64,000 nucleotides of DNA from Ariolimax columbianus. Taxonomy: Eukaryota; Mollusca; Gastropoda; Stylommatophora; Arionidae. A program made the position numbers and the translations under genes. Shown in pieces: positions 1 to 64,000 of the stretch; the stretch's first letter is position 1, and every line of letters begins with the position of its first letter. The notes below the pieces were generated by a model, which saw nothing but the letters and a program-made list of their open reading frames with translations, did not search any database and had not been told where the DNA came from. The DNA lies in assembly GCA_036924085.1 (NCBI GenBank), contig JAVGWX010000008.1:50017019-50081018 (forward strand). The letters are read 5' to 3'.

Positions 1-30
1 TCAATTTTCTCCTTGTTTAATCAAAAAAGT

Positions 31-668
31 AAGATGGCAGCGCCTGACTGGCTGTGCTCTCGACGCGCTCCGGTGTTTGTGTCATTTTCTGCTGTTTGCT
101 AGTTCATGTTCGGATGATAATTTCACGACTTCTTCACCATTTAATAGCAAGAACTTTTTTCTGTGGGATTGATGTGTTTTAATTTGGTTATCCTGTTGTT
201 ATGCTGCATTTCGCTGTGCCTGGCTTAAATCGTGAAACGACAATCCAGGAATTTAGCCCAGGTTTTCACTACTGAAGGGCATTCCTGCTCGGACTGAAGC
301 CTACTTCCTCCTGCCCCCCTCCACCGGAAGTTACACCATACCTCTCCCAACCTCATATTCTCAGCACAGCAAGAGTCACGCTGACCCAAAGGTGGACACA
401 ATCCAGAGGCCACTTGGGCAGTACACGAAGAAGCAGGGAATGCGACACGGACAGACAAGGAAAGCCGACATAAACATTGGTTCAACACACACCTTGTGGC
501 CCTCATCCCAAGACTGCGTAGTGCTGGGCTCCACCTGGGGAGTCTGTAGGGATTTTGGTTGACACACTACGCATGAATAATCCTCAGTAGTTCGACTTGG
601 TAGTGGTCGATCGTTGCAACGGGCCTTCGGCTGCTAAGAGAATATGATTATTATTATTATTATTATTA
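31..668 (+). repeat. Family Z repeat, copy 1
   Basis: About 640 bp, from AAGATGGCAGCGCC to an (ATT)n tail at 644-668. The same sequence occurs inverted at 23031-23692. The (ATT)n tail and lack of coding content suggest a non-autonomous retroelement or a LINE 3' piece. The last ~90 bp (GGTAGTGGTCGATCG...) also ends the LINE fragment at 12211-12575, so Z may share its 3' end with that LINE. Confidence 0.75.
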
Positions 669-905
669 ATCAAGCCATATGGAGCAATCTGAACAGTACG
701 ACCAGGTTGGGCTTCCATCAGCAAATTTTGAGCGTTCTTGAGAAAATTTATTGACCCAGTTATGTTCCTCTTTATGCGGCAAACACTTCTCACTGTAAAC
801 TGTAAGCATTTCCATTTTAATATCCTTTGCAGAAAGTTCTTTTGCCCCCCAAAAACGCACAACAGCACTTTGATTGTACACCTCTGTGAGTACACACACC
901 ATTTT
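669..905 (-). pseudogene. Mariner-type transposase N-terminal fragment
   Basis: Minus-strand reading gives AVVRFWGAKELSAKDIKMEM, a conserved HNWVNKF motif and SKFADGSPTW. This resembles the helix-turn-helix DNA-binding part of mariner-family transposases (the pattern WAKG...I...VYGE......V..WV..F). Only the N-terminal 78 codons remain and no catalytic DDE part is seen. It abuts the tail of the Z repeat. Confidence 0.6.
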
Positions 906-1259
906 GCATTTGAGTCCGCACGTGCATGCAACACTTAGTGTCTGCTACCTAAAGTAATCACAAAGGTGGATGTTGCTGCCACCTAATGACACCTTTAGAA
1001 ACTACCAATTACATTTTCTGGCTATCCCATACCTGCTTACTGACTTACCCACGTAGAACCTATATGTTTGCTCATTCTGTAACACAGTACAGCAAATTAG
1101 CACCATAAATTATTGGTTTAGCAGCAATAATAAAAAGAGGGGGTGTGTCTGAATGGTTCAAATCCTGTGTACTGACAAAGTGTGCATCAGATTGAATTCC
1201 TGGTAAACCATATGTTGTTTTTCTGATGGTGATGAAATAAATAAACATAACCTGCACAC

Positions 1260-1850
1260 TACTTTGCGACAGCAGTGGCCAAATGGCTTGTAGTTTTCAG
1301 CCTAAAAACCCCTCGACTTCCCCAGCAATAGGAATAAAGTCGTTAAAGATAGTATTTTTTAAATAAAAAGAACAGAAAATTGTTTATGCAGAATTTATCT
1401 GGTAATTTTGTTTTGAAAAAAAAAAATACTCTGTGACCATTTAAATTCTTCCCAGTGGGCATCAGCAATGGGGATAAACACCTTAGTGATACATTTTTTT
1501 AGTAGATACAATGTGGACTTTGAAGGGAATTACTAGTGGGAGCATGTGCATGTCGTTATGGCAACTGAGGATTGTAAGCATTGGTAGTAGTAGTAGTTAT
1601 AGTAGTTGCCCATTGCGAACGAAGATGATGAGAGCATTACATTTGTGTGGGATCCTATTCTGGATCTGCACACTCTACTGCATGAAGGGCACACGTGGAC
1701 TGCGTTGGTAGCCTTTCAACCAGCTCACTTCTCCCTCACTACATCAGAGATTTTCTGCTCAGGCAGACCAATACTTTGTGTGATTACAAAGCACCAGGCT
1801 GAGTGGTATGGTGCAAACAACTCCTAAAAGGTAACAATAATAATTGAGGT
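1260..1850. other. Intron/flank, no feature recognised
   Basis: No coding or repeat family identified. Two weakly similar 30-base stretches (near 1318 and 1463, cagcaatrggrataaa) hint at a diverged local duplication. A (TAG)n run is present at 1586-1606. Confidence 0.5.
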
Positions 1851-2420
1851 CTTTCACAGAGGTCTTTAGTGAATCTTTCTATTTTTCTTCTACCCACCCG
1901 ATGATTGTTTGCCTGTCTTGAGTGTACCATAAAGGATTTGCTTTAGGTAGGCAGTGGTCAGGCATGGGGACAACATGCCCTACCCACCGAATCTGGGCAC
2001 TCTATAACAAAGTGTAGATACTAGGGAGTTTTGCTCTTTGAGCACTTTGTAGTTTGGTACCCTGTCCTGCCAGTTGACCTTGAGCAGCCGGCAAAGACAT
2101 CCCATGTGGATGTGTTTGTGCTATCTGGCATAACTACTGGACACCATCCAGGTCTTGCAAGCATAGAGGAGGGTGGTAAGAACGATGGCATGATATACTT
2201 GGACCATGGTTTCTGCATTGATGCCCCTTTGATTCCAAACACTTTTGTGTGGCTCTGGCAATCCTATTGTTGATTTTGGACAAGCATCTCTGATTAGGAT
2301 GCTGTCCAGGTATATAAATCCATCTACCACCTTAGATGCTGTGTATGCACTGTGATGGTCAATTTGTGGTAGAGGTTGCAAACCACTGCAACTGAAGTGG
2401 TTCTATAGGTCTTGTTCATT
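1850..2420 (-). pseudogene. RTE-like LINE RT C-terminal fragment
   Basis: Minus-strand frames give VDGFIYLDSILIRDACPKS, INAETMVQVYHAIVLTTLLY and ACKTWMV, matching the FxYLGS and TLLYxxETW segments that follow the reverse-transcriptase domain in RTE-like LINEs. Several frameshifts and stops make it a dead copy. Confidence 0.7.
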
Positions 2421-2462
2421 CATGACTCAAAATAGAAATTGATGGAATACTTTGGTTCTAGA

Positions 2463-2818
2463 GGAACTGTTGTTGTTTGTTTCGAATGCCCACAATGAGT
2501 AGGTTTACTCTTTTTTTGCGCCCTGAAAAGGACGTTAAGTGGCGGGTTGCAGTAGCTTTTTTCACATCCCGAACATGCTGATGGTTGTGGACTGGGGTCC
2601 TCCAGGCGGCTGTGATATTCTTGACTTCATCTGCATGTCGCTCACTACTACGGGGGTCTTGTTGATCCCTCATCTCGTTGTCCAGGCTGCCATGAAAACA
2701 GCCTGTTTCCAGGGAGGGCTACGAGGAAGAAGAGGTGAGGGTCTAAGCCAGTATATTTTACCTAACCCTAGCATGTCTGATCAGTATGTTTTGCCTGACC
2801 AAACATTAGTCTTCTTCA
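2463..2818 (+). repeat. Family A repeat (~350 bp)
   Basis: Starts at GAATGCCCACAATGAGTA and runs through CGCCCTGAAAAGGACGTTAA, CTCCAGGCGGCTGTG and CAGTATGTTTTGCCTGACC. Other copies: 21592-21930, 34630-34975 (-), 38969-39027 plus 41524-41815, 42930-43205, 45236-45568, 54975-55204 plus 55804-55925 (-). No convincing protein. Mobility class unknown. This copy ends 145 bp before the first EGF exon. Confidence 0.85.
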
Positions 2819-2963
2819 CCTCAAGTGGATCTAGAAAGAGTAAAAATAAGAAACGCGTCTATAATTTTGCAGAAAAATACTAAAACGGTTCTCCGTTGAA
2901 GATTGTGATGGTCCGCCGTCTAATGTATAAATGTCTAATGTAAAAATGTCATTCTTTTCACAG

Positions 2964-3113
2964 CTTGTGATGGCAGTTATGACAGAAACTGCTCCAGATC
3001 ATGTGGAAAGTGTAAGAACGGTGACGCTTGCAACCGTCAGACAGGGGCTTGTAACCAAGGTTGTGAGCCTGGCTACACATCTGCAAGTTCTCTCCTGCAG
3101 CTGTGTGACACAA
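2964..3113 (+). CDS. RPTP exon: EGF-like module 1
   Basis: A phase 1-1 exon of 150 bp with acceptor tcacag and donor gtatgt. It encodes about 50 residues beginning CDGSYDRNCSRSCGKC and running through the CNRQTGAC and GCEPGYT motifs. The cysteine spacing is that of MEGF/laminin-type EGF modules, with a predicted extracellular position. The C-terminal loop is a little long (about 9 residues between GYT and the last Cys) compared with the next two modules. The segment ctctcctgcag inside the exon resembles a second acceptor, so an alternative shorter exon cannot be excluded. Earlier exons of the gene must lie upstream of the window or among the repeats before it. Confidence 0.88.
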
Positions 3114-3417
3114 GTATGTATAAAACGAGCCCTCTCATATAATGGCAGACCAAGCCACAACAAATATTGCTGTTTAAAGCTGGCTGTGAGCTTCTCAACA
3201 TGATAAGGGTCAGGTTGCCGTGAAAATTAATATGATAATAGCAAGCCAACCTCAATGTTGAAAAGCTTCTATTATAGGCAAGGAAATTAGCTTATAAAGT
3301 GCTTTTAGAGTTTTTGGTCATGGTCGACTTGCCCTTGCAATTTGGAGGGTCGCATATGTTATGCGTGTAGTTTTTTAATTTTCGAATAAGATGATTGTCA
3401 ACAACAGATCTTTTCTT

Positions 3418-4035
3418 TATTTCTTTTGTGTGTGTTTTCTTTCTTTTTTACTTTAATTTATTTATCCTTTCTTTCTTTCTTTCATTTATTAATTTTTCCT
3501 TTATTTATGCTTTTATTTATATTTCATTTATTTATCCTTTCATTTATTTATCTTTTCTTTCTTTCATTTAATTATGCTTTCATTTATCTATTCTTTCATT
3601 TATCTATCCTTTCTTTCATTTATTTATCCTTTCTTTCATTTATTTATGCATTTATTTATCCTTTCATTTATTTATATTTTCTTTCTTTCATTTATTTATC
3701 ATTTTATTTATTTATATTTTCTTTCTTTTATTTATTTATCCTTTCTTTTATTTATTTATCTTTTCTTTCCTTCATGTATTTATGCTTCCATTTATTTATA
3801 TTTTCTTTCTTTCATTTGTTTATTTTTTCTTTTGTTATTGATCTTTTCTTTCTTTTTTTTTATCTATCCATTCATTTATTTATATTTTCTTTCTTTCATT
3901 TATTTATCCTTTCTTTCATTTATTTATTCTTTAATTTATTTATCCTTTCTTTCATTTATTTATTATTTTTTTCATTCATTTATGCTTTCATTTATCTATC
4001 CTTTCTTTAATTTATTTATATTTTTTTTCTTTTAA
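3418..4035. repeat. Degenerate (TTTA/TTTC)n microsatellite
   Basis: About 600 bp of T-rich imperfect repeats mixing CATTTATTTATC and CTTTCTTT blocks. Long stop-poor frames across it encode F/L/I/Y/S runs and are composition artefacts. Confidence 0.95.
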
Positions 4036-4311
4036 GCTCGCTCTCACCCATCAGATTTCAGTTGTCATGTCTTTCTTTTTCTTCTACTGTTCTTCTCATG
4101 TGTTCTTTCCCTTCGCAACTCCTCTCCTCCCATGTGGATTCCATCCAAACCATATTGTTTAAATACATAATTTTTTTTTTTTTGGGGAGTGAAAGAGAAA
4201 CTTTATGGTGACTTCAGAGAAAATAAACATGTGTTCCTCAGTCCTCCAAATCCACTGGTGGCCTCCATGAAGGGAAAAAATGTGGTAATGAATTAAAGTT
4301 GATAGTTTTGG

Positions 4312-4515
4312 GGCGTCTGGTTAGCATAGTGGTAGAGCACTCGCTTTTTATGGCAAAGGTGTGGGGGTTCAATTCCTGTTACCGGTCAGCTGTAAATGGT
4401 TAGCTGGCTTACAATTAGGTAAGGAAAGGCAGTGAGGAAGGGTACTGACTGCTCCACCTCATACAAGCTGTGGCTTAGTATGCTGAAGTCTCTAACACTT
4501 AATTTCTGACCAGGT
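4312..4515 (+). mobile_element. tRNA-derived SINE, type S2
   Basis: The tRNA-like head has an A box in GGTTAGCATAGTGGTAGAGC and a B box GGTTCAATTCC at the right spacing. The body contains CAGCTGTAAATGG and GAAGTCTCTAACACTT. Body-related pieces are at 57329-57500 and, inverted, at 62675-62800. Confidence 0.75.
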
Positions 4516-4609
4516 GGTTAAGTCTGCTGTGGTGACCCACTTTACCTAATTGTCTTTTATTTTCAAAATACTTATTCTTATAGATACCTTGGGGTCATAA
4601 CAGGGCTAA

Positions 4610-4880
4610 GGATGTATAACAGTGAATGAACTTGGCAGCAGGCAGCGACTCATAGCTGGCTGCTTGCATTAGGGTCGGCGAACCATAGCTGACCAAGACT
4701 CTATATCCTGCCTTCTAACGACAGCCTAGAAAACAGGCTGCACTAGTGTAATCTAGCTAAAAGAATAGGGATCACAGAGGCAAGGCAAACCAGGTACTCA
4801 ACAAGCCAGCTGACATTGCATGTGTCGTTCTGAAAAGCGCAGATATTGCAGCCTCGTTGTAAAAGTAAACACAGTCACAA
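4610..4880 (+). repeat. Family M repeat, 5' half
   Basis: Shares GGCAGCGACTCATAGCTGGC, GCATTAGGGTCGGCGAACC and the AGAATAGGGATCACAG block with copies at 17998-18270 and 57595-57855, and more distantly with 46045-46395 and 50846-51185. No protein. The strong first ~120 bp define the family. Confidence 0.7.
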
Positions 4881-5029
4881 AGAACCCCAAAACACTATCC
4901 ATATTGTGTTTAACAGATGTAGAGAAAAATTATAATTTCTTTGTTGTGTACAAAAACCCCTCTAGGGTGGAAGGTTTGCCTTATCTTTCCAGTGTACATC
5001 TCCTAGAATGCATTTGAGCTACCGGACAA

Positions 5030-5780
5030 AAGAAATCTCTAGAAACATTAAACATATTATATGATGCACAGATTATTTAGAGTGAAAAGTTTGTTTTTTC
5101 TAAATGGCGACCTGTAAACTTGTTGAGGTATAACCTATGCACTGAGGAAAAAAAACCTTATAGATTGAATTGATTATTTTACACATTATCGATACGCTCG
5201 AGTCGATTCAGGCATAATTATCCTTCAATTAATAAATCAATAATATATCTACATTATTTATTTATGCATGAGGCTATCGACCTCTTTATGTAAAACAAAT
5301 TGCTACTGAAACCATCACTGCAAAAGTAATCAAAGTGCTTTGGTGCATGCTTTCAAAAGGAGGCCAACTGTAGTGGTGGCTCTATACTTCGGCTGGAGTG
5401 AAAAGGGGACAGGAAGAAGATTATTTATTTACATGTCAGAAAACTTTACGTTATTCATTTGCATTAAATGTGCTTCATTGTGTAGCGTGGAGCCTAGTTA
5501 ACAATGAGCTGGGATTACGGCGAAATCACGAACAGACAAAAAAAAATCTGGGCAGGGTTCGTTCCTGGTACAACCGCTCGTCCAGTCGACGCAGCTGTAA
5601 ATATGTACCTCACATATGATTTAGGGAGGCATAAACAGCATGGAAGGGAACAGGCCACCCGACCTCACATAATACATGAAGACATAGTGCATGGCTTGGT
5701 GCATGAAGAGTTATCTTCATCCCCTGCGGCAATTGTTGCTATGGAACTGACCTTTACCGTTTACCTTATTGTACGAATGT
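5030..5780. other. Intron, no feature recognised
   Basis: AT-rich to 5340, then mixed sequence. The frame at 5504-5812 (MSWDYGEITNRQKKIW...) has no family resemblance and no splice context, so I do not call it a gene. Confidence 0.5.
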
Positions 5781-5781
5781 T

Positions 5782-6674
5782 GTTCAAGTCAAACCGGAAA
5801 GTTTTTTTGTAAGGATAATAACAATTTTTTTCAAGTAGTCAAAATGCCATTTATTTTTCGATTGAATCTTCTGCAACGTTTATCCCAGCGTTTAAGTAAT
5901 GCTTGAAAAGCTTCAGCGTAGAAAGATTTGTCAGTATGTCTGAACTTCATCAGTGCTGAAATGCTGACCTCCAAGAAATTCTTTTAGGGGTCCAAACAGG
6001 TGGTAATTGCTTGGAACAAGGTCTGGGCAGTAAGGTGGAGCGATCAAAAAAGAAAAAGTCATGCACTTCCATGTCAAAACGTTCCTTCAATTCAGTGCAG
6101 GCTTGAACTCTTCTTTGCCGGTCAAAGCGGAATGCTGCCATAGCATCCAACATACACTAACCTTCAGAAAATGCAAATGTTCATGAATAATAGTGTTCAC
6201 CGTTCCCAGATAAAGACTTGCCTCTTGTGCAATTTCGCAACAGGTTATGCATCGATTTTCCAAGATAAGGCATTCTACAATCTGGACATGCACAGGAATG
6301 ACTGTGGTGGATTGAGAGCCACCATGGCCTGGGATCATTACTCACGAATTGACGGCCTTCTCTAAAACATTTACACCATTTAAATGTCTTACTGTGGCTG
6401 AGTGCCTCATCGCTGTATTGTGATTGCAGGCTTCTGTAAATTTCCGCAGGTTTCACGCCTTCTTTCACAAGAAACTTCATCACAACACACTATTCCATGC
6501 AAGCACTAACAGTGTTGTCCGCCATTTTTATTTATCTATCAAGAGACTGGCCCATGGGAAGTGGGCCACCTAGCAGTAATAGGACACAAGTGCTCCTAAC
6601 TAATGATAGTAGTTCCAGCATGCTATAACCCATTTACGTAGAACTATAACAGAAAGTCCTGGTTTGATTTGAAC
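5782..6674 (-). mobile_element. Mariner-family relic with terminal inverted repeats
   Basis: Ends are GTTCAAGTCAAACCGGAAAG on the left and, on the complementary strand, GTTCAAATCAAACCAGGAC on the right, an imperfect terminal inverted repeat. Between them minus-strand frames give KFLVKEGVKPAEIYRSLQSQ with KWCKCFREGR (HTH part), then TVNTIIHEHLHFLKVS and QACTELKERFDMEVHDFF in successive frames. That order is a mariner-type transposase broken by at least two frameshifts and truncated before the catalytic centre. Length is about 0.9 kb against ~1.3 kb for a full element. Confidence 0.78.
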
Positions 6675-6898
6675 GCCCCTTGTATGAAACACATGCATCA
6701 TAGCTCCTTTGAAAGTTCTGTGATATGTTTTAGCGGCTGTTCAGTAGAAATCATGTTGCACTGCTGAAAAGAAGCAGTTATTTCTGCATTTAGTATGTAT
6801 CTATTTGAGTATGTTGATGTTTATATGTTCTGTTCTTAAGAATCGACTTCACTGCACTTTTATTAAATGATACAGTGTGTTTCTGTTTCTAAGAATCG

Positions 6899-7965
6899 AT
6901 GTCACTTCATTCTGGGCATACCCATAGATGCTCAGTCTCTCTCATCAAATGGCGTAAGGTATGGATGCTGATGGTCTCTGTAGCTCACTGGTTGTACACT
7001 CTTCTGCACTGTCTTCTCATGTGCCCCACTCCACTCGAACCTCGTTTAATGTCGAAACTTTGCAGTCTGTGGATTGATACTTCATCTATTGCTGTGTCCC
7101 CATCCAGCAGGCGGCCATTGATTGATTTCTAAATGTCACTTCTATCTATCACTAATGTGTCCATGATGGGAGCTTGTGAAACCATGATGTCAGCTCTTTC
7201 ATTGCCCTGAACCCCGGCATGAACAGGACAGTAGATCCATGTCAATGCCTGGAGATTTGAGGCCTCAACAGCTGCTTTCCACTCGTATCTTAGCCACCCT
7301 TCTGTACTTTCTGAAGTATAGCTTGCGTTTCGGTTACGATGACTGCCCTTATTATAGAAGTCTCAGATATCCATTTCAGTGCTGAGGTCACTGCTTCCAT
7401 CTCCATTCTCATACTGGATGTTGTTGATATGTATGCCCTACTGCACTTAGCAACGACCTCTCCTCTCACTCTAGCCGAGAAACCCTAGTCTGATGTCCCA
7501 CTGCGCACGACTGATCCGTCAGTGTATATGACAGCGTCACTCCTGGGTGGCGAAGTGTGTGCATACTGATGGTTCTTGTAGCTTGTGGTTGTACTCACTC
7601 CTGCTGTGTCCTCTCATGTGCTCGACCCTCTTTTGATTTCAAAGTCCTGCAGTCTGTGAGCTACTGATTCATATATTGGAGTGTTGTCATTCAACAAGTG
7701 GTAATAGATAGACTTCAAAATGTCACCACTATTCATCTCTAATGTGCCCATAATGGGTGCTAAGATGTCAGCTCTTCCATTGCCAGGAACCGCAGCATGA
7801 CCAGGACAGTAGATCCACACCAGCCTCCGGCAGTTTGACGCCTCTACAGCAGCCATATACTCATGCCTTAGCCTGCCCTTCTGAACTTTCCCAAGTAAAG
7901 ATTTGTAGTCTGACATGATGACTGCTCTTGTGAAGAGGGTCTCAGAAACCCACTTCAGAGCTGGT
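6899..7965 (-). pseudogene. LINE RNase H region, duplicated and degenerate
   Basis: Two diverged minus-strand copies (about 6899-7545 and 7546-7965) of an RNase H-like segment. The better copy reads VIMSDYKSLLGKVQ in approximate frame, then RRLVWIYCPGHAAVPGNGRA and APIMGTLEMNSGDI. The other carries AVIYTDGSVVRSGTSD in reverse. The WxxGHxGxxGNxxAD pattern is typical of retroelement RNase H. Stops and frameshifts rule out activity. Confidence 0.72.
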
Positions 7966-8058
7966 TCGATGATGTGCAGTTATTATCAGGTTGGGGCTTC
8001 TCTGCTACAGTGAGAGGTCAGGCTGTTGCTGAGTGGAGTGAGGCATACAGGACAATAA
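7966..8058 (+). pseudogene. Inverted LINE RNase H segment (left part)
   Basis: Plus-strand reading GWGFSATVRGQAVAEWSEAY is the part of RNase H missing from the minus-strand element on either side. It continues after the SINE at 8324-8384 (SSLRMEMKAVALALKWVSET). The segment is thus inverted relative to its flanks. Confidence 0.7.
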
Positions 8059-8310
8059 GGGGACGGCGTGGCCTAGTGGTTAAGTGGCACGGCTCACAAC
8101 CAGAAGGTGCTGGGTTCGATCCCCATCGCAGCACCGGCCGTTACCCCGGGGAAGCAAACCCTTAGAAAATGCAGGAGGAAGCAGACCCTTACATAAAATG
8201 CATGCTGAAGTCGGATGCACTGGGCCGACAGGCGCAAAATAAAAACATAGTGCAACGCACTCCGCCTTGGGGATAAGAGAAATAAGGCGAACGCAAAAAA
8301 ACAAAACAAA
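8059..8310 (+). mobile_element. tRNA-derived SINE S1 with 13-bp TSD
   Basis: The tRNA-like head has A box GGCCTAGTGGTTAAG and B box GGTTCGATCCC. The body contains GGGGAAGCAAACCCTTAGA and GCGCAAAATAAAAAC, with an A-rich tail. TSD TACAGGACAATAA at 8046-8058 and 8311-8323. It lies inside the inverted LINE segment. Confidence 0.95.
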
Positions 8311-8360
8311 TACAGGACAATAACCTCCAGTTTGAGAATGGAGATGAAGGCAGTGGCCTT

Positions 8361-8610
8361 AGCTCTGAAGTGGGTTTCTGAGACCCATATATATATATAT
8401 GATCGCATCACTCTCATGAGTGTTAAAATTAATTAGGCTAACCTCAAGCTCTTCTTTCCCAGTGCACCACTCTCTGCATTCCCTGTCTAGGGTTATGATG
8501 AATCTGTGGTAATCTGTCATCCTATTGCCAGCTTGAACACATTCTTCTACCTTAACTATAGTCACCTGACCAATCATGTTCTCTGCCTGTGGTATCCATG
8601 ACATCCTCTC
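8361..8610 (-). pseudogene. LINE fragment upstream of RNase H
   Basis: Minus strand reads ECVQAGNRMTDYHRFIITLD and GKEELEVSLINFNTHESDAI IY, the linker that should run straight into the YTDGS of RNase H. A (TA)n run at 8386-8400 marks the break. The 24-bp inverted repeat at 8361-8384 pairs with 7939-7962. Confidence 0.68.
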
Positions 8611-8639
8611 TTGATTCTTGTTATAGACTTATGCTAGAT

Positions 8640-9314
8640 TAATGTAACGAACAGAGATGTCAGCTTTGTTCAAATAGTTAATATAAAGATATACTATTTA
8701 TAATAAATGAAATCCCAGCGAGAACCATATTCTGAACACATCTTTTTAGCGTACGTTCCTAATTAAACATGGAAATGGTTGCAGATCAACAGAAGATTTG
8801 CATATTTAATGATGATTGTACACAAAATGCTGCATTCAGAATATGGTGATTCCCCAGGACCTTGAGATGAAACTTTGGCAAAAATACCAAACAAAAATAA
8901 TGATAAACGGTTGAAAACAGCACAAAGCTGTACAAAATATGGTAAAGCATGCTAATTTACAGGTGTGAAATGAATTCCTGAAGAAGAAGCCGTGGACATG
9001 TCATGTGTTTAATTTTAAAAAAATTGTAATTTCAATATTTTCACAATTTATCTGCAGTCTTGAACATGTACTTTAGAGTCTATTAAGATGGACCCACACA
9101 TTGCTTAATCACCCTCCACTGCACTTGTCCTAACGTAGTGGAGTAATAAGCTGCTTGAGCTTATCCCACTATGCAGGAAATTCTCCTACTGGCTACATCC
9201 AGCTCACGCCAGAGCTGGAATTTGCGCAGGGGCATCTGCCCTTGAAGAAATACAGGTCGTCTAAGACTAAGACTTGAGCATGTACTAATTTATTCTAAAT
9301 ACATTTACACACAG
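8640..9314. other. Intron, no feature recognised
   Basis: AT-rich sequence. 9090-9270 is less AT-rich and looks like part of a dispersed repeat, but no second copy was seen in the window. Confidence 0.45.
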
Positions 9315-9449
9315 AATGCAGTTTTAAATATGGTCCAAACTGTGAATCTAAATGTGGAGAGTGCTATGGAGGTGCCCAGTGTGACATTGTTACTGGTCAT
9401 TGCCCAGATGGATGTAAAGATGGATACAGTAATGAGAAATGCAACAGCA
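9315..9449 (+). CDS. RPTP exon: EGF-like module 2
   Basis: A phase 1-1 exon of 135 bp between acacag and gtaagt. It encodes CSFKYGPNCESKCGEC, then CDIVTGHC, GCKDGYSNEKC, the same eight-cysteine-type pattern as the neighbouring modules. Joined to the previous exon the split codon gives Lys. Each module sits on its own symmetrical exon, the usual route for EGF modules to be duplicated without a frame shift. The preceding 6.2 kb intron is filled with repeats, so an additional EGF exon there cannot be ruled out. Confidence 0.92.
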
Positions 9450-9921
9450 GTAAGTGCCTTGAACAAAAATGTATTTGTTTCAAATTTGCACCCTGATTAT
9501 TCTTCTCTTTGTTGGACTTTCTCATCTTCACTGTTCATTTGATTTTCCTTTCCACTTTTCATTAAAAACAAATTTTTCACATCATTTGTGCTATTATAAT
9601 TATTTTCATCTTGTTTTATTGGAACATCTAAATTTCTTCTGTTCATTGTGGATCTACTTATAATATTATGTGACTCGTCCAGAAATAATTCTTGAAAAAA
9701 AACAAAAAAGCAGAGGTAAAACATGAGTATCATGGCTAGCAAAAATTATATTGCTTTTGTTAAAGTTAATAAATCTAATTCATTTTGTCTTTTACTATAA
9801 TTTAATACAATTGTCAATTGTAATGGGTAAATAAATTCTAGTTACCTGATCATGAACCAGCTAATCCGATGTGAATAAATGCTACTACTTTCATTTCATC
9901 AACACCATTTTTATATTTTAG

Positions 9922-10059
9922 ATTGCCCAAGCTTCTTTTATGGTAAGGACTGTGCCAAAAGGTGCGGAATTTGCAAGAACAATTCAAGCTGTGATCCTTT
10001 TACTGGTCGTTGTATGTTGGGATGTGGTGATGGTCACATTGGATTTGAGTGTATCAGAA
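9922..10059 (+). CDS. RPTP exon: EGF-like module 3
   Basis: A phase 1-1 exon of 138 bp; acceptor ttttag, donor gtaagt. It encodes CPSFFYGKDCAKRCGIC, CDPFTGRC, GCGDGHIGFEC. The intron to module 2 is only 472 bp and unusually repeat-free, which fits a recent or constrained pair. An N-N-S-S segment supplies a possible N-glycosylation site. The next exon found is the membrane span, so this is probably the membrane-proximal module. Confidence 0.92.
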
Positions 10060-11440
10060 GTAAGTATTTCTGGCAAATGATATATTTAAATAACTTTGTT
10101 TTGTTCATTTATTTCAATAAATTTTATAGGTACAGCACATAATAGATAACTTTACTGAGCCCTTGTGGTTCTCCTTGAAACCTAGTGCTGCAAGCATTGC
10201 TCTCCATTGATTTATATTTTTAGCTGTCTTCTTAAGACCCTCTACTCATGGGACCCCAGTTACCTTGTCTTCTGCTTCCACTGTTCTTTCTTTGCCAGAT
10301 GTAACCTCCACAATCTTCTATATCGATGTGGATTCCAAATCCATGTTATGGTTTAATAGATAACGATCATATCTTATGTTCATCTCTCATTTTTTATGAT
10401 GTCATCTGAGGGTATGAAATGATGTTTCTCCACAACTTTCTGTAAGAGAAAAGTACGAAAATGAGTTTTAAAAATTACCTTGATGTGGCATATTCTGTTC
10501 ATAAAATAGTTAGGGTTACTTCTTTGACTTCCCCTATTAGCTCCATAACAGTTAGTTCCAGAATAATGACTTCATTGTGCGAGACCTCACATTTTTGTTA
10601 TGCACTAGGGCACAAGTTCATTTCATTGTTTCCTTCTTTTTCCTGTTAAGCAGTTAAATGTAATTTTCTGCTGGGTGGACTATCAGTTCCCATGAGAATC
10701 AAGTACTCTGTTGCTCTGCCACTCGTTGGACATCCGTTAAAAAGTACTCATGCTATTCTCATTAATATATTGTTATTTGTGCCGTTAAATTTTCTTAACT
10801 GTAATCTGTAATCCTGGTTTTCAATCTGGCATAACAAAATACCAAATAGCCAAATATTGTTTAAACTCGTTCTCAGTATTTTGCCTTGGAGTATCATGTT
10901 GGACCGATGATTTTACTCTGGCAACCTCTAAATATCATTGGTGCAAGTCAGAGAGGGCGTGTTGTAGGGTCACCAGGGCTTCTCTTTTCATGTCCATTTG
11001 TTGTCAGACCAATGCACCACATACCAGAGCAATCTTCATTTTCTTGACATTGCAGTATCTACAACATCACTGAATGTAGTTTGGATCCTGATTTCTGTGT
11101 TGTAATTTTGGTCCCAAAGAGAGACTGTGGCTGTCAATGCTCTTCGTTCCTTGCGCTTTGAATTACTCAAAGATTCTCTGTATCAACCTTGGTAAGTTTT
11201 ATACCTCACAACCATATTCCATGGCTGGAATAATCATGTTGTTTTCTAATATTTTTAACAAATCATCATAATCTTCACCATAAATGATTGGAAACTCTTG
11301 AAAATTCTAGTGGTTCCATGCTTCAATATGGCAATCAGTTGTACTGAGCCTATGAAATACTTTGAAATATTGTTAGCAAATTGAGTAATATCCTGTTTGC
11401 GATTCATACAGAAATAAAAATGATGAACCTTATGGTGTCT
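10060..11440. other. Intron with possible degenerate LINE pieces
   Basis: Short minus-strand segments near 10180-10420 and 10870-11230 have the composition and word content of RTE-like LINE tails seen elsewhere (compare 32460-32700 and 35205-35450). No frame longer than about 60 codons is convincing. Confidence 0.35.
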
Positions 11441-11449
11441 TGGAGGGCC

Positions 11450-11580
11450 CAATTTGATTATTTTGTGGTCCATTCATAAAGTGATTAGATCATACTATTG
11501 TTCCACCGTAACGGATTTCAACATATTGTGGTCCCATTGTAAAATGATTTGATCATATTGTGGTCATATTACTTAAACAA
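11450..11580. repeat. ~33-bp minisatellite, left block
   Basis: Diverged repeats around CATATTGTGGTCCCATTGTA and GTGATTTGATCATA. The same motif resumes at 12576-12745 after LINE sequence, so one array was split. Confidence 0.75.
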
Positions 11581-11589
11581 GACATATCA

Positions 11590-12575
11590 AAACTCTATGC
11601 CTTTCATATGCGCAACCAGCAATGAAAAGCCAGAAAAATACTGAACTTAATGATTTAAGAGCAGTACTCTGTCAACTATGCCAGCAGTCCGCACCAAAAA
11701 GGGTAGTGGTACAGTGGGTTCCATCCCACTGCAACATCCAAGGCAACGAGGAGGCAGACAGACTGGCAAAAGAAGGTGCAAAACTACAACAACCAGATAC
11801 TAGTATGACATACGAAGAGTCAAAACGGCTTATTAGATTTAGATACATGACCAAATGGGAAACCGAACATACTGGCTACACAAAAAACGATGCCTATTAC
11901 CAGTTGAACAGAAGAGAGCAGGTCGTTGTCTTCAGACTTCGCACTGGCCACAATAGACTCAGGTACCACCTATTCAACAAATTGAAGATAGGTGGCACTG
12001 ACGAATGCCCGTGTGGTATCTAGAAAATGACCGCTGAGCATTTGCTGCAAAACTGCCCGACATACGAGGATCAGAGAGAGCAGATGTGGCCATCACCAGT
12101 GGCAACACTAGACAAGCTCTATGGCAGTGTCGACAGCCTCAGGATGACCGCTGCTTTTTTTGAAAAAATAAAGGTTGACGTCTGACTGCGTATGATGAAG
12201 AAGAAAGAAGATATGCGCAACCAGCAACGCATCCTTGGTATCCAGTGGTTTGATCTCGTCCATAAGGTCGAGGTGTCTGCAAAGACGTGTCTTCCCTCCA
12301 TCTCGAACACTCTGGTCCACCACCGCCTGTCTGTTTGGTCACGTGGTCCGACTGAATCGACAAGTTCTGGCTCACCAAATAATGTCCAAGTCAGCTAAGT
12401 GTAACCGGCTGGAGGCATAGGAGGGGATGCCCCCATTCTACATGACTCTGACAGATAGTCTCTCCTTCAGCCTTGGACGAGGTTCGGCTACAAGCCTCAG
12501 CAGTTGGACATGGTAGTGGTCGATCGATGCAACGAACCCTATATGCATAGGTGAACATTATTATTATATTTTGTT
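11590..12575 (+). mobile_element. LINE 3' fragment hosting a second LINE
   Basis: The outer element reads QRILGIQWFDLVHKVEVSAK and RVFPPSRTLW in shifted frames after 12211, typical of the region after the RT domain in RTE-like LINEs. It ends in (ATT)n at 12560-12575. It is interrupted at 11623-12210 by an RNaseH LINE with a 17-bp TSD. A related fragment lies at 19480-19857. Confidence 0.75.
11623..12210 (+). mobile_element. RNaseH LINE, 3' fragment, TSD-flanked
   Basis: TSD ATATGCGCAACCAGCAA at 11606-11622 and 12211-12227. Encodes the C-terminal RNase H and knuckle region (VVVQWVPSHCNIQGNEEADR, TGHNRLRYHLFNKLKIGGTD), with a TAG at 12022 replacing a Tyr/Gly-type codon and a (GAA)n-like tail. 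It is a close relative of the copies at 14521-16426 and 39028-41523; only the last ~590 bp were inserted. Confidence 0.93.
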
Positions 12576-12745
12576 CCCATCGTAAAGTAATTTGATCATA
12601 TTGTGGTCCCATTGTCAAGTGATTTGATTATATTGGGGTCCAGTCATAATGTAATTTGATTGTGGTCCAGTCATAATGTAATTTGATCACATTGTGGTTA
12701 CATTTTCCATTGATTTGATGATGTCGTGGTCTCATAATATAGTGC
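12576..12745. repeat. ~33-bp minisatellite, right block
   Basis: Four to five diverged units of the GTGGTCCxxTCATAATGTAATTTGAT type, continuing the array at 11450-11580. Confidence 0.75.
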
Positions 12746-12879
12746 CCTCACTACACATCTTTTTCATGCATATTTATCTTAGTATGTGTGTAAACTAGGG
12801 TTTATATGCAAAATAATCTGACTTTTTCCACTTCTAACCTGGGGAATAGAGTTTTGCCTGAAAGAATGCCATACTATTA

Positions 12880-14085
12880 TATATGCTTTCTTCCTCTTGG
12901 CCTGGCTCCAGTCTAGTCCACAGTCTCTAATAGAATGTCTTATGGTGTCATCTCAGTGTACTTTAGGTCATCCTCGGGATCTGGATCTTTGACTTTTTTA
13001 TCTTCCTATGACTGTTGTAGCTGATCTTCATCTATTCTGCAGACATGGCCTGGTCAGACCACTGAAGTTGAGTCTGCTCCACTTGGAGTCTGCAATGGCT
13101 GGGTTTTGAGACCTTGCCATATTGCCTGATTGTGGACCATGTGTCTTCTTGTTACTTGGACCACCTTCTATGGATATCTCATTTCTCAATTTGGAGCTCG
13201 CATCCATAAGTCAAAACTAGAACATAGGTAGAGAAGTATACAGCCATGTTAGTTTTCTTATTTCTCTTTTGCATGAGTTTGCCAGTTGCTGCTCTTTGAA
13301 TGGTCAGCTCTTCGTTGATGCCTCCCTACTGGTCAATAACATCTCCAAGGTGTTTGAACTGCTTGACATGTTCCAGAGGCTGTTCTCTCAGCATAACATG
13401 ACGTCTCGTCTCTTATCTTCTGCCCTCTCCTCTTCTCTTCACTTCTCTTCTCTTCTCTTATATTATCTTCTCTCCTCTTTTCTTATCTTATATTATCTTC
13501 TCTCCTCTTCTCTTATATTCTCTCTTCTTCTCTTATATTCTCTCTTCTTCTCTTATACTCTCTTCTCTCCTCTTCTCTTATATTATCTCCTCTTCTCTTC
13601 TCTTATATTCTCTTTTCTCTTATATTCACTTCTCTTCTGTTATATTCTTATCTCTTCTCTCCTCTGATCTCCTTGTCTATCTTCTCTTCTCTCCTCTCCT
13701 CTCTTCTCCTCTCTTCTCTTCTCTTCTCCTCTCTTCTCTTCTCTTCCCTTCCCTCTTTTCTCTTTTCTCATCTTTATTTGTTTTCTTATACTCTCTTCTC
13801 TCCTCTTCTCTATATGTTCAATTCTATTCTATTCTATTTCCCTCTTTTCTCTTATATCTTTTCTTCTATCAGCTCCCTCACCTCACCTCTTCTCTGCTCT
13901 TCTCTTTTCTTTTCTTGAGACCACTATGGTTTTTTGTTTTTGGTCATCCCTCTATACTCTAGCTCCTCGTTCCAGATTTGAACGATGGGCTGGAGTTGTG
14001 ATTCGAATTTGGTAATCATGACCACATCATCGACAAACGCCAGCTCTGGTGTCATCTTCCAGTACCCTACTGAGATGCAAAATAA
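12880..14085 (-). pseudogene. LINE RT fragment split by pyrimidine array
   Basis: From 14085 downward the minus strand reads PELAFVDDVVMITKFESQLQ then IWNEELEYRGM, an RT catalytic FxDD segment. After the array (13395-13912) it continues with EHVKQFKHLGDV and INEELTIQRAA, the next RT-linked block, and further LINE tail sequence to 12880. Stops are frequent. Confidence 0.72.
13395..13912. repeat. Polypyrimidine (TCTTC/TTATA)n array
   Basis: About 500 bp of CTTCTCTTATATT- and CTCTTCTCTT-type repeats on the plus strand, almost free of G. It lies between two RT blocks of a dead LINE. Frames across it (L/S/F/Y-rich) are artefacts. Confidence 0.93.
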
Positions 14086-14204
14086 TAATAGAACAATTTG
14101 TAAAAAATAATCAGTTTCACATTTTAAATTAAAATAACATGCCAGTTAATGACAGCATTCTCTAAAACAGTTGCTCTAATGTGTAATAATGATTCCATCT
14201 TCAG

Positions 14205-14310
14205 AGATTGTAGCCGAGGGGGAGATCGGCGGTGTTCTTATATGGGCTGGTGTTGGAGGGGCTGCTCTACTTGCTGTTGTCATTTTGATGGTTGTGTGCA
14301 TTGTTTATAG
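14205..14310 (+). CDS. RPTP exon: transmembrane segment
   Basis: A phase 1-2 exon of 106 bp (acceptor tcttcag, donor gtgagt). It encodes IVAEGEIGGVLIWAGVGGAA followed by LLAVVILMVVCIVY. The first half is an acidic membrane-proximal linker; the hydrophobic run of about 23 residues is the single membrane helix. The split Arg codon continues into a strongly basic next exon, as expected for a type I stop-transfer. The last 30 bases together with the donor are the founder unit of a 50-bp minisatellite that fills the start of the following intron. Confidence 0.92.
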
Positions 14311-14520
14311 GTGAGTGTTTTAATACATGTCATTTCGATGGTTGTGTGCATTGTTTATAGGTGAGTGTTTTAATACCTGTCAATTTGATGGTTGTGTGCA
14401 TTGTTTATAGGTGAGTGTTTTAAAACCTGTCATTTTGGTGGTTGTGTGCTTTGTTTATAGGTGAGTGTTTTAATACCTGTCAATTTGATGGTTGTGTGCA
14501 TTGTTTATAGGTGAGTGTTT
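14281..14520. repeat. 50-bp minisatellite copying TM exon end plus donor (left part)
   Basis: About 4.8 tandem copies of a 50-bp unit. The first copy is the last 30 coding bases of the transmembrane exon plus 20 bases of intron. Every copy keeps the TTTATAG/GTGAGT junction, so donors lie at 14311 (authentic), 14361, 14411, 14461 and 14511. Copies differ by one to three substitutions. In the exon frame, extension past 14310 meets TGA at once (AGG TGA), so use of a downstream donor would truncate the protein just after the membrane helix. Confidence 0.95.
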
Positions 14521-16426
14521 TCTTCTTCTTCTTCTGCGTACACAGTCAGACAGTAACCATTATTTTCTCGAAAAAAGCGGCGGTCATCCTGAGACTCTCG
14601 CCACTACCATAGAGCTTGTCTTGCAGTTCCACTGGCAATGGCCACATCTGCTCTCTCTGATCCTCGTATGTCGGGCAGTTCTGCAGCAGATGTTCAGTGG
14701 TCATTTTACCAGTACCGCACGGGCATTCGTCGGTACACCCTATCTTCAATTTGTTGAAGAGGTGGTACCTCAGTCTGTTGTGGCCAGTGCGAAGTCTGAA
14801 GACAACGACCTGCTCTCTTCGGTTCAACTGGTAATAGGCATCGTTTTTGGTGTAACCAGTATGTTCGGTTTCCCATTTGGACATGTACCTGGCTTTGATA
14901 AGCCGTTTTGACTCTTCGTACGTCATACTGGTATCTATTTGTGGTAGCCTTGCACCTTCTTTTGCCAGTCTGTCTGCCTCCTCGTTGCCTTGGATGTTGC
15001 AGTGTGACGGAACCCACTGTACCACTACCCTTTTTGGTGCGGACTGTTGGCACAGTTTGCAGAGTGCTGCTCTTAAGTCATTAAGCTCAGTGTTTTTCTG
15101 GCTTTTTAGCGCTGTGACTACTTCGAGAGCATCTGTCAGCAGGACTATATGGCTCTCATTTTCACTGTGTGTTACCATTTCTTCCACTGCCGCCCTCAGT
15201 GCCTCTGCCTCTGCTCTGAAATTGCTCGTGTACTTACCAGTAGCGAATGACAGTGTTATTTTTCTGCCATTTGGTAGGTTCAGGAATGCTCCTGCCCCTC
15301 CGTTCTGTGTAGTGTTTGTTACAGAGCCGTCGGTGTATGCATGGGTCCAGTCCATGCTTGGGTAGCTTTTCGTTATGAAGCTTAGGGTAGTATCTCTCCT
15401 TTCTTTTTCGGTCTGGCAGTTTTTGTTTGCAATACCTGGTATATTTTCTACCACCTCTGGAAATATATCCTGCCTCCAAGTAGGTTTTCGTACAGTAGTG
15501 ATGGGTTTTGGTGTTGTTAGTGCGTTTATGGGATCTTCGTGCATCTTTGCTTTGGCTATTTCTGCAAAGTTTCTCCGCTTTAGTTTTCCAGTTCCCAAAT
15601 TGTTTAGCCTCTGGTACATTGGATGGTCCGTCAGTCTTCGGAGTTTCTCTGACTGCAGCTGGGCTCTGCAGTCTCTTCTGTCGGTCATGGATTGCAGTTT
15701 TGTAATCTTTTCAAGTTCTACAATTGGCGTTGACTTCATGCCACCAGTTATGATTCTCATAGCTTGGTTTTGAAGTTTGTTAACTTTATCGAAGTTCGCC
15801 TTCGCTGCTGTTGTCCAAGCCGCGATGCCATACTCGAGAACTGGTCTCACTCTTCCAGTGTACAGTTTCTTTAGTATGCCTTCGTCTGCTCCCCAGCTTG
15901 TGCCAGCAAGTTTCCTCATGATCGCCATTCTTTCTCTGGCTTTCATTCGGTTTCTCTCAATCTGACTTTTCCATGTCATGCGCCGATCAAATGTGACTCC
16001 CAGATAGGTTGGGTTGTCGTTTGGCTGCAGGATTTTGCCATTTAGGCTTAGTTTGGTACTTTGGGGTTTTAATGAGAGCGAGAATATTGTGCACGTGGTT
16101 TTCTCCTCGTTTATTTTGACCAGCCATGAGTTCGCCCACTCTTCCAGCGATGTTAGGGCCGTTTGCATCCGATTTCTTGCTATGGTGAGATTCTTTTCAG
16201 AGGTCCACATAGCCAGATCGTCTGCAAACATTGAGCTATGGACTCTTCTTGGTATATTCTCTGTAATATCGTTTATATATACCAGGAAGAGTGTGGGTGA
16301 CAGTACTCCCCCTTGGGGTACTCCCTGCTCGAGTGTCACCTTTTTGCTCATCTGCCCTTGTACTTGGACTCTGGCCGTTCTTTGTTTGAGGTAGTGGTTG
16401 ATCCACTTGTACATCTTCCCACAAAC
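14521..16426 (-). mobile_element. 5'-truncated RNaseH LINE inserted in minisatellite
   Basis: A minus-strand non-LTR retrotransposon insert with a 3' (GAA)n tail at 14521 and a TSD GGTGAGTGTTT at 14510-14520 and 16427-16437 (the host array is itself repeated, so TSD support is moderate). One frame is open across the whole insert from 16468 (about 14 residues are array-derived) to the natural stop at 14546, 640 codons. Seen: RT motif GVPQGGVLSP and FADD (residues 81-84); RNase H with D380 in YTDGS, E420/E422, D446 and D499; and a C-terminal CCHC-like knuckle (C582, C584, H593, C598). APE and early RT motifs are missing through 5' truncation. The intact frame implies a recent insertion. The I-type/Nimb-like clade is inferred. 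Confidence 0.92.
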
Positions 16427-16828
16427 GGTGAGTGTTTTAATACCTGTCATTTCGGTGGTTGTGTGCATTGTTTATAGGTGAGTGTTTTAATACCTGTCAT
16501 TTCGGTGGTTGTGTGCATTGTTTATAGGTGAGTGTTTTAATACCTGTCATTTTGGTGGTTGTGTGCATTGTTTATAGGTGAGTGTTTTAATACCTGTCAT
16601 TTCGGTGGTTGTGTGCATTGTTTATAGGTGAGTGTTTTAATACCTGTCATTTTGGTGGTTGTGTGCATTGTTTATAGGTGAGTGTTTTAATACCTGTCAT
16701 TTTGGTGGTTGTGTGCATTGTTTATAGGTGAGTGTTTTAATACCTGTCATTTCGATGGTTGTGTGCATTGTTTATAGGTGAGTGTTTTAATACCTGTCAT
16801 TTCGGTGGTTGTGTGTATTGTTGTCAGA
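16427..16828. repeat. 50-bp minisatellite copying TM exon end plus donor (right part)
   Basis: Continuation of the same array after the LINE. Seven exon-edge/donor copies have donors at 16478, 16528, 16578, 16628, 16678, 16728 and 16778, plus the TSD-duplicated donor at 16428. The last partial unit has lost its donor. Copies here mostly carry a GGTGG variant instead of GATGG, so right-hand units are more alike than left-hand ones, as expected if the array expanded after early divergence. Confidence 0.93.
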
Positions 16829-16829
16829 A

Positions 16830-17090
16830 TAGCATCTGACCCAGAGCCTTTGTTGCTGGACATTGAACTGGTTGCTTTAGTTTAGATAGTTTAGAATAGC
16901 ACTGAAGTGCTCTGATTAGTACTTCAGAATATCGCCTTTTCCGGCTAGCAGTGCAGTGTCATCAACATTAAGGACAGGAGATGATTGATAGGATCAAGGA
17001 CTATAGACTGCTTTCAGGACATAAAATACCACTTTGAATCATTTGTGTCTGCACATCACTGGATTTTTCATCTTATCTGTCTTGTTGCCT
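16830..17090. other. Intron, no feature recognised
   Basis: Unique-looking sequence between the minisatellite and the U repeat. Confidence 0.5.
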
Positions 17091-17094
17091 CACC

Positions 17095-17770
17095 AGATAT
17101 AATCATATAAAACAAACGGAGCTCCGTACAAATTACGAAAATGCGGCTAATTTAATAATAATCAATTGTAGCTTCCTTCACTACTAAATTTACCCACGAA
17201 AGTCTAGACACACTCTGATGAAACAGAGTTTTGCTAGGTTATATTCTTCTTTTTTGATCAGTGTGGACTCAGTTCATTAGTGGGGATGGTCAAGTAAGTC
17301 ATTGTAGAAGATATTTGTGAAGTAGTTCAGTTTAGTTCATTCATATAGATGTAATAAATACGTTTTAAGTGTAAAGTAACAGTTGTGCCAATATTATGAA
17401 CACAGTTTTGATACTTTATTGTGATCTCGATGGATAATATGAGAAGTGACGTTCCCCAATCGGTAAGTCTAAAAGTTTGTGCTTTGTTTTGATTAATTTT
17501 CACTTTAATTTTCTAATATCTCAGTAACTAATACACATACAACAAAAACAATAGCACCAACAAGTTTTTTAAATTAATTTATGTCTCTACACGCATCACA
17601 ATCATATCTATAGGCCTACTTATAAAAAGGTAATATGCTCTCAAAGTTGACAACCAAAGTAAAATATGACGTGCTGAAAATGAATGCACATAGCTGCAGG
17701 GCAAATTGCGTCAATTGTTAGTGTGGCTTGGTAAAGGTTAATAGCCTCATTGTTCTCATCAAACCAGTCT
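17095..17770. repeat. Family U repeat, copy 1 (unclassified)
   Basis: Aligns over about 650 bp with 37425-38040: shared words include GTAGTTCAGTTTA, TGTAATAAATACGTTTT, ACACAGT..TGATACTTT, GAGAAGTGACGTTC and CACCAACAAGT. AT-rich, no coding potential, no tail or TIR identified. Confidence 0.75.
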
Positions 17771-17997
17771 GAGTTTTTGCAAGTCGCATGACTCATGTAC
17801 TCTGAAGCGATAGAGTAGACAGAATGGCTCATTTATTCTCCACTCTATTCATGCAGAACTGTCCAGAACTCTGGAAAAGTTTTCAATATGGGACCCACTT
17901 TGCAGTTTAGAAATGTTAATTCTCTTCATGTTTTTCTGACCTTGGTGATGTCGCCTTACGTAGAAGTTAAACTTTGACATGGTTTTATTTCGTGGTT

Positions 17998-18270
17998 GAA
18001 GATGCAGCCAGTGACGTATAGCTGGTTGCTTGCATCAAGGTCAGGGTACCAGAGTTCGCCAAGACCCTATTCTGTCTCCATGTGGCGGACCCGGAAGCAA
18101 GCTACACTAGCATAATCTGGCTAAGATAATAGGGATCACAATAGGAAGACAAACCCTGTACCCAAAAATGCCCGCTGAAATTGAATGTGTCAGGATAAAA
18201 AGTGCAGATATCATAGCCTCACTGTAAACTACAATACAACATCACAATGTCATTTTCAGGGTGAACGTCG
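17998..18270 (+). repeat. Family M repeat, 5' half
   Basis: Contains GTGACGTATAGCTGGTTGCT, GCATCAAGGTCAGGGTACC and ATAGGGATCACAATAGGAAG, parallel to 4610-4880 and 57595-57855. Confidence 0.7.
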
Positions 18271-18339
18271 AAGAAGAGGAAACTTTGACAAGACGCGCCC
18301 ATGGTCTGTCCAGCACTTGACACCACATATAGCCTTTGT

Positions 18340-19065
18340 CACTTGCACATCTGTCTGTCCCTCCTTATGGTGAAGACATAGTCAGTGAAATGCCTTTGCT
18401 TAGAGCTTATGGTGAGGACATAGTCAATGCCTTTGCTTAGAGCGAGGATGCATTCATGATGTCTTATTATGCGTGGGCAGGCAAAACATTGTGTCAGTGA
18501 CAGACAGATTGTGAGTGACACAGAGGCTAAATAACAGAAGTCCATTGCTGTTGCACTTGCCTGTGCATGTACACCAAGTATTCCTTCCCAGGACTGATGG
18601 TTGGTTCCTAGTCTCACATTAAAGTCACCAAGGATTATGAACTTCTCTTGGACTTTGGAAATGATGAGATGACAGTGTAGCTCCTCGTAGTACTTATCCT
18701 TGATATCTTCAGGATTGGTCATTGTCAGGGCATAGACACTGATCAGTGTAGCACTCCTCCCATGTGCCAGTAACAGTTGGAGAGTCATTAACAGGTCATT
18801 GATACTCAATGTGGGCACGACAAGCCTGTGGACTAGATGAGACTTGATGGTGATTCTCACACCAGCCGCGGGCCATTCTGTGCTGTCATGCCCACTTCAC
18901 AAGAACGTGTAGCCACCCACGTCTTCTGTGATCTAGCACCCTCCAGGTAAACCTTGTAGCGCACCATTTTTCTGGCCACTAGTGTCATCTTTTTCCCCCT
19001 CACTATTCTTTGCCCCGGTCTGTCAGCCTTGACGCTGTCCAGTAATGTGCACACGTTCTACATGC
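18340..19065 (-). pseudogene. RTE-like LINE endonuclease fragment
   Basis: Minus strand: CTLLDSVKADRPGQRI, then IKSHLVHRLVVP, SVYALTMTNPEDIKDKYYEE and FIILGDFNVRLG (the APE SxYAPT and GDFNxR motifs), ending GIDYVLT. This is the apurinic-type endonuclease of an RTE-like LINE. At least one frame break and a damaged catalytic His region make it inactive. Confidence 0.82.
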
Positions 19066-19470
19066 CTAAGACTGGATACTGCATTTGATTTCATGTAAAA
19101 CGAAGATTGCACTCTTTGTGTGGTTTGCCTGAGGCTGCGAATTACGCTTAAATATATTTAGGTGAGGAAGATTTGTGCTGTCATCAACCTAACTCTCTCA
19201 AACTGAGCTACTTTGGTCCAGTAGCGAGATGTAGTCAAGAGAACTTGAGGTAGGGTTTACTCTAGCTAGCCTGCAAGATAGCATGGGTGCAGCTACCAAC
19301 AATATTATTAACAGTAATCTGTTCAGACAATGACTCATCATCTATTATCAAAACTTATGTATCAATAAAGAAAGTCAATGACCCTCGAAATGTGAGCTTC
19401 TCACTATCATTGGTCATTTCTGCAGATTTCTTATGTTCTAAGAACAGGAAATTACCCCTGACTTGATTGA
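19066..19470. other. Intron, LINE 5'-type sequence suspected
   Basis: The stretch near 19150-19190 (gaggaagatttgtgctg) recurs near 51310-51345 beside another LINE piece, so it is probably LINE 5' sequence. Otherwise nothing recognised. Confidence 0.35.
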
Positions 19471-19479
19471 TGAAACATG

Positions 19480-19857
19480 TAGAGACTGGAGGCCTTCCAC
19501 ATACGCAACCAGCAGCATATCCTGGGCATCCGATGGCAGGATTACATCCGCAACATGGAGGTCTCTGCTAAAACAGGTCTCCACCCAATTTAAGAAATAC
19601 TTGACCGACGCCAAGTTTCTTTGTTCAGTCATATTGCGCGGCTGGACCAGGAAACACGGCCCACAAGATGCTTCACGTCCTTACTCAGCACCAAAAGTCT
19701 TCCCCTGACCGGCTGGAGGCGCAGAAGAGGCCGTTTCCACCCAGTATGGCTCCAACAGATATCAACCTCCTCCTCTGTCCTGGATGAGGCGTGGAACCAC
19801 GCCACGTGGCCGACCGACGCAACGGATCTCAGACGTCTAGGCGAACATTATTGTTAT
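19480..19857 (+). pseudogene. RTE-like LINE 3' fragment
   Basis: Shifted frames give CSVILRGWTRKHGPQD and VWLQQISTSSSVLDEAWNHA, similar to the tail of the LINE at 12211-12575; both end at GCGAACATTATTGTTAT-type sequence. It provides the target for the SINE that follows. Confidence 0.65.
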
Positions 19858-20109
19858 AATTTTTTTTTTTTCCCGTTTGCCTTATTTCTCTAATCCCCAA
19901 GGCGGTGTGCGTTGCACTGTGTTTTTATTTTGCGCCTGTCGGCGCAGTACATCCGACTTTAGCATGCATTTTATGTAAGGGTCTGCTTCCTCCTGCATTT
20001 TCTAAGGGTTTGCTTCCCCGGGCTAACGGCCGGTGCTGTGATGGGGATAGAACCCAGCACCTTCGGCTTGTGAGCCGTGCCACTTAACCACTAGGCCATG
20101 CCGTCCCCT
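19858..20109 (-). mobile_element. tRNA-derived SINE S1, 10-bp TSD
   Basis: Minus-strand copy with intact A and B boxes (B box GGTTCTATCCC on the complementary strand). TSD TTATTGTTAT at 19848-19857 and 20110-20119. It is inserted at the (ATT)-rich tail of a LINE. Confidence 0.93.
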
Positions 20110-20119
20110 TTATTGTTAT

Positions 20120-21192
20120 TATGATTGATGAACTGTAAAGTGTTAGCAAGGATACAATTTGCTTGCTGCTATAGGTTGTCATGAAGTGACCAGGATGGTA
20201 ACAAGTTGCAGAATAAGAAGAACGAAATAAAGAATGAACTGAAAAGAAGAAATATAAGACAATTAAACAGAAAGTCACTAAGCAGATGGGATTCATCAGA
20301 CAAATTAAATGAGTTGAAACTGCTTCATCCGTCAGACTTGTATGAAGAATAACAGTAACTAGAATGTCACAAATGCCCTGGTGATAATTAAAGTGGCGGG
20401 TGACAAGGATAGAATTTGTCTGAGAGGAAAATCCTTTTAATTCCAAATGAACATGTGGCTGCAATGATCACTCGTCACTGTTTCCTGTTTTTGCAGACTT
20501 CTTGAAGCCAATCTTGGGACTCCATTTCTGCTGGCTTATTCTTACGCTGTTATTTACCATATTTCCACCACATTTCTATTTTATGATGAGATACAGAGGG
20601 ATAAATACTCCCATGGTAGTCAAAATAAGCGCTTCAGAGACACTGTTTAGACTTCATTAAAAACCTTTTGGCATAATACCCAACACTTGGTAAGCTGCAC
20701 CGCTAGACTGAACCGCTTGGCGCACATCTCTTCTAAAATTTGCACCGTCATGCGAGGCATCTAGAAAAGTAGCAGCTGAACAGCAGAGACTGACTAGAAA
20801 AACCAGTGAATCAAAAATTTATATGAAACGGAACATTCCCTGCCCACATTGTCCAATATATTTTCAGGACTCTATCAGGCTCATCTGTCACCTTTCTATT
20901 TATAGACTAGGATAACATATTTAAACAAAGGGATTTGCAGAGAGAGTGATCTTCATCACCTGTGATGGACCATTGAACGAACATATTCACCATGTCTCCT
21001 CACATCATATCTCGTGTGAGTTCTGATCCATTATATGCCTGGTATTTCATTTTATTTCTTCCTGAGGGTGTGTTCTATTCCACACCGCATCTCTCCATAT
21101 TCTCCAGCTATATCGATTTTCATGTTTTTTGTCATATCAGTTTGAAATAGATGTATTTGTCAATCTCAAGTTCAGAAATTGTATTTTGTCAG
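20120..21192. other. Intron, no feature recognised
   Basis: Moderately AT-rich. No repeat family of the window recurs here. Confidence 0.5.
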
Positions 21193-21302
21193 AAAACGCA
21201 GACTCAAGAATTTGAATGCATTAAAAAATAAATCTCTGGACCAAGAAGCAGACACATTGACAAGAGATGAGAGTATTCACTTGCTCGGGGACTCAAGAGT
21301 TG
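21193..21302 (+). CDS. RPTP exon: stop-transfer and juxtamembrane region
   Basis: A phase 2-1 exon of 110 bp, acceptor tttgtcag, donor gtgagt. It encodes KRRLKNLNALKNKSLDQEAD and then TLTRDESIHLLGDSRV. The R/K-rich start directly after the membrane helix is a typical cytoplasmic anchor. The rest is polar and charged and is not recognisable as a domain. The intron before it (6.9 kb) carries the minisatellite, a LINE and several other elements. Confidence 0.9.
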
Positions 21303-21590
21303 GTGAGTAATATATCTTTTGTTATATCTATGGACTGGGTTGTCATTGCCATACACAACCTGCTTTAGCTGCCAATTATGGCAAACATAATCGGGTAAAG
21401 TGGCTTTATTCTTTCCCCCAGTAATGCATTAGACCAGGGATCCACACAGGTATTAGATGTGAAAAACCAAATAAAAATATTATTTTAAGGGATTTCAACT
21501 TGAAAGTATTAAAATTATATTTTTTATTCATTGTTTCTGTCTATTAAAATGTTTTAAAAAATAATTTTAACTTTATTTGTTTGTCTACTA
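21303..21590. other. Intron, no feature recognised
   Basis: AT-rich sequence between the juxtamembrane exon and a family A repeat. Confidence 0.5.
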
Positions 21591-21591
21591 T

Positions 21592-21930
21592 TATGTTGTT
21601 GTTTGTGAATGCCCACAATTGTTACTCTTTTGTGCACCCTGAAAAGGACGTTAAGTGGCGAATTGCAGTAGCTTTCCTCACATCCCGAGCGTGCTGATGA
21701 AGGTGGACCTCCAGGTGATTCTGCTATGCTTGGCTTCATCTGCATGTCACTCACTACTATGAGGAGCATGTCGATCCCTCACCTCGTTAGCCAGGTTGCC
21801 ATAAAAACATCCCGTTTCCAGGGAGGGCTACTAGGAAGCCGAGCTGAGAGTTTTGACCAGTATGTTTTGCCTGACCCTGACTTAACATGTCTGATCAGTA
21901 TATTTTGTCTGACCAGGCATTAGTCTCCCT
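21592..21930 (+). repeat. Family A repeat
   Basis: Near full-length copy from TTGTTGTTTGTGAATGCCCA to GACCAGGCATTAGTCT, with an extra CCTGACTTAACATGTCTGAT unit near the 3' end. Confidence 0.85.
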
Positions 21931-22191
21931 TCCCCTCTACTATTATTATAGTGTATATATATATATTTATTGTTTGTGCAAATATTTTAAGGAATACTTT
22001 CAATGATAAATATTTTGTTTATCAAACCTGCTTGAGGATGAATGCATTAAAGCAATGCTGCATATTGATGTTCAGGTCATATCCCAAACACCCTAATATA
22101 CTAAACTTTAAATCACATGCATAAGATATTGAATTTCTTACACCAGATGTAACAATACCTGCACTTATATCAGAATAATTCAACTTCCACA

Positions 22192-22279
22192 TTCTAGTTT
22201 TATTTCCAGTGCTCATTCTAGTTTTATTTTCAGTGGTCATTCTAGTTTTATTTCCAGTACTCATTCTAGTTTTATTTTA
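22192..22279. repeat. 24-bp tandem repeat
   Basis: About 3.6 copies of TCATTCTAGTTTTATTTCCA-type units with one or two changes each. Minus-strand frame gives MSTGNKTR repeats, with no support as a gene. Confidence 0.85.
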
Positions 22280-22289
22280 ACCCCTCTTG

Positions 22290-23030
22290 AGCAGGTAGCA
22301 CATATTTCTTCTTCTGCTGCGTTCGGGTTTTCTGATCATGTTAAATCTTCAGTTCTATCGCCAGGACGAAGTCCGCAGTCCTTTCCAGGTCTGAGCGATG
22401 ACCTCCATAGTTTTTGCCTTTGTTCTGCTCCATCTGGCCAGGTCTGGCATCTTAGTTCTTTGTGGGCTGGGTATTCTTGAAGTACGTGCTCAGGGGTCTG
22501 GACTCACATGGACATTCATTTGTTTGGGATATTTTGAGCCGATATAGGTGGCCCAGTAGTCTGCAGTGGCTCATTCTCAAGCAAAAGATTTCAGTTTGCT
22601 GGTGTCTTTGTAGCTGGTGAATTGAGTCTGGACTTTTTTCTCTCCCATTTTATTTTATACTGTCTGTGAATGATAGTTTTAGCCTCCTTATATGGCACTT
22701 TATTGGTCCATAGTCCCATTGTTCCACCTGCTTTGGATAGTGCATCGGCTGTCTCGTTTCCTGTAATTTCACAATGAGAGGGTAGCCACTGTAGTGTTAT
22801 CTTTGAGATATTTTGTATGTGATTTAGCTCTTTTCTGATTTGATGTTTTATGTCCTCATTTGTTGTGTTCTTAACCGAATCGAGTCGTGCTTTGCAGTCT
22901 GTGACGATCACTATACTGGCATATGTGTGAGCTTCCAATTTAATGAGAATTTTCAGGGCTTGGAAAAATGCTATTGATTCTGTCCTCAGGCTAGAAGAGG
23001 TTTTCCTTGTTTGAAAGGACTTATGGGTTA
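22290..23030 (-). pseudogene. RNaseH LINE 3' fragment (diverged family)
   Basis: Minus strand reads TESIAFFQALKILIKLEAHT, VIVTDCKARLDSVKN, ITLQWLPSHCEITGNETADA and LSKAGG: the E, D and D RNase H positions and the HCxxxGNxxAD motif. A related fragment is at 43240-43345. It belongs to the APE-RT-RNaseH group but is clearly distinct from the young family. Confidence 0.82.
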
Positions 23031-23692
23031 ATAATAATAATGTCCGCGTAGGCATCAAAGGCCTGTTGCGTCAATCGACCACTACCATGTCCAATTGCTG
23101 AGGCTGTGTTCATGCGTAGCGTGTCAACCGGAATCCCTACAGACTCCCCAGGTGAAGCTGTGTACTCTGCAGCCTTGGGATGAGGGCTACAAGGAGTGTG
23201 TTAGACCAATGTTTGTGTCAAGCTTTACGTGTCTGTGCGTGTCAAACTCCCTGTTTTTACGTGTCCCGCCGCCGAGGCTTCTGATTGTGTCCACCTTTTG
23301 GTCAGCGTGACCCTTCATGTCCTGGGAATACGAGGCTGGGAAAGGTATCGTGTAACCTCCGGTGGAGGGATGGGTGGGCAGGAGGAAGTCGGCTTCAGTC
23401 CGAGTAGAAAGGTCCTTGAGTAGTGATAATCCGGACTGTATTCTGGTGTGCAGTTAAGCAGAACATTGAACGACGTCATGGACTGGTCTCCCACGGCTTG
23501 AGCAAGGCATGAAATGCAGCATAACAAACAAGATAACCGATTGAAAGCACATCAATTCCACAGAATAAAGTCCTTGATACCATCTGGTTAAGGAGTTGTG
23601 AAATATAATCCGAACAGGAACCACCAAACATCGGAAAACTTGACACAAACACCGGTCGAGAGCGCAGCCACTAAGGCGCGGCCATCTTACTT
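23031..23692 (-). repeat. Family Z repeat, copy 2 (inverted)
   Basis: The complement of 31-668, from the (TAA)n at 23031 to CGGCCATCTTA at 23692. Orientation is opposite to copy 1, about 22.4 kb away. Confidence 0.78.
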
Positions 23693-23892
23693 CATGCCTA
23701 TGGGTTATCTTTCGGTTATTTTGTCTTATAACGATGCCTCCACCACCATTTTTTGTCAGTCCTTCTGCAGATCCATCTATGTGGGGGGAATATTATAGAA
23801 ATATTAACACCTGACTCACTGTCCACGAAGATTGATGGTTGTTATGGCAGGAAAGATAGGTATGTAGGTAAACAGCTTAGGTGACAAGGGCC

Positions 23893-24290
23893 TGTCATGC
23901 CAATCGTCGCATGTCAGATGAGCGCCTTCTTAGGTGTTGTATGGTGAGCTCGGTACTCACTGGGGGATGAAAGAAATGATACAAAGACGCTCTAAAAGTT
24001 TCTTCGAATAATTTCTCAATTGATTTCACTGCCTGGGAGCTGCTTGCTCCGAACTGCTCAGCCTGGTGCACTGCTGTCACTCATGATGGTTGGATTGCTG
24101 AGCACAGAGCCATTACTGCAGCGCAGGAAAAGCGAGCTACATGAAAGGACAGAATGTAAGACGGCCCAATTATTAGCGCTGTTCATTGTCACACTAAAAT
24201 CAGACTGTACAGTCATATGCGAACACATCTAAATATTCATGTCTGACGCTCTCGCCATCTTTGCTTGTGACGGACAACTAACTAAACTTT
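23893..24290 (+). pseudogene. LINE 3' end with zinc-finger-like tail
   Basis: Plus-strand pieces read IDFTAWELLAPNCSAW, HRAITAAQEKRAT and a degenerate H-x-R-T-H ending. The same layout (W-E-x-x-A ... R-W-R ... C2H2-like) is clearer at 38590-38968, 47430-47770 and 32050-32131. Confidence 0.6.
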
Positions 24291-24299
24291 CAAACTTAG

Positions 24300-24580
24300 A
24301 AGGTTGCTCCATACTCATCATGGTTGCTAGCCTGTATAAATGGTGGGTTGTGCAAATTTCATGAGTCTTCTCCACTAGAGGGGCTAGACTGCTCTTTTTG
24401 TTGCCCCTGGTGACATTCTCTGAGTGAGGCAGTTGTTCTATTCTTGATTCTCACTCACACACACAGAGAAAGATAGAGAAAGAGAGAGCTCTTCCATACG
24501 TCACCAGGAGAAAATGTTTTGTAGCAGAATTAGGTGGCAGTTGCCAATTCCTAATTGTTCCAGCTCTGAGAGTATGCCTA
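24300..24580. other. Intron, short (AC/AG)n only
   Basis: A small CACACACACAGAGAAAGAT-type simple repeat at 24453-24490. Otherwise nothing recognised. Confidence 0.5.
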
Positions 24581-24584
24581 AGAC

Positions 24585-24745
24585 GGATGTGTCGGACTAA
24601 TAAAAGGTACAAATATCGCAGTCAAGCTTTAAACTAATGACACAATGCATTTCGTTCTCTCAACTACATCCTTCTACTTGCAAAACCCTGTTCAGAGCTT
24701 GGTAGCGGGATATTGAGACTGAACACAGAAGAAGAAGAAGAAGCT
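24585..24745 (+). repeat. Family M repeat, 3' half
   Basis: AAATATCGCAGTCAAGCTTT to GGTAGCGGGATATTGAGACT followed by (GAA)n. Other 3' halves: 26965-27112 (-), 32756-32905 (-), 42104-42245, 58612-58765. The (GAA)n tail is shared with the RNaseH LINE. Confidence 0.82.
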
Positions 24746-24764
24746 ATGAGAGTCAGCAAAGGTT

Positions 24765-24960
24765 GTAAGATTTGTTTGCACATCAGATGATCAACATCTG
24801 TGTTGTTTACATGGTGCTGCTGATCGTCTCTCAACGGACTCACTCCGAAGTCATAGTGATTCCTGTAAGGAGCCATTGTTCCCTTCCCAAAAGGTTGTGA
24901 TGGGATTAGCAGTCTCACTTGTATAAAAACAATTGCCAATAAAACCACATTACAAACACA
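24765..24960. repeat. Family V repeat, copy 1
   Basis: Shares TTGTTTGCACA, ATCAACATCT and CTTTCCCA/CTTCCCA blocks with 58205-58385 over about 180 bp. Class unknown. Confidence 0.55.
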
Positions 24961-25093
24961 CGTATCCACAATTCCCCATAAGCTGGATAGGGTCAATTCA
25001 AATGTAGTGTTGGACCTATGCTCCGCAAATTGGAATGTTGTGTTTGATTAAACATTTTTTTCACAAATGCCATTCTTATTTGTTATATTCCAG

Positions 25094-25275
25094 GAAGTGA
25101 GCCACCATCATTTACTAGGGATGACGATGAGACTTACAAGAATGGTATCCATGAGCCAATTTACATGAACGTCAACAACCGAAAACAAACAAGTCCTGTA
25201 CCTGTGTCAGAACTGTATGACTACATCCTGAAGAATAAAGAACAAAACTGTCAGGGTTTCATGAAGGAATTTGAG
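25094..25275 (+). CDS. RPTP exon: juxtamembrane tail and start of PTP D1
   Basis: A phase 1-0 exon of 182 bp (acceptor attccag, donor gtgact). It encodes an acidic stretch (RDDDETYKNG), a tyrosine-containing HEPIYMNVNN segment that could be a phosphorylation or docking site, then VPVSELYDYILKNKEQ and NCQGFMKEFE, the helical N-cap found at the start of receptor PTP D1 domains. The last 33 bases plus the donor have been amplified into a 64-bp minisatellite immediately downstream. Confidence 0.93.
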
Positions 25276-26035
25276 GTGACTGAATTTTGCTCTCTTAAAT
25301 ATTCCCCAAAACTGTCAGGGTTTCATCAAGGAATTTGAGGTGACTGAATTTTGTTCTCTTAAATATTCCCCAAAACTGTCAGGGTTTCATGAAGGAATTT
25401 GAGGTGACTGAATTTTGTTCTCTAAAATATTCCCCAAAACTGTCAGGGTTTCATGAAGGAATTTGAGGTGACTGAATTTTGTTCTCTTAAATATTCCCCA
25501 AAACTGTCAGGGTTTCATGAAGGAATTTGAGGTGACTGAATTTTGTTCTCTCAGATATTCCCCAAAACTGTCAGGGTTTCATGAAGGAATTTGAGGTGAC
25601 TGAATTTTGTTATCTTAAATATTCCCCAAAACTGTCAGGGTTTCATCAAGGAATTTGAGGTGACTGAATTTTGTTCTCTTAAATATTCCCCAAAACTGTC
25701 AGGGTTTCATGAAGGAATTTGAGGTGACTAAATTTTCTTCTCTTAAATATTCCCCAAAACTGTCAGGGTTTTATGAAGGGATTTGAGGTGACTGTTTGAA
25801 TTTTGTTCTCTTGTTCTCAAAACTGTCAGGGTTTCATGAAAGAATTTGAGGTCTGTTTGAATTTTGTTCTTATTCCCAAAACTGCCAGGGTTTTATGAAG
25901 AAGTTTGAATTTTGTTCTATTATTTTCAAAACTGCCAGGGTTTTATGAAGGAATTTGAGGTGACTGTTTGAATTTTGTTATCATATCCCCAAATCTGTCA
26001 GGGTTTTATGAAGGAATTTGAGGTGACTGCTAAAC
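25243..26035. repeat. 64-bp minisatellite copying JM/D1 exon end plus donor
   Basis: About 12-13 copies. The first unit is the last 33 coding bases of the preceding exon followed by 31 intron bases. Period is exactly 64 through about nine units (donors at 25276, 25340, 25404, 25468, 25532, 25596, 25660, 25724, 25788), then the units shorten and degrade. Each full unit repeats GAATTTGAG/GTGACT. Reading on from the exon frame, the second unit brings a TGA stop (GGA ATT TGA) just before its donor, so downstream donor use would end the protein before the catalytic core. Confidence 0.95.
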
Positions 26036-26132
26036 ATGTACAAATGAGGGATATAGACCTCATTTGATACTTTGTATAAATTCTCTTTCTTAATTACTTG
26101 TTAAGTTTAAAATTTTTTTTTTATTATCAATT

Positions 26133-26475
26133 ATGGACTGGAAATAGGTCTTGTGTGTCCTGTCAGTCCTCATCTTCTTCTTTCTTTTCATTTGCCATTG
26201 TTTCTTCATGTCCACATGCGAAGTCTAGTTCTGTGGATCAATTTTTTGAACTGATGTATAAAGCTGCTTCTCTTCAATCTTCCACTGGCTATCTCTCGGA
26301 GTCAGGTCTTCATTGGATGTGCTTTGCTTGTCCTGTCAGTCTTCATCTTCTTCTTTCTTCTCGTTTGTCATTGTTTCTTCATGTCCACATGCAAAGTCTA
26401 GTTATGTGGATAATTTTTTTGAACATGTATAAAGCTGCTTTTCTTCAATCTTCCACTGACTAGATCTCAGAATAT
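26133..26475. repeat. Tandem duplication (~170 bp x2), LINE-derived
   Basis: 26133-26303 and 26304-26475 match closely (TTCTTCATGTCCACATGCRA, TATAAAGCTGCTTYTCTTCA). It probably derives from minus-strand LINE tail sequence. Confidence 0.75.
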
Positions 26476-26479
26476 GCTG

Positions 26480-26962
26480 CTTTTTTCTTGTACTTTTCTG
26501 TTCGTATCATGGTATTGGTATCCTATCTATGAGATTTTTTTTCTCCATTTTGTTTAGTGGAGTGATCTTGATGCTACCCACAATTCCCTGAAGTGTTTGA
26601 TTTTATAACTTGTCTAAGGTCTGTTGGTGTGATTTAGCTGCTATGAACTGTGGTACTGCTGATTCATCGTTCACTATTAGCCTTATTACCCCTGTGTAGA
26701 CTCTCTTAAGTGTCGTTTCGTTGACTCAATTTGATCCAGTTTTTTCCTCAGTATAGTGAATTTTCTCCTTGCCTGCCTCTTTTTTTTTTAATGTGTGGCC
26801 TTTTTGCCATTCTCTTATCTATTGTGTGCCCAAATATACAGGTTCCTTTTCAATTTGTACCTGCATATTTCCGAGTCATTTTCTCCTGCTTTTTCTCTGC
26901 TTGAGATTGTGAAGAGTGTTGTAGATTTTTACACATTGATCTGCACCATCTATTTCTCTCCT
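26480..26962 (-). pseudogene. RNaseH LINE RT C-terminal relic
   Basis: Minus-strand translation gives DKRMAKRPHIKKKRQARRKF and TILRKKLDQ, a decayed version of the TYLGVTFDRRMTWKSQI...RMAIMRKLAGT block of the young LINE. It continues at 27113-27560 after a family M insertion. Confidence 0.6.
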
Positions 26963-26964
26963 TC

Positions 26965-27112
26965 TTCTTCTGCGTTGGTTCTCAATCTCTTGCTACCTAG
27001 CCCTGAACAGGACTTCGCAAGTAGCAGGAAGTAGTCCGGAGAATGGAATGCGTTGTGTCGCTAGTTTATAGCTTGACAGCGATATTTGCATCTTTCGGTC
27101 TGACACATCTGT
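26965..27112 (-). repeat. Family M repeat, 3' half (inverted)
   Basis: (CTT)n at 26965, then TTGCTACCTAGCCCTGAACA and GCTTGACAGCGATATTTGCA. Complement of the 3' half. It splits a LINE relic. Confidence 0.8.
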
Positions 27113-27560
27113 CTTTGGCGGCATCTATTTCTCTGTCTACTATGTTGTCTTCTCCACTTTGTATTCATTTATTGGCAATTATTGGATGTTCTTATATACA
27201 CCGCATCACCAGGCCATCAACATATAAGGTGGCTTTCACCTCTTGTGACAGGTTGCATGTGAGATCGTTGATAAACATTAGGGACAGGGTGGAGATGGTA
27301 CTGAGCCTTAGTGAACAGTTGTACTCATCTATTGAAACTCTTAAGACAGATCTTCTTTTTCTTCTTCTTTGTTCGTTCGTTCTCAACCTTAGAACAAGTC
27401 CTGAAGACAGAGTTACCATGATTGGGCACCAGCAACCATGGTACAGCGCAGCCTCCCTAGATTTTTTATGTGTCCTGTCAGTGATATGCAATTTACAGAG
27501 GTATTTTCTAATGTAGAAACTTCAGAAGGAGAAACATATTTGTTTTTGATTCATGGGCCT
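27113..27560 (-). pseudogene. RNaseH LINE RT catalytic relic
   Basis: Minus strand: STLSLMFINDLTCNLSQEVK then ATLYVDGLVMRC, corresponding to the SPTLFLVYINDI ... FADDLAMW block with the catalytic Asp pair damaged (VDG). A short (CTT)n with GTTCGTTCTCAACC at 27359-27395 resembles another family M tail. Confidence 0.68.
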
Positions 27561-27619
27561 TTGGTTTCTAAAATGTCTTTCTTATTTTGCCTTCATGGTT
27601 TATGCTGTTTTATCAACAG

Positions 27620-27707
27620 GAACTTCCAATGGGCTTGCTTGCACTCTGTGATGTGGCTCGGAGACAAGAGAACAAAGTCAAGAACAGATATGGAAATATT
27701 GTTGCCT
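27620..27707 (+). CDS. RPTP exon: D1 KNRY motif
   Basis: A phase 0-1 exon of 88 bp; acceptor atcaacag, donor gtgagt. It encodes ELPMGLLALCDVARRQENKV and then KNRYGNIVA. KNRY is the phosphotyrosine-recognition loop signature of classical PTPs, where the Tyr sets pocket depth. With the previous exon it forms EFEELPMG, the family-typical lead into D1. Confidence 0.94.
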
Positions 27708-27709
27708 GT

Positions 27710-28040
27710 GAGTTCCCGACTGCTCCAGCTGCTTTACACTTGAATAGTTAGATTTTAAAATATTTAGGTTTGACAGCAAATGCTCAACAGACAACAAAAT
27801 CTCAGCTTATAAGGCCTAATTTGCTTCTAAATGTGTGTCATAAGTTGGATCCTTATAAATTTGAGAAACATATGTTTAATCACATTTCATATTACTAAAT
27901 ACCAAAGTTGTTCAAGATGGTGGTTGGTTTGAATTGACAGTACAGAGATCTATAACGTTTCAGATAAGTATTAGTGTTGAGAATTAATTTGTGTAATAAT
28001 AACATAGTTGTGATTGTAGTTTACTGTAGCATACGTATTT
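27710..28040. other. Intron, no feature recognised
   Basis: AT-rich. The 5' boundary of the CR1-like element could begin in its right part. Confidence 0.4.
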
Positions 28041-28286
28041 TCAAATATAGTGGCCTTGTTATAACAGATAGTTAGTAACTTGACAGAATTAAATAGCGTG
28101 GAACAGTGAGCGGTAGTAACACTCAAGTAACACTAGCAGTCACTAGGACTAGTCGTTAGCGATATGTTGTAGAAAGGTAAATACCAGCGACATTTGTTTG
28201 TTTTTTTGGCGTTGCTTTAAGAAGTATACATTTTATTAGGTATTAATATAACTTATTGGCTAACGGTAATAAATAGCATAATTAGT

Positions 28287-29159
28287 ATGGCCACTAAGAC
28301 GAGACGAAATGCTGCGAAGAAAGGCCAAGTCAGATTGTGTGATTTGTGTGGCGAAAATGTAAGTATTACTAGTGTAGGGATAGAAAAGACCTACAACGTT
28401 GGAAGATGAAGGAACAGTTTTATGTAGGATATGTAGAGTTGAAGAGAGGCAGGCACAAATGGAGTGCAATATAAGGGAAATGAGAAGAGATTGGAGGAGA
28501 TAGAAAAGAGGCAGATGGAAATAGAAGGGAAACAAGTGAAAATGGAGGAAATTTTAAAGAAGCTGCAGTCAAGGTGTAGTCAAGGAAGTAAAGGAGATTT
28601 GAGTGAGGAAACAGTTCACAGGGCAGAGAGCTTTGGAGAGAAGTATGCACATATAGGTGAGGGGTCAGTATTGATAGTAGGAGATTCAATGGTGAGAGAG
28701 GTTGGCAGACATTTGTCTAAACAACACAACATGTTTGAAAGAATGGATATTGGGGGAGCAAAAATAGAGGATATAGAGGGGAGAATAAAGAGGTTAGATG
28801 ACAAAGGAAACAGTCATGTGGTAGTATTGGCAGGTACAAATAATGTAAAGAGAGATGGTACAGAAATAATTATGGATAAATATAAAAGTCTTATGGGAAC
28901 ACTTAAGGAAAAAAAGTTTAGAACGGTCACAATGATGGGCATTTTAGATAGAGCAGATGGGTCAGACTATCTAGATAGCAAAATAATAGGTATCAACCTT
29001 AGGTTACAGGTGATGTGTGCGGACATGGGAATGGAATTTATTGATGTTAAAGTAGACAAAAGTAAAATGTTAGATAGGGGAGGTTTACATCTAAATGAGA
29101 TAGGACAGCATGTTGTAGCAAAGTATATGTTTAATCATTGTGTTAGAAATTTAAACTAG
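28287..29159 (+). pseudogene. CR1/L2-like LINE ORF1, SGNH-type
   Basis: From an ATG at 28287 the frame gives KGQVRLCDLCGENVSI, a Cys pair typical of ORF1 zinc-binding starts. It then breaks (stop near 28405) and resumes at 28464 after compensating shifts. The 231-codon part has a coiled-coil-like E/K segment (residues 1-35) and an SGNH-hydrolase-like core: VLIVGDSMVREV (block I), VVVLAGTNNVKRDG (block III GxND-like) and DRGGLHLNEIGQ (block V D-x-x-H). Esterase-like ORF1 proteins are known in CR1/L2-group LINEs. Inactive here because of the 5' break. Confidence 0.82.
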
Positions 29160-29167
29160 TAAGGCCT

Positions 29168-30850
29168 ATGAAGTATGAGACTAAAGATAGGCCTACAATA
29201 GGGTGCTATAGAGGATGTAGTCAAAGGGGAGAGTTGGTGTCAGGGAAGTGTGAAATAAATAGTGGAAAAGCAAACACTCAAATTATAAAGCAGAAGCAAA
29301 AAGAGGAAAACCAACAACATTACAAACTAAAATGTTTTTATGCAAATGTGAGAAGCGTAGTAAATAAAAGAGAAGAATTGGAACTGTACGTAGAAGAAGA
29401 AAAACCAGATATAATAGGATTAACAGAATCATGGACATATGAGGAGATTGCAGATAGTGAACTTGAAATAGAGGGATATACAATGTTAAGGAAAGATAGG
29501 ATAGTTGGAGACAAGACTAAATGGAGGTGGCGTTTTATTATACTGTATAAATTCTGTTAATATAACGATCAAAGATTATTTATCATGTGGTAACAAAAAT
29601 GAAAGTGTATGGGGAGAAATAGAAAGTGGGGGTGAAAAAACAGTGATTGGAGTTTGCTATAGATGTCCATCAAGTCAAAAAGAGGAAGATGAGGAGCTGA
29701 TTAGTAGCATAGCAAAGGCAAGTGAAGGGAAATTATTATTAATGGGAGATTTCAACTTTCCAGAAATAAAATGGGATATGACAGAAGATGGATTGAAAAG
29801 TGGTTAACGGGAAGAAGGCAGAGGGTGGGCATAAATAAGGAGTACTCTGAGTGGTGTGAAGTGAAAAGTGGTGTGCCACAGGGCTCGGTTTTAGGACCAA
29901 TTTTGTCCTTGATATATATAAATGATTTGGACATTGATATGGGATCCATGATTGCAAAATTTGCTGATGACACAGAACTATGCAGTAGTGTCTCATCTAA
30001 AGCGGAGTGGATATATTGATGTCGGATTTAGATAAAATTCGAGAATGGTCTGTAAGCTGGCAAATGGAGTTTAATGTAGATAAATGTACAGTCATCCACA
30101 TAGGTAGATCCAATATGGAACATAATTACAGAATGGGAGAAAACAATATTAGAAAGATAGATAAGGAAAGGGACCTAGGGGTTATAATAGATCATATAGG
30201 AAAGGTGAGTGACCAAGTTAAGGTAGCAGTGAAAAAGGCAAATGCAATGTTAGGTATGATAAAAAGAAATATTAAACCTAGGAGCAAGGAAGTGATCGTC
30301 AAAGTATATAAAGCTTTAGTTAGACCTAGATTGGAGTACTGTGTACAGGTGTGGAGTCCGTATCATAGAGGGGATATATACATGCTGGAAAGAATACAAA
30401 AAAGAGCGACAAAGATGATAGTGGGATTCCAGAATTACAGTTATGAGGAACGACTCAGAAAAACCGGCCTACAGTGTCTCGAAGAGAGAAGAATACGTGG
30501 TGACTTAATACAGGTTTATAAGATGATCAGAGGAATGGATAAATTAGACTATAACAAGTTTTTTAAAATACAGACACCCACAATAACAAGAGGGCATAGC
30601 TACAAGCTGATTAAAGAGAGGTCCAGATTAGATATTAGGAAATATTTTTTTAGTCAGAGAGTGGTGTCTGCTTGGAATGCATTGCCAGGGGAGGTAGTAG
30701 AGGCAGGGACAGTTAATGCATTTAAGAATAAACTGGATGCGCATAGCTTTTAAAGCAAGGTGATGTAAATGTAACTGGTTGTATACAGACTCTGCAGGGT
30801 CTTCTAAACCAGTATAAAGACGTTAAGTTAAGTTAAGTTAAGATAAATAA
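29168..30850 (+). mobile_element. CR1/L2-like LINE ORF2, internally deleted
   Basis: Endonuclease part: KLKCFYANVRSVVNKREELE, PDIIGLTESW, VWGEI, VIGVCYRCPSS, LLMGDFNFPEIKWD. After about 29785 the sequence jumps to WIEKWLTGRRQRV and GVPQGSVLGP with FADD, so the first RT motifs are missing. The frame shifts near 29530 and 30019. The thumb and C-terminus (KANAMLGMIKRNIKPRSKEV ... FFSQRVVSAWNALPGEVVEA) are intact to a stop at 30751. The 3' UTR ends in (GTTAA)n at 30825-30842. A dead element. Confidence 0.9.
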
Positions 30851-31075
30851 AAATAAATTAACGTAAATCTATGTGTTCAATAAACAAATATATAAAAATC
30901 AAACATTTTAATATAATGTATATAGAAATAGTTTTTAAAATTTCTTTACTTGTATGGAACAAAATTGCAAGATATCTTTAAATAAAGTTCTTTTAAAATC
31001 TTTAACAGTTTTGAAATTCTGGGAAACTAAACAAACTCAGGTGTGCTGGCACTGGGTCAATCTTCAAAATTTATT
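30851..31075. other. Intron, AT-rich, nothing recognised
   Basis: Low-complexity A/T sequence after the CR1-like tail. Confidence 0.5.
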
Positions 31076-31079
31076 CTTG

Positions 31080-31345
31080 TGATTGATTTGTTCACAAAGA
31101 CAACTTATTGCCAGGATCAGAACAAGGCAGTCATCTATTTTTGGACATGTTATGAGAAGAGGTGTCTTGGAGCATGTCATGACAATGGAAAAGATAACAG
31201 GAGAGAGAGAAGATGTTGGACAGCCTGAGAGAATGGCACGGGAGACAATCAACAATAGAGTTGGTAAATGACACACGTGATAGAAGTGGATGGAGGTCCA
31301 TGATCACCAACGTCAAACTGCAGGTCACCTGATAATGATGATGAT
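31080..31345 (+). pseudogene. RTE-like LINE C-terminal fragment
   Basis: Reads RQSSIFGHVMRRGVLEHVMT and ITGEREDVGQPERMARETIN, then a (GAT)n near 31335. GHVMRR and the G-x-R-x-x-G-Q-P-E-R-M block are typical. An inverted relative is at 43620-43815. Confidence 0.75.
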
Positions 31346-31734
31346 AGATTAGTAGAAATTCTGTTGAAATTTGGCATTCTACGTACTGAGACAATTTGCC
31401 GGCCGCTTAAAAGCCCACAGGCTGCTATGCAACCATTCACTTATTCATTTGACATAGGAGCTAAGGCTGAGTTCTTAGATATTTTACATTTGCACTTCTC
31501 TTGAAAGTATCTTAATGTTTACACATTCTGTGCTTCATAAATAAATGTATTGTAACAATGTAGTGGCACTTTGCATAGAATGTGTAATCGGATGGGTCAA
31601 CATGACTTAATCCTTCTCGTAGGTGGATATGTAGTCCGTTAAGCTAACAAGCGCCCATCCACAAACACGATGTATAGACGAGTCCTAGGTTTCATGCAAA
31701 AATTATGATTTATTTTTGATTTGACCTAATCAGG
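31346..31734. other. Intron, no feature recognised
   Basis: No repeat copy found elsewhere in the window. Confidence 0.45.
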
Positions 31735-32044
31735 TGATGTGTGGATGGTCACGTGGGTGGGACCATGATGGAAATTGTCATATCCCATCCTTGATGTCCA
31801 TGACCTGCATTAAGAGCTGGTGGGTGAGGATGTCCTCTGCAAGGCGGGCCACATATCCAAATGAGGTCAAACAGCGACGGTTTAGCATAGTGAATGGGCA
31901 TTTGAGTCGTGTCTGTCGAGTGAATTCATAATTTATGACCCAATCATACCAGTGGATTGCATGAATGCACATCTGGCTGTGCATGTGGAAGGTTTTAATG
32001 CGAGGCTCTTCTGATAAGTCTGCTGAATATAATCTGAATCCCAT
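31735..32044 (-). pseudogene. LINE C-terminal fragment
   Basis: Minus strand: RIKTFHMHSQMCIHAIHWYD, LNRRCLTSFGYVARLAEDIL and THQLLMQVMD. It parallels 51372-51660, where the same GATGTCCATGACCT word occurs. Confidence 0.6.
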
Positions 32045-32049
32045 CAGGT

Positions 32050-32460
32050 GCTCAGGTCATGTGTGCCCTGATTGTGGCAGGGTGTGCTGCTCCAGGATTG
32101 GTCGTTACAGCCATCAGAGAACACATATTTCGCAGTAATATACTTTTTTTTGTTTTGTTTTTGCGTTTGCTTTATTTCTCTAATCCCCAAGGCAGTGTGT
32201 GTTGCACTGTGGTTTTTATTTTGCACCTGTCGGCCCAGTGCATCCGACCAGCATGCATTTTATGTAAGGGTCTGCTTTCTTCTGCATTTTCTAAGAATTT
32301 GCTTCCCCGGGGTAACAGCCGGTGCTGTGATGGAGATCGAACCCAACATCTTCTGGTTGTGAGCCGTGTCACTTAACCACTAGCCCACGCCGTCCCCTGC
32401 AGTAATAGTCTGATGCTGTCGCCATCTTCCCTTGCGATGGGCAACTATTATTACTATTAT
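32050..32460 (+). pseudogene. LINE 3' zinc-finger-like end, split by SINE
   Basis: Reads CSGHVCPDCGRVCCSRIGRY then SHQRTH before the SINE, and continues after it at 32408 (SDAVAIFPCDGQL). The CxxC...HxxxH layout is the C2H2-like terminus of a LINE family also seen at 38870-38968. Confidence 0.7.
32141..32398 (-). mobile_element. tRNA-derived SINE S1, 9-bp TSD
   Basis: Minus-strand copy; TSD GCAGTAATA at 32132-32140 and 32399-32407. The body is close to the copies at 8059 and 19858. Confidence 0.9.
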
Positions 32461-32755
32461 TTTGGATCCACTGGAAATTTAAGTTTTCGATGTTCTCCAC
32501 CAATTTTGTTTTTGGGTCATCTTCTTTGGCTTCACCAGCGATGCCCAGTGTATGACCTCCACTTCTCCGTGGGTTTCACACCAGCGCATGTCTAGTTACA
32601 TTATTAGGTTTCTACATCTTCATTTTCTCTCCTTAATCTCCATCTGTATTGGTTGTCATGTCCTTACAAGACTTTTGTTTGTTATTAAATCTGACTATTT
32701 AACATGAAGTATACAACAGAAACGCGTATTGGCAAAGATCTTAAATCTGCACATT
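32461..32755 (-). pseudogene. Possible LINE tail fragment
   Basis: Word-level similarity with 35205-35450 (TTATTAGGTTTCTA / TTGTTAGGTTCCTT, CTCCATCT). No coherent frame. Confidence 0.4.
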
Positions 32756-32905
32756 CTTCTTCTTCGTCCGTTCTCAATCTCCCGCTACAAAGCCCTGAAC
32801 TAGGCTTTGTAAGTAGCAGGATGTAGTCTGGTGAACGGAATGCGTTGTGTTGCTAGTTTACAGCGTGACTGCGATATTTTCACGTTTCAGTCTGACACAC
32901 CCATC
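32756..32905 (-). repeat. Family M repeat, 3' half (inverted)
   Basis: (CTT)n, then TCTCAATCTCCCGCTACAAA, TAGTCTGGTGAACGGAATGC and CTGCGATATTTTCAC. Confidence 0.8.
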
Positions 32906-33162
32906 TTCGACAGTAAACCTGCACATGATACTCTCAGTTCAGGGTGGTTTCATTGCAGTCCAGTATAAACAATTTTTTCCTTGTATCCATACAAAAAATA
33001 TTTTAGCTCCGTCTAAAAACATTTGGCGGAAAGCAATATTCTACAGCATGCAGCCAGCATTTAAAACTGTTCCATTTGATGTATCGCCCTTGGTGTTAGC
33101 TCATCAACTAGCTTCTGCCAGATATCGGTTGTTGTTGCCTTCTACAATAACAAAATTTATAT

Positions 33163-33180
33163 GGGGGGGGGGGGGGGGGG
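33163..33180 (+). repeat. Homopolymer G(18)
   Basis: Eighteen consecutive G on the plus strand in an AT-rich intron. It may be a real G-quadruplex-prone tract or a collapsed/expanded sequencing homopolymer. Confidence 0.9.
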
Positions 33181-33184
33181 TATA

Positions 33185-33690
33185 TTCTGAACTCCCTTAA
33201 CCCTTTGCACCAGTGACACTGATGCACCGATGTGTTTGTAAATACCCCACTTTTTGAGCCACCCATGAATTGGTATGATGGGGGAAATCATTATTCTAAG
33301 GTGTATTTTGAATGTACTGCTTAGATTTTGGCAATAATAATATGACATTTATACAGTACACACATTTTTTAAGGTAAACAAAATATGGCGGCATCCACGA
33401 ATTAGAAAATTGTGTCATGAATTTGGTGATTTTCATGATGAAAGTACATTTGATACAGGATGGTCTTCAATAAATATATTCCTCAAATTACTGGCATAAC
33501 AAGTAGAAACATTGGAAATGATCAGGTCAGTCAATTTGGGATAGAATAATGAAATTAGAGCACATAGTTTTGTCATGATAAATAGTTTTTCTAAGATGTC
33601 TACCTTGTGCGTATTTTCTCAGGAGCTCAGGGGAATGGGATTTTACGGGCAAGCGTGGCCAGGGTGCAAAAGGTTAAATGTTGACTTTTC
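33185..33690. other. Intron, no feature recognised
   Basis: Nothing recurrent. The fragment CCTTTGCACCAGTGACACTG may belong to a repeat not represented elsewhere. Confidence 0.45.
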
Positions 33691-33697
33691 ATTGCAG

Positions 33698-33774
33698 ATG
33701 ATCATTCTCGTGTCATTCTGGACCCTCTACCCAATGAGCCTCACTCAGATTATGTCAACGCCAACTTTATGGAT
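33698..33774 (+). CDS. RPTP exon: D1 HSRVIL and DYVNANF motifs
   Basis: A phase 1-0 exon of 77 bp; acceptor attgcag, donor gtaagt. It encodes DHSRVILDPLPNEPHSDYVN followed by ANFMD. The split codon with the preceding exon gives Tyr, making YDHSRVIL. DYVNANFMDGY corresponds to the conserved DYINASxIDGY core strand of PTP domains. The intron before it is 6.0 kb and contains the CR1-like LINE. Confidence 0.94.
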
Positions 33775-33779
33775 GTAAG

Positions 33780-34620
33780 TAATTAATTTTTATGTTTGGA
33801 AGTAAGACAGCTTTATGTTATCACCAGCTGTGACCTGATAATTTGTTATAATATTAATATTATAATATATTTGTTTTCGTAAACCATGTTATGTCTTGAA
33901 AACTGAGGTTTTTTTGGCCACATCAAGCTCCATGACAGACTGGAAAAAGCAGTTGGGGGGGTTTCCTACCAAGTAGCTGTGATGAGAGTGACGTTCCATC
34001 AAGGACATGCTACATGATGATGATATGTTTTCATCGACTGTCCATGTGTGCACAGTTTTATTTATATTCTGCGTTTTATCATATTGACCATATCTTATTT
34101 GGTCTACTCTTATTTTATAACTGCCATTTTTCATTACTGGCATACCGTAACTCACACATTTCTGTTCACTTCCTGGTAATGGCTACTGACTTAAACTGTT
34201 ATATACAAGTATATCTGTGTTACATCATGTCTTGTTTTTGGGTGTGATTTGTTAGTTGTTTTCATTTGTTCCTGAAAATGGCCTTGCGGCATAACATTGG
34301 TTTTGTTTTGTTTTTTGTTCTGGTGCTTTCATTGAGTCATTACTTATTTATATTTTTATCTACAAGGGCGAGTCAGTAAATAGGTCAAACATGGTTATTA
34401 AAAATAAACTAAATAAGATATGAACTTGAAAACCATTTTTGCACTGATATTGTCCCTTATTTGTCAACAAAATTTCCACCATCTTGATATACTTATCCCA
34501 TCACTTTATCAGTGCAAGGATAAGCCCATTCGGCTCATTTTGTGTTTGTCAGTCAGTTGTCTTGGTAACCACTGTGAGCACACTTTACGGAAATACAATT
34601 GATCATGCATTATGATGTAG
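33780..34620. other. Intron, no feature recognised
   Basis: AT-rich. Short open frames on both strands have no family resemblance. Confidence 0.5.
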
Positions 34621-34629
34621 GCTAGGGAA

Positions 34630-34975
34630 CTGAGACACTAGTCTAGTCAGGCACAACATACTGACCAGGACGTTGTGTTGGGGTTGGGTACAATGCACTG
34701 ACTAAAACTACAATCTCGCGTCCATGTAACGTTTCCTGGAAACAGGTTGTTTTCAAGGTAGCCTGGCTAACGAGATGTGGATCAATGTGATTTCCGTAGT
34801 AGTGAGCGCAACACAGATGAAAGCAAGCATAACACAACCGCTTGGAGGACCCAGGTCCACCTTCATTAGCATGCTCAGAATGTGAGGAAAGCTACTACAA
34901 CCCACCATGTCTTTTTCAGGGCTCAGAAAAGGTTAACTTACTCATTGTTCGCATTAAACAACAACAGCCATGCTT
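34630..34975 (-). repeat. Family A repeat (inverted)
   Basis: Near full-length minus-strand copy from CAGGCACAACATACTGACCA to CATTGTTCGCATTAAAC. It ends 60 bp before the 37-bp micro-exon. Confidence 0.82.
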
Positions 34976-35036
34976 TTGTGTGTGATATTAATGAACAGCA
35001 CTTGTATTCAGTATATTTCTTCTTATAATTTTTCAG

Positions 35037-35073
35037 GGGTATTCAAGACCAAAGACATACATTGCTTCACAAG
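35037..35073 (+). CDS. RPTP micro-exon: D1 YIASQG motif
   Basis: A 37-bp exon, phase 0-1. It encodes GYSRPKTYIASQ and the first base of a Gly codon that completes in the next exon (GP). YIASQGP is the conserved YIATQGP motif of PTPs. The donor is the weak gtattatc, but frame and motif leave little doubt. The acceptor is tttttcag. Confidence 0.9.
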
Positions 35074-35204
35074 GTATTATCATTAGCTGTATTTAATATG
35101 TTACTAAGTGAAATGATTTAAGGATCACACACTCTACTTAATTTTTCTAGGCCCGTTGGAACACAATAGGGTTGCAATAGTTTCTTTCGACCTATTGCTA
35201 TTTT

Positions 35205-35470
35205 TTGCCACATTCTTGAGCTCTCTCATGAGTCTCTAGCTGCTCTAACCTCATCTTCCATTGTTCTTTGTTCAGTCTCTGTTCTTTGCCAGTGTGGGTT
35301 CACTCCAGGGTATATCTGATTATATTGTTAGGTTCCTTTCTAAAAGTGTATCCAATCAATCTCCATCTTTTCTCTCCAATTTTATTGACTATGTTATTAT
35401 TATTTATTTTATTATTATTATTACATCTGACATGAAGTATACAATGGTGACATCTGTTGGGGAAGATCTG
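35205..35470 (-). pseudogene. Possible LINE tail fragment
   Basis: Resembles 32461-32755 in words and order, with an (ATT)n core near 35393-35423. Confidence 0.4.
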
Positions 35471-35579
35471 CAATCTGAATGGGGTACAGTTAGTTGAATG
35501 CCATATGTGCAGAGCCACATATATCAGGACGTATTGTATGCTAATGTTAAACATTCTGGTCTTATTTCATTGAAGGGAC

Positions 35580-35690
35580 GATGAGGCTAACGTCTGGTCA
35601 GGCAAAACACACTTATCAGACAATGTTAGCCAGGGTCAGGAGAAATATATTGACTAAGACCTTCACCTGACGGGACGATGAGGCTAATGT
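35580..35690 (-). repeat. Family A 3'-end fragment (inverted)
   Basis: Contains GTCTGGTCAGGCAAAACACA and GGGTCAGGAGAAATATATTG. The block GACGATGAGGCTAA occurs twice (35577 and 35674), bracketing it like a short duplication. Confidence 0.6.
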
Positions 35691-35767
35691 CGGTGCTGTG
35701 ATGGAGAGTGAACCCAGCACCTTCGGATTGTGAGCCATGTCACTTAACAACTAGCCCATGCCGTCCC
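35691..35767 (-). mobile_element. SINE S1 head fragment
   Basis: Only the tRNA-like head remains (complement of the A box, B box and CCGGTGCTGTGATGG). Confidence 0.8.
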
Positions 35768-35799
35768 CACATTCATTTCAGTAAATGTTTGAACATTAA

Positions 35800-36330
35800 T
35801 ACCTCTGCATGCCTGTAATGTAAAGATGAGTCTTGTCACCCCATTGCCCTGTAGTATCTTCTGTAGAAGACTTTCTTGTCTCATATTGTATCTCAGCCAC
35901 TCAATCTTCATTTCTATATCATTTCAAAATGTGTTTTTGTATATCTACCTCAGTGAGGATATTGTCATTTAATCTTCTGTCTGTCCAACTCATTCTTTCC
36001 ATTCTACGATAGTACCACATTTAAATACTTCCAAGCTTTTTTCATCCTTCTTTGTCAGAGTGAAAATTTCAGCCCCATATAGTGCAATTGACCATACATG
36101 AGTAGCAGTTAATATTTTCCTATGAAAGAAACTCTTTCCCTTGCCAAAACTCCAGCCTCCGCCACAGTCATACCCAGGCATTCCTGGATATTTTGATCTC
36201 ATCGTCTTTTTGGTCTACTCCTGCTTCTTTTGCCTTACACCATACCTTCCAGCACTGTTCTCTCAACAATGTTGAGTCTCTTGATGTGACCAAAGTATTT
36301 ACATTTTCTGGCCAAAATGGAATTGATAAA
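35800..36330 (-). pseudogene. Degenerate RTE-like LINE fragment
   Basis: Minus strand carries SIALYGAEIFTLTKKDEKSL and FHRKILTATHVWSIALYGAE-type sequence, the post-RT SxxLYGxExWT block, with frame breaks. Confidence 0.6.
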
Positions 36331-36354
36331 CGAGTTCTCTTCTACGTTCTGATC

Positions 36355-36400
36355 TAACACCTTTATAGTGGTTTAGAAGACTGCAAAGTCTGTTAGTATA
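36355..36400 (-). repeat. CR1-like LINE 3'-UTR relic
   Basis: TTTAGAAGACTGCAAAGTCT matches the 3' UTR of the CR1-like element (complement of AGACTCTGCAGGGTCTTCTA at 30788). It is the same piece as at 55230-55260. Confidence 0.6.
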
Positions 36401-36598
36401 TATAATTTATATTTTAAATTCTGAGAAATAGCTATAAATATATATATTGTACTTTCTATAAAAAATAATGGGGCAAAGTTTAAAAACATGTTCAAGTATG
36501 CCGGGAACACAAAACGTTTAAGAAATGCTTATTTAGAGATTCACATTACTGAAAAGCACACTTGTGACCAATACTGGCGAATTTTTATCTTATTGAAG

Positions 36599-36696
36599 GT
36601 CCTAATAAAGTGATGATACGAGACTTCTGGAGAATGGTCTGGCAGCAGAAAGTGTCCAAGCTTGTCATGCTGACAAATCTTATGGAGGCTTGCAAG
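36599..36696 (+). CDS. RPTP exon: D1 DFWRMVW motif
   Basis: A phase 1-0 exon of 98 bp with acceptor ttgaag (weak pyrimidine tract) and donor gtattt (weak). It encodes PNKVMIRDFWRMVWQQKVSK and LVMLTNLMEACK. DFWRMVW and the VMLTNL strand are hallmarks of the PTP fold. Two consecutive weak donors (here and the micro-exon) suggest possible skipping. Skipping both exons removes 135 bp (45 codons), which would keep frame but delete the domain core. Confidence 0.93.
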
Positions 36697-36837
36697 GTAT
36701 TTTCTCACTTGTTTGGTCTTTTTAGTGGAAGAAGAAACCAAGGCAGCTTGCGTCTCTTTGGTTGAGATCAGGAAGAAGAGATGGAGAGTGACCGTTGTGG
36801 CCATATTTTTCAAGGGGAAGTAGAAATAATGTCTCTT

Positions 36838-36955
36838 GGGTAAAGTCTAAGAAGATGGCCTAAATATGAGTTGGTGGAGATCGACTGTTACAGCCTTATG
36901 TTCAAAGAGGAACTAGAATGAATGCGTCAAGTCGAGTAGATCTGTTCCAAGATAA
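36838..36955 (+). pseudogene. LINE tail fragment
   Basis: GACTGTTACAGCCTTATGTT and GAATGCGTCAAGTCGAGTAG parallel 56640-56700 (GCAGCTTTATGTTCCAGG, GTATTAAGTCAAG). C-terminal LINE sequence without a clear frame. Confidence 0.5.
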
Positions 36956-37424
36956 TGCATAGTTTTATTTTCATGACTCTTTCGTGCTTACTAGATCAGA
37001 TCCCACTTCACTTAGTCACTCATCTTCTACCAATGTGGGAGTGTAGAGGACTTGTTTATACTTGCAATTAAGTATGCAGACAAACATATGGTTGACCTGC
37101 TGTGTCTTTGCATGTTGGGAAGGCCATCTCCTTTTGGCTTTTATATCGGCCATCAACATAGAAATTTCATTACCTTTACAAGTTGTGTCTGCACAGTGGC
37201 TAACAGCCTCCTCTTTTCAATCTTCAACTGGATTCTTTTACTTGCACAATGAGACCTCGGCGGACCCCTTCCCTGTATATCTAAAATCGCCAAGAGCTGA
37301 TCTCTCAAGGAAGCTGATTATTAACCTTTATCGCGCCCGAAGCTGTTATCTTTGCCCCCAAAAAACCTCAGTTTCCGCACCGGTGGCTGGCAATTTTGTT
37401 TGACGTTGATCAATGACGATATTA

Positions 37425-38040
37425 CCATATAAAACACAACCGGTACGCTATACAAAAATTCGGCTGATTTGATAGTACATAATCGTCACTACCACTACAC
37501 TTTAGCAATGACAGTGTAGATTGGCTTTGATAAATCAGAGTTTTGAAAGGATATCTTCTTCTTTTTCAATCAATGCAGCTTATTATTGGGAATGGTGAAG
37601 TAAATTGTTACAAATGGACTTTGTGGGGTAGTTCAGTTTAATTTGTTCATATATATGTAATAAATACGTTTTTAGTGTAAACTAACAGTTGTGCTGATAT
37701 TATAAACACAGTATCAATACTTTGTTGTGATTCCAATGAATTATATGAGGAGTGACGTTCTCCAATCACTAATTCTAATAGTTTGTGCTCTGTTTAAAAA
37801 AATGTTCATCTTCATCTTCTTCTATCTCAAAAACTAACACACACACAACAAAAACAATAACACCAACAAGTCCGTTATTAATTTATGTCTCTACATACAA
37901 TAAAATCATATCTATAGGCCAACCAATAAAATAGTGTCATGCTCTCAAAGTCAACAACCACAGTAAAATATGACATTCTGAAAATTAGTGCAGCTGTAGG
38001 GGAAATTATGTCAATTATTTAGTGCAGTCTGATGAAGTTA
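37425..38040. repeat. Family U repeat, copy 2 (unclassified)
   Basis: Second copy of the element at 17095-17770, same orientation, about 75-80% similar by eye. Confidence 0.75.
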
Positions 38041-38094
38041 AGAAATAAGAAGATGATGCCTGACAATACATGGACACGAAAAATGACGTTCTGA

Positions 38095-38300
38095 TAGTCC
38101 TACAACATTACACAGACATCATCAATGAGATGAGAGATGTCGTGAGTAAAGCCCTTGGCCCAATATGGTATTCCATCACTAAAGAACGAATTGGGTTTAT
38201 GCAGCATTTGGCTACCTGGCGTCAGACTCTTCCTATGCCTGATTAAGTTACCAGGATTACAGATCACAGGTAATGGCTCGGTGATTGCACAGGACGAAAA
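38095..38300 (+). repeat. LINE R-type 3' fragment
   Basis: Shares GGCCCAATATGGTA, GCATTTGGCTACCTGGC and ATGCCTGATTAAGTTACCAG with 59445-59545 and 62450-62545. Confidence 0.65.
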
Positions 38301-38585
38301 TGAAACAACATAGAACACTGTGCGGCCACTAAGCCATTACCTATATATGTTTTTATTGACTTTTGACATTCAGTGCCACTGCAGCTTCCATTCATTTATT
38401 TGATGAATGTTTTGGCATTGTTAGTTTCTTTGGTTTCCTTTGAAAACATTCTTGAAAGGCTGCAGTTGACCTATATTTCAATCCATGGAGCAAGATTATC
38501 ATGTTGAGCATTCATACAATTCTGTAAAAAGGCAGAGATATATGGATGGGACATGTAGTCCGCATGCTCGGTGAGCACATCCTCA
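38301..38585. other. Intron, no feature recognised
   Basis: Nothing recurrent identified. Confidence 0.45.
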
Positions 38586-38589
38586 AGCA

Positions 38590-38968
38590 GTTGTTTAACA
38601 ATGAGCTCAGAACAGGCAACCACTCATTGGGAGGACAGAAAAAAACGCTAAAGAGACTCCTTGAAAGTTTCTCTGAAAAGCTTTAACAGTGATGTCATCT
38701 CCTGGGAGCTGCTTGCACAGAAATGTTCCACCTAATGTGTTAGCATCACCAAAGGTACTCAGATCACAGAACAAAACTCCATCACGGAGGCTCATAGTAC
38801 ATGTGTTGCCCGAAAGAGCAGAACAGACGACGACTCCACAGCCGACTCCTCCCATAAGTGCTGCGAGTGCGGCAAAGTCTGCCTACCAGGATTGGGAATA
38901 ATAGCCATAGAAGAACACACCTCGCTGCACAAGTTTGATTCTGTTGGCATCTTTACTTGCGATGAGCA
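38590..38968 (+). pseudogene. LINE 3' end with zinc-finger-like tail
   Basis: Frames give LLESFSEKL, a W-E-L-L-A-type block near 38703, then KCCECGKVCLPGLGIIA and EEHTSLHKF. CxxC followed by H-x-x-x-x-H is a C2H2-like terminus found in some LINE proteins. Frame breaks are present. Confidence 0.7.
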
Positions 38969-39027
38969 ACTATTATGTTGTTTTGAATGCCCACAATGAG
39001 TAAGTTTACTCTTTTGTACGCCCTGAA
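38969..39027 (+). repeat. Family A repeat, 5' part (split by LINE)
   Basis: GAATGCCCACAATGAGTAAG through GTACGCCCTGAA. The repeat resumes at 41524. Confidence 0.9.
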
Positions 39028-41523
39028 TGAAGCCCATGGTGGAAAGCCTAAGCAAGGCAATAATGCAAGCCGCCACTGAAACCATCTCAAGAGGAGCTAG
39101 GAAAAACTATAAGCCTTACTGGAATGATGAGTTGCAGAAAGTGGAAGATGCAGTAACAAATGCTAGGAACATGGCAGAGCGAGAAAAATCCATGGAGGCA
39201 AACATCGCCCTCAAAGCCGCCACGGCGAAATACAAACACACTCTCAAGCAAACAGCAAGAGAAAGCTGGAAAAATAAAACGGAAAGCCTAAACCTGGACA
39301 AAGACGGGAACAAGCTATGGAAGCTAGTCAGGGCCATGAACGACGAAACCCCGTCAAATAAACAAATTACTATCAAGCAGGGCGAGAACTTGATCAAAGG
39401 TAAGAAAGCCGCAAACGCCTTTGTCGATCACTATGCCAGAGCAAACCACATCGAGCTCCCTGCAGATAAGCATACAGACATTAGCGAAGAGCTAAAGGGG
39501 CACGAAAACATGAATACGGCACCTGAAGAGCACATGATGGCCAAATTAACAATGCGCGAAATGGAAGAGGCTATGAGAACACTAAAGAAAAGGAAATCTC
39601 CCGGAAAAGACGGGATAACAAACGAAATGCTGATGGGGCTGGGCCAAACAGCGAAGAGGAAACTGCTATCGGTCCTGAACCAAAGCTGGAAAAGGGGAAT
39701 TGTACCACAGGCATGGAAAGACGCAATACTGGTACCAGTACCAAAAACAGGAAAGGACAAAACAGATCCAAATGGATACAGGCCCATAAGCCTACTGAGC
39801 TGTGTCGGCAAGCTGATGGAACGGATGATAAACACCAGACTGATGTGGCATCTGGAAGAAAAACGAATACTAATTCCACAGCAAGCCGGCTTTAGACAGC
39901 ACAGATCCACTGAGGACCAGGTCATCCTCATAGCCCAGGAGCTAGAAGATGCCTACCAGGCACAGAAACACACAGTAGCTGTTTGGGTGGATCTGGAAAA
40001 GGCATTTGACAAAGTCTGGAAAGATGGACTTAGAGTCAAGCTAAGAAGAAGTGATGTTTGTGGGAAGATGTACAAGTGGATCAACCACTACCTCAAACAA
40101 AGAACGGCCAGAGTCCAAGTACAAGGGCAGATGAGCAAAAAGGTGACACTCGAGCAGGGAGTACCCCAAGGGGGAGTACTGTCACCCACACTCTTCCTGG
40201 TATATATAAACGATATTACAGAGAATATACCAAGAAGAGTCTATAGCTCAATGCTTGCAGACGATCTGGCTATGTGGACCTCTGAAAAGAATCTCACCAT
40301 AGCAAGAAATCGGATGCAGCAGGCCCTAACATCGCTGGAAGAGTGGGCGAACTCATGGCTGGTCAAAATAAACGAGGAGAAAACCACATGCACAATATTC
40401 TCGCTTTCATTAAAACCCCAAAGTACCAAATTAAGTCTAAATGGCAAATTCCTGCAGCCAAACGACAACCCAACCTATCTGGGAGTCACATTTGATCGGC
40501 GCATGACATGGAAAAGTTAGATTGAGAGAAACCGAATGAAAGCCAGAGAAAGAATGGCAATCATAAGGAAACTTGCTGGCACAAGATGGGGAGCAGACGA
40601 AGGCATACTAAAGAAACTGTACACTGGAAGAGTGAGACCAGTTCTCGAGTATGGCATTGCGGCATGGACAACAGCAGCGAAGGCGAACTTCGATAAAGTT
40701 AGCAAACTTCAAAACCAAGCCATGAGAATTATAACAGGTGGCATGAAGTCAACGCCAATTGTAGAACTTGAAAAGATTACAAAACTGCAATCCATGACCG
40801 ATAGAAGAGACTGCAGAGCCCAGCTGCAGTCAGAGAAACTCCGAAGAGGGCAGCAGTGGAAGAAATGGTGACACACAGTGAAAATGAAAGCCATATAGTC
40901 CTGCTTACAGATGCTCTCGCCGTAGTCACAGCGCTAAAAAGCCAGAAAAATACTGAGCTTAATGACTTAAGAGCAGCACTCTGCAAACTGTGCCAGCAGT
41001 CCGCACCAAAAAGGGTAGTGGTACAGTGGGTCCCATCACACTGTAACATCCAAGGCAACGAGGAGGCAGACAGACTGGCAAAAAAAGGTGCAAGACTACC
41101 ACAAACAGATACTAGTATGACGTACGAAGAGTCAAAACGGCTTATCAAAGCCAGATACATGACCAAATGGGAAACCGAACATACTGGTTACACCAAAAAC
41201 GATGCCTATTACCAGTTGAACCGAAGAGAGCAGGTCGTCGTCTTCAGACTTCGCACTGGCCACAATAGACTGAGGTACCACCTATTCAACAAATTGAAGA
41301 TAGGGTGTACCGACGAATGCCCGTGCGGTACTGGTAAAATGACCGCTGAACATCTGCTGCAGAACTGCCCGACATACGAGGATCAGAGAGAGCAGATGTG
41401 GCCATCACCAGTAGAACTGCAAGACAAGCTCTATGGCAGTGGCGACAGCCTCAGGATGACCGCCGCTTTTTTCGAAAAAATAATGGTTACTGTCTGACTG
41501 CGTACGCAGAAGAAGAAGAAGAA
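39028..41523 (+). mobile_element. RNaseH LINE, 5'-truncated, TSD-flanked
   Basis: TSD GTACGCCCTGAA at 39016-39027 and 41524-41535; (GAA)n tail. The first frame (39027-40520) covers a pre-RT region, then RT: SPGKDGITNEML, VPVPKTGKDKTDPNGYRPIS, AGFRQHRSTEDQ, VWVDLEKAFDKVW, GVPQGGVLSP and LADDLAMW. A TAG at 40518 replaces the Gln codon present in the sister copy (WKSQIER). At about 40847 an internal deletion joins SEKLRR to the middle of RNase H (AVEEMV), removing the region that holds the first RNase H Asp. C-terminal RNase H and the CCHC knuckle remain to 41497. Non-functional. Confidence 0.95.
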
Positions 41524-41815
41524 GTACGCCCTGAAAAGGACATTGACGGGTTTCCTCGCATACCGAGCGTGCTGATGAAGGTGGACCGTCAACCTCCAGG
41601 CGGTTGTGCTATGCTTGGCTTCATCTGTGTGTCGCTCACTACTATGGGATCACGTTGATCCCTCACCTCATTAGCCAGGCTGCAATGAAAACAGCTCGTT
41701 TTCAGGGAAGGATACTAAGAAGCCAAGGTGAGGGTCTTTGTCAGTATATTTTGCCTTACCGAAACATGTCTGATCAGTATATTTTACCTGTCAGGACATT
41801 AGTTTTCCTCCCCAA
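41524..41815 (+). repeat. Family A repeat, 3' part
   Basis: Continuation of the repeat at 38969-39027 after the LINE. It runs to CCTGTCAGGACATTAGTTTT, 40 bp before an RPTP exon. Confidence 0.9.
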
Positions 41816-41855
41816 GCAACTATTATAATTATTATTAATCATTCTTTAATTTCAG

Positions 41856-41975
41856 AAAAAGTGTGAGCAGTATTGGCCAGATGAGGGTAGTCAGAAGTAT
41901 GGCGATTTGACAGTTCTGTTAGTGAACACAACCAAATATACAGATTTCATTATCAGGACTTTTGAGCTGATGAAG
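41856..41975 (+). CDS. RPTP exon: D1 KCEQYWP motif
   Basis: A phase 0-0 exon of 120 bp; acceptor atttcag, donor gtaatg. It encodes KKCEQYWPDEGSQKYGDLTV and LLVNTTKYTDFIIRTFELMK. The CxxYWP segment and the following beta strands match the middle of PTP D1. It follows, by only 40 bp, the (ATT)-rich end of a family A repeat. Confidence 0.94.
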
Positions 41976-42103
41976 GTAATGCATCATTTTATTATCTTTC
42001 AGCGTTACCTCTGAATAATTGTAATTTGGTGATTTTTTTCAAATGTTTTACCTTTACCTTTACTTAGTTACAATTAGAAAATACATCAGCCGAAAACTGT
42101 TTT

Positions 42104-42245
42104 GTCGGACCGAAAGGTGCAAATATCGCAGTCAAGCTGTAAACTAGTGATACAATGCATTCCGTTCTCTGGACTACATCCTGCTACTTGCAAAGCCCAG
42201 CTCAGTGCTTAGTAGCGGGAGACTGAGAACGAATGAAGAAGAAGA
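42104..42245 (+). repeat. Family M repeat, 3' half
   Basis: TCGCAGTCAAGCTGTAAACT to TAGTAGCGGGAGACTGAGAA, then (GAA)n. Confidence 0.85.
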
Positions 42246-42334
42246 AGATACATTTTATATTTCTCCTAGCAGTGAGCATGTGCCAGAACATTTATGTTCT
42301 TTTACAATTGTTGTTTCTGCAGCACTTTGGTTTT

Positions 42335-42825
42335 TTTTTCCTGGTTTTTTTCGTTCACCTTATTTCTCTTTTCCCCAAGTTAATGTGCGTTGAACTATGT
42401 TTTTATTTTGCACCTGTTGGCCCAGCGCATCAGACTTCAGATAAGGTCAGGTCATCCTGTAACTGGTGAGGTCGTTGGGGCACACATGAAGACATCCTCA
42501 CAACACCATGCCAGCCTTCTCTGTCAGCGGCCGCTGCCTGTGCCTCTTCTGGTCAGAGATTGGTCCATTCTTTTATGTTGTCCTCACATCTCTTTTTGGG
42601 CAAGCCTCTTCGTCGTCTGCTTTGCACCTTTTTGTGGAGAATCGTATGAGTTTTACCAATCAGACTTCGGCATGCATTTTATGTAAGGGTCTGTTTCCTT
42701 CTGCATTTTCTAAGGGTTTGCCTCTCCAGGGTAACGACAGATGCTGTGATTGGGAAAGAACCCAGCACCTTCGAATTGTGAGCCATGTGGATTGTTAACC
42801 ACTAGCCCACACAACCCCCCCCAGC
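42335..42825 (-). mobile_element. SINE S1 split by a LINE fragment
   Basis: Minus-strand SINE: tail and body at 42335-42439, and body plus tRNA-like head at 42660-42825. CAGACTTC occurs on both sides of the break (42431 and 42660), consistent with a TSD around the insert at 42440-42659. Confidence 0.85.
42440..42659 (-). pseudogene. RTE-like LINE 3' fragment inside SINE
   Basis: Complement contains the KADDEEAxPKxxWEDN-type sequence and GAGGATGTCTTCATGTGTGC, matching 63770-63935. It runs to GACCTCACCAGTTACAGGAT. Confidence 0.82.
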
Positions 42826-42929
42826 ACTTTGTATTATATGACATGTTATGCAACTCCATGCACAACCCTCCTTAGTTGTATTTTATGGTTTACTCTCTAT
42901 GATTGCAGAATGGTTAAACACTTACCTCT

Positions 42930-43205
42930 ATGCTTGGCTTCATCTGCGTGTCTGTCAATACTACGGGGGTAACGTCGATCCCTTACCTCGTTAGCCAAGC
43001 TGCCATGAAAACACCCCTTTTCCTGGGATGGCTACGAGGAAGCCGAGGTGAATGTCTTGGCCAGTATGTTTTGCCTGACCCTGACTAACTTGTCTGGTCA
43101 GTATGTTTTGCCTGACCCTGACTAACTTGTCTGATCAGTATGTTTCGCCTGACCCTGACTAACTTGTCTGATCAGTATGTTTTGCCTGACCAGACATCAG
43201 TCTTC
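42930..43205 (+). repeat. Family A repeat with 3' tandem expansion
   Basis: Lacks the first ~120 bp. Its end holds four copies of a ~36-bp unit (CAGTATGTTTTGCCTGACCC plus TGACTAACTTGTCTGAT) at 43061-43190; other copies have one or two. Confidence 0.88.
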
Positions 43206-43239
43206 CTCCGCCTGTGAGATCATTAGTCAGTAAAGATGT

Positions 43240-43345
43240 TTCAAGTAGCCTGCAGTGACCAATTCACAGGCGAAATAAGGTAGCTAGTTGTTGGTTTATT
43301 TTGAGATGGTGAATTGAGTCTGGTGTACTGCTTAAGCTTCTGTCT
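43240..43345 (-). pseudogene. RNaseH LINE fragment (diverged family)
   Basis: GTAGCCTGCAGTGACCAATT and GGTGAATTGAGTCTGG parallel 22553-22630. Confidence 0.5.
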
Positions 43346-43459
43346 TCTTTCCATTGGTGATTGTCCATCTCACTAGTTATCAAGTCCTGTTAAGACCAGG
43401 GAACACTTAAAACTTGCAGAATTCAAAAGCCCAACCATTTCATGATTTTATTTGTTTGT

Positions 43460-43620
43460 TTCTTGAGGGGAGCTAGTCACCTCTCAGCTATAGCGACACC
43501 TCAGCTCAGCTATAGCGACTTCATTTGTTATCCCCTCTCCTAAAAATATGATTACCCGACACAACAAAATCTTTAGCTCTTCATCTGTAATGGCACTAGC
43601 TACTGTGTGACTACATTTAC
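43460..43620. other. Intron, short local duplication
   Basis: CAGCTATAGCGAC occurs twice (43496 and 43517). Otherwise nothing recognised. Confidence 0.5.
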
Positions 43621-43815
43621 TTTTAGTAGAGTGTCATCATCATCATCAGGGACCTCCATGCATTTCTATCACGTGTGTCGTTTACCAACTCTATTGTTGA
43701 TTGTCGCCCATCGCATTCACTCAGGCTGTCCAGCATCTTCTCGCTCGGCCTTCCTCTGTCTCTCTCTCCTGCTGTCACGACGTGCTCTAAGCCGCCTCTT
43801 CTCATAACATGCCCA
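43620..43815 (-). pseudogene. RTE-like LINE C-terminal fragment
   Basis: Minus strand: MRRGGLEHVVTAGERDRGRP then SEKMLDSLSECDGR and NDTRDRNAWRSL. Inverted relative of 31080-31345. Confidence 0.8.
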
Positions 43816-43930
43816 AATTAGTAGAGTGTAGTGATTGTTTCCTTTCTCATCCTAAAGATCCCCATTGGGGGAGGGGACACAGCAAGAATATGATATATGT
43901 TTGCTTAGTCAACCTATTGTTTTCCTGCAG

Positions 43931-44082
43931 GAAATGGAGAACAGCAGAATTGTCAAACAGTTTCACTTCACCACCTGGTCAGACCACGGAGCCCCCACAT
44001 ACCCAACCACGTTGTTGTCCTTCAGGAGAAAGGTCATGAACTTCAAGCCAGAGGATACAGCTCCTATACTCTCACACTGCAG
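43931..44082 (+). CDS. RPTP exon: D1 WPD loop and start of P-loop
   Basis: A phase 0-2 exon of 152 bp; acceptor cctgcag, donor gtagga. It encodes EMENSRIVKQFHFTTWSDHG, APTYPTTLLSFRRKV and MNFKPEDTAPILSHC. WSDHG is the WPD loop with Ser in place of Pro; the general-acid Asp is retained. The exon ends in the catalytic HCS triplet, Cys being the nucleophile, with the Ser codon split by the intron. D1 is therefore predicted active. Confidence 0.95.
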
Positions 44083-44224
44083 GTAGGAACTGCTGTTCCA
44101 CTGACTTCATTTTCACTTTCAATTCTATAAGAATATAGGGCTTCAGTGGTTACTCTCCACTGAGTCCAGTATTTAGCTATATTTTGTAGCTTCTCATTTT
44201 TCCTCTGACAACTTTTTTGTGTGC

Positions 44225-44570
44225 TATTTTTTATGAGAAGCCGCAGTAGCACAGTGGTTAGTGCACTAGATGATCATCCAAGTGGTTTAAGTTCAATCTC
44301 CAATTGATGCTGGATATTTTTTTCTAAATAGCTTGTGTTTTCTTCCAGGAGCCGAAGTGGCGCTGTGGTTAGTGCACTGACTTCCCAGCTGAGTGTTCAG
44401 GGTTTGGTCCCCATTTGGTGTGGGATTTTACATGATCACAAAACAGCTCCTGAGGTCCATCCAGCCTAAAAAAATTGAGTACCAGAATAATCTGGTAAAG
44501 TAATGGCAGACAGCGTGATGTTGACCACATGTGCCCTAGTGAACCGTTAGTAAAAAAAAAAAAAAAATGG
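44225..44570 (+). mobile_element. tRNA-like SINE S3, two heads in tandem
   Basis: Two tRNA-like heads about 115 bp apart: GCCGCAGTAGCACAGTGGTT (44241) and GCCGAAGTGGCGCTGTGGTT (44352), each followed by a B-box-like GTTCAATCTCC or GTTTGGTCCCC. The body of the second ends in an A(14) tract at 44553-44567. Probably two insertions of one SINE family. Confidence 0.7.
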
Positions 44571-44754
44571 GCCTAACACCATATTCTCAATATGCTCTAA
44601 AAGCGTGGAAATGTTTTTTTGTAGTTTTTTAAATAAACAAATTATTATTTTCTTCCTGTAAAATTTCTCAATTTTTGTGTTTCACACATCAAACACCTAT
44701 CATAGGTAATATTGAAATAGTTTGTGTTTTCATCAAGTCAAAGTTCTCAATTTA

Positions 44755-45007
44755 GGGGACGGTGTGGGCTAGTGGTTAAGTGACATGACCCACAATCCAA
44801 AGATGCTGGGTTCGATCCCCAACACAGCACCGGCCGTTACCCCAGGGAAGCAAACCCTTAAAAAATGCAGGAGGAAGTATACCCTTACATAAAATGCTTG
44901 CTGAAGTCGGATGCACTGGACGGATAGGCGCAAAATAAAAACATAGTGCAACGCACACCGCCTAGCAGTATAGACAAATAAGGAGAACGCAAAAAATAAT
45001 TAAACAT
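44755..45007 (+). mobile_element. tRNA-derived SINE S1, 11-bp TSD
   Basis: TSD TTCTCAATTTA at 44744-44754 and 45008-45018. A box GGGCTAGTGGTTAAG, B box GGTTCGATCCC. Confidence 0.94.
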
Positions 45008-45044
45008 TTCTCAATTTAAGATGACTTTTTAAGCTCTGTTGTCT

Positions 45045-45810
45045 GTTTTAAAGGAAGAAGATCCAATAAATGGTTGTTCTCACATTCATCTTTATTAACC
45101 ATGTAAATTGCCCACTCTTTAAATATTGTTAGAGCATGCTGTATCTGCATTCTTGCTGTGGTGATATTTTCTTGAGGAATCTACATGGCTAAGTCATCTA
45201 CAAAAGCAGAGCTCTGTGTTCTTTTCTGAATTTGTTGTTGATGTTGAATGCCCACAATGAGTAGGATTACTCTTTTGTGCGCCCTACAAAGGACGTTAAG
45301 TGATGGGTTGTCGTACTTTTCCTCACATACCAAGCGTGTTGATGGAGGTGGACCATGGTCCTCCAGGCGGTTGTGCTATGCTTGGCTTCATTTGTGTGTC
45401 GCTCACTACTAAGTGGATCACATTGATCCCTCACCTTGTTAGCCAGGCTGCCATGAAAACAGCCAGTTTCCACGAAGGGCTACGAGGAAGCCAAGGTCAG
45501 GGTCTTGTCCAGTATGTTTTGCCTGAACCTAACATGTTTTGCCTGACCAGACGTTAGTCATCCTTCTCTCCTTTCTGAATACTCTGTTATATCATTTACA
45601 TAATGGCTTTTAAAGTTGTTAAATACTTATTTTGCTTCAGGATTTTTATTAGTATGACCTCCTTTCATGTCTGCAGTACAATTTCCCTTGTTAAGTTGCA
45701 GTTTAGGACTGCCTGCCAGGAGCTTCTTCTCAAACATATTCTAATTTTATTTGGGGTCCCATCTTTTTCTTGTGATTTCTTTTTCTTGAGGTAATCTCGT
45801 TGCCAATTCA
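45045..45810 (-). pseudogene. RNaseH LINE RT relic split by family A
   Basis: Minus strand, right part (45569-45810): KKKKSQEKDGTPNKIR and SSWQAVLNCNLTREIV, matching the SPGKDGITNEM block. Left part (45045-45233): the FxDDLAM...IPQENITTARMQIQHAL region with decay. A family A copy at 45236-45568 separates them. Confidence 0.72.
45236..45568 (+). repeat. Family A repeat
   Basis: Near full-length copy from TTGTTGATGTTGAATGCCCA to GACCAGACGTTAGTCATC. Confidence 0.85.
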
Positions 45811-45884
45811 ATTTTCTACATTGTTAAATTAGCCAACATGCGTGCATTTGCATTGTTATGGGTCATTATTATAATTAGAGGATG

Positions 45885-46035
45885 TCAATGAGTACATTTA
45901 TCTTGGAAGTCTTCTCAATATGGAGAATATCCTGAACTGACAAGACGTCGCTGGGTTGGGCAGCCTTCTCGTCTATTAACACGGTCCTGGACGATTGCCA
46001 TGACCAAGACCTGCGAGCCCCCTTCTTCAATTCCA
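45885..46035 (+). pseudogene. LINE RT-linked fragment
   Basis: Reads VNEYIYLGSLLNMEN, the YLGS block that follows the RT domain of RTE-like LINEs. Confidence 0.55.
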
Positions 46036-46044
46036 CTGTACAGG

Positions 46045-46395
46045 GATCAAGATGCTGAGCAGCGCATGAGCTGCAGTGGTTAGCGACCCATAGCTGACTG
46101 CTAGCATCAGGGCCAGCGAACCAGAGCTGCCAAGACCCTTCTACACCTCCACGCGGTGATCCTGGATAACAGGCTGCAACAGAGCAGACTGGCTAAGGAG
46201 AAGGGATCAAAGAGGAAATGCTATCCCGGTACTCAAAAAATGTTTGCGCTGAAGTTGGATGTGTTGGACCGAAAGGTGCAAATATTACAGTCAAGCTGTA
46301 AACTACGACACAACGCATTTCGTTCTCTGAACTACATTCTGCTACTTAAGCCCTTTCAGGGTTTGGTAGTGGGAGATGTAAAACGAATGAAGCCA
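46045..46395 (+). repeat. Family M repeat, near full length
   Basis: GCATGAGCTGCAGTGGTTAG to GGTAGTGGGAGATGTAAAAC. Same layout as 50846-51185: a 5' part with a GCAGTGGTTAG motif, a middle AAGGAGAAGGGATCAAAGAG and a 3' part ending before a GAA-rich tail. Confidence 0.88.
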
Positions 46396-46409
46396 AGCCA
46401 ATTCCATTG

Positions 46410-46860
46410 TACTCCCTGCGATGTGCTATGATGCCAAGACATGGTCACTAACAAAATCACTAGAGTGACCCAGACCTCTCTTGAGAAACGCTAGGTAGGA
46501 ATCACTCTCTGAAACCAACGTATGCAAGGTTTCCACAATTCTGACATATAAGACTATTATCCCAGGTGAAGGATGTGTTGATCTATGTAGGCAAAGCAAA
46601 ACATAGATGGGCAGGTCACATGTTGCGACAAAACGATGGTCAATGGAGCACAGCGACAGCAGTCTGGTACCCCCGAGGTAAGAAGAGACCGTGGAGAATA
46701 CATCCTTGCTGTACTCTGCAACATCCGAGACGCCTCTAGAGGAACACTTACCACGCTTTGGACTTCCGTGGCCCAAGATAGGGTGGGACTCGCATCTGCG
46801 CTGAGGAACGGGTCATCAAAATCAAGATCATTTAGTCATTATTGATGACTTGTTTTCTAT
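46410..46860 (+). pseudogene. RTE-like LINE C-terminal fragment
   Basis: Frames give CYDAKTWSLTKSLE, VGKAKHRWAGHMLRQNDGQW and STATAVWYPRGKKRPWRIH. GHMLR-x-N-D and the YPRGxKRPxGRP block are family-typical. Confidence 0.78.
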
Positions 46861-46869
46861 TCATTGGGA

Positions 46870-47429
46870 CACCAGTATGTGTGTGTGTTCAGAACTCCCT
46901 CTGCATACTGCTACAGCATATTGAGTCTATCTGATGTGTGATCAATAGGTCTTACTTCTTCTATCTGTACCTTGACTCAACAGATAAAGCAGGGTAAACA
47001 CCAGTAGCATTGGAAAAGGTGGAACTGGAATGCTCACTACCTGGTGGGACACCACAGGATGAGCACCTTACTGCTGACTCATCATTTGTGACATTTTTAT
47101 AAATGAAACTTAAGTTGAATTATTCCATTAGGCCTGTAGGCTAGTGCATTCAATTTCAACAGGTGTTTCTGTCAGATTTACCTTCCTTAGTGCTTGACTG
47201 TTCCCAGTCTGCCTGGAAACAGGTTTGTTTCTCTGCTTGATTTGGCCGCTTCTTTTCGGCCAGTTGGCCTCTGAGTCTCTGTGGTAACTATACTATCACC
47301 AGCACACCTTTTGGGGTCATGGGGACACACAAACTCCTCCACCACAACAAAGGTGGAGATGCAAGAAAGGAGATAAGACAGGTATGATTTTATTAGTTTT
47401 TTGGACTGCCAAGTGTTTGGGATGTTATA
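46870..47429. other. Intron, no feature recognised
   Basis: Nothing recurrent identified. Confidence 0.45.
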
Positions 47430-47770
47430 ATCCCGTACAAGGACACACTAAAGAAATCACTGATCCAGTGCGGTATTAACCACGATGACTGGGAAAGAAT
47501 TGTCACCAATCGCACATACTGGCGCAGCACTATTGCTGAGGGTGTTCAAAGACATGAGGCATCAAGAATAGATGAGATCATCCAGAGATGATCACTCTGC
47601 AAGTCAACTCATATAAACTCTTCTTCAACCTGATGGAAGAAGGTGTCTTATTTCCTTGTACAAAGTGCAACAGACATTTCAAGGCTCATACTGGCATATT
47701 TAGCAATCTTCAAACTCATACGAACAGTTTACAATGAATGCTGACAAAGTGGTCCTCATCGATTACGATG
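47430..47770 (+). pseudogene. LINE 3' end with C2H2 zinc-finger-like tail
   Basis: Reads DTLKKSLIQCGINHDDWERI, VTNRTYWRSTIAEGVQRHEA, then after frame breaks FPCTKCNRHFKAHTGIFSNL and QTHTN. CxxC...H...H spacing fits a C2H2 finger. This is the best preserved of four such LINE termini in the window. Confidence 0.75.
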
Positions 47771-47923
47771 AACGAACATGTTATAATATAATTTTATAAT
47801 TGAATATGCATAGATTTTTTTTTAATGTTCAAACCTGTGACACAGATATTTTACTATCCATTATTTACAATCCGTTATTTACTATCCATTATGGGTTTTG
47901 ATGTTAATCATTAACATTTCCAG

Positions 47924-48059
47924 TGCTGGCATAGGCCGTACTGGAACCTTCATAGCACTCAACTATCTGTTAGAGCAAGCCACAGCCGAGAATGTTGTAG
48001 ATGTACTCAGATGTGCACAGCTGATGCGAGCAAACCGAGTCAACATGATTCAAACTCTA
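47924..48059 (+). CDS. RPTP exon: D1 P-loop SAGIGRTG
   Basis: A phase 2-0 exon of 136 bp; acceptor atttccag, donor gtaagt. Spliced to the previous exon it completes HCSAGIGRTG, the PTP signature loop with its invariant Arg. It continues with TFIALNYLLEQATAENVVDV and LRCAQLMRANRVNMIQTL, the helix leading to the Q-loop. The following intron begins with the 57-62 bp minisatellite. Confidence 0.96.
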
Positions 48060-48235
48060 GTAAGTACAAAAACATAGATTGTAACGGAGTTTATAAATAA
48101 TGAAATGAATGATTTTGGCCAGTCATGTGGTTGGGAAATTTAGTTTCAAACATAATCTTCTGCATTCTTCCCTGAAAAGAAATCTGATAAATGTCCGTTA
48201 TCTTTTCTATTATTCATATCCATCTATGAATTTCA

Positions 48236-49095
48236 ATGTCTGTCTGTATTTTGCATGATCCACAACCTTCTACAATCATTCATCCATCTTTTCATTTTCT
48301 CTGTATTTTGCATGATCCACAACCTTCTACAATCATTCATCCATCATTTCATTTTCTATGTCTGTATTTTTGCATGATCTACAACCTTCTAAAATCATTC
48401 ATCCATCTTTTCATTTTCTCTGTATTTTGCATGATCCACAACCTTCTACAATCATTCATCCATCATTTCATTTTCTATGTCTGTATTTTTGCATGATCTA
48501 CAACCTTCTAAAATCATTCATCCATCTTTTCATTTTCTCTGTATTTTGCATGATCCACAACCTTCTACAATCATTCATCCATCATTTCATTTTCTATGTC
48601 TGTATTTTGCATGATCTACAACCTTCTAAAATCATTCATCCATCTTTTCATTTTCTCTGTATTTTGCATGATCCACAACCTTCTACAATCATTCATCCAT
48701 CATTTCATTTTCTGTGTCTGTATTTTGCATGATCCACAACCTTCTATTCATTCATCTTTTCATCCCCCAGGAGTATGGGTATCTCTAATCATTTTCTGTG
48801 TCTGTATTTTGCATGATCTACAATCTTCTATAATCATTAATTCAACTTTTCATTTTCAATGTCTGTATTATGCATGATCCACAACCTTCTACAATCATTC
48901 ATCCATCATTTCATTTTCTATGTCTGTATTTTGCATGATCTACAACCTTCTATAATCATTTATTCAACTTTTCATTTTCTCTGTCTGTATTTTGCATGAT
49001 CCACAACCTTCTACAATCATTCATCCATCATTTCATTTTCTGTGTCTGTATTTTGCATGATCCACAACCTTCTATTCATTCATCTTTTCATCCCC
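48236..49095. repeat. 57-62 bp intronic minisatellite
   Basis: Roughly 14 tandem units built around TGCATGATCCACAACCTTCT, alternating between 57-bp and longer 58-62-bp versions, so the higher-order period is about 120 bp. Open frames across it are a by-product of the period and AT-rich composition. Two units (48768 and 49098) end in an acceptor-like CATCCCCCAG followed by GAGTATGGGTATCT. Unlike three other arrays in this gene, the unit is not an obvious copy of a mapped exon edge. Confidence 0.9.
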
Positions 49096-49099
49096 CAGG

Positions 49100-49480
49100 A
49101 GTATGGGTATCTGATGCTCTTCACTGATTTCATTAACAGTTTTGACTACTTGTGTTGATCTTCTCTGGGCTCTATTTGTTCTTCTCACTCTTCCCCACAC
49201 CTGTGGGTCTATTCTTCATTGGTTTGCCGTTTTCAGAGGTTGTACATTATCAATCTACTCATTATCTCTTTTTTCTCTTATTATATTGATTGCAATCTGG
49301 TTCTCTTGCACAGGCATATGTTTGTTATTAGTTCTTATTATGGGCATCTTTCCATTCTGTTTATACTTTTTCTTTCATCGTTTGCGTTTTTGCAATTACA
49401 TAACCAAACTGTACTCCTTTCAGAATGTTATAGTTATTATCAGACATACTGGCACCTAGTAAACATAAATAATATTCCAT
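49100..49480. other. Intron, no feature recognised
   Basis: T-rich. Frames of about 100 codons here encode hydrophobic sequence without family resemblance. Confidence 0.45.
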
Positions 49481-49489
49481 TGCAGTCTG

Positions 49490-49615
49490 TTTCGAGGGCC
49501 ACAACTTGGAGTCAGAAAAGGATCTTGGTCAGTTATGGGTCACTGATCCTGATTCAGGCAGTCGTCTATGAATCGCTGGCTGCTATCAGCTCATTCACTG
49601 TGCTACATCTTCGAC
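49490..49615 (-). repeat. Family M repeat, 5' fragment (inverted)
   Basis: AGTTATGGGTCACTGATCCT and GAATCGCTGGCTGCTATCAG are the complement of the family M 5' part. A similar fragment is at 54830-54963. Confidence 0.65.
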
Positions 49616-49744
49616 CCAAACTTGGAGTTGAAATAGAGGGGAATATTTGTATAAAAATCATCAATCCAATCAGATGTGTTAGCTCCACATATTGAATCAG
49701 TAACATGATCATCATGTACTGTCAGAAATAGTCTTGAATCGCAA

Positions 49745-50434
49745 GCTGTTATGTTGCTGTTAACTGTTGTTATGTTACAGGAACAGTATGTGTTTGTGTA
49801 CAATGCTGTCAACTGTTGTTCTTATGTTACAGGAACAGTATGTGTTTGTGTACGATGCTGTCAACTGTTACTCTTATGTTACAGGAACAGTATGTGTTTG
49901 TGTAAAATGCTGTCAACTGTTGTTCTTATGTTACAGGAACAGTATGTGTTTGTGTACGATGCTGTCAACTGTTACTCTTATGTTACAGGAACAGTATGTG
50001 TTTGTGTACGATGCTGTCAACTGTTACTCTTATGTTACAGGAACAGTATGTGTTTGTGTACGATGCTGTCAACTGTTACTCTTATGTTACAGGAACAGTA
50101 TGTGTTTGTGTACGATGCTGTCAACTGTTACTCTTATGTTACAGGAACAGTATGTGTTTGTGTACGATGCTGTCAACTGTTACTCTTATGTTACAGGAAC
50201 AGTATGTGTTTGTGTACGATGCTGTCAACTGTTACTCTTATGTTACAGGAACAGTATGTGTTTGTGTACGATGCTGTCAACTGTTACTCTTATGTTACAG
50301 GAACAGTATGTGTTTGTGTACGATGCTGTCAACTGTTACTCTTATGTTACAGGAACAGTATGTGTTTGTGTACGATGCTGTCAACTGTTACTCTTATGTT
50401 ACAGGAACAGTATGTGTTTGTGTACGATGCTGTC
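49745..50434. repeat. 52-bp minisatellite copying acceptor plus exon start
   Basis: Thirteen acceptor copies at an exact 52-bp period, with AG ends at 49780, 49832, 49884, 49936, 49988, 50040, 50092, 50144, 50196, 50248, 50300, 50352 and 50404 (the last is the authentic one). Each unit is 22 intron bases ending TTATGTTACAG plus the first 30 bases of the next coding exon (GAACAGTATGTGTTTGTGTA onward to GCTGTC). Later units are identical; the first three carry a few substitutions. The unit has no stop in any frame. Since 52 is 1 mod 3, three units make a 52-residue in-frame repeat, and acceptors 49780, 49936, 50092 and 50248 are in frame with the real exon. Confidence 0.97.
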
Positions 50435-50551
50435 CTAGAATCTATCATGACAGGCAACACCACCATCCCACGCTCCAGCTTCCACAGTACATATGAAGAG
50501 ATGCTGTCACCCGAGAATGGTGAGAAGTCTCACATGGAGAAACAGCATGAG
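50405..50551 (+). CDS. RPTP exon: D1 Q-loop and C-terminal helix
   Basis: A phase 0-0 exon of 147 bp; donor gtaacc. It encodes EQYVFVYDAVLESIMTGNTT, IPRSSFHSTYEEMLS and PENGEKSHMEKQHE. Joined to the previous exon it reads IQTLEQYVFVYDAV, the QTxxQY motif whose Gln positions the hydrolytic water. The start assigned is the last of 13 near-identical acceptors; it is the only one that leads directly into the family-consensus sequence without extra residues. Confidence 0.94.
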
Positions 50552-50840
50552 GTAACCATTTCTTCATTACATCTTCAGTCCTATCATATCCAACTAATTG
50601 CTTTACTCTGTGATACAATGATTGTCATCTTATGTGCAACTTCCCTGGCAGTAACGTGGCCAAAAGATTGTCAAATTGAAGGGGAAAGCTGCCCCAATCT
50701 AAGTATAGAACATTACAGCAAATGTCTTACTACACCAGTTAAAGGAGGTTTAACAAAGGCAGTCACAACCTCTACAATAGTTTACACATCAAATGCTATA
50801 ATTATAGACACGGCATTCAAATTTCAAAACCGGGATCAAG
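50552..50840. other. Intron, no feature recognised
   Basis: The open frame continuing from the exon to 50872 reads intron sequence and is not supported as coding because the gtaacc donor and next exon phase fit splicing at 50551. Confidence 0.6.
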
Positions 50841-50845
50841 ACGCT

Positions 50846-51185
50846 GATCTGAGCATGAGCTGCAGTGGTTAGCTACCCATAGCTGACTGCTAGCGTCAGG
50901 GCCAGCGAACCATAGCTGCCAAGACCCTTCTACACCTCCACGCGGTGATCCTGGATAACAGGCTGCAGTAGGGCAGACTGGCTAAGGAGAAGGGATCAAA
51001 GAGGGAATGCTAACCCGGTACTCAAAAAATGCTTGCTGAAGTCGGATGTGTTGTACCGAAAGGTGCAAATATCGCAGCCAAGCTGTAAACGACACAACGC
51101 ATTCAGTTCTCTGGAATACATTCTGCTACTTACCCTTTCAGGGTTTAGTAGTGGGAGATTGAGAACAAACGAAGAAGAAGAAGAA
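50846..51185 (+). repeat. Family M repeat, near full length
   Basis: GATCTGAGCATGAGCTGCAG to GTGGGAGATTGAGAACAAAC plus (GAA)n. The best pair with 46045-46395. Confidence 0.9.
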
Positions 51186-51224
51186 ATTTCAAAACCTATT
51201 ACACGCATTGAACAAAACACCGAA

Positions 51225-51905
51225 GTTTACAGAAAGAGTGTCACACTAACCGTTCTTCATTTTATCATAGATTCGCGTCTGATGTTGTAACTTTCGCTTG
51301 AATAGATTAAAGTGAGAAAGATTTGCGCTGCGTCAGCACCACTCTCTCGTCTTCTGCTACCTTAATAATTTGACCTAACGAGATGGTGCGTGAATGGTCA
51401 TGAGGGCAAAGACCATGAGGAAGAGGATTGTTACTCATCCTTAATGTCCATGACCTACTTTAAGAGCTTGTGGCCGGGGACGTCCTTGATCAAATAGAGC
51501 CAGCCAAATGGTGTTGGTTTAGTGTGCTTTAGAGGCCCTGTCTGTTGGGAGACTTTATCATTTGAGATCAGTGGATCATAAGAATTTGTCTCTGGCTACA
51601 CATGTGGAAAGCTTCAAAGCGCTTCTGAACGCCCTGCAGAGTAGTCCAAGTTTCTGAACCATACAGCAGGATGGGGATGACACAGGTTATATAACTTTGT
51701 AGCTTGATTTTCAGTGAAAGTCTCTGTTGGCTGCAGCCTCAGTGCATGGCTTTCATAGAGGTGGCAGCCAGTCCGAGTCTTCGAATGATATCCTCGTGAC
51801 TTAATGCGTGGGAGTTTTGTTTACTGCCCAGGTAAATGAAGTCCTCAGCGGAGTTGGTATGGCAGCTATCAACAATACCTGCTGCTATGGGATTGCAGCC
51901 AAGGT
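51225..51905 (-). pseudogene. RTE-like LINE post-RT fragment
   Basis: Minus strand: SAEDFIYLGSKQNSHALSHE, DIIRRLGLAATSMKA, then shifted frames with PILLYGSETWTTLQGVQKRF and EAFHMCSQRQI. These are the YLGS, RLGxAxxxM and LLYGSETWT blocks. The 51380-51500 part repeats words of 31740-31830. Confidence 0.8.
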
Positions 51906-51954
51906 TTTGTATCTTGTTTTTACTCATGAGATGTGGAGGCCTAATCAAGGTCTG

Positions 51955-52195
51955 GGGACTGCGTGGCCTAGTGGTAAAGTGACATGGTTCGCAACCCGAA
52001 GGTGCTGGGTTCACTCCCCATCACAGCACCAGCTGTTACCGTGGGGAAGCAAACCCTTAGAAAATGCAGGAGGAAGCAGACCCTTACATAAAATGCATGC
52101 CGAAGTCGGATGTACTGGGCAGACAGGCGCAAAATAAAAACACAGTGCGCGCAATGCCTAGAATAAAGAAATAAGGCAAACGCAAAAACAAAAAA
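51955..52195 (+). mobile_element. tRNA-derived SINE S1
   Basis: Head GGCCTAGTGGTAAAG, B box GGTTCACTCCC (one mismatch) and A-rich tail. More diverged than the TSD-flanked copies. Confidence 0.88.
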
Positions 52196-52345
52196 GAAAT
52201 ATATAGTGGTTTTATCAGTGCCTGAGAATCCTCGGTCAGACGGAGATGTACAACCCAGGAGTCACCATCAGATATCTGAATGTGACTGACCTCGACTATG
52301 CAGATGATGTCGTCATACCTGGCTCCCACCATCTGACAGATGTCA
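52196..52345 (+). pseudogene. LINE RT catalytic fragment
   Basis: Reads VTIRYLNVTDLDYADDVVIP then GSHHLTDV; YADD is the RT active site. A similar piece opens the element at 53640. Confidence 0.75.
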
Positions 52346-52349
52346 CACT

Positions 52350-52820
52350 CATACCCAATAAATACTCAGCCTACAGCAGATATACAAGCATGTATTGATA
52401 CATACATGACACTGTACAGGAAATTCTTTTCATAAAAAAAACAAAAACAATACCAAAACGGCACATTCTAGAACATCATTGTTTTCCCTGGATAATAATA
52501 ATAATGTTTGCTTAGGCGGCGGTCGGCCACATCCATGTATGAGCAATGGATTTGACGATCGTGATCCCTGGATAGAAAGACACAAATTTAGTCTAGGATT
52601 TCATTTAGAGGAGGGAGGAGAGCTTCTCGTACATTCATCTATTGTAAAAGTAGAAGCAAAATTTTAAGGAATAAGAAAAAAAATGTGGAAAGATTAAAAT
52701 GAATAATCGAAGTCAAGTGCACACATACACACACTCATACTCATGCACCTGAGGCACGAGTGTCCACTAAGATGGATATCATTATTTGATGTTCTGTTTT
52801 TACTTTGGCTTTCTTCCTGG
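52350..52820. other. Intron, no feature recognised
   Basis: Contains A-rich and (ATA)n runs near 52430-52505 and a (CA)n/(ACTC) stretch near 52723-52745. Confidence 0.5.
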
Positions 52821-52826
52821 CCGCAG

Positions 52827-52926
52827 GTTCTACAACGACTATCTCCGACAATAGAGAGGGAGGAATGCTCTGTGTCTCTGCAGGATGAAAACATGGCTAA
52901 AAACAGGTTTAAAAATATTTTGCCAG
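52827..52926 (+). CDS. RPTP exon: D1-D2 linker, start of D2
   Basis: A phase 0-1 exon of 100 bp; acceptor ggccgcag, donor gtaagg. It encodes VLQRLSPTIEREECSVSLQD and ENMAKNRFKNILP. NRFKNILP is the D2 counterpart of the KNRY segment; Phe replaces the pocket Tyr, as is common in low-activity D2 domains. The previous residues form the linker helix. Confidence 0.92.
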
Positions 52927-52929
52927 GTA

Positions 52930-53480
52930 AGGGTACTTTTATTACAAATGACTGCTGTGAGACTGGAGACTAAAGTAATGCTTGAAAAACACAAAATATT
53001 CCAAATGCGTTTGATAAAAGATCGAAAACAGCCTATGACTGACGCTCCGACCAAGTAAGGACTTTATCAAAGCTGCATTTTCATATTTTGTGTTCTTCAA
53101 TTCTCATTGGTCAACAACTTTACTGTCGTCCTAATTTATATTTATTTTGCTTAAACTATTCTTTGTTTTAACATTTGCATTATTTTTGTAGTAGTTTAAT
53201 TCTGTGCTTGCCAAACTTTTCAATGTGGTGGACCGGCAAGGATTTATCCATTGCGCAGCAGGGACTGGTGCCCAATTTAATTGATTATTTTTTACTGTTG
53301 GTCATCTTAAATATGTATTAACATTTGTTTAAATGCGTGTTTGTCCAATTCTATGACTATTACCATTTAATGATCAGTTGAGGAAGAATTCAACTTTTTT
53401 CCAGAAGGCATCATCATCATAATTATCATCAGTTGAATTAAAATCATAAAGCTGTTTGTGTTTATATTATTGTTTCTTGT
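52930..53480. other. Intron, no feature recognised
   Basis: AT-rich. Short (ATC)n near 53412-53430. Confidence 0.5.
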
Positions 53481-53485
53481 TTCAG

Positions 53486-53559
53486 CTAACCGCAGTCGTC
53501 CCTATCTGTATACACCTGTGGAGGGTTGCAATGATTATATAAATGCTGTTTATTTATCA
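53486..53559 (+). CDS. RPTP exon: D2 DYINAVYL motif
   Basis: A phase 1-0 exon of 74 bp; acceptor gtttcag, donor gtaagt. It encodes NRSRPYLYTPVEGCNDYINA and VYLS, giving ILPANRSRPYL across the junction. DYINAVYL matches the D2 version of the DYINA strand. Confidence 0.92.
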
Positions 53560-53639
53560 GTAAGTATGACATGTGCATTTTGAGGGAGCTTTTTTTTTTT
53601 AAAGGAAACAATGGGTCACAGAATCGGGGGTGGTAGTAT

Positions 53640-54840
53640 CTAACTGACATATTTTCAACATTCCTCGCACCGTCGCCATTTTATCACGTTATGAACTGGA
53701 TCATTGCACATATGGAAACGCACATCCCAGAGGCCTCCGTCAGAACTTTGAATTTGACCAACTTTGATTATGCCGATGATGTTCTCATACCAATTTCAAA
53801 CTTTCAGATCTTGACAGGCTCCCTGGAGCACTAAGAACAGTCGGCTTCACTTTAGGGACTACACATTTCCTAGGTGAAGATCAAGATTAAAAGTCTGGGC
53901 AGTGGTCTGCTTGCAGCCAGAATCACTGTCAATGGGCAATCATGCCATTCCTACAGAGGAATCTTTCTATCTGGGCAGCAGACTGACTTATGGCAATCAC
54001 CGTCATTCCCACAGAGGAATCTTTCTATCTGGGCAGCAGACTGACTTATGGCAATCACGTCATTCCCACTGAGGAACCTTTTTATCTGGGCAGCAGACTG
54101 ACTTACGGCAATCAACGTCATTCCCACAGAGGAATCTTTCTATCTGGGCAGCAGACTGACTTATGGCAATCACGTCATTCCCACTGAGGAACCTTTCTAT
54201 CTGGGCAGCAGACTGACTTATGGCAATCACGTCATTCCCACAGAGGAATCTTTCTATCTGGGCAGCAGACTGACATGGCAATCACGTCATTCCCACTGAG
54301 GAATCTGTCTATCTGGGCAGCAGACTGACTTATGGCAATCACGTCATTCCCACTGAGGAATCTTTCTATCTGGGCAGTAGACTGACTTATGGCAATCACG
54401 TATTTCCACCGAGGAATCTATCTGGGCAGATGACTGACTTATGACAATCACGTATTTCCCACCGAGGAATCTATCTGGGCAGCGGACTGACTTATGACAA
54501 TCATGTCATTCCCACCGAGGAATCTATCTATTTGGGCGGCAGACTTACTTATGACAACATGTCATTCCGACAGAGGAATCTGTCTATCTGGCAGCGGACT
54601 GACTTGTGGCAATCACGTCATTCCCACCGAGGAATCTATCTATCTGGGGAGCAGACTGACATGGCAATCATTCAAAAGATCAGCCTTGTGACATCATTTG
54701 TGCATTCTCTACGCAGAGCCTGGTCCTAGTAGAGACTCTCCTTGGAAACCAAGCTGTGCCTGTATAGATTCTGGGTCATTCCAATCTTCTTGTACAACTC
54801 CAAGACCTGGATGGTCTTAGAGGGAGTTTACACTGATGAC
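53640..54840 (+). pseudogene. LINE RT fragment containing a minisatellite
   Basis: Reads VRTLNLTNFDYADDVLIPIS (RT YADD), then after stops the EESFYLGSRLTYGN block, which is tandemly amplified (53945-54680). It continues in shifted frames with FIKRSALASSTMRSLRRVWS-type sequence at 54670-54740 and VIPIFLYNSKTWM. Order and motifs follow the RT/post-RT region of RTE-like LINEs. Confidence 0.8.
53945..54680. repeat. ~57-bp minisatellite derived from LINE RT
   Basis: About 13 copies of CATTCCCACTGAGGAATCTT plus TCTATCTGGGCAGCAGACTG plus ACTTATGGCAATCACGT. Most units are 57 bp, that is 19 codons, so the LINE frame (HVIPTEESFYLGSRLTYGN) repeats in phase; 58-bp and shorter units break it. Units 3' of 54380 are more diverged. 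Confidence 0.93.
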
Positions 54841-54963
54841 TAGGGCCACCACAGGCAAAATAGGGTCTTCGTCAGCTCTGGTTCGCTGGTCCTGATGCAA
54901 GCAGCCAGCTATGAGACGCTGGCTGTTATCAGCTCATGCACTACTGCATCTTGGCCTCGAATT
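54830..54963 (-). repeat. Family M repeat, 5' fragment (inverted)
   Basis: GTCTTCGTCAGCTCTGGTTC, CTGGTCCTGATGCAAGCAGC and TGGCTGTTATCAGCTCATGC: complement of the family M 5' part. Confidence 0.75.
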
Positions 54964-54974
54964 ATCAAATAAGA

Positions 54975-55204
54975 ATGGGAAACTGACACTAGTCTTGTCA
55001 GGCAAAGCATACTGACCAGGATGTCGAATCAGGGTCAGGCGCAATATACTGACCAAGACCACTATCTCTTTTCCTAGTAGAGTTTCCCGGAAACAGGCTG
55101 TCTTCAAGGCAGTTTAGCTAACGAGATGTGGATCAGTGTTATCCCCATAGTAGTGAGTGACACGCAGATGAAGCTAAACAAAACACAGCAACCCAGACGA
55201 CTCT
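54975..55204 (-). repeat. Family A repeat, 3' part (inverted, split)
   Basis: CTAGTCTTGTCAGGCAAAGC to AACCCAGACGACTCTGGTAC. The family continues at 55804-55925 after a CR1-like insert. Confidence 0.85.
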
Positions 55205-55803
55205 GGTACATCTGCTTAACTTAACCATCTTTATACTGGTTTGGAAGACTGCAGAGTCTGTATACAACCAGTTTAATTTACATTTCCTTGATCTAAAAAC
55301 TATGTGCATCCAATCTGTTCTTGAATGCATTAATCGACCCTGCCTCCACTATTTCCTGTGGCAATTTATTCCAAGTATTCACCATTCTGAATAAAAAAAA
55401 TATTTCCTAATATCTAATCTGGACCTGTCTTTAATTAATTTGTAGCTGTGCCCTCTTGTGGTTGTATTTTGAAAAACTTGTTATAGTCTAATTTATCCTT
55501 TTCTTTGATCTTATAAACTTGTATTAGTCACCTCAAATTTTTCTCTTTTCTAGACACTGCAGGCTGGTTTTTCTTAGTCTTACCTCATAACTGTAATTTT
55601 GGAATCCTACTATCAGTTTTGTTGCTCTTCTTTGTATCCTTTCCAGCATGTTTATATCTTCTGTACAATAAGGACTCCACACCTGTACACAGTATTCCAA
55701 TCTAGGTCTAACCAATGCTTTATACAGTTTGACAATCACTTCCTTGCTCCTAGGTTTAATATTTCTTTTTATCATACCTAACATTGCATTTGCCTTTTTC
55801 ACC
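55205..55803 (-). mobile_element. CR1/L2-like LINE 3' fragment
   Basis: Minus strand: VKKANAMLGMIKRNIKPRSK, LVRPRLEYCVQVWSPY and QRRATKLIVGFQNYSYE, then a frame break and the 3' UTR (complement of GACTCTGCAGTCTTCCAAAC). The C-terminal 90 residues match the element at 30220-30500 with few changes. 5'-truncated copy inserted in a family A repeat. Confidence 0.92.
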
Positions 55804-55925
55804 TTCATCAGCACGTGCGGGATGTGAGGAGAGCTACTGCAACCTGCCGCCTAAAACCCTTTTCAGGGTGCACATAATAGTAAACATACTCATCATGGCC
55901 ATTAAACAACAACAACCACTATGCT
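55804..55925 (-). repeat. Family A repeat, 5' part (inverted)
   Basis: TCATCAGCACGTGCGGGATG to GTAAACATACTCATCATGGC, the remaining part of the split repeat. Confidence 0.85.
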
Positions 55926-56047
55926 TCTATTGGAGAACAAAAATGAAGGCAAATGAACTTTGTTGTGTGATGTGTGTAACTTTCTCCTGTTACATTTGAG
56001 TCTTGAGATGTTGATACATCACACTTTGTCTGTCACTCCATCTTTAG

Positions 56048-56182
56048 GGCTACACCCAAAAAGACCAGTTCCTTGTGACCCAGATGCCCTTGCCTACAAC
56101 TGTCGCAGATTTCTGGCGAATGCTGTACGATACAACGTCAGACACAATCGTGATGCTGAACGAGTTTGACAGAAATGACAAG
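56048..56182 (+). CDS. RPTP exon: D2 DFWRMLYD motif
   Basis: A phase 0-0 exon of 135 bp; acceptor ctttag, donor gtacta. It encodes GYTQKDQFLVTQMPLPTTVA, DFWRMLYDTTSDTIV and MLNEFDRNDK. FLVTQMPLPTTVxDFWR is a very typical receptor-PTP D2 sequence (the D1 YIATQGP becomes FLVTQMP), which confirms this is the second domain and not a duplicated D1. Confidence 0.94.
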
Positions 56183-56379
56183 GTACTATATTCACTTATG
56201 ATGTCTATCTCTGCCATACGAAAAACACCTGTTATTTTATATGAAAAGATCAAAAGTGAATCTTAATAATCAGTAGGTTGAGAAGTGAAGACACTGTAAA
56301 GTTTTTCATATTAAAAAAAAAATTTGCACATATAGTCGAGAAATCTGAGACATAGAGGAAAAAACTATAGGAATTCACT

Positions 56380-56710
56380 TTAATTTTGTACCGAGCCAGA
56401 TCTGTTGTGAGGTGCGGGACAACAACAACATGTACAAGGAGAAATTAATAAGAGAAAGTGAAAATGCATAGGACAGACTCTTAGAGAGAAATGTGACAAT
56501 AAACCAGAGATGCACTGGATTGGAACCCACATGGGAAAAATAGAGTGAGGAAGCCAAAGAATAACTGGTGAGGAACAGTGGAAGAGGAGACTGTTGTCTC
56601 AAGTGCATTGCACAAGTAGGAAGTGAAAAATAGGAATCAGTGGTGACCATTTGTTGCAGCTTTATGTTCCAGGGGGGACAAGACGTATTAAGTCAAGTTT
56701 TAGTTTAGTC
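56380..56710 (+). pseudogene. LINE C-terminal fragment
   Basis: Shifted frames give CTGLEPTWEKxRVRKPKNNW-type sequence and NRNQWxPFVAALCSRGDKTY near the end (the W-x-x-x-V-x-A-L-C block of LINE tails). The end parallels 36838-36955. Confidence 0.55.
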
Positions 56711-56869
56711 GAAGAATCAATGTCATTGCACACGGCTTAACCCAAAAGTGCACTGTTCTTCTCCATACTTTTGGAGAGTCTCAGCATAACGCATGAACTT
56801 CGAAGCACCAGCAAGGTTCCCATAATAGATTAGGTAGATTTTAAACATAATTTTGAATTCTGCCTGGGC

Positions 56870-57077
56870 AGCGGCTGTTAAGCCTACTCTTTTAGATTTC
56901 TAACTGTCAAGGGATTTTTAACGTACGTGACACTGCACACGGTCGTTCGATCTTTACTGCCTAGAGATCTCGAGAAATACCAGAAAGTCCTCGTGAAAAA
57001 ATACCAGTCTCCATCATGATTTGAACCGGCGACCTCCAGCACCGAGGCCGACGTCTTACCTCATGACCACTCAATCA
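56870..57077 (-). mobile_element. tRNA-like SINE (inverted)
   Basis: The complement has an A-box-like GAGTGGTCATGAGGTAAGAC and B box GGTTCAAATCATG, followed by a body with CTCGAGATCTCTAGGCAGT. It may be a subtype of S2. Confidence 0.65.
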
Positions 57078-57078
57078 G

Positions 57079-57328
57079 GGTACGGCGTGGGCTAGTGGTT
57101 AAGTGACACGGCTCACAACCAGAAGGTGCTGGGTTCGATCCCCATCACAGCACCGGCTGTCACTCCGGGGAAGCAAACCCTAAGAAAATGCAGGAGGAAG
57201 CAGACCCTTACATAAAATGTATGCTGAAGTCGGATGCACTGGGCCAACAGGCGCAAAAATAAAAACCACAGTGTAACGCACACCGCCTTGGGGAAAAGAG
57301 AAATAAGGCTAACGCAAAAAAAAACCTA
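57079..57328 (+). mobile_element. tRNA-derived SINE S1
   Basis: A box GGGCTAGTGGTTAAG, B box GGTTCGATCCC, A(9) tail. It sits between two S2-type pieces, so it may have inserted inside an S2-like element. Confidence 0.92.
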
Positions 57329-57500
57329 GTCAGGAATGGCAGGTTAGAGCACATGTCTAATACACTCTAGCCTACCTCTACCCAGCTGTAAATGGGTACT
57401 TGACTTACAGTTGTAGAAAAGGACTGGTCTCTTGAGTTTACAAAGGCTGAGACCTTGAGCGATGAAGTCTCTAACACTTCATTGCCAATAACAGTTTCTG
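57329..57500 (+). mobile_element. SINE S2-type fragment
   Basis: CAGCTGTAAATGGGTACTTG and GATGAAGTCTCTAACACTTC match the body at 4385-4505. Confidence 0.72.
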
Positions 57501-57594
57501 CTAAAAACTATCTTGAATTTTTATGATAAAAAGGTCAGTCACATGGTAAATACTGCCACAGTGGTTGAAATCATCAAGCGGGGCGAAGAAGCAG

Positions 57595-57855
57595 CACAGT
57601 GAATGAGCTGACAACAGCCGGTGACTCTAAGCTTGGTGCTTGCATCATGGTCACTGAATCAGAGTTGACTCAACCCTATTCCGCCTCCAAGCAGCGGCCC
57701 TGGAAACAGGTTGCACTAGTCTGGCCTAAGAGAATAGGGATCACAGTTGGAAGATAAACCCTACAACCAAAATAGCCAGCTGAAATCGATGTGTCAGACT
57801 GAAAGACGCAGATATCGGAGTCTCATTGTCAATTGCGACACAACGTCCTTTTTAG
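57595..57855 (+). repeat. Family M repeat, 5' half
   Basis: GGTGACTCTAAGCTTGGTGC, GAGAATAGGGATCACAGTTG and CGCAGATATCGGAGTCTCAT; same layout as 4610-4880. Confidence 0.72.
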
Positions 57856-58035
57856 CACGAATGTGGAATAAAAAGACATCAGTCTCTTTTATGTGTTTGG
57901 AGTAATTATGACTCTCTAATCAGTGACCTGCAAAACACAGGAGATTTGTTCACACAACACACGAACAACATCTCCATTGGGCATCCACATTGTTGTCCCT
58001 ATAAGCTGGTTAAGGTGCACAAAATGTAGTAGAGT

Positions 58036-58188
58036 GCTCAAAGTGTCAATGCCTGGATGCAAATCCTGGTGGTAGCAGCAAATATTTCATCACCATATGG
58101 TTGCTGTGAGCTCAAAGTGTCAATGCCTGGATGCAAATCCTGGTGGTAGTAGCAAATATTTCATCACCATATGTTCGCTGCGAGCTGT
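58036..58188. repeat. ~75-bp tandem duplication
   Basis: GCTCAAAGTGTCAATGCCTG to ATCACCATATG occurs twice in a row with about three differences. The CTGGATGCAAATCCTGG core resembles a tRNA B box, so it may be a SINE head. Confidence 0.8.
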
Positions 58189-58204
58189 TGAGACTTAGCC
58201 TGGA

Positions 58205-58385
58205 TTGTGTGATTTGTTTGCACAGCACACAATCAACATCTCTGTCATCTGCAAGTGCTGTTGATCATACCTCAATTGATTCACCTCAACATCTGAGTGG
58301 TTTCTAGGCTGCTATTTCCTTTCCCAGCATGTCACAAGATGCCACTAAGGAACCTCACCACGTAAGAACTATTGCTAATGAAAGC
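58205..58385. repeat. Family V repeat, copy 2
   Basis: Counterpart of 24765-24960: GATTTGTTTGCACAGCACAC, CAATTGATTCACCTCAACAT, AACTATTGCTAATGAAAGC. Confidence 0.55.
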
Positions 58386-58611
58386 GCACCAGAAATAATT
58401 AGATGCAGGTAGGTAGGTAGGTAAGCCACTCAGGCGACAAGGGCTGGTCGAGCCAACCATCCATGATCACAATGAACGACTGAATCCCAGGCTATATGCA
58501 GTGAGGATGCTTTCCGATTTGGCCGAGCTAGGTGTTGCTATTTGCAGTAGCGATTAAGGAGGTCTTTAAATACATGAGCTGGGAGGATAGGGGTATAAAC
58601 TCCGTCGAAAA

Positions 58612-58765
58612 CGAATATGTCTGACTGAAAGGTGCAAATATCGCAGTCAAGCTGTAAACTAGCAACACAACACATTCCGTTCTCCAACTACATCCTGCTA
58701 CTTGCGAAGCCCTGTTAAGGGCTAGGTAGCGGGAGATCGAGAACGAACGCAGTAGAAGAAGAAGG
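58612..58765 (+). repeat. Family M repeat, 3' half
   Basis: AAATATCGCAGTCAAGCTGT to AGGTAGCGGGAGATCGAGAA and (GAA)n. Confidence 0.87.
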
Positions 58766-59598
58766 GGCATAAACATAGATGGGGAAATTCTTACTCATCT
58801 GAGGTTTGCTGATGACACAGTCAGCCATGACATCGAGGAAGTGGAGAAAAGCCTAAATCAACTCAGCAGAGCAAGCGTTGTAGATTGCCCATAAATCAAT
58901 AGAAAGAAAACCCAGTTCATGCTCAACACCTTCTGTCCAAAAGGAGATATGCGACTTGGAGATTGTCCCGTCGAAAACGAAGATTCGTATATCAACTTGG
59001 GCCAAGAAATCACGAACTATCAGGAGATCTCATGAAGGATACAGCGGGCTGGCTCAGCTTCAACTGTACTAAACCCATGCTGCAACAGATGCGAAAAGTT
59101 AACGCTAGGGCTCATAACTTCAACAGTGTGGTTATTCCATCCATGGTATATAGCTGCGAGGTGTGGAACCTACAGAGAGCTGATGCAGATAGACTACGCA
59201 TTGCCCAACGAGCGATGAAGCGAAGAACATTGAAGATTTCCATTCAAGACCAAATCCACAACGCAGAAATCAGACGTCGAACTTCCTTCTCTGACATCAT
59301 CGATGTCGCACTGTTATGAAAATACAGATGCTACGCATGTGGGATAGCAGATCGATACGTAGAGTGATGTCGTGGTGGCCATAAAACTTTAGCCGCCCTC
59401 GTGGGCGGATGAGGATGAGGTGGAGAAATGGCATAATGGAGGTCCCGGGCCCAACATAGTACACCAAAGTAAAAGAGCGAAATGAGTTTACTCAACATTT
59501 GGCTACCTGGCATAAAACACACATGCCTGATTGAATACCAGGATTTTGAGATTGAGGTGTTGTGTGAGCGACCACAGGCGTAGGACCATGATGGAGAG
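58766..59598 (+). pseudogene. LINE R (RTE-like) RT and C-terminal part
   Basis: Frames give LTHLRFADDTVSHDIEEVEK (RT FADD), MLNTFCPKGDMRLGDCPVEN, YINLGQEITNYQE, then MLQQMRKVNARAHNFNSVVI, YSCEVWNLQRADADRLRIAQ and AEIRRRTSFSDIID. Stops and shifts mark it dead. The last 511 bp (59088-59598) are repeated directly at 62085-62593. Confidence 0.85.
59088..59598 (+). repeat. 511-bp direct repeat, left copy
   Basis: Matches 62085-62593 at about 90% or better by eye, starting at GATGCSAAAAGTTWACGCTA and ending at ACCATGATGGAGAG. It ends exactly where the RNaseH LINE begins. Confidence 0.9.
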
Positions 59599-62084
59599 AG
59601 TAAGAGTTAGAGAGGTGGAAAATGAACTAAAAAAGAGAAGGAAAAGGAAAGAAAACAATGAGGATGAAATAAACAATCTTTTCAGCATCCAAGAATGGAA
59701 TTGAGCAATGGGAAAACTTAAAATGAAAAAGGCACCTGGGCCCGACGCAATAACAAATGAAATGATAACTCACCTGGGACCAATAGGCAGATAGCGATTC
59801 CTGGACCTGATAAACCAATCGTGGACTCAGAGATTGTTCCCAAAAGAATGGAAGGAGGCAGAAATAATCCTAATCCTCAAGAAGGGAAAACCAAAAGAAA
59901 ACAAAACAAGCTACCGTCCAATCAGCCTCCTTAGCTGTCTGGGAAAGACAATGAAAGGTTAGTAAACAATAGGATGCTAACTTTCCTTGAGAAAAACAAA
60001 ATCCTGGACGAGTGCCAGTCTGGCTATAGAAAATACAGGAGTACTGATGACCAGACCGCTTATCTGACCCAGGAAATCGAAGATGTCTTTCAGAGGAAAT
60101 GCAAACTATTGGCCACCTTCTTTGACCTGACTAAAGCTTTTGATAAAGTCTGGAAGAAAGGACTAATGCTAAAATTAGCGGGCTGCGGAATAAGGGGGGA
60201 AATGCTTGACTGGATCAAAGACTACCTTCACTCTCGATATTGCGAGAGTTAGGCTGGAAGAACATAGGAGCAAAATGGTCAAACTGCATGAGGGGGTTCC
60301 CCAGGGAGGATCACTATCCTCTACTTTGTTTATCCTCTTCATTAATGATCTACCAAAACAGTTCAGACCACACATCCACAAGGCACTCCATGCGGATGAC
60401 CTGGCCATATGGACCCAGGCATAAAACATTGGAACTGCAAAAGCAAGAATGCAGGAAGCAATTAATGTAGTAAAGAAATGGGCAGACTCATGGAGTGTCA
60501 CAATAAACAAAGCAAGACCCTCTCAACACTCTTCTCGCTCTCTACAAAGCCAGAGCAGGTCGACCTATATTTAGAAAATAGCCTGCTTCCTAGAGAAAAC
60601 AATCCTACATACCTAGGAATGAGATATGACAAAAGATTAACATGGGGCCCACACATAGAGGACACTCAAAAGAAGGCCACACTCAGACTAAGGCTGATGA
60701 AAAAACTGGCAGGGACAAATTAGGGCGCAGATGCAAACACAGTCAGACAGGTCTACACTGGATACGTACGGCCAACACTGGAATATGGCATGGGTGCCTA
60801 TGCAACAGCGGCAAAGACCAACCTTCAGAAACTAGACAAGGCACAGAATACCGGACTCAGAATTATTACCAGAGGTCTACGAAGCACCCCAATTAGAGAA
60901 CTCGAAGCGGTAGCAGGCCTCCAGAGCCTCAGTGAGCGCAGAGAAGGAAAAATACTAAACCTGACAGAAAAAATACAAGCGTATGAAGAAACATATGCAG
61001 GGAAAAGTCAATGAATTAACAAAAAAACGCATAAAAAGAACAAGCTTCAATCATCTATCAAAAGCCCTTGCAGCCAGGAACAGTGACATCATATCAAAAT
61101 GTCCAACGACATGGGAAATGATACAGTGAAAATACAGACCAACAGCCCAACTTCATGGTGGAAGCGAAAATACCAGGTATCGATAGAAAGGTGGAAGAAT
61201 CAGACCATGCTTTGGGGGATAAACCCTAAAGCATATTGGAGATGCCTATCCTCAACCCATGTGGACGCACGTCTACACATATGGATCATCAGAGGAAGCA
61301 TTGAGGAAAGGAGGGGCGGTACTCGTCATATTTCTACAGGGTGGAACCGTTATAGAAAAAGCAAGTACTGCCGGGGAGCCCTCGACAAATCTAAGAACAG
61401 AACAGCAGGCAATAATTGAAGCAGTCAAACTATTGGATGAAAAGGAATTAAAGGATAACAGAATAGTGTTTTTGTGCGATTGCATGGAAATTGTGCAGGC
61501 CACACAAAGAGAACCACGAAATAGTATGGAAAGGGAACTGATATGCCAGCTAAACAAACTCTCAGACCACAATAAAATCACCCTCCAGTGGATTCCAGCT
61601 CACTGCGACATACCTGGGAATGAATGGGCGAACAGGCTAGCCAGGGAGGGAAGACAGAGAGAACAATTCACCCACCCAGTGTCACTGCCAGAAGTCAAGG
61701 CAAACATTTAAAAAAATATAAACAACAGTGGATAGAGAGAACAAAAAGTAAATACCCACAGGACCCAATCAATAGACTTAATAGGAAACTATACCACAAT
61801 TTTTTGCCTCAGAACAGGTCATTGCAGACTAAATGCACACATGCATAAAATGAAAGCAGCACAGACTGCACAATGCACATGTCAGAGAGGACTGCAGACT
61901 CCAGATCACATCCTGCAAACATGTCCACTGCACCAAGACTCAGGTGAGAAGACCTGGCCCGAGGAGACATACAAGACAAACTGTGGGGAACCATTGAGGA
62001 CCTGCGACTGACGTGTCACTTCATTGATGCAGCCCATCTGGTGGCATAAAACACGCATACGAAACCGAATGCAAAGAAGAAGAA
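59599..62084 (+). mobile_element. RNaseH LINE, older family, degenerate
   Basis: RT blocks in changing frames: MKKAPGPDAITNEMITHLGP, EDVFQRKCKLLATFFDLTKA, GVPQGGSLSSTLFILFINDL and HADDLAIW (active-site YADD type). Then RNNPTYLGMRYDKRLTWGPH, RPTLEYGMGAYATAA, RNase H (VYTYGSSEE with the first Asp lost, FLCDCMEIVQA, ITLQWIPAHCDIPGNEWANR) and a GAAGAAGAAGA tail at 62075-62085. It has the same architecture as the young family, but many stops and at least four frameshifts. Confidence 0.88.
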
Positions 62085-62593
62085 GATGCCAAAAGTTTAC
62101 GCTAGGGCTCATTCCTTCAACAATGTGGTTATTCCATCAATGGTATATGGCTGCGAGGTGTGGAACCTACAGAGAGCTGATGCAGATAGACTACGCGTTG
62201 CCCAACGAGTGATGGAGCGAAGAACATTGAAGATTTCCATTTAAGACCAAATCCGCAACGCAGAAAAGACGTCGAACGTCCTTCTCTGACATCATAGATG
62301 TAGCGCTGTTATGAAAATACAGATGCTACACATGTGGGATAGCAGATGGATACGCAGAGTGACGTCGTGGGGGCCATACAACTTTAGCCGCCCTCGTGGG
62401 CGGATGAGGATGAAGTGGAGAAATGGCATAATGGAGGCCCCGGGCCCAACATAGTACACCAAAGCAAAAGAGCGAAATGAGTTTACTCAACATTTGGCTA
62501 CCTGGCATAAAACACACATGCCTGATTGAATACCAGGATTTTGAGATTGAGGTGTTGTGTGAGCGACCACAGGCATATGACCATGATGGAGAG
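62085..62593 (+). repeat. 509-bp direct repeat, right copy
   Basis: Begins directly after the GAA tail of the LINE. After 62593 the original LINE R sequence continues with new sequence (GGTCATTTTCCATCCCTGAT) absent from the left copy. Confidence 0.9.
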
Positions 62594-62674
62594 GGTCATT
62601 TTCCATCCCTGATTGAGGATTCTCTAAAAGTTGATTACGGTAAAGGGTATCCGTTAGCAGATTTAACTGCTGGT

Positions 62675-62800
62675 TAGAAATGAAGTGTTAGAGACTTCAG
62701 TATACTAAGCCATAGCCTGTGTGAGGTGAGAAGGTCAGTTTCCTTCCCCACTGCCTTTTCCTCTCCTTACCATAGGCAGGTACCCATTTATGGCTGGATC
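62675..62800 (-). mobile_element. SINE S2-type fragment (inverted)
   Basis: GTGTTAGAGACTTCAGTATA and CTTACCATAGGCAGGTACCC are the complement of the S2 body at 4380-4510. Confidence 0.75.
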
Positions 62801-62909
62801 GACTGGAGCATGACGGTAACGGTCAGACACTCATAGGGGAAGTTGTGTGGGTTATTGTAAACCTCATGAAGTGTTGTACCTATACTTATTATATCTGGAG
62901 TGATAGGCT

Positions 62910-62985
62910 GGTGATGATGATGATGGTGATGATGATAAAGATGATGATAATAATAATGATGATGGTGATTATTATGATGATAAAG
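62910..62985. repeat. (GAT)n microsatellite
   Basis: Imperfect TGATGATGATGATGGTGATG with ATAATAATAATG, about 75 bp, 20-90 bases before the last RPTP exon. Confidence 0.92.
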
Positions 62986-63007
62986 CATTGTTTATTGTTT
63001 GTTATAG

Positions 63008-63142
63008 TCATGTGCCTTGTACTGGCCAGAGGAGTACGGCTACACAGAGGAGCATGGACCTCTCAGCGTGGAGCTGTTGTCATCCTCTGAAGCTGACATA
63101 GATGTCACAGTCAGGGTCTTCAAGCTCAGTCACCTTGACAAG
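63008..63142 (+). CDS. RPTP exon: D2 CxxYWPE motif
   Basis: A phase 0-0 exon of 135 bp; acceptor gttatag, donor gttaga. It encodes SCALYWPEEYGYTEEHGPLS, VELLSSSEADIDVTV and RVFKLSHLDK. The CALYWPEE motif is the D2 counterpart of the CxQYWP segment in D1. The D2 WPD loop and P-loop lie beyond the window, so D2 activity cannot be judged here. Confidence 0.93.
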
Positions 63143-63440
63143 GTTAGAACTCATTCAACTTGCTAATTGGTAGCAGTCAGATTAACTTGTGGAATACTCC
63201 TGTGGAGCACTTGACTGGGATATTCTTCTTGTGAAGAAGATGATTGGTATTATCTTATCGAATGTTGAATTGTTCTACTTTTTTATTTATAAATACACAT
63301 AAATAATCGTATTGGCTTGACATTCATGTAAATGAGAAAAAAATAAAGCAGATACAAGAATTTCGGTTTTTACTGAAGATCGAAATGTGAGGTGTTGGCC
63401 AGAATAGCACAGCCAATAGGGGTACTTGCATAGCTTAACA
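63143..63440. other. Intron, no feature recognised
   Basis: AT-rich sequence after the last mapped exon. Confidence 0.5.
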
Positions 63441-63935
63441 AAATCTGGCAAGATAAACGGTTAGCATTATGCACGAAAATCAGATTAATGCGTACACTGG
63501 TCCTGTCAATATTGCTCTTTGCTTGTGAGGCATGGACAGTTACAGCTGACCTTCAGCGAAGGATACAGGCCTTGGAGATGAGATGTTTCGGAAGACTTTT
63601 AAACCTCACGTTACAAAGATCGAGTTATAAATGAGGAAATACGAGATAGAATTACAACAGCAATAGGGCCTTTTGAAGACCTCTTAGCAACTGTCAAAAG
63701 AAGGAAACTCACTTGGTACGGTCACATATCGAGATCAAATGGTCTTGCAAATACGATCCTCGACGGAAAGGTGCAAGGCAGACGACGAAGAGGCCGGCCC
63801 AAAAAGAAGTGGGAGGACAACATAAAAAAATGGACCAATCTCCGACCAGAAGAGGCACAGGCAGCGGCCGCTGACAGAGAAGGCTGGCATGGTGTTGTGA
63901 GGATGTCTTCATGTGTGCCCCAACGACCTCACCTG
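63440..63935 (+). pseudogene. RTE-like LINE C-terminal part
   Basis: Frames give RLMRTLVLSILLFACEAWTV, TADLQRRIQALEMRCFGRLL and later a G-R-R-R-R-G-R-P-K-K-x-W-E-D-N block. LLFACEAWTVTADLQRRIQ is highly characteristic of these LINE tails. One to two frameshifts. The 3' end is shared with 42440-42659. Confidence 0.85.
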
Positions 63936-64000
63936 ACTAACCTGGTACTCAAAAAAGGCCTGCTGAAGTCGGATGTGTCGGATGGAAAGGTGCAAATATT
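63936..64000 (+). repeat. Family M-type repeat, runs off the window
   Basis: AACCTGGTACTCAAAAAAGG and GAAGTCGGATGTGTCGGATG match the middle of family M (51015-51065). The rest lies beyond the window. Confidence 0.75.

Follow-up and report, generated by a model that had tools for sequence, protein, structure and literature searches.

The Gene and Its Exons

The stretch of DNA analysed here (the window) is 64 kb long and belongs to an assembly of 2.29 Gb in 401 contigs, where it is found at 50.0 Mb of a contig of 97.8 Mb. It contains, on the plus strand, a gene for a receptor-type protein tyrosine phosphatase (PTP) with two PTP domains, D1 and D2, the first of which is open. The assignment is based on a domain with the HCSAGxGRTG signature, the tandem arrangement of D1 and D2, and a transmembrane segment recognised by eye as a hydrophobic stretch. 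Nine exons between 25094 and 50551 join in phase to give a D1 region of 345 residues, which matches PF00102 (E = 1.1e-81) and contains the motifs HCSAGIGRTG, KNRY, and QTLEQY. The gene, the exon, and the junction named in an earlier note on this DNA are right. The WPD loop of D1 reads WSD. So does that of the top-ranking homologue among those listed, a 344-residue protein of Lottia gigantea with 70% identity over 97%. The Branchiostoma floridae protein listed has 41% (best 120 of 1893 matches, from a search among proteins of up to about 600 residues). As the closest homologue found is molluscan, the organism is probably a mollusc.

The mapped features are listed in Table 1. The 13 exons of D1 and D2 are all open and their phases match. 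The introns between them measure 559-6825 nt, those flanking the Q-loop exon being 2345 and 2332 nt long. An exon demanded by the phases between 14310 and 25094 was not found, and among ten open frames scanned with Pfam for ectodomain exons the one match was an RNase H.

Table 1. Positions of exons, splice-site ladders, and an inserted element in the window (a slash marks a splice junction)
Feature	Position	Strand	Remarks
Transmembrane exon	14205-14310	+	Identified by its hydrophobic reading frame alone, by eye
Donor ladder A1, block 1	14278-14521	+	5 units of 50 bp (33 exon bases, TATAG/GTGAGT, intron)
Retrotransposon fragment within A1	14522-16426	-	Reverse transcriptase and RNase H domains
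Donor ladder A1, block 2	16427-16822	+	7 donors, then a last copy without donor
Exon, juxtamembrane segment and D1 wedge	25094-25275	+	Ends KEFE; homology
Donor ladder A3	25243-26029	+	64-bp units (33 exon bases, TTTGAG/GTGACT, intron) at the D1 wedge exon
D1 exons	27620-27707, 33698-33774, 35037-35073, 36599-36696, 41856-41975, 43931-44082	+	Phases consistent
Exon AGIGRTG...MIQTL	47924-48059	+	Donor gtaagt; upstream partner of ladder A2
Acceptor ladder A2	49749-50434	+	13 units of 52 bp (22 intron and 30 exon bases), the first 3 bp shorter; left edge by eye
Q-loop exon	50405-50551	+	Starts EQYVFVYDAVLESI, phase 0, behind the exon-proximal acceptor 50404
D2 exons	52884-52926, 53486-53559, 56048-56182, 63008-63142	+	Homology

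Three Ladders of Splice Sites

The earlier note had described at the Q-loop exon a 52-bp unit that spans the 3' splice site together with the exon's opening 30 bases and is repeated so that acceptor AGs fall every 52 bp from 49780 to 50404, the later units being identical. This description is confirmed by Tandem Repeats Finder (49770-50434, period 52, 12.8 copies, 98% match) and by an exact scan, in which 13 CAG/GAACAG acceptors were found with AGs ending at 49780, 49832, and so on to 50404, all twelve spacings being 52. In an ungapped comparison over 52 bp, the last nine units (5-13) are the same, units 2, 3, and 4 show 2 differences each from them, and unit 1 shows 10, which by eye are due to its 3 missing bp on the intron side. 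The 30 exon bases encode EQYVFVYDAV. The junction is flanked by two occurrences of the hexamer TGCTGT, one at 49755 in the intron and the other as part of GATGCTGTC in the exon. When the 2.29-Gb assembly was searched with the 52-bp unit, a single place was returned, namely A2 itself.

All 28 mapped junctions of the gene were scanned with 30-mers allowing up to six mismatches, and copies were found at exactly three of them: A2 and the two donor ladders, A1 and A3. In each the unit spans the exon and the intron of an authentic junction, the exons of A2 and A3 being established by homology and that of A1 by its hydrophobic frame only. The exon and intron bases per unit are 30 + 22 in A2, 33 + 17 in A1, and 33 + 31 in A3, and the splice signal is retained in 13/13, 12/13, and 11/13 copies, respectively (GAG/GTGA in A3, the distal copies of which are decayed). 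In A1, which stands where the transmembrane exon ends, the retrotransposon separates donor 5 from donor 6 and is flanked by a 12-bp target duplication (14510-14521 and 16427-16438). The two donor ladders go unmentioned in the earlier note, and in their company A2 is worth more than was stated there.

Each of the three ladders holds exactly 13 copies of its exon part, of 33, 30, and 33 bases in A1, A2, and A3. The shared count may be due to chance, because the arrays in paralogous loci (see below) have a median of 8.5 copies.

Further minisatellites lie in introns of the gene (48230-49084, with units of 57-119 bp, and 53935-54670, with units of 57 bp) and touch no mapped junction.

Products of the Acceptors in A2

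Acceptor 50404 yields the conserved protein, without an insert relative to the Lottia homologue. The acceptors 49780, 49936, 50092, and 50248, which the earlier note had considered to be in frame, indeed add 208, 156, 104, and 52 codons. The eight others of the twelve extra acceptors lead to premature stops, at 49903, 50436, or 50494. Since these stops lie upstream of further introns, the messages concerned would probably be degraded. The unit had also been taken to be free of stops in every frame. This holds for the consensus unit, but unit 3 reads GTGTAA, so that only six residues follow its acceptor (49884) before the stop codon at 49903-49905.

The openness of the unit was assessed by shuffling. 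When the exon part and the last four intron letters were held fixed and the other intron letters were shuffled, the unit was again open in 4852 of 20000 cases, compared with 90 of 20000 after dinucleotide shuffling of the whole unit. This test thus gives no support to selection for openness of the ladder, as openness has a chance of about 24% once the exon part is given.

From an insertion point directly before EQY of the Q-loop, the earlier note further argued that such isoforms would probably lose or change D1 activity. As regards an interrupted Q-loop this argument fails, because each unit restarts the exon, and every acceptor therefore regenerates QTLEQY. The ten residues behind QTL are EQYVFVY(D/N)AV for 12 of the 13 acceptors, the exception being 49884, which stops after EQYVFV. 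Apart from 49884, the first departure in sequence falls after DAV. In the model of the Lottia homologue (mean pLDDT 84) this point is inside a helix of residues 291-307, the counterpart of EQYVFVYDAV being residues 292-301. With premature stops from eight of the twelve extra acceptors, use of all 13 is not likely.

Minisatellites in Paralogues and in the Genome

A query with D1 gave 82 matches in the assembly, including paralogues with introns. Twenty paralogue loci (162.5 kb), which were picked for their phosphatase matches and are not a random sample, consist of minisatellites to 31%. From 43 exon matches in these loci, 69 junctions (29 acceptors and 40 donors) were placed automatically by a small matrix, some of them wrongly. 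Six of these junctions were automatically called as lying in arrays, and three calls, in three paralogues, were kept. L039 has a donor array, TATCAGAA/GTAAGT, with 33.2 copies by Tandem Repeats Finder and 21 further copies by a 26-mer test; L042 has an acceptor array, TCTCCAG/TATGGG, with 9.4 copies of 58 bp; and L047 has a donor array, GGGCAGG/GTATGAAG, with 7.9 copies of 167 bp, in which C and not G stands before GT where a copy was read. The calls at exon 2450-2701 of L047 and at exon 6813-6998 of L055 were dropped because the sequence shows the donor to be wrongly placed, and that at exon 4081-4203 of L055 (junction sequence not displayed) because its word recurs only twice and at irregular spacing. 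An array in L046 was rejected as a junction copy, since by eye it begins after the donor and copies no junction.

To seek splice junctions is not a general rule for arrays by these data, as the paralogues show no clear excess (3/69 versus 1.6 expected, P = 0.22). In the window, three junction hits are more than expected when the six founding units are placed randomly (P = 0.0005), and when A2 is left out the probability of at least two hits is 0.008. This placement test was restricted to arrays between 13.9 and 64 kb with a score of at least 200, a period of at least 20, and at least 3 copies; the blocks of A1 were counted once, as were the adjacent arrays at 48230 and 48789, and the arrays at 22190, with its score of 155, and at 58036, with two copies, did not enter. 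By a cruder control, in which arrays cover 108/1500 non-exonic positions of the window and 383/1200 positions of the paralogue loci, junctions are about average in the window (3/28) and depleted in the paralogues (3/69). This control, however, counts every copy and is therefore inappropriate as a null model where founding events are concerned.

Across the genome, the donor word CAGGTAAGT forms 1845 three-copy ladders versus 1011 for the word read backwards, and the acceptor word TTTTCAGGA forms 477 versus 601, overlapping matches in one array being counted separately. The simplest account of these results is that minisatellites arise in this genome in large numbers, and that some happen to include a junction and persist because splicing tolerates them.

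In L055 (5769-6803), a phosphatase exon is immediately preceded by some 36 copies of an intron unit of 29 bp, which ends in TTCCTGTATAG; the real acceptor looks by eye like a diverged last copy, and this is an acceptor ladder without exon sequence. Four phosphatase loci (L053, L054, L056, and L057) are largely tandem arrays, which make up 39 to 81% of the stretch, and one of them has about 224 copies of a 16-bp unit. On C4 of the assembly (G000), at 106.77-106.93 Mb and 110.57-110.75 Mb, seven paralogues of the phosphatase each show one uninterrupted frame of 1148-1171 residues; they match D1, and again further on, and are apparently intronless.

The Same Intron in Another Organism

A search with the ladder peptide, in which 7991 candidates were scored, gave a sole match at E ≤ 10, namely P0121 (157 residues, ENA; E = 0.05); P0122 (ENA) was found starting from P0121. 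By a constraint test on overlapping codons, the peptides of both are compatible with tandem DNA in which the unit has a constant length. For the acceptor side this length is 64 nt in both, the unit of P0122 beginning GAGCAGTATGTGTTTGTGTACGATGC; on the donor side it is 26 nt in both, with ACACAG/GTCAGT, P0121 fitting the double length of 52 as well. For the acceptor segment of P0122, and likewise for the donor segment of P0121, none of 500 shuffles fits any length tried. As decoded from these peptides, the intron at QTx/EQY carries arrays at both of its ends in the gene of another organism. A search of the window's own genome for the 64-nt unit so decoded did not recover it, the best match being A2 itself (76%).

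When 240 proteins were scanned for repeated words, only P0121 and P0122 were ladder-like, the other repeats being by eye motifs common to D1 and D2. As the search that led to the two proteins was aimed at the acceptor ladder and the donor side was not a target, it says nothing about the frequency of such arrays. Five stretches of viral contigs matched a word of P0122, none being a relative, and the exon-start pattern found nothing there. In both of these predicted phosphatases the 26-nt donor ladder reads straight into the 64-nt acceptor ladder at QTQ/EQY, as if the intron between them had been lost or left out of the prediction.

Nature of the Ladders and Choice of Splice Site

Two reports (PMC3087553, PMC3902484) describe amphioxus 'mirages', tandem repeats with units of 10-160 bp across 5' and 3' exon-intron boundaries, which differ in length between haplotypes and leave the normal mRNA undisturbed; the genes named are Adh3, the globins Gb6 and Gb9, troponin C, and PGBD5. 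With the mirages described there, the present ladders share tandem units that straddle junctions, splice signals kept in many copies, and the involvement of both donors and acceptors. The copy numbers, 13 here and about 33 in one paralogue, are higher than those reported for Gb6 (3 and 6) and PGBD5 (2-7). Unlike in amphioxus, three arrays occur in one gene, and the closest homologue found is molluscan; a cephalochordate host, which is common to the cases described there and is not defining, is not indicated here by the homologues (Lottia 70% versus Branchiostoma 41%, best 120 of 1893).

It is probable that A2 is a minisatellite of the mirage type, of which mostly the exon-proximal acceptor 50404 is predicted to be used, the other twelve copies being intron and tolerated as repeat DNA. 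Slippage or unequal exchange between short repeats, such as TGCTGT on both sides, is likely to have started A2, and the same process has probably struck the two donors of the gene and junctions of the paralogues. While the ladders are read directly from the DNA, the choice among their sites is predicted from exon definition. According to PMC9225289, sites pair across the exon when introns are long, the closest ones being preferred. Between introns as long as these, the first sites to pair would be those nearest the exon, namely 14310, 25275, and 50404, exon definition being assumed at the transmembrane exon. These exon-proximal sites give exons of 106, 182, and 147 nt, and the next choices 156, 246, and 199 nt. 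Donor 25275 and acceptor 50404 together lead to the insert-free protein with 70% identity to the Lottia homologue, a comparison that covers these two sites. Within each ladder the scores from a small position matrix are nearly equal (7.0 for all of A1; 5.7, with one copy at 4.6, for A3; 9.8-10.9 for A2), and position must therefore decide. Moreover, donors beyond the retrotransposon inside A1 would bring it into the exon, which fits exon-proximal use.

In the reporter-library results of PMC6783452, the leading donor of an equal pair is the one used, whereas order makes no difference between equal acceptors. This gives the prediction more strength at the donors than at A2, and it is at this acceptor ladder that leakage could most plausibly occur. 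Against the choice of 50404, unit 1 comes first on the transcript, has by eye a better branch point (TTAAC versus TCAAC) and a slightly higher acceptor score (10.9 versus 9.8), and is followed by 208 open codons in frame. If upstream acceptors were used at a low level, four in-frame inserts would arise, or frameshifted messages, probably removed by decay.

Should the acceptors of A2 be used more widely, the ladder would be a working generator of isoforms, extending D1 in steps of 52 residues, with frameshifted messages lowering receptor output according to array length. The 13 intact acceptors with their near-equal scores, the open frame behind every third one, the lack of order preference among equal acceptors in the reporter study (PMC6783452), and the similar open ladder encoded at the same intron of another organism are in keeping with such a generator. 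It is nevertheless unlikely, considering that eight of twelve extra acceptors give premature stops, that openness arises in 24% by chance with the exon part given, and that the amphioxus mirages leave the mRNA unchanged (PMC3087553, PMC3902484). Both donor ladders, too, read through into a stop, A1 from its first donor as IVYR-stop and A3 in its second unit; therefore, they give no sign of selection for useful isoforms.

It is more doubtful still that A2 acts as a length-tunable splicing dial. In this scheme slippage would make the count of competing acceptors vary, both inside one individual and from one individual to another, and this would set the fraction of receptor messages that are full-length, extended after the Q-loop in steps of 52 residues, or destroyed; QTx/EQY, hit independently on both sides in another lineage, would then be a recurrent hot spot.

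There is very little probability that 49780 is the main acceptor, with a 208-residue insert in the protein: it is the first AG past the sequence that by eye most resembles a branch point, in frame and open throughout, but the insert would break the helix after DAV and is absent from the Lottia homologue, and the exon would measure 771 nt instead of 147. Equally improbable is an array length produced by the assembly, or a dead gene, for nine identical units are easily miscounted, but units 1-4 are distinct from the rest, one single locus was returned in the 401-contig assembly, a retrotransposon has been inserted into A1, separate ladders occur in paralogues and in other database records, and all 13 exons mapped for D1 and D2 are open and agree in phase.

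What may on paper seem a splicing switch is thus, by sequence, most likely tolerated repeat DNA and an unusually clean test of exon definition. With 13 near-identical acceptors and, twice, eleven to twelve near-identical donors in one gene, it is a natural experiment on site choice, in which the spliceosome must go by position and exon definition where sequence cannot decide. No junction-straddling minisatellite outside amphioxus was among the matches listed in a literature search that covered few subscription papers. If the phylum is right, mirage minisatellites extend beyond amphioxus, as far as those matches show, and the present data suggest that they are a chance product of a minisatellite-rich genome. 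In such genomes gene annotation is at risk, as predictors may call ladder units exons, which P0121 and P0122 suggest.

Relation to Tandem Acceptors and Intron Gain

NAGNAG and other tandem alternative acceptors compete at one exon 3 to a few bases apart. Unlike these, the acceptors of A2 are spaced by 52 bp and carry full copies of the surrounding sequence. Alternatively spliced human introns that reportedly arose from tandem arrays (Zhuo et al. 2007, PNAS, cited in PMC3087553) may be related.

In the AGGT model, introns are gained by tandem genomic duplication, in which a duplicated AGGT proto-splice site makes a new intron. A2 was considered as such a gain and rejected: unlike in the model, it straddles an existing intron, the position of which (QTx/EQY) is shared with P0121 and P0122 from another organism, and its joint is CAG/GAAC, so that no new intron is implied. 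The units of A1, in contrast, run from GT to AG, as the model requires. Each full 50-bp unit of A1 (14310-14521 and 16427-16822) starts with GTGAGT and ends with AG beside the next GTGAGT, and by its sequence could in principle be removed singly by recursive splicing, leaving no trace.
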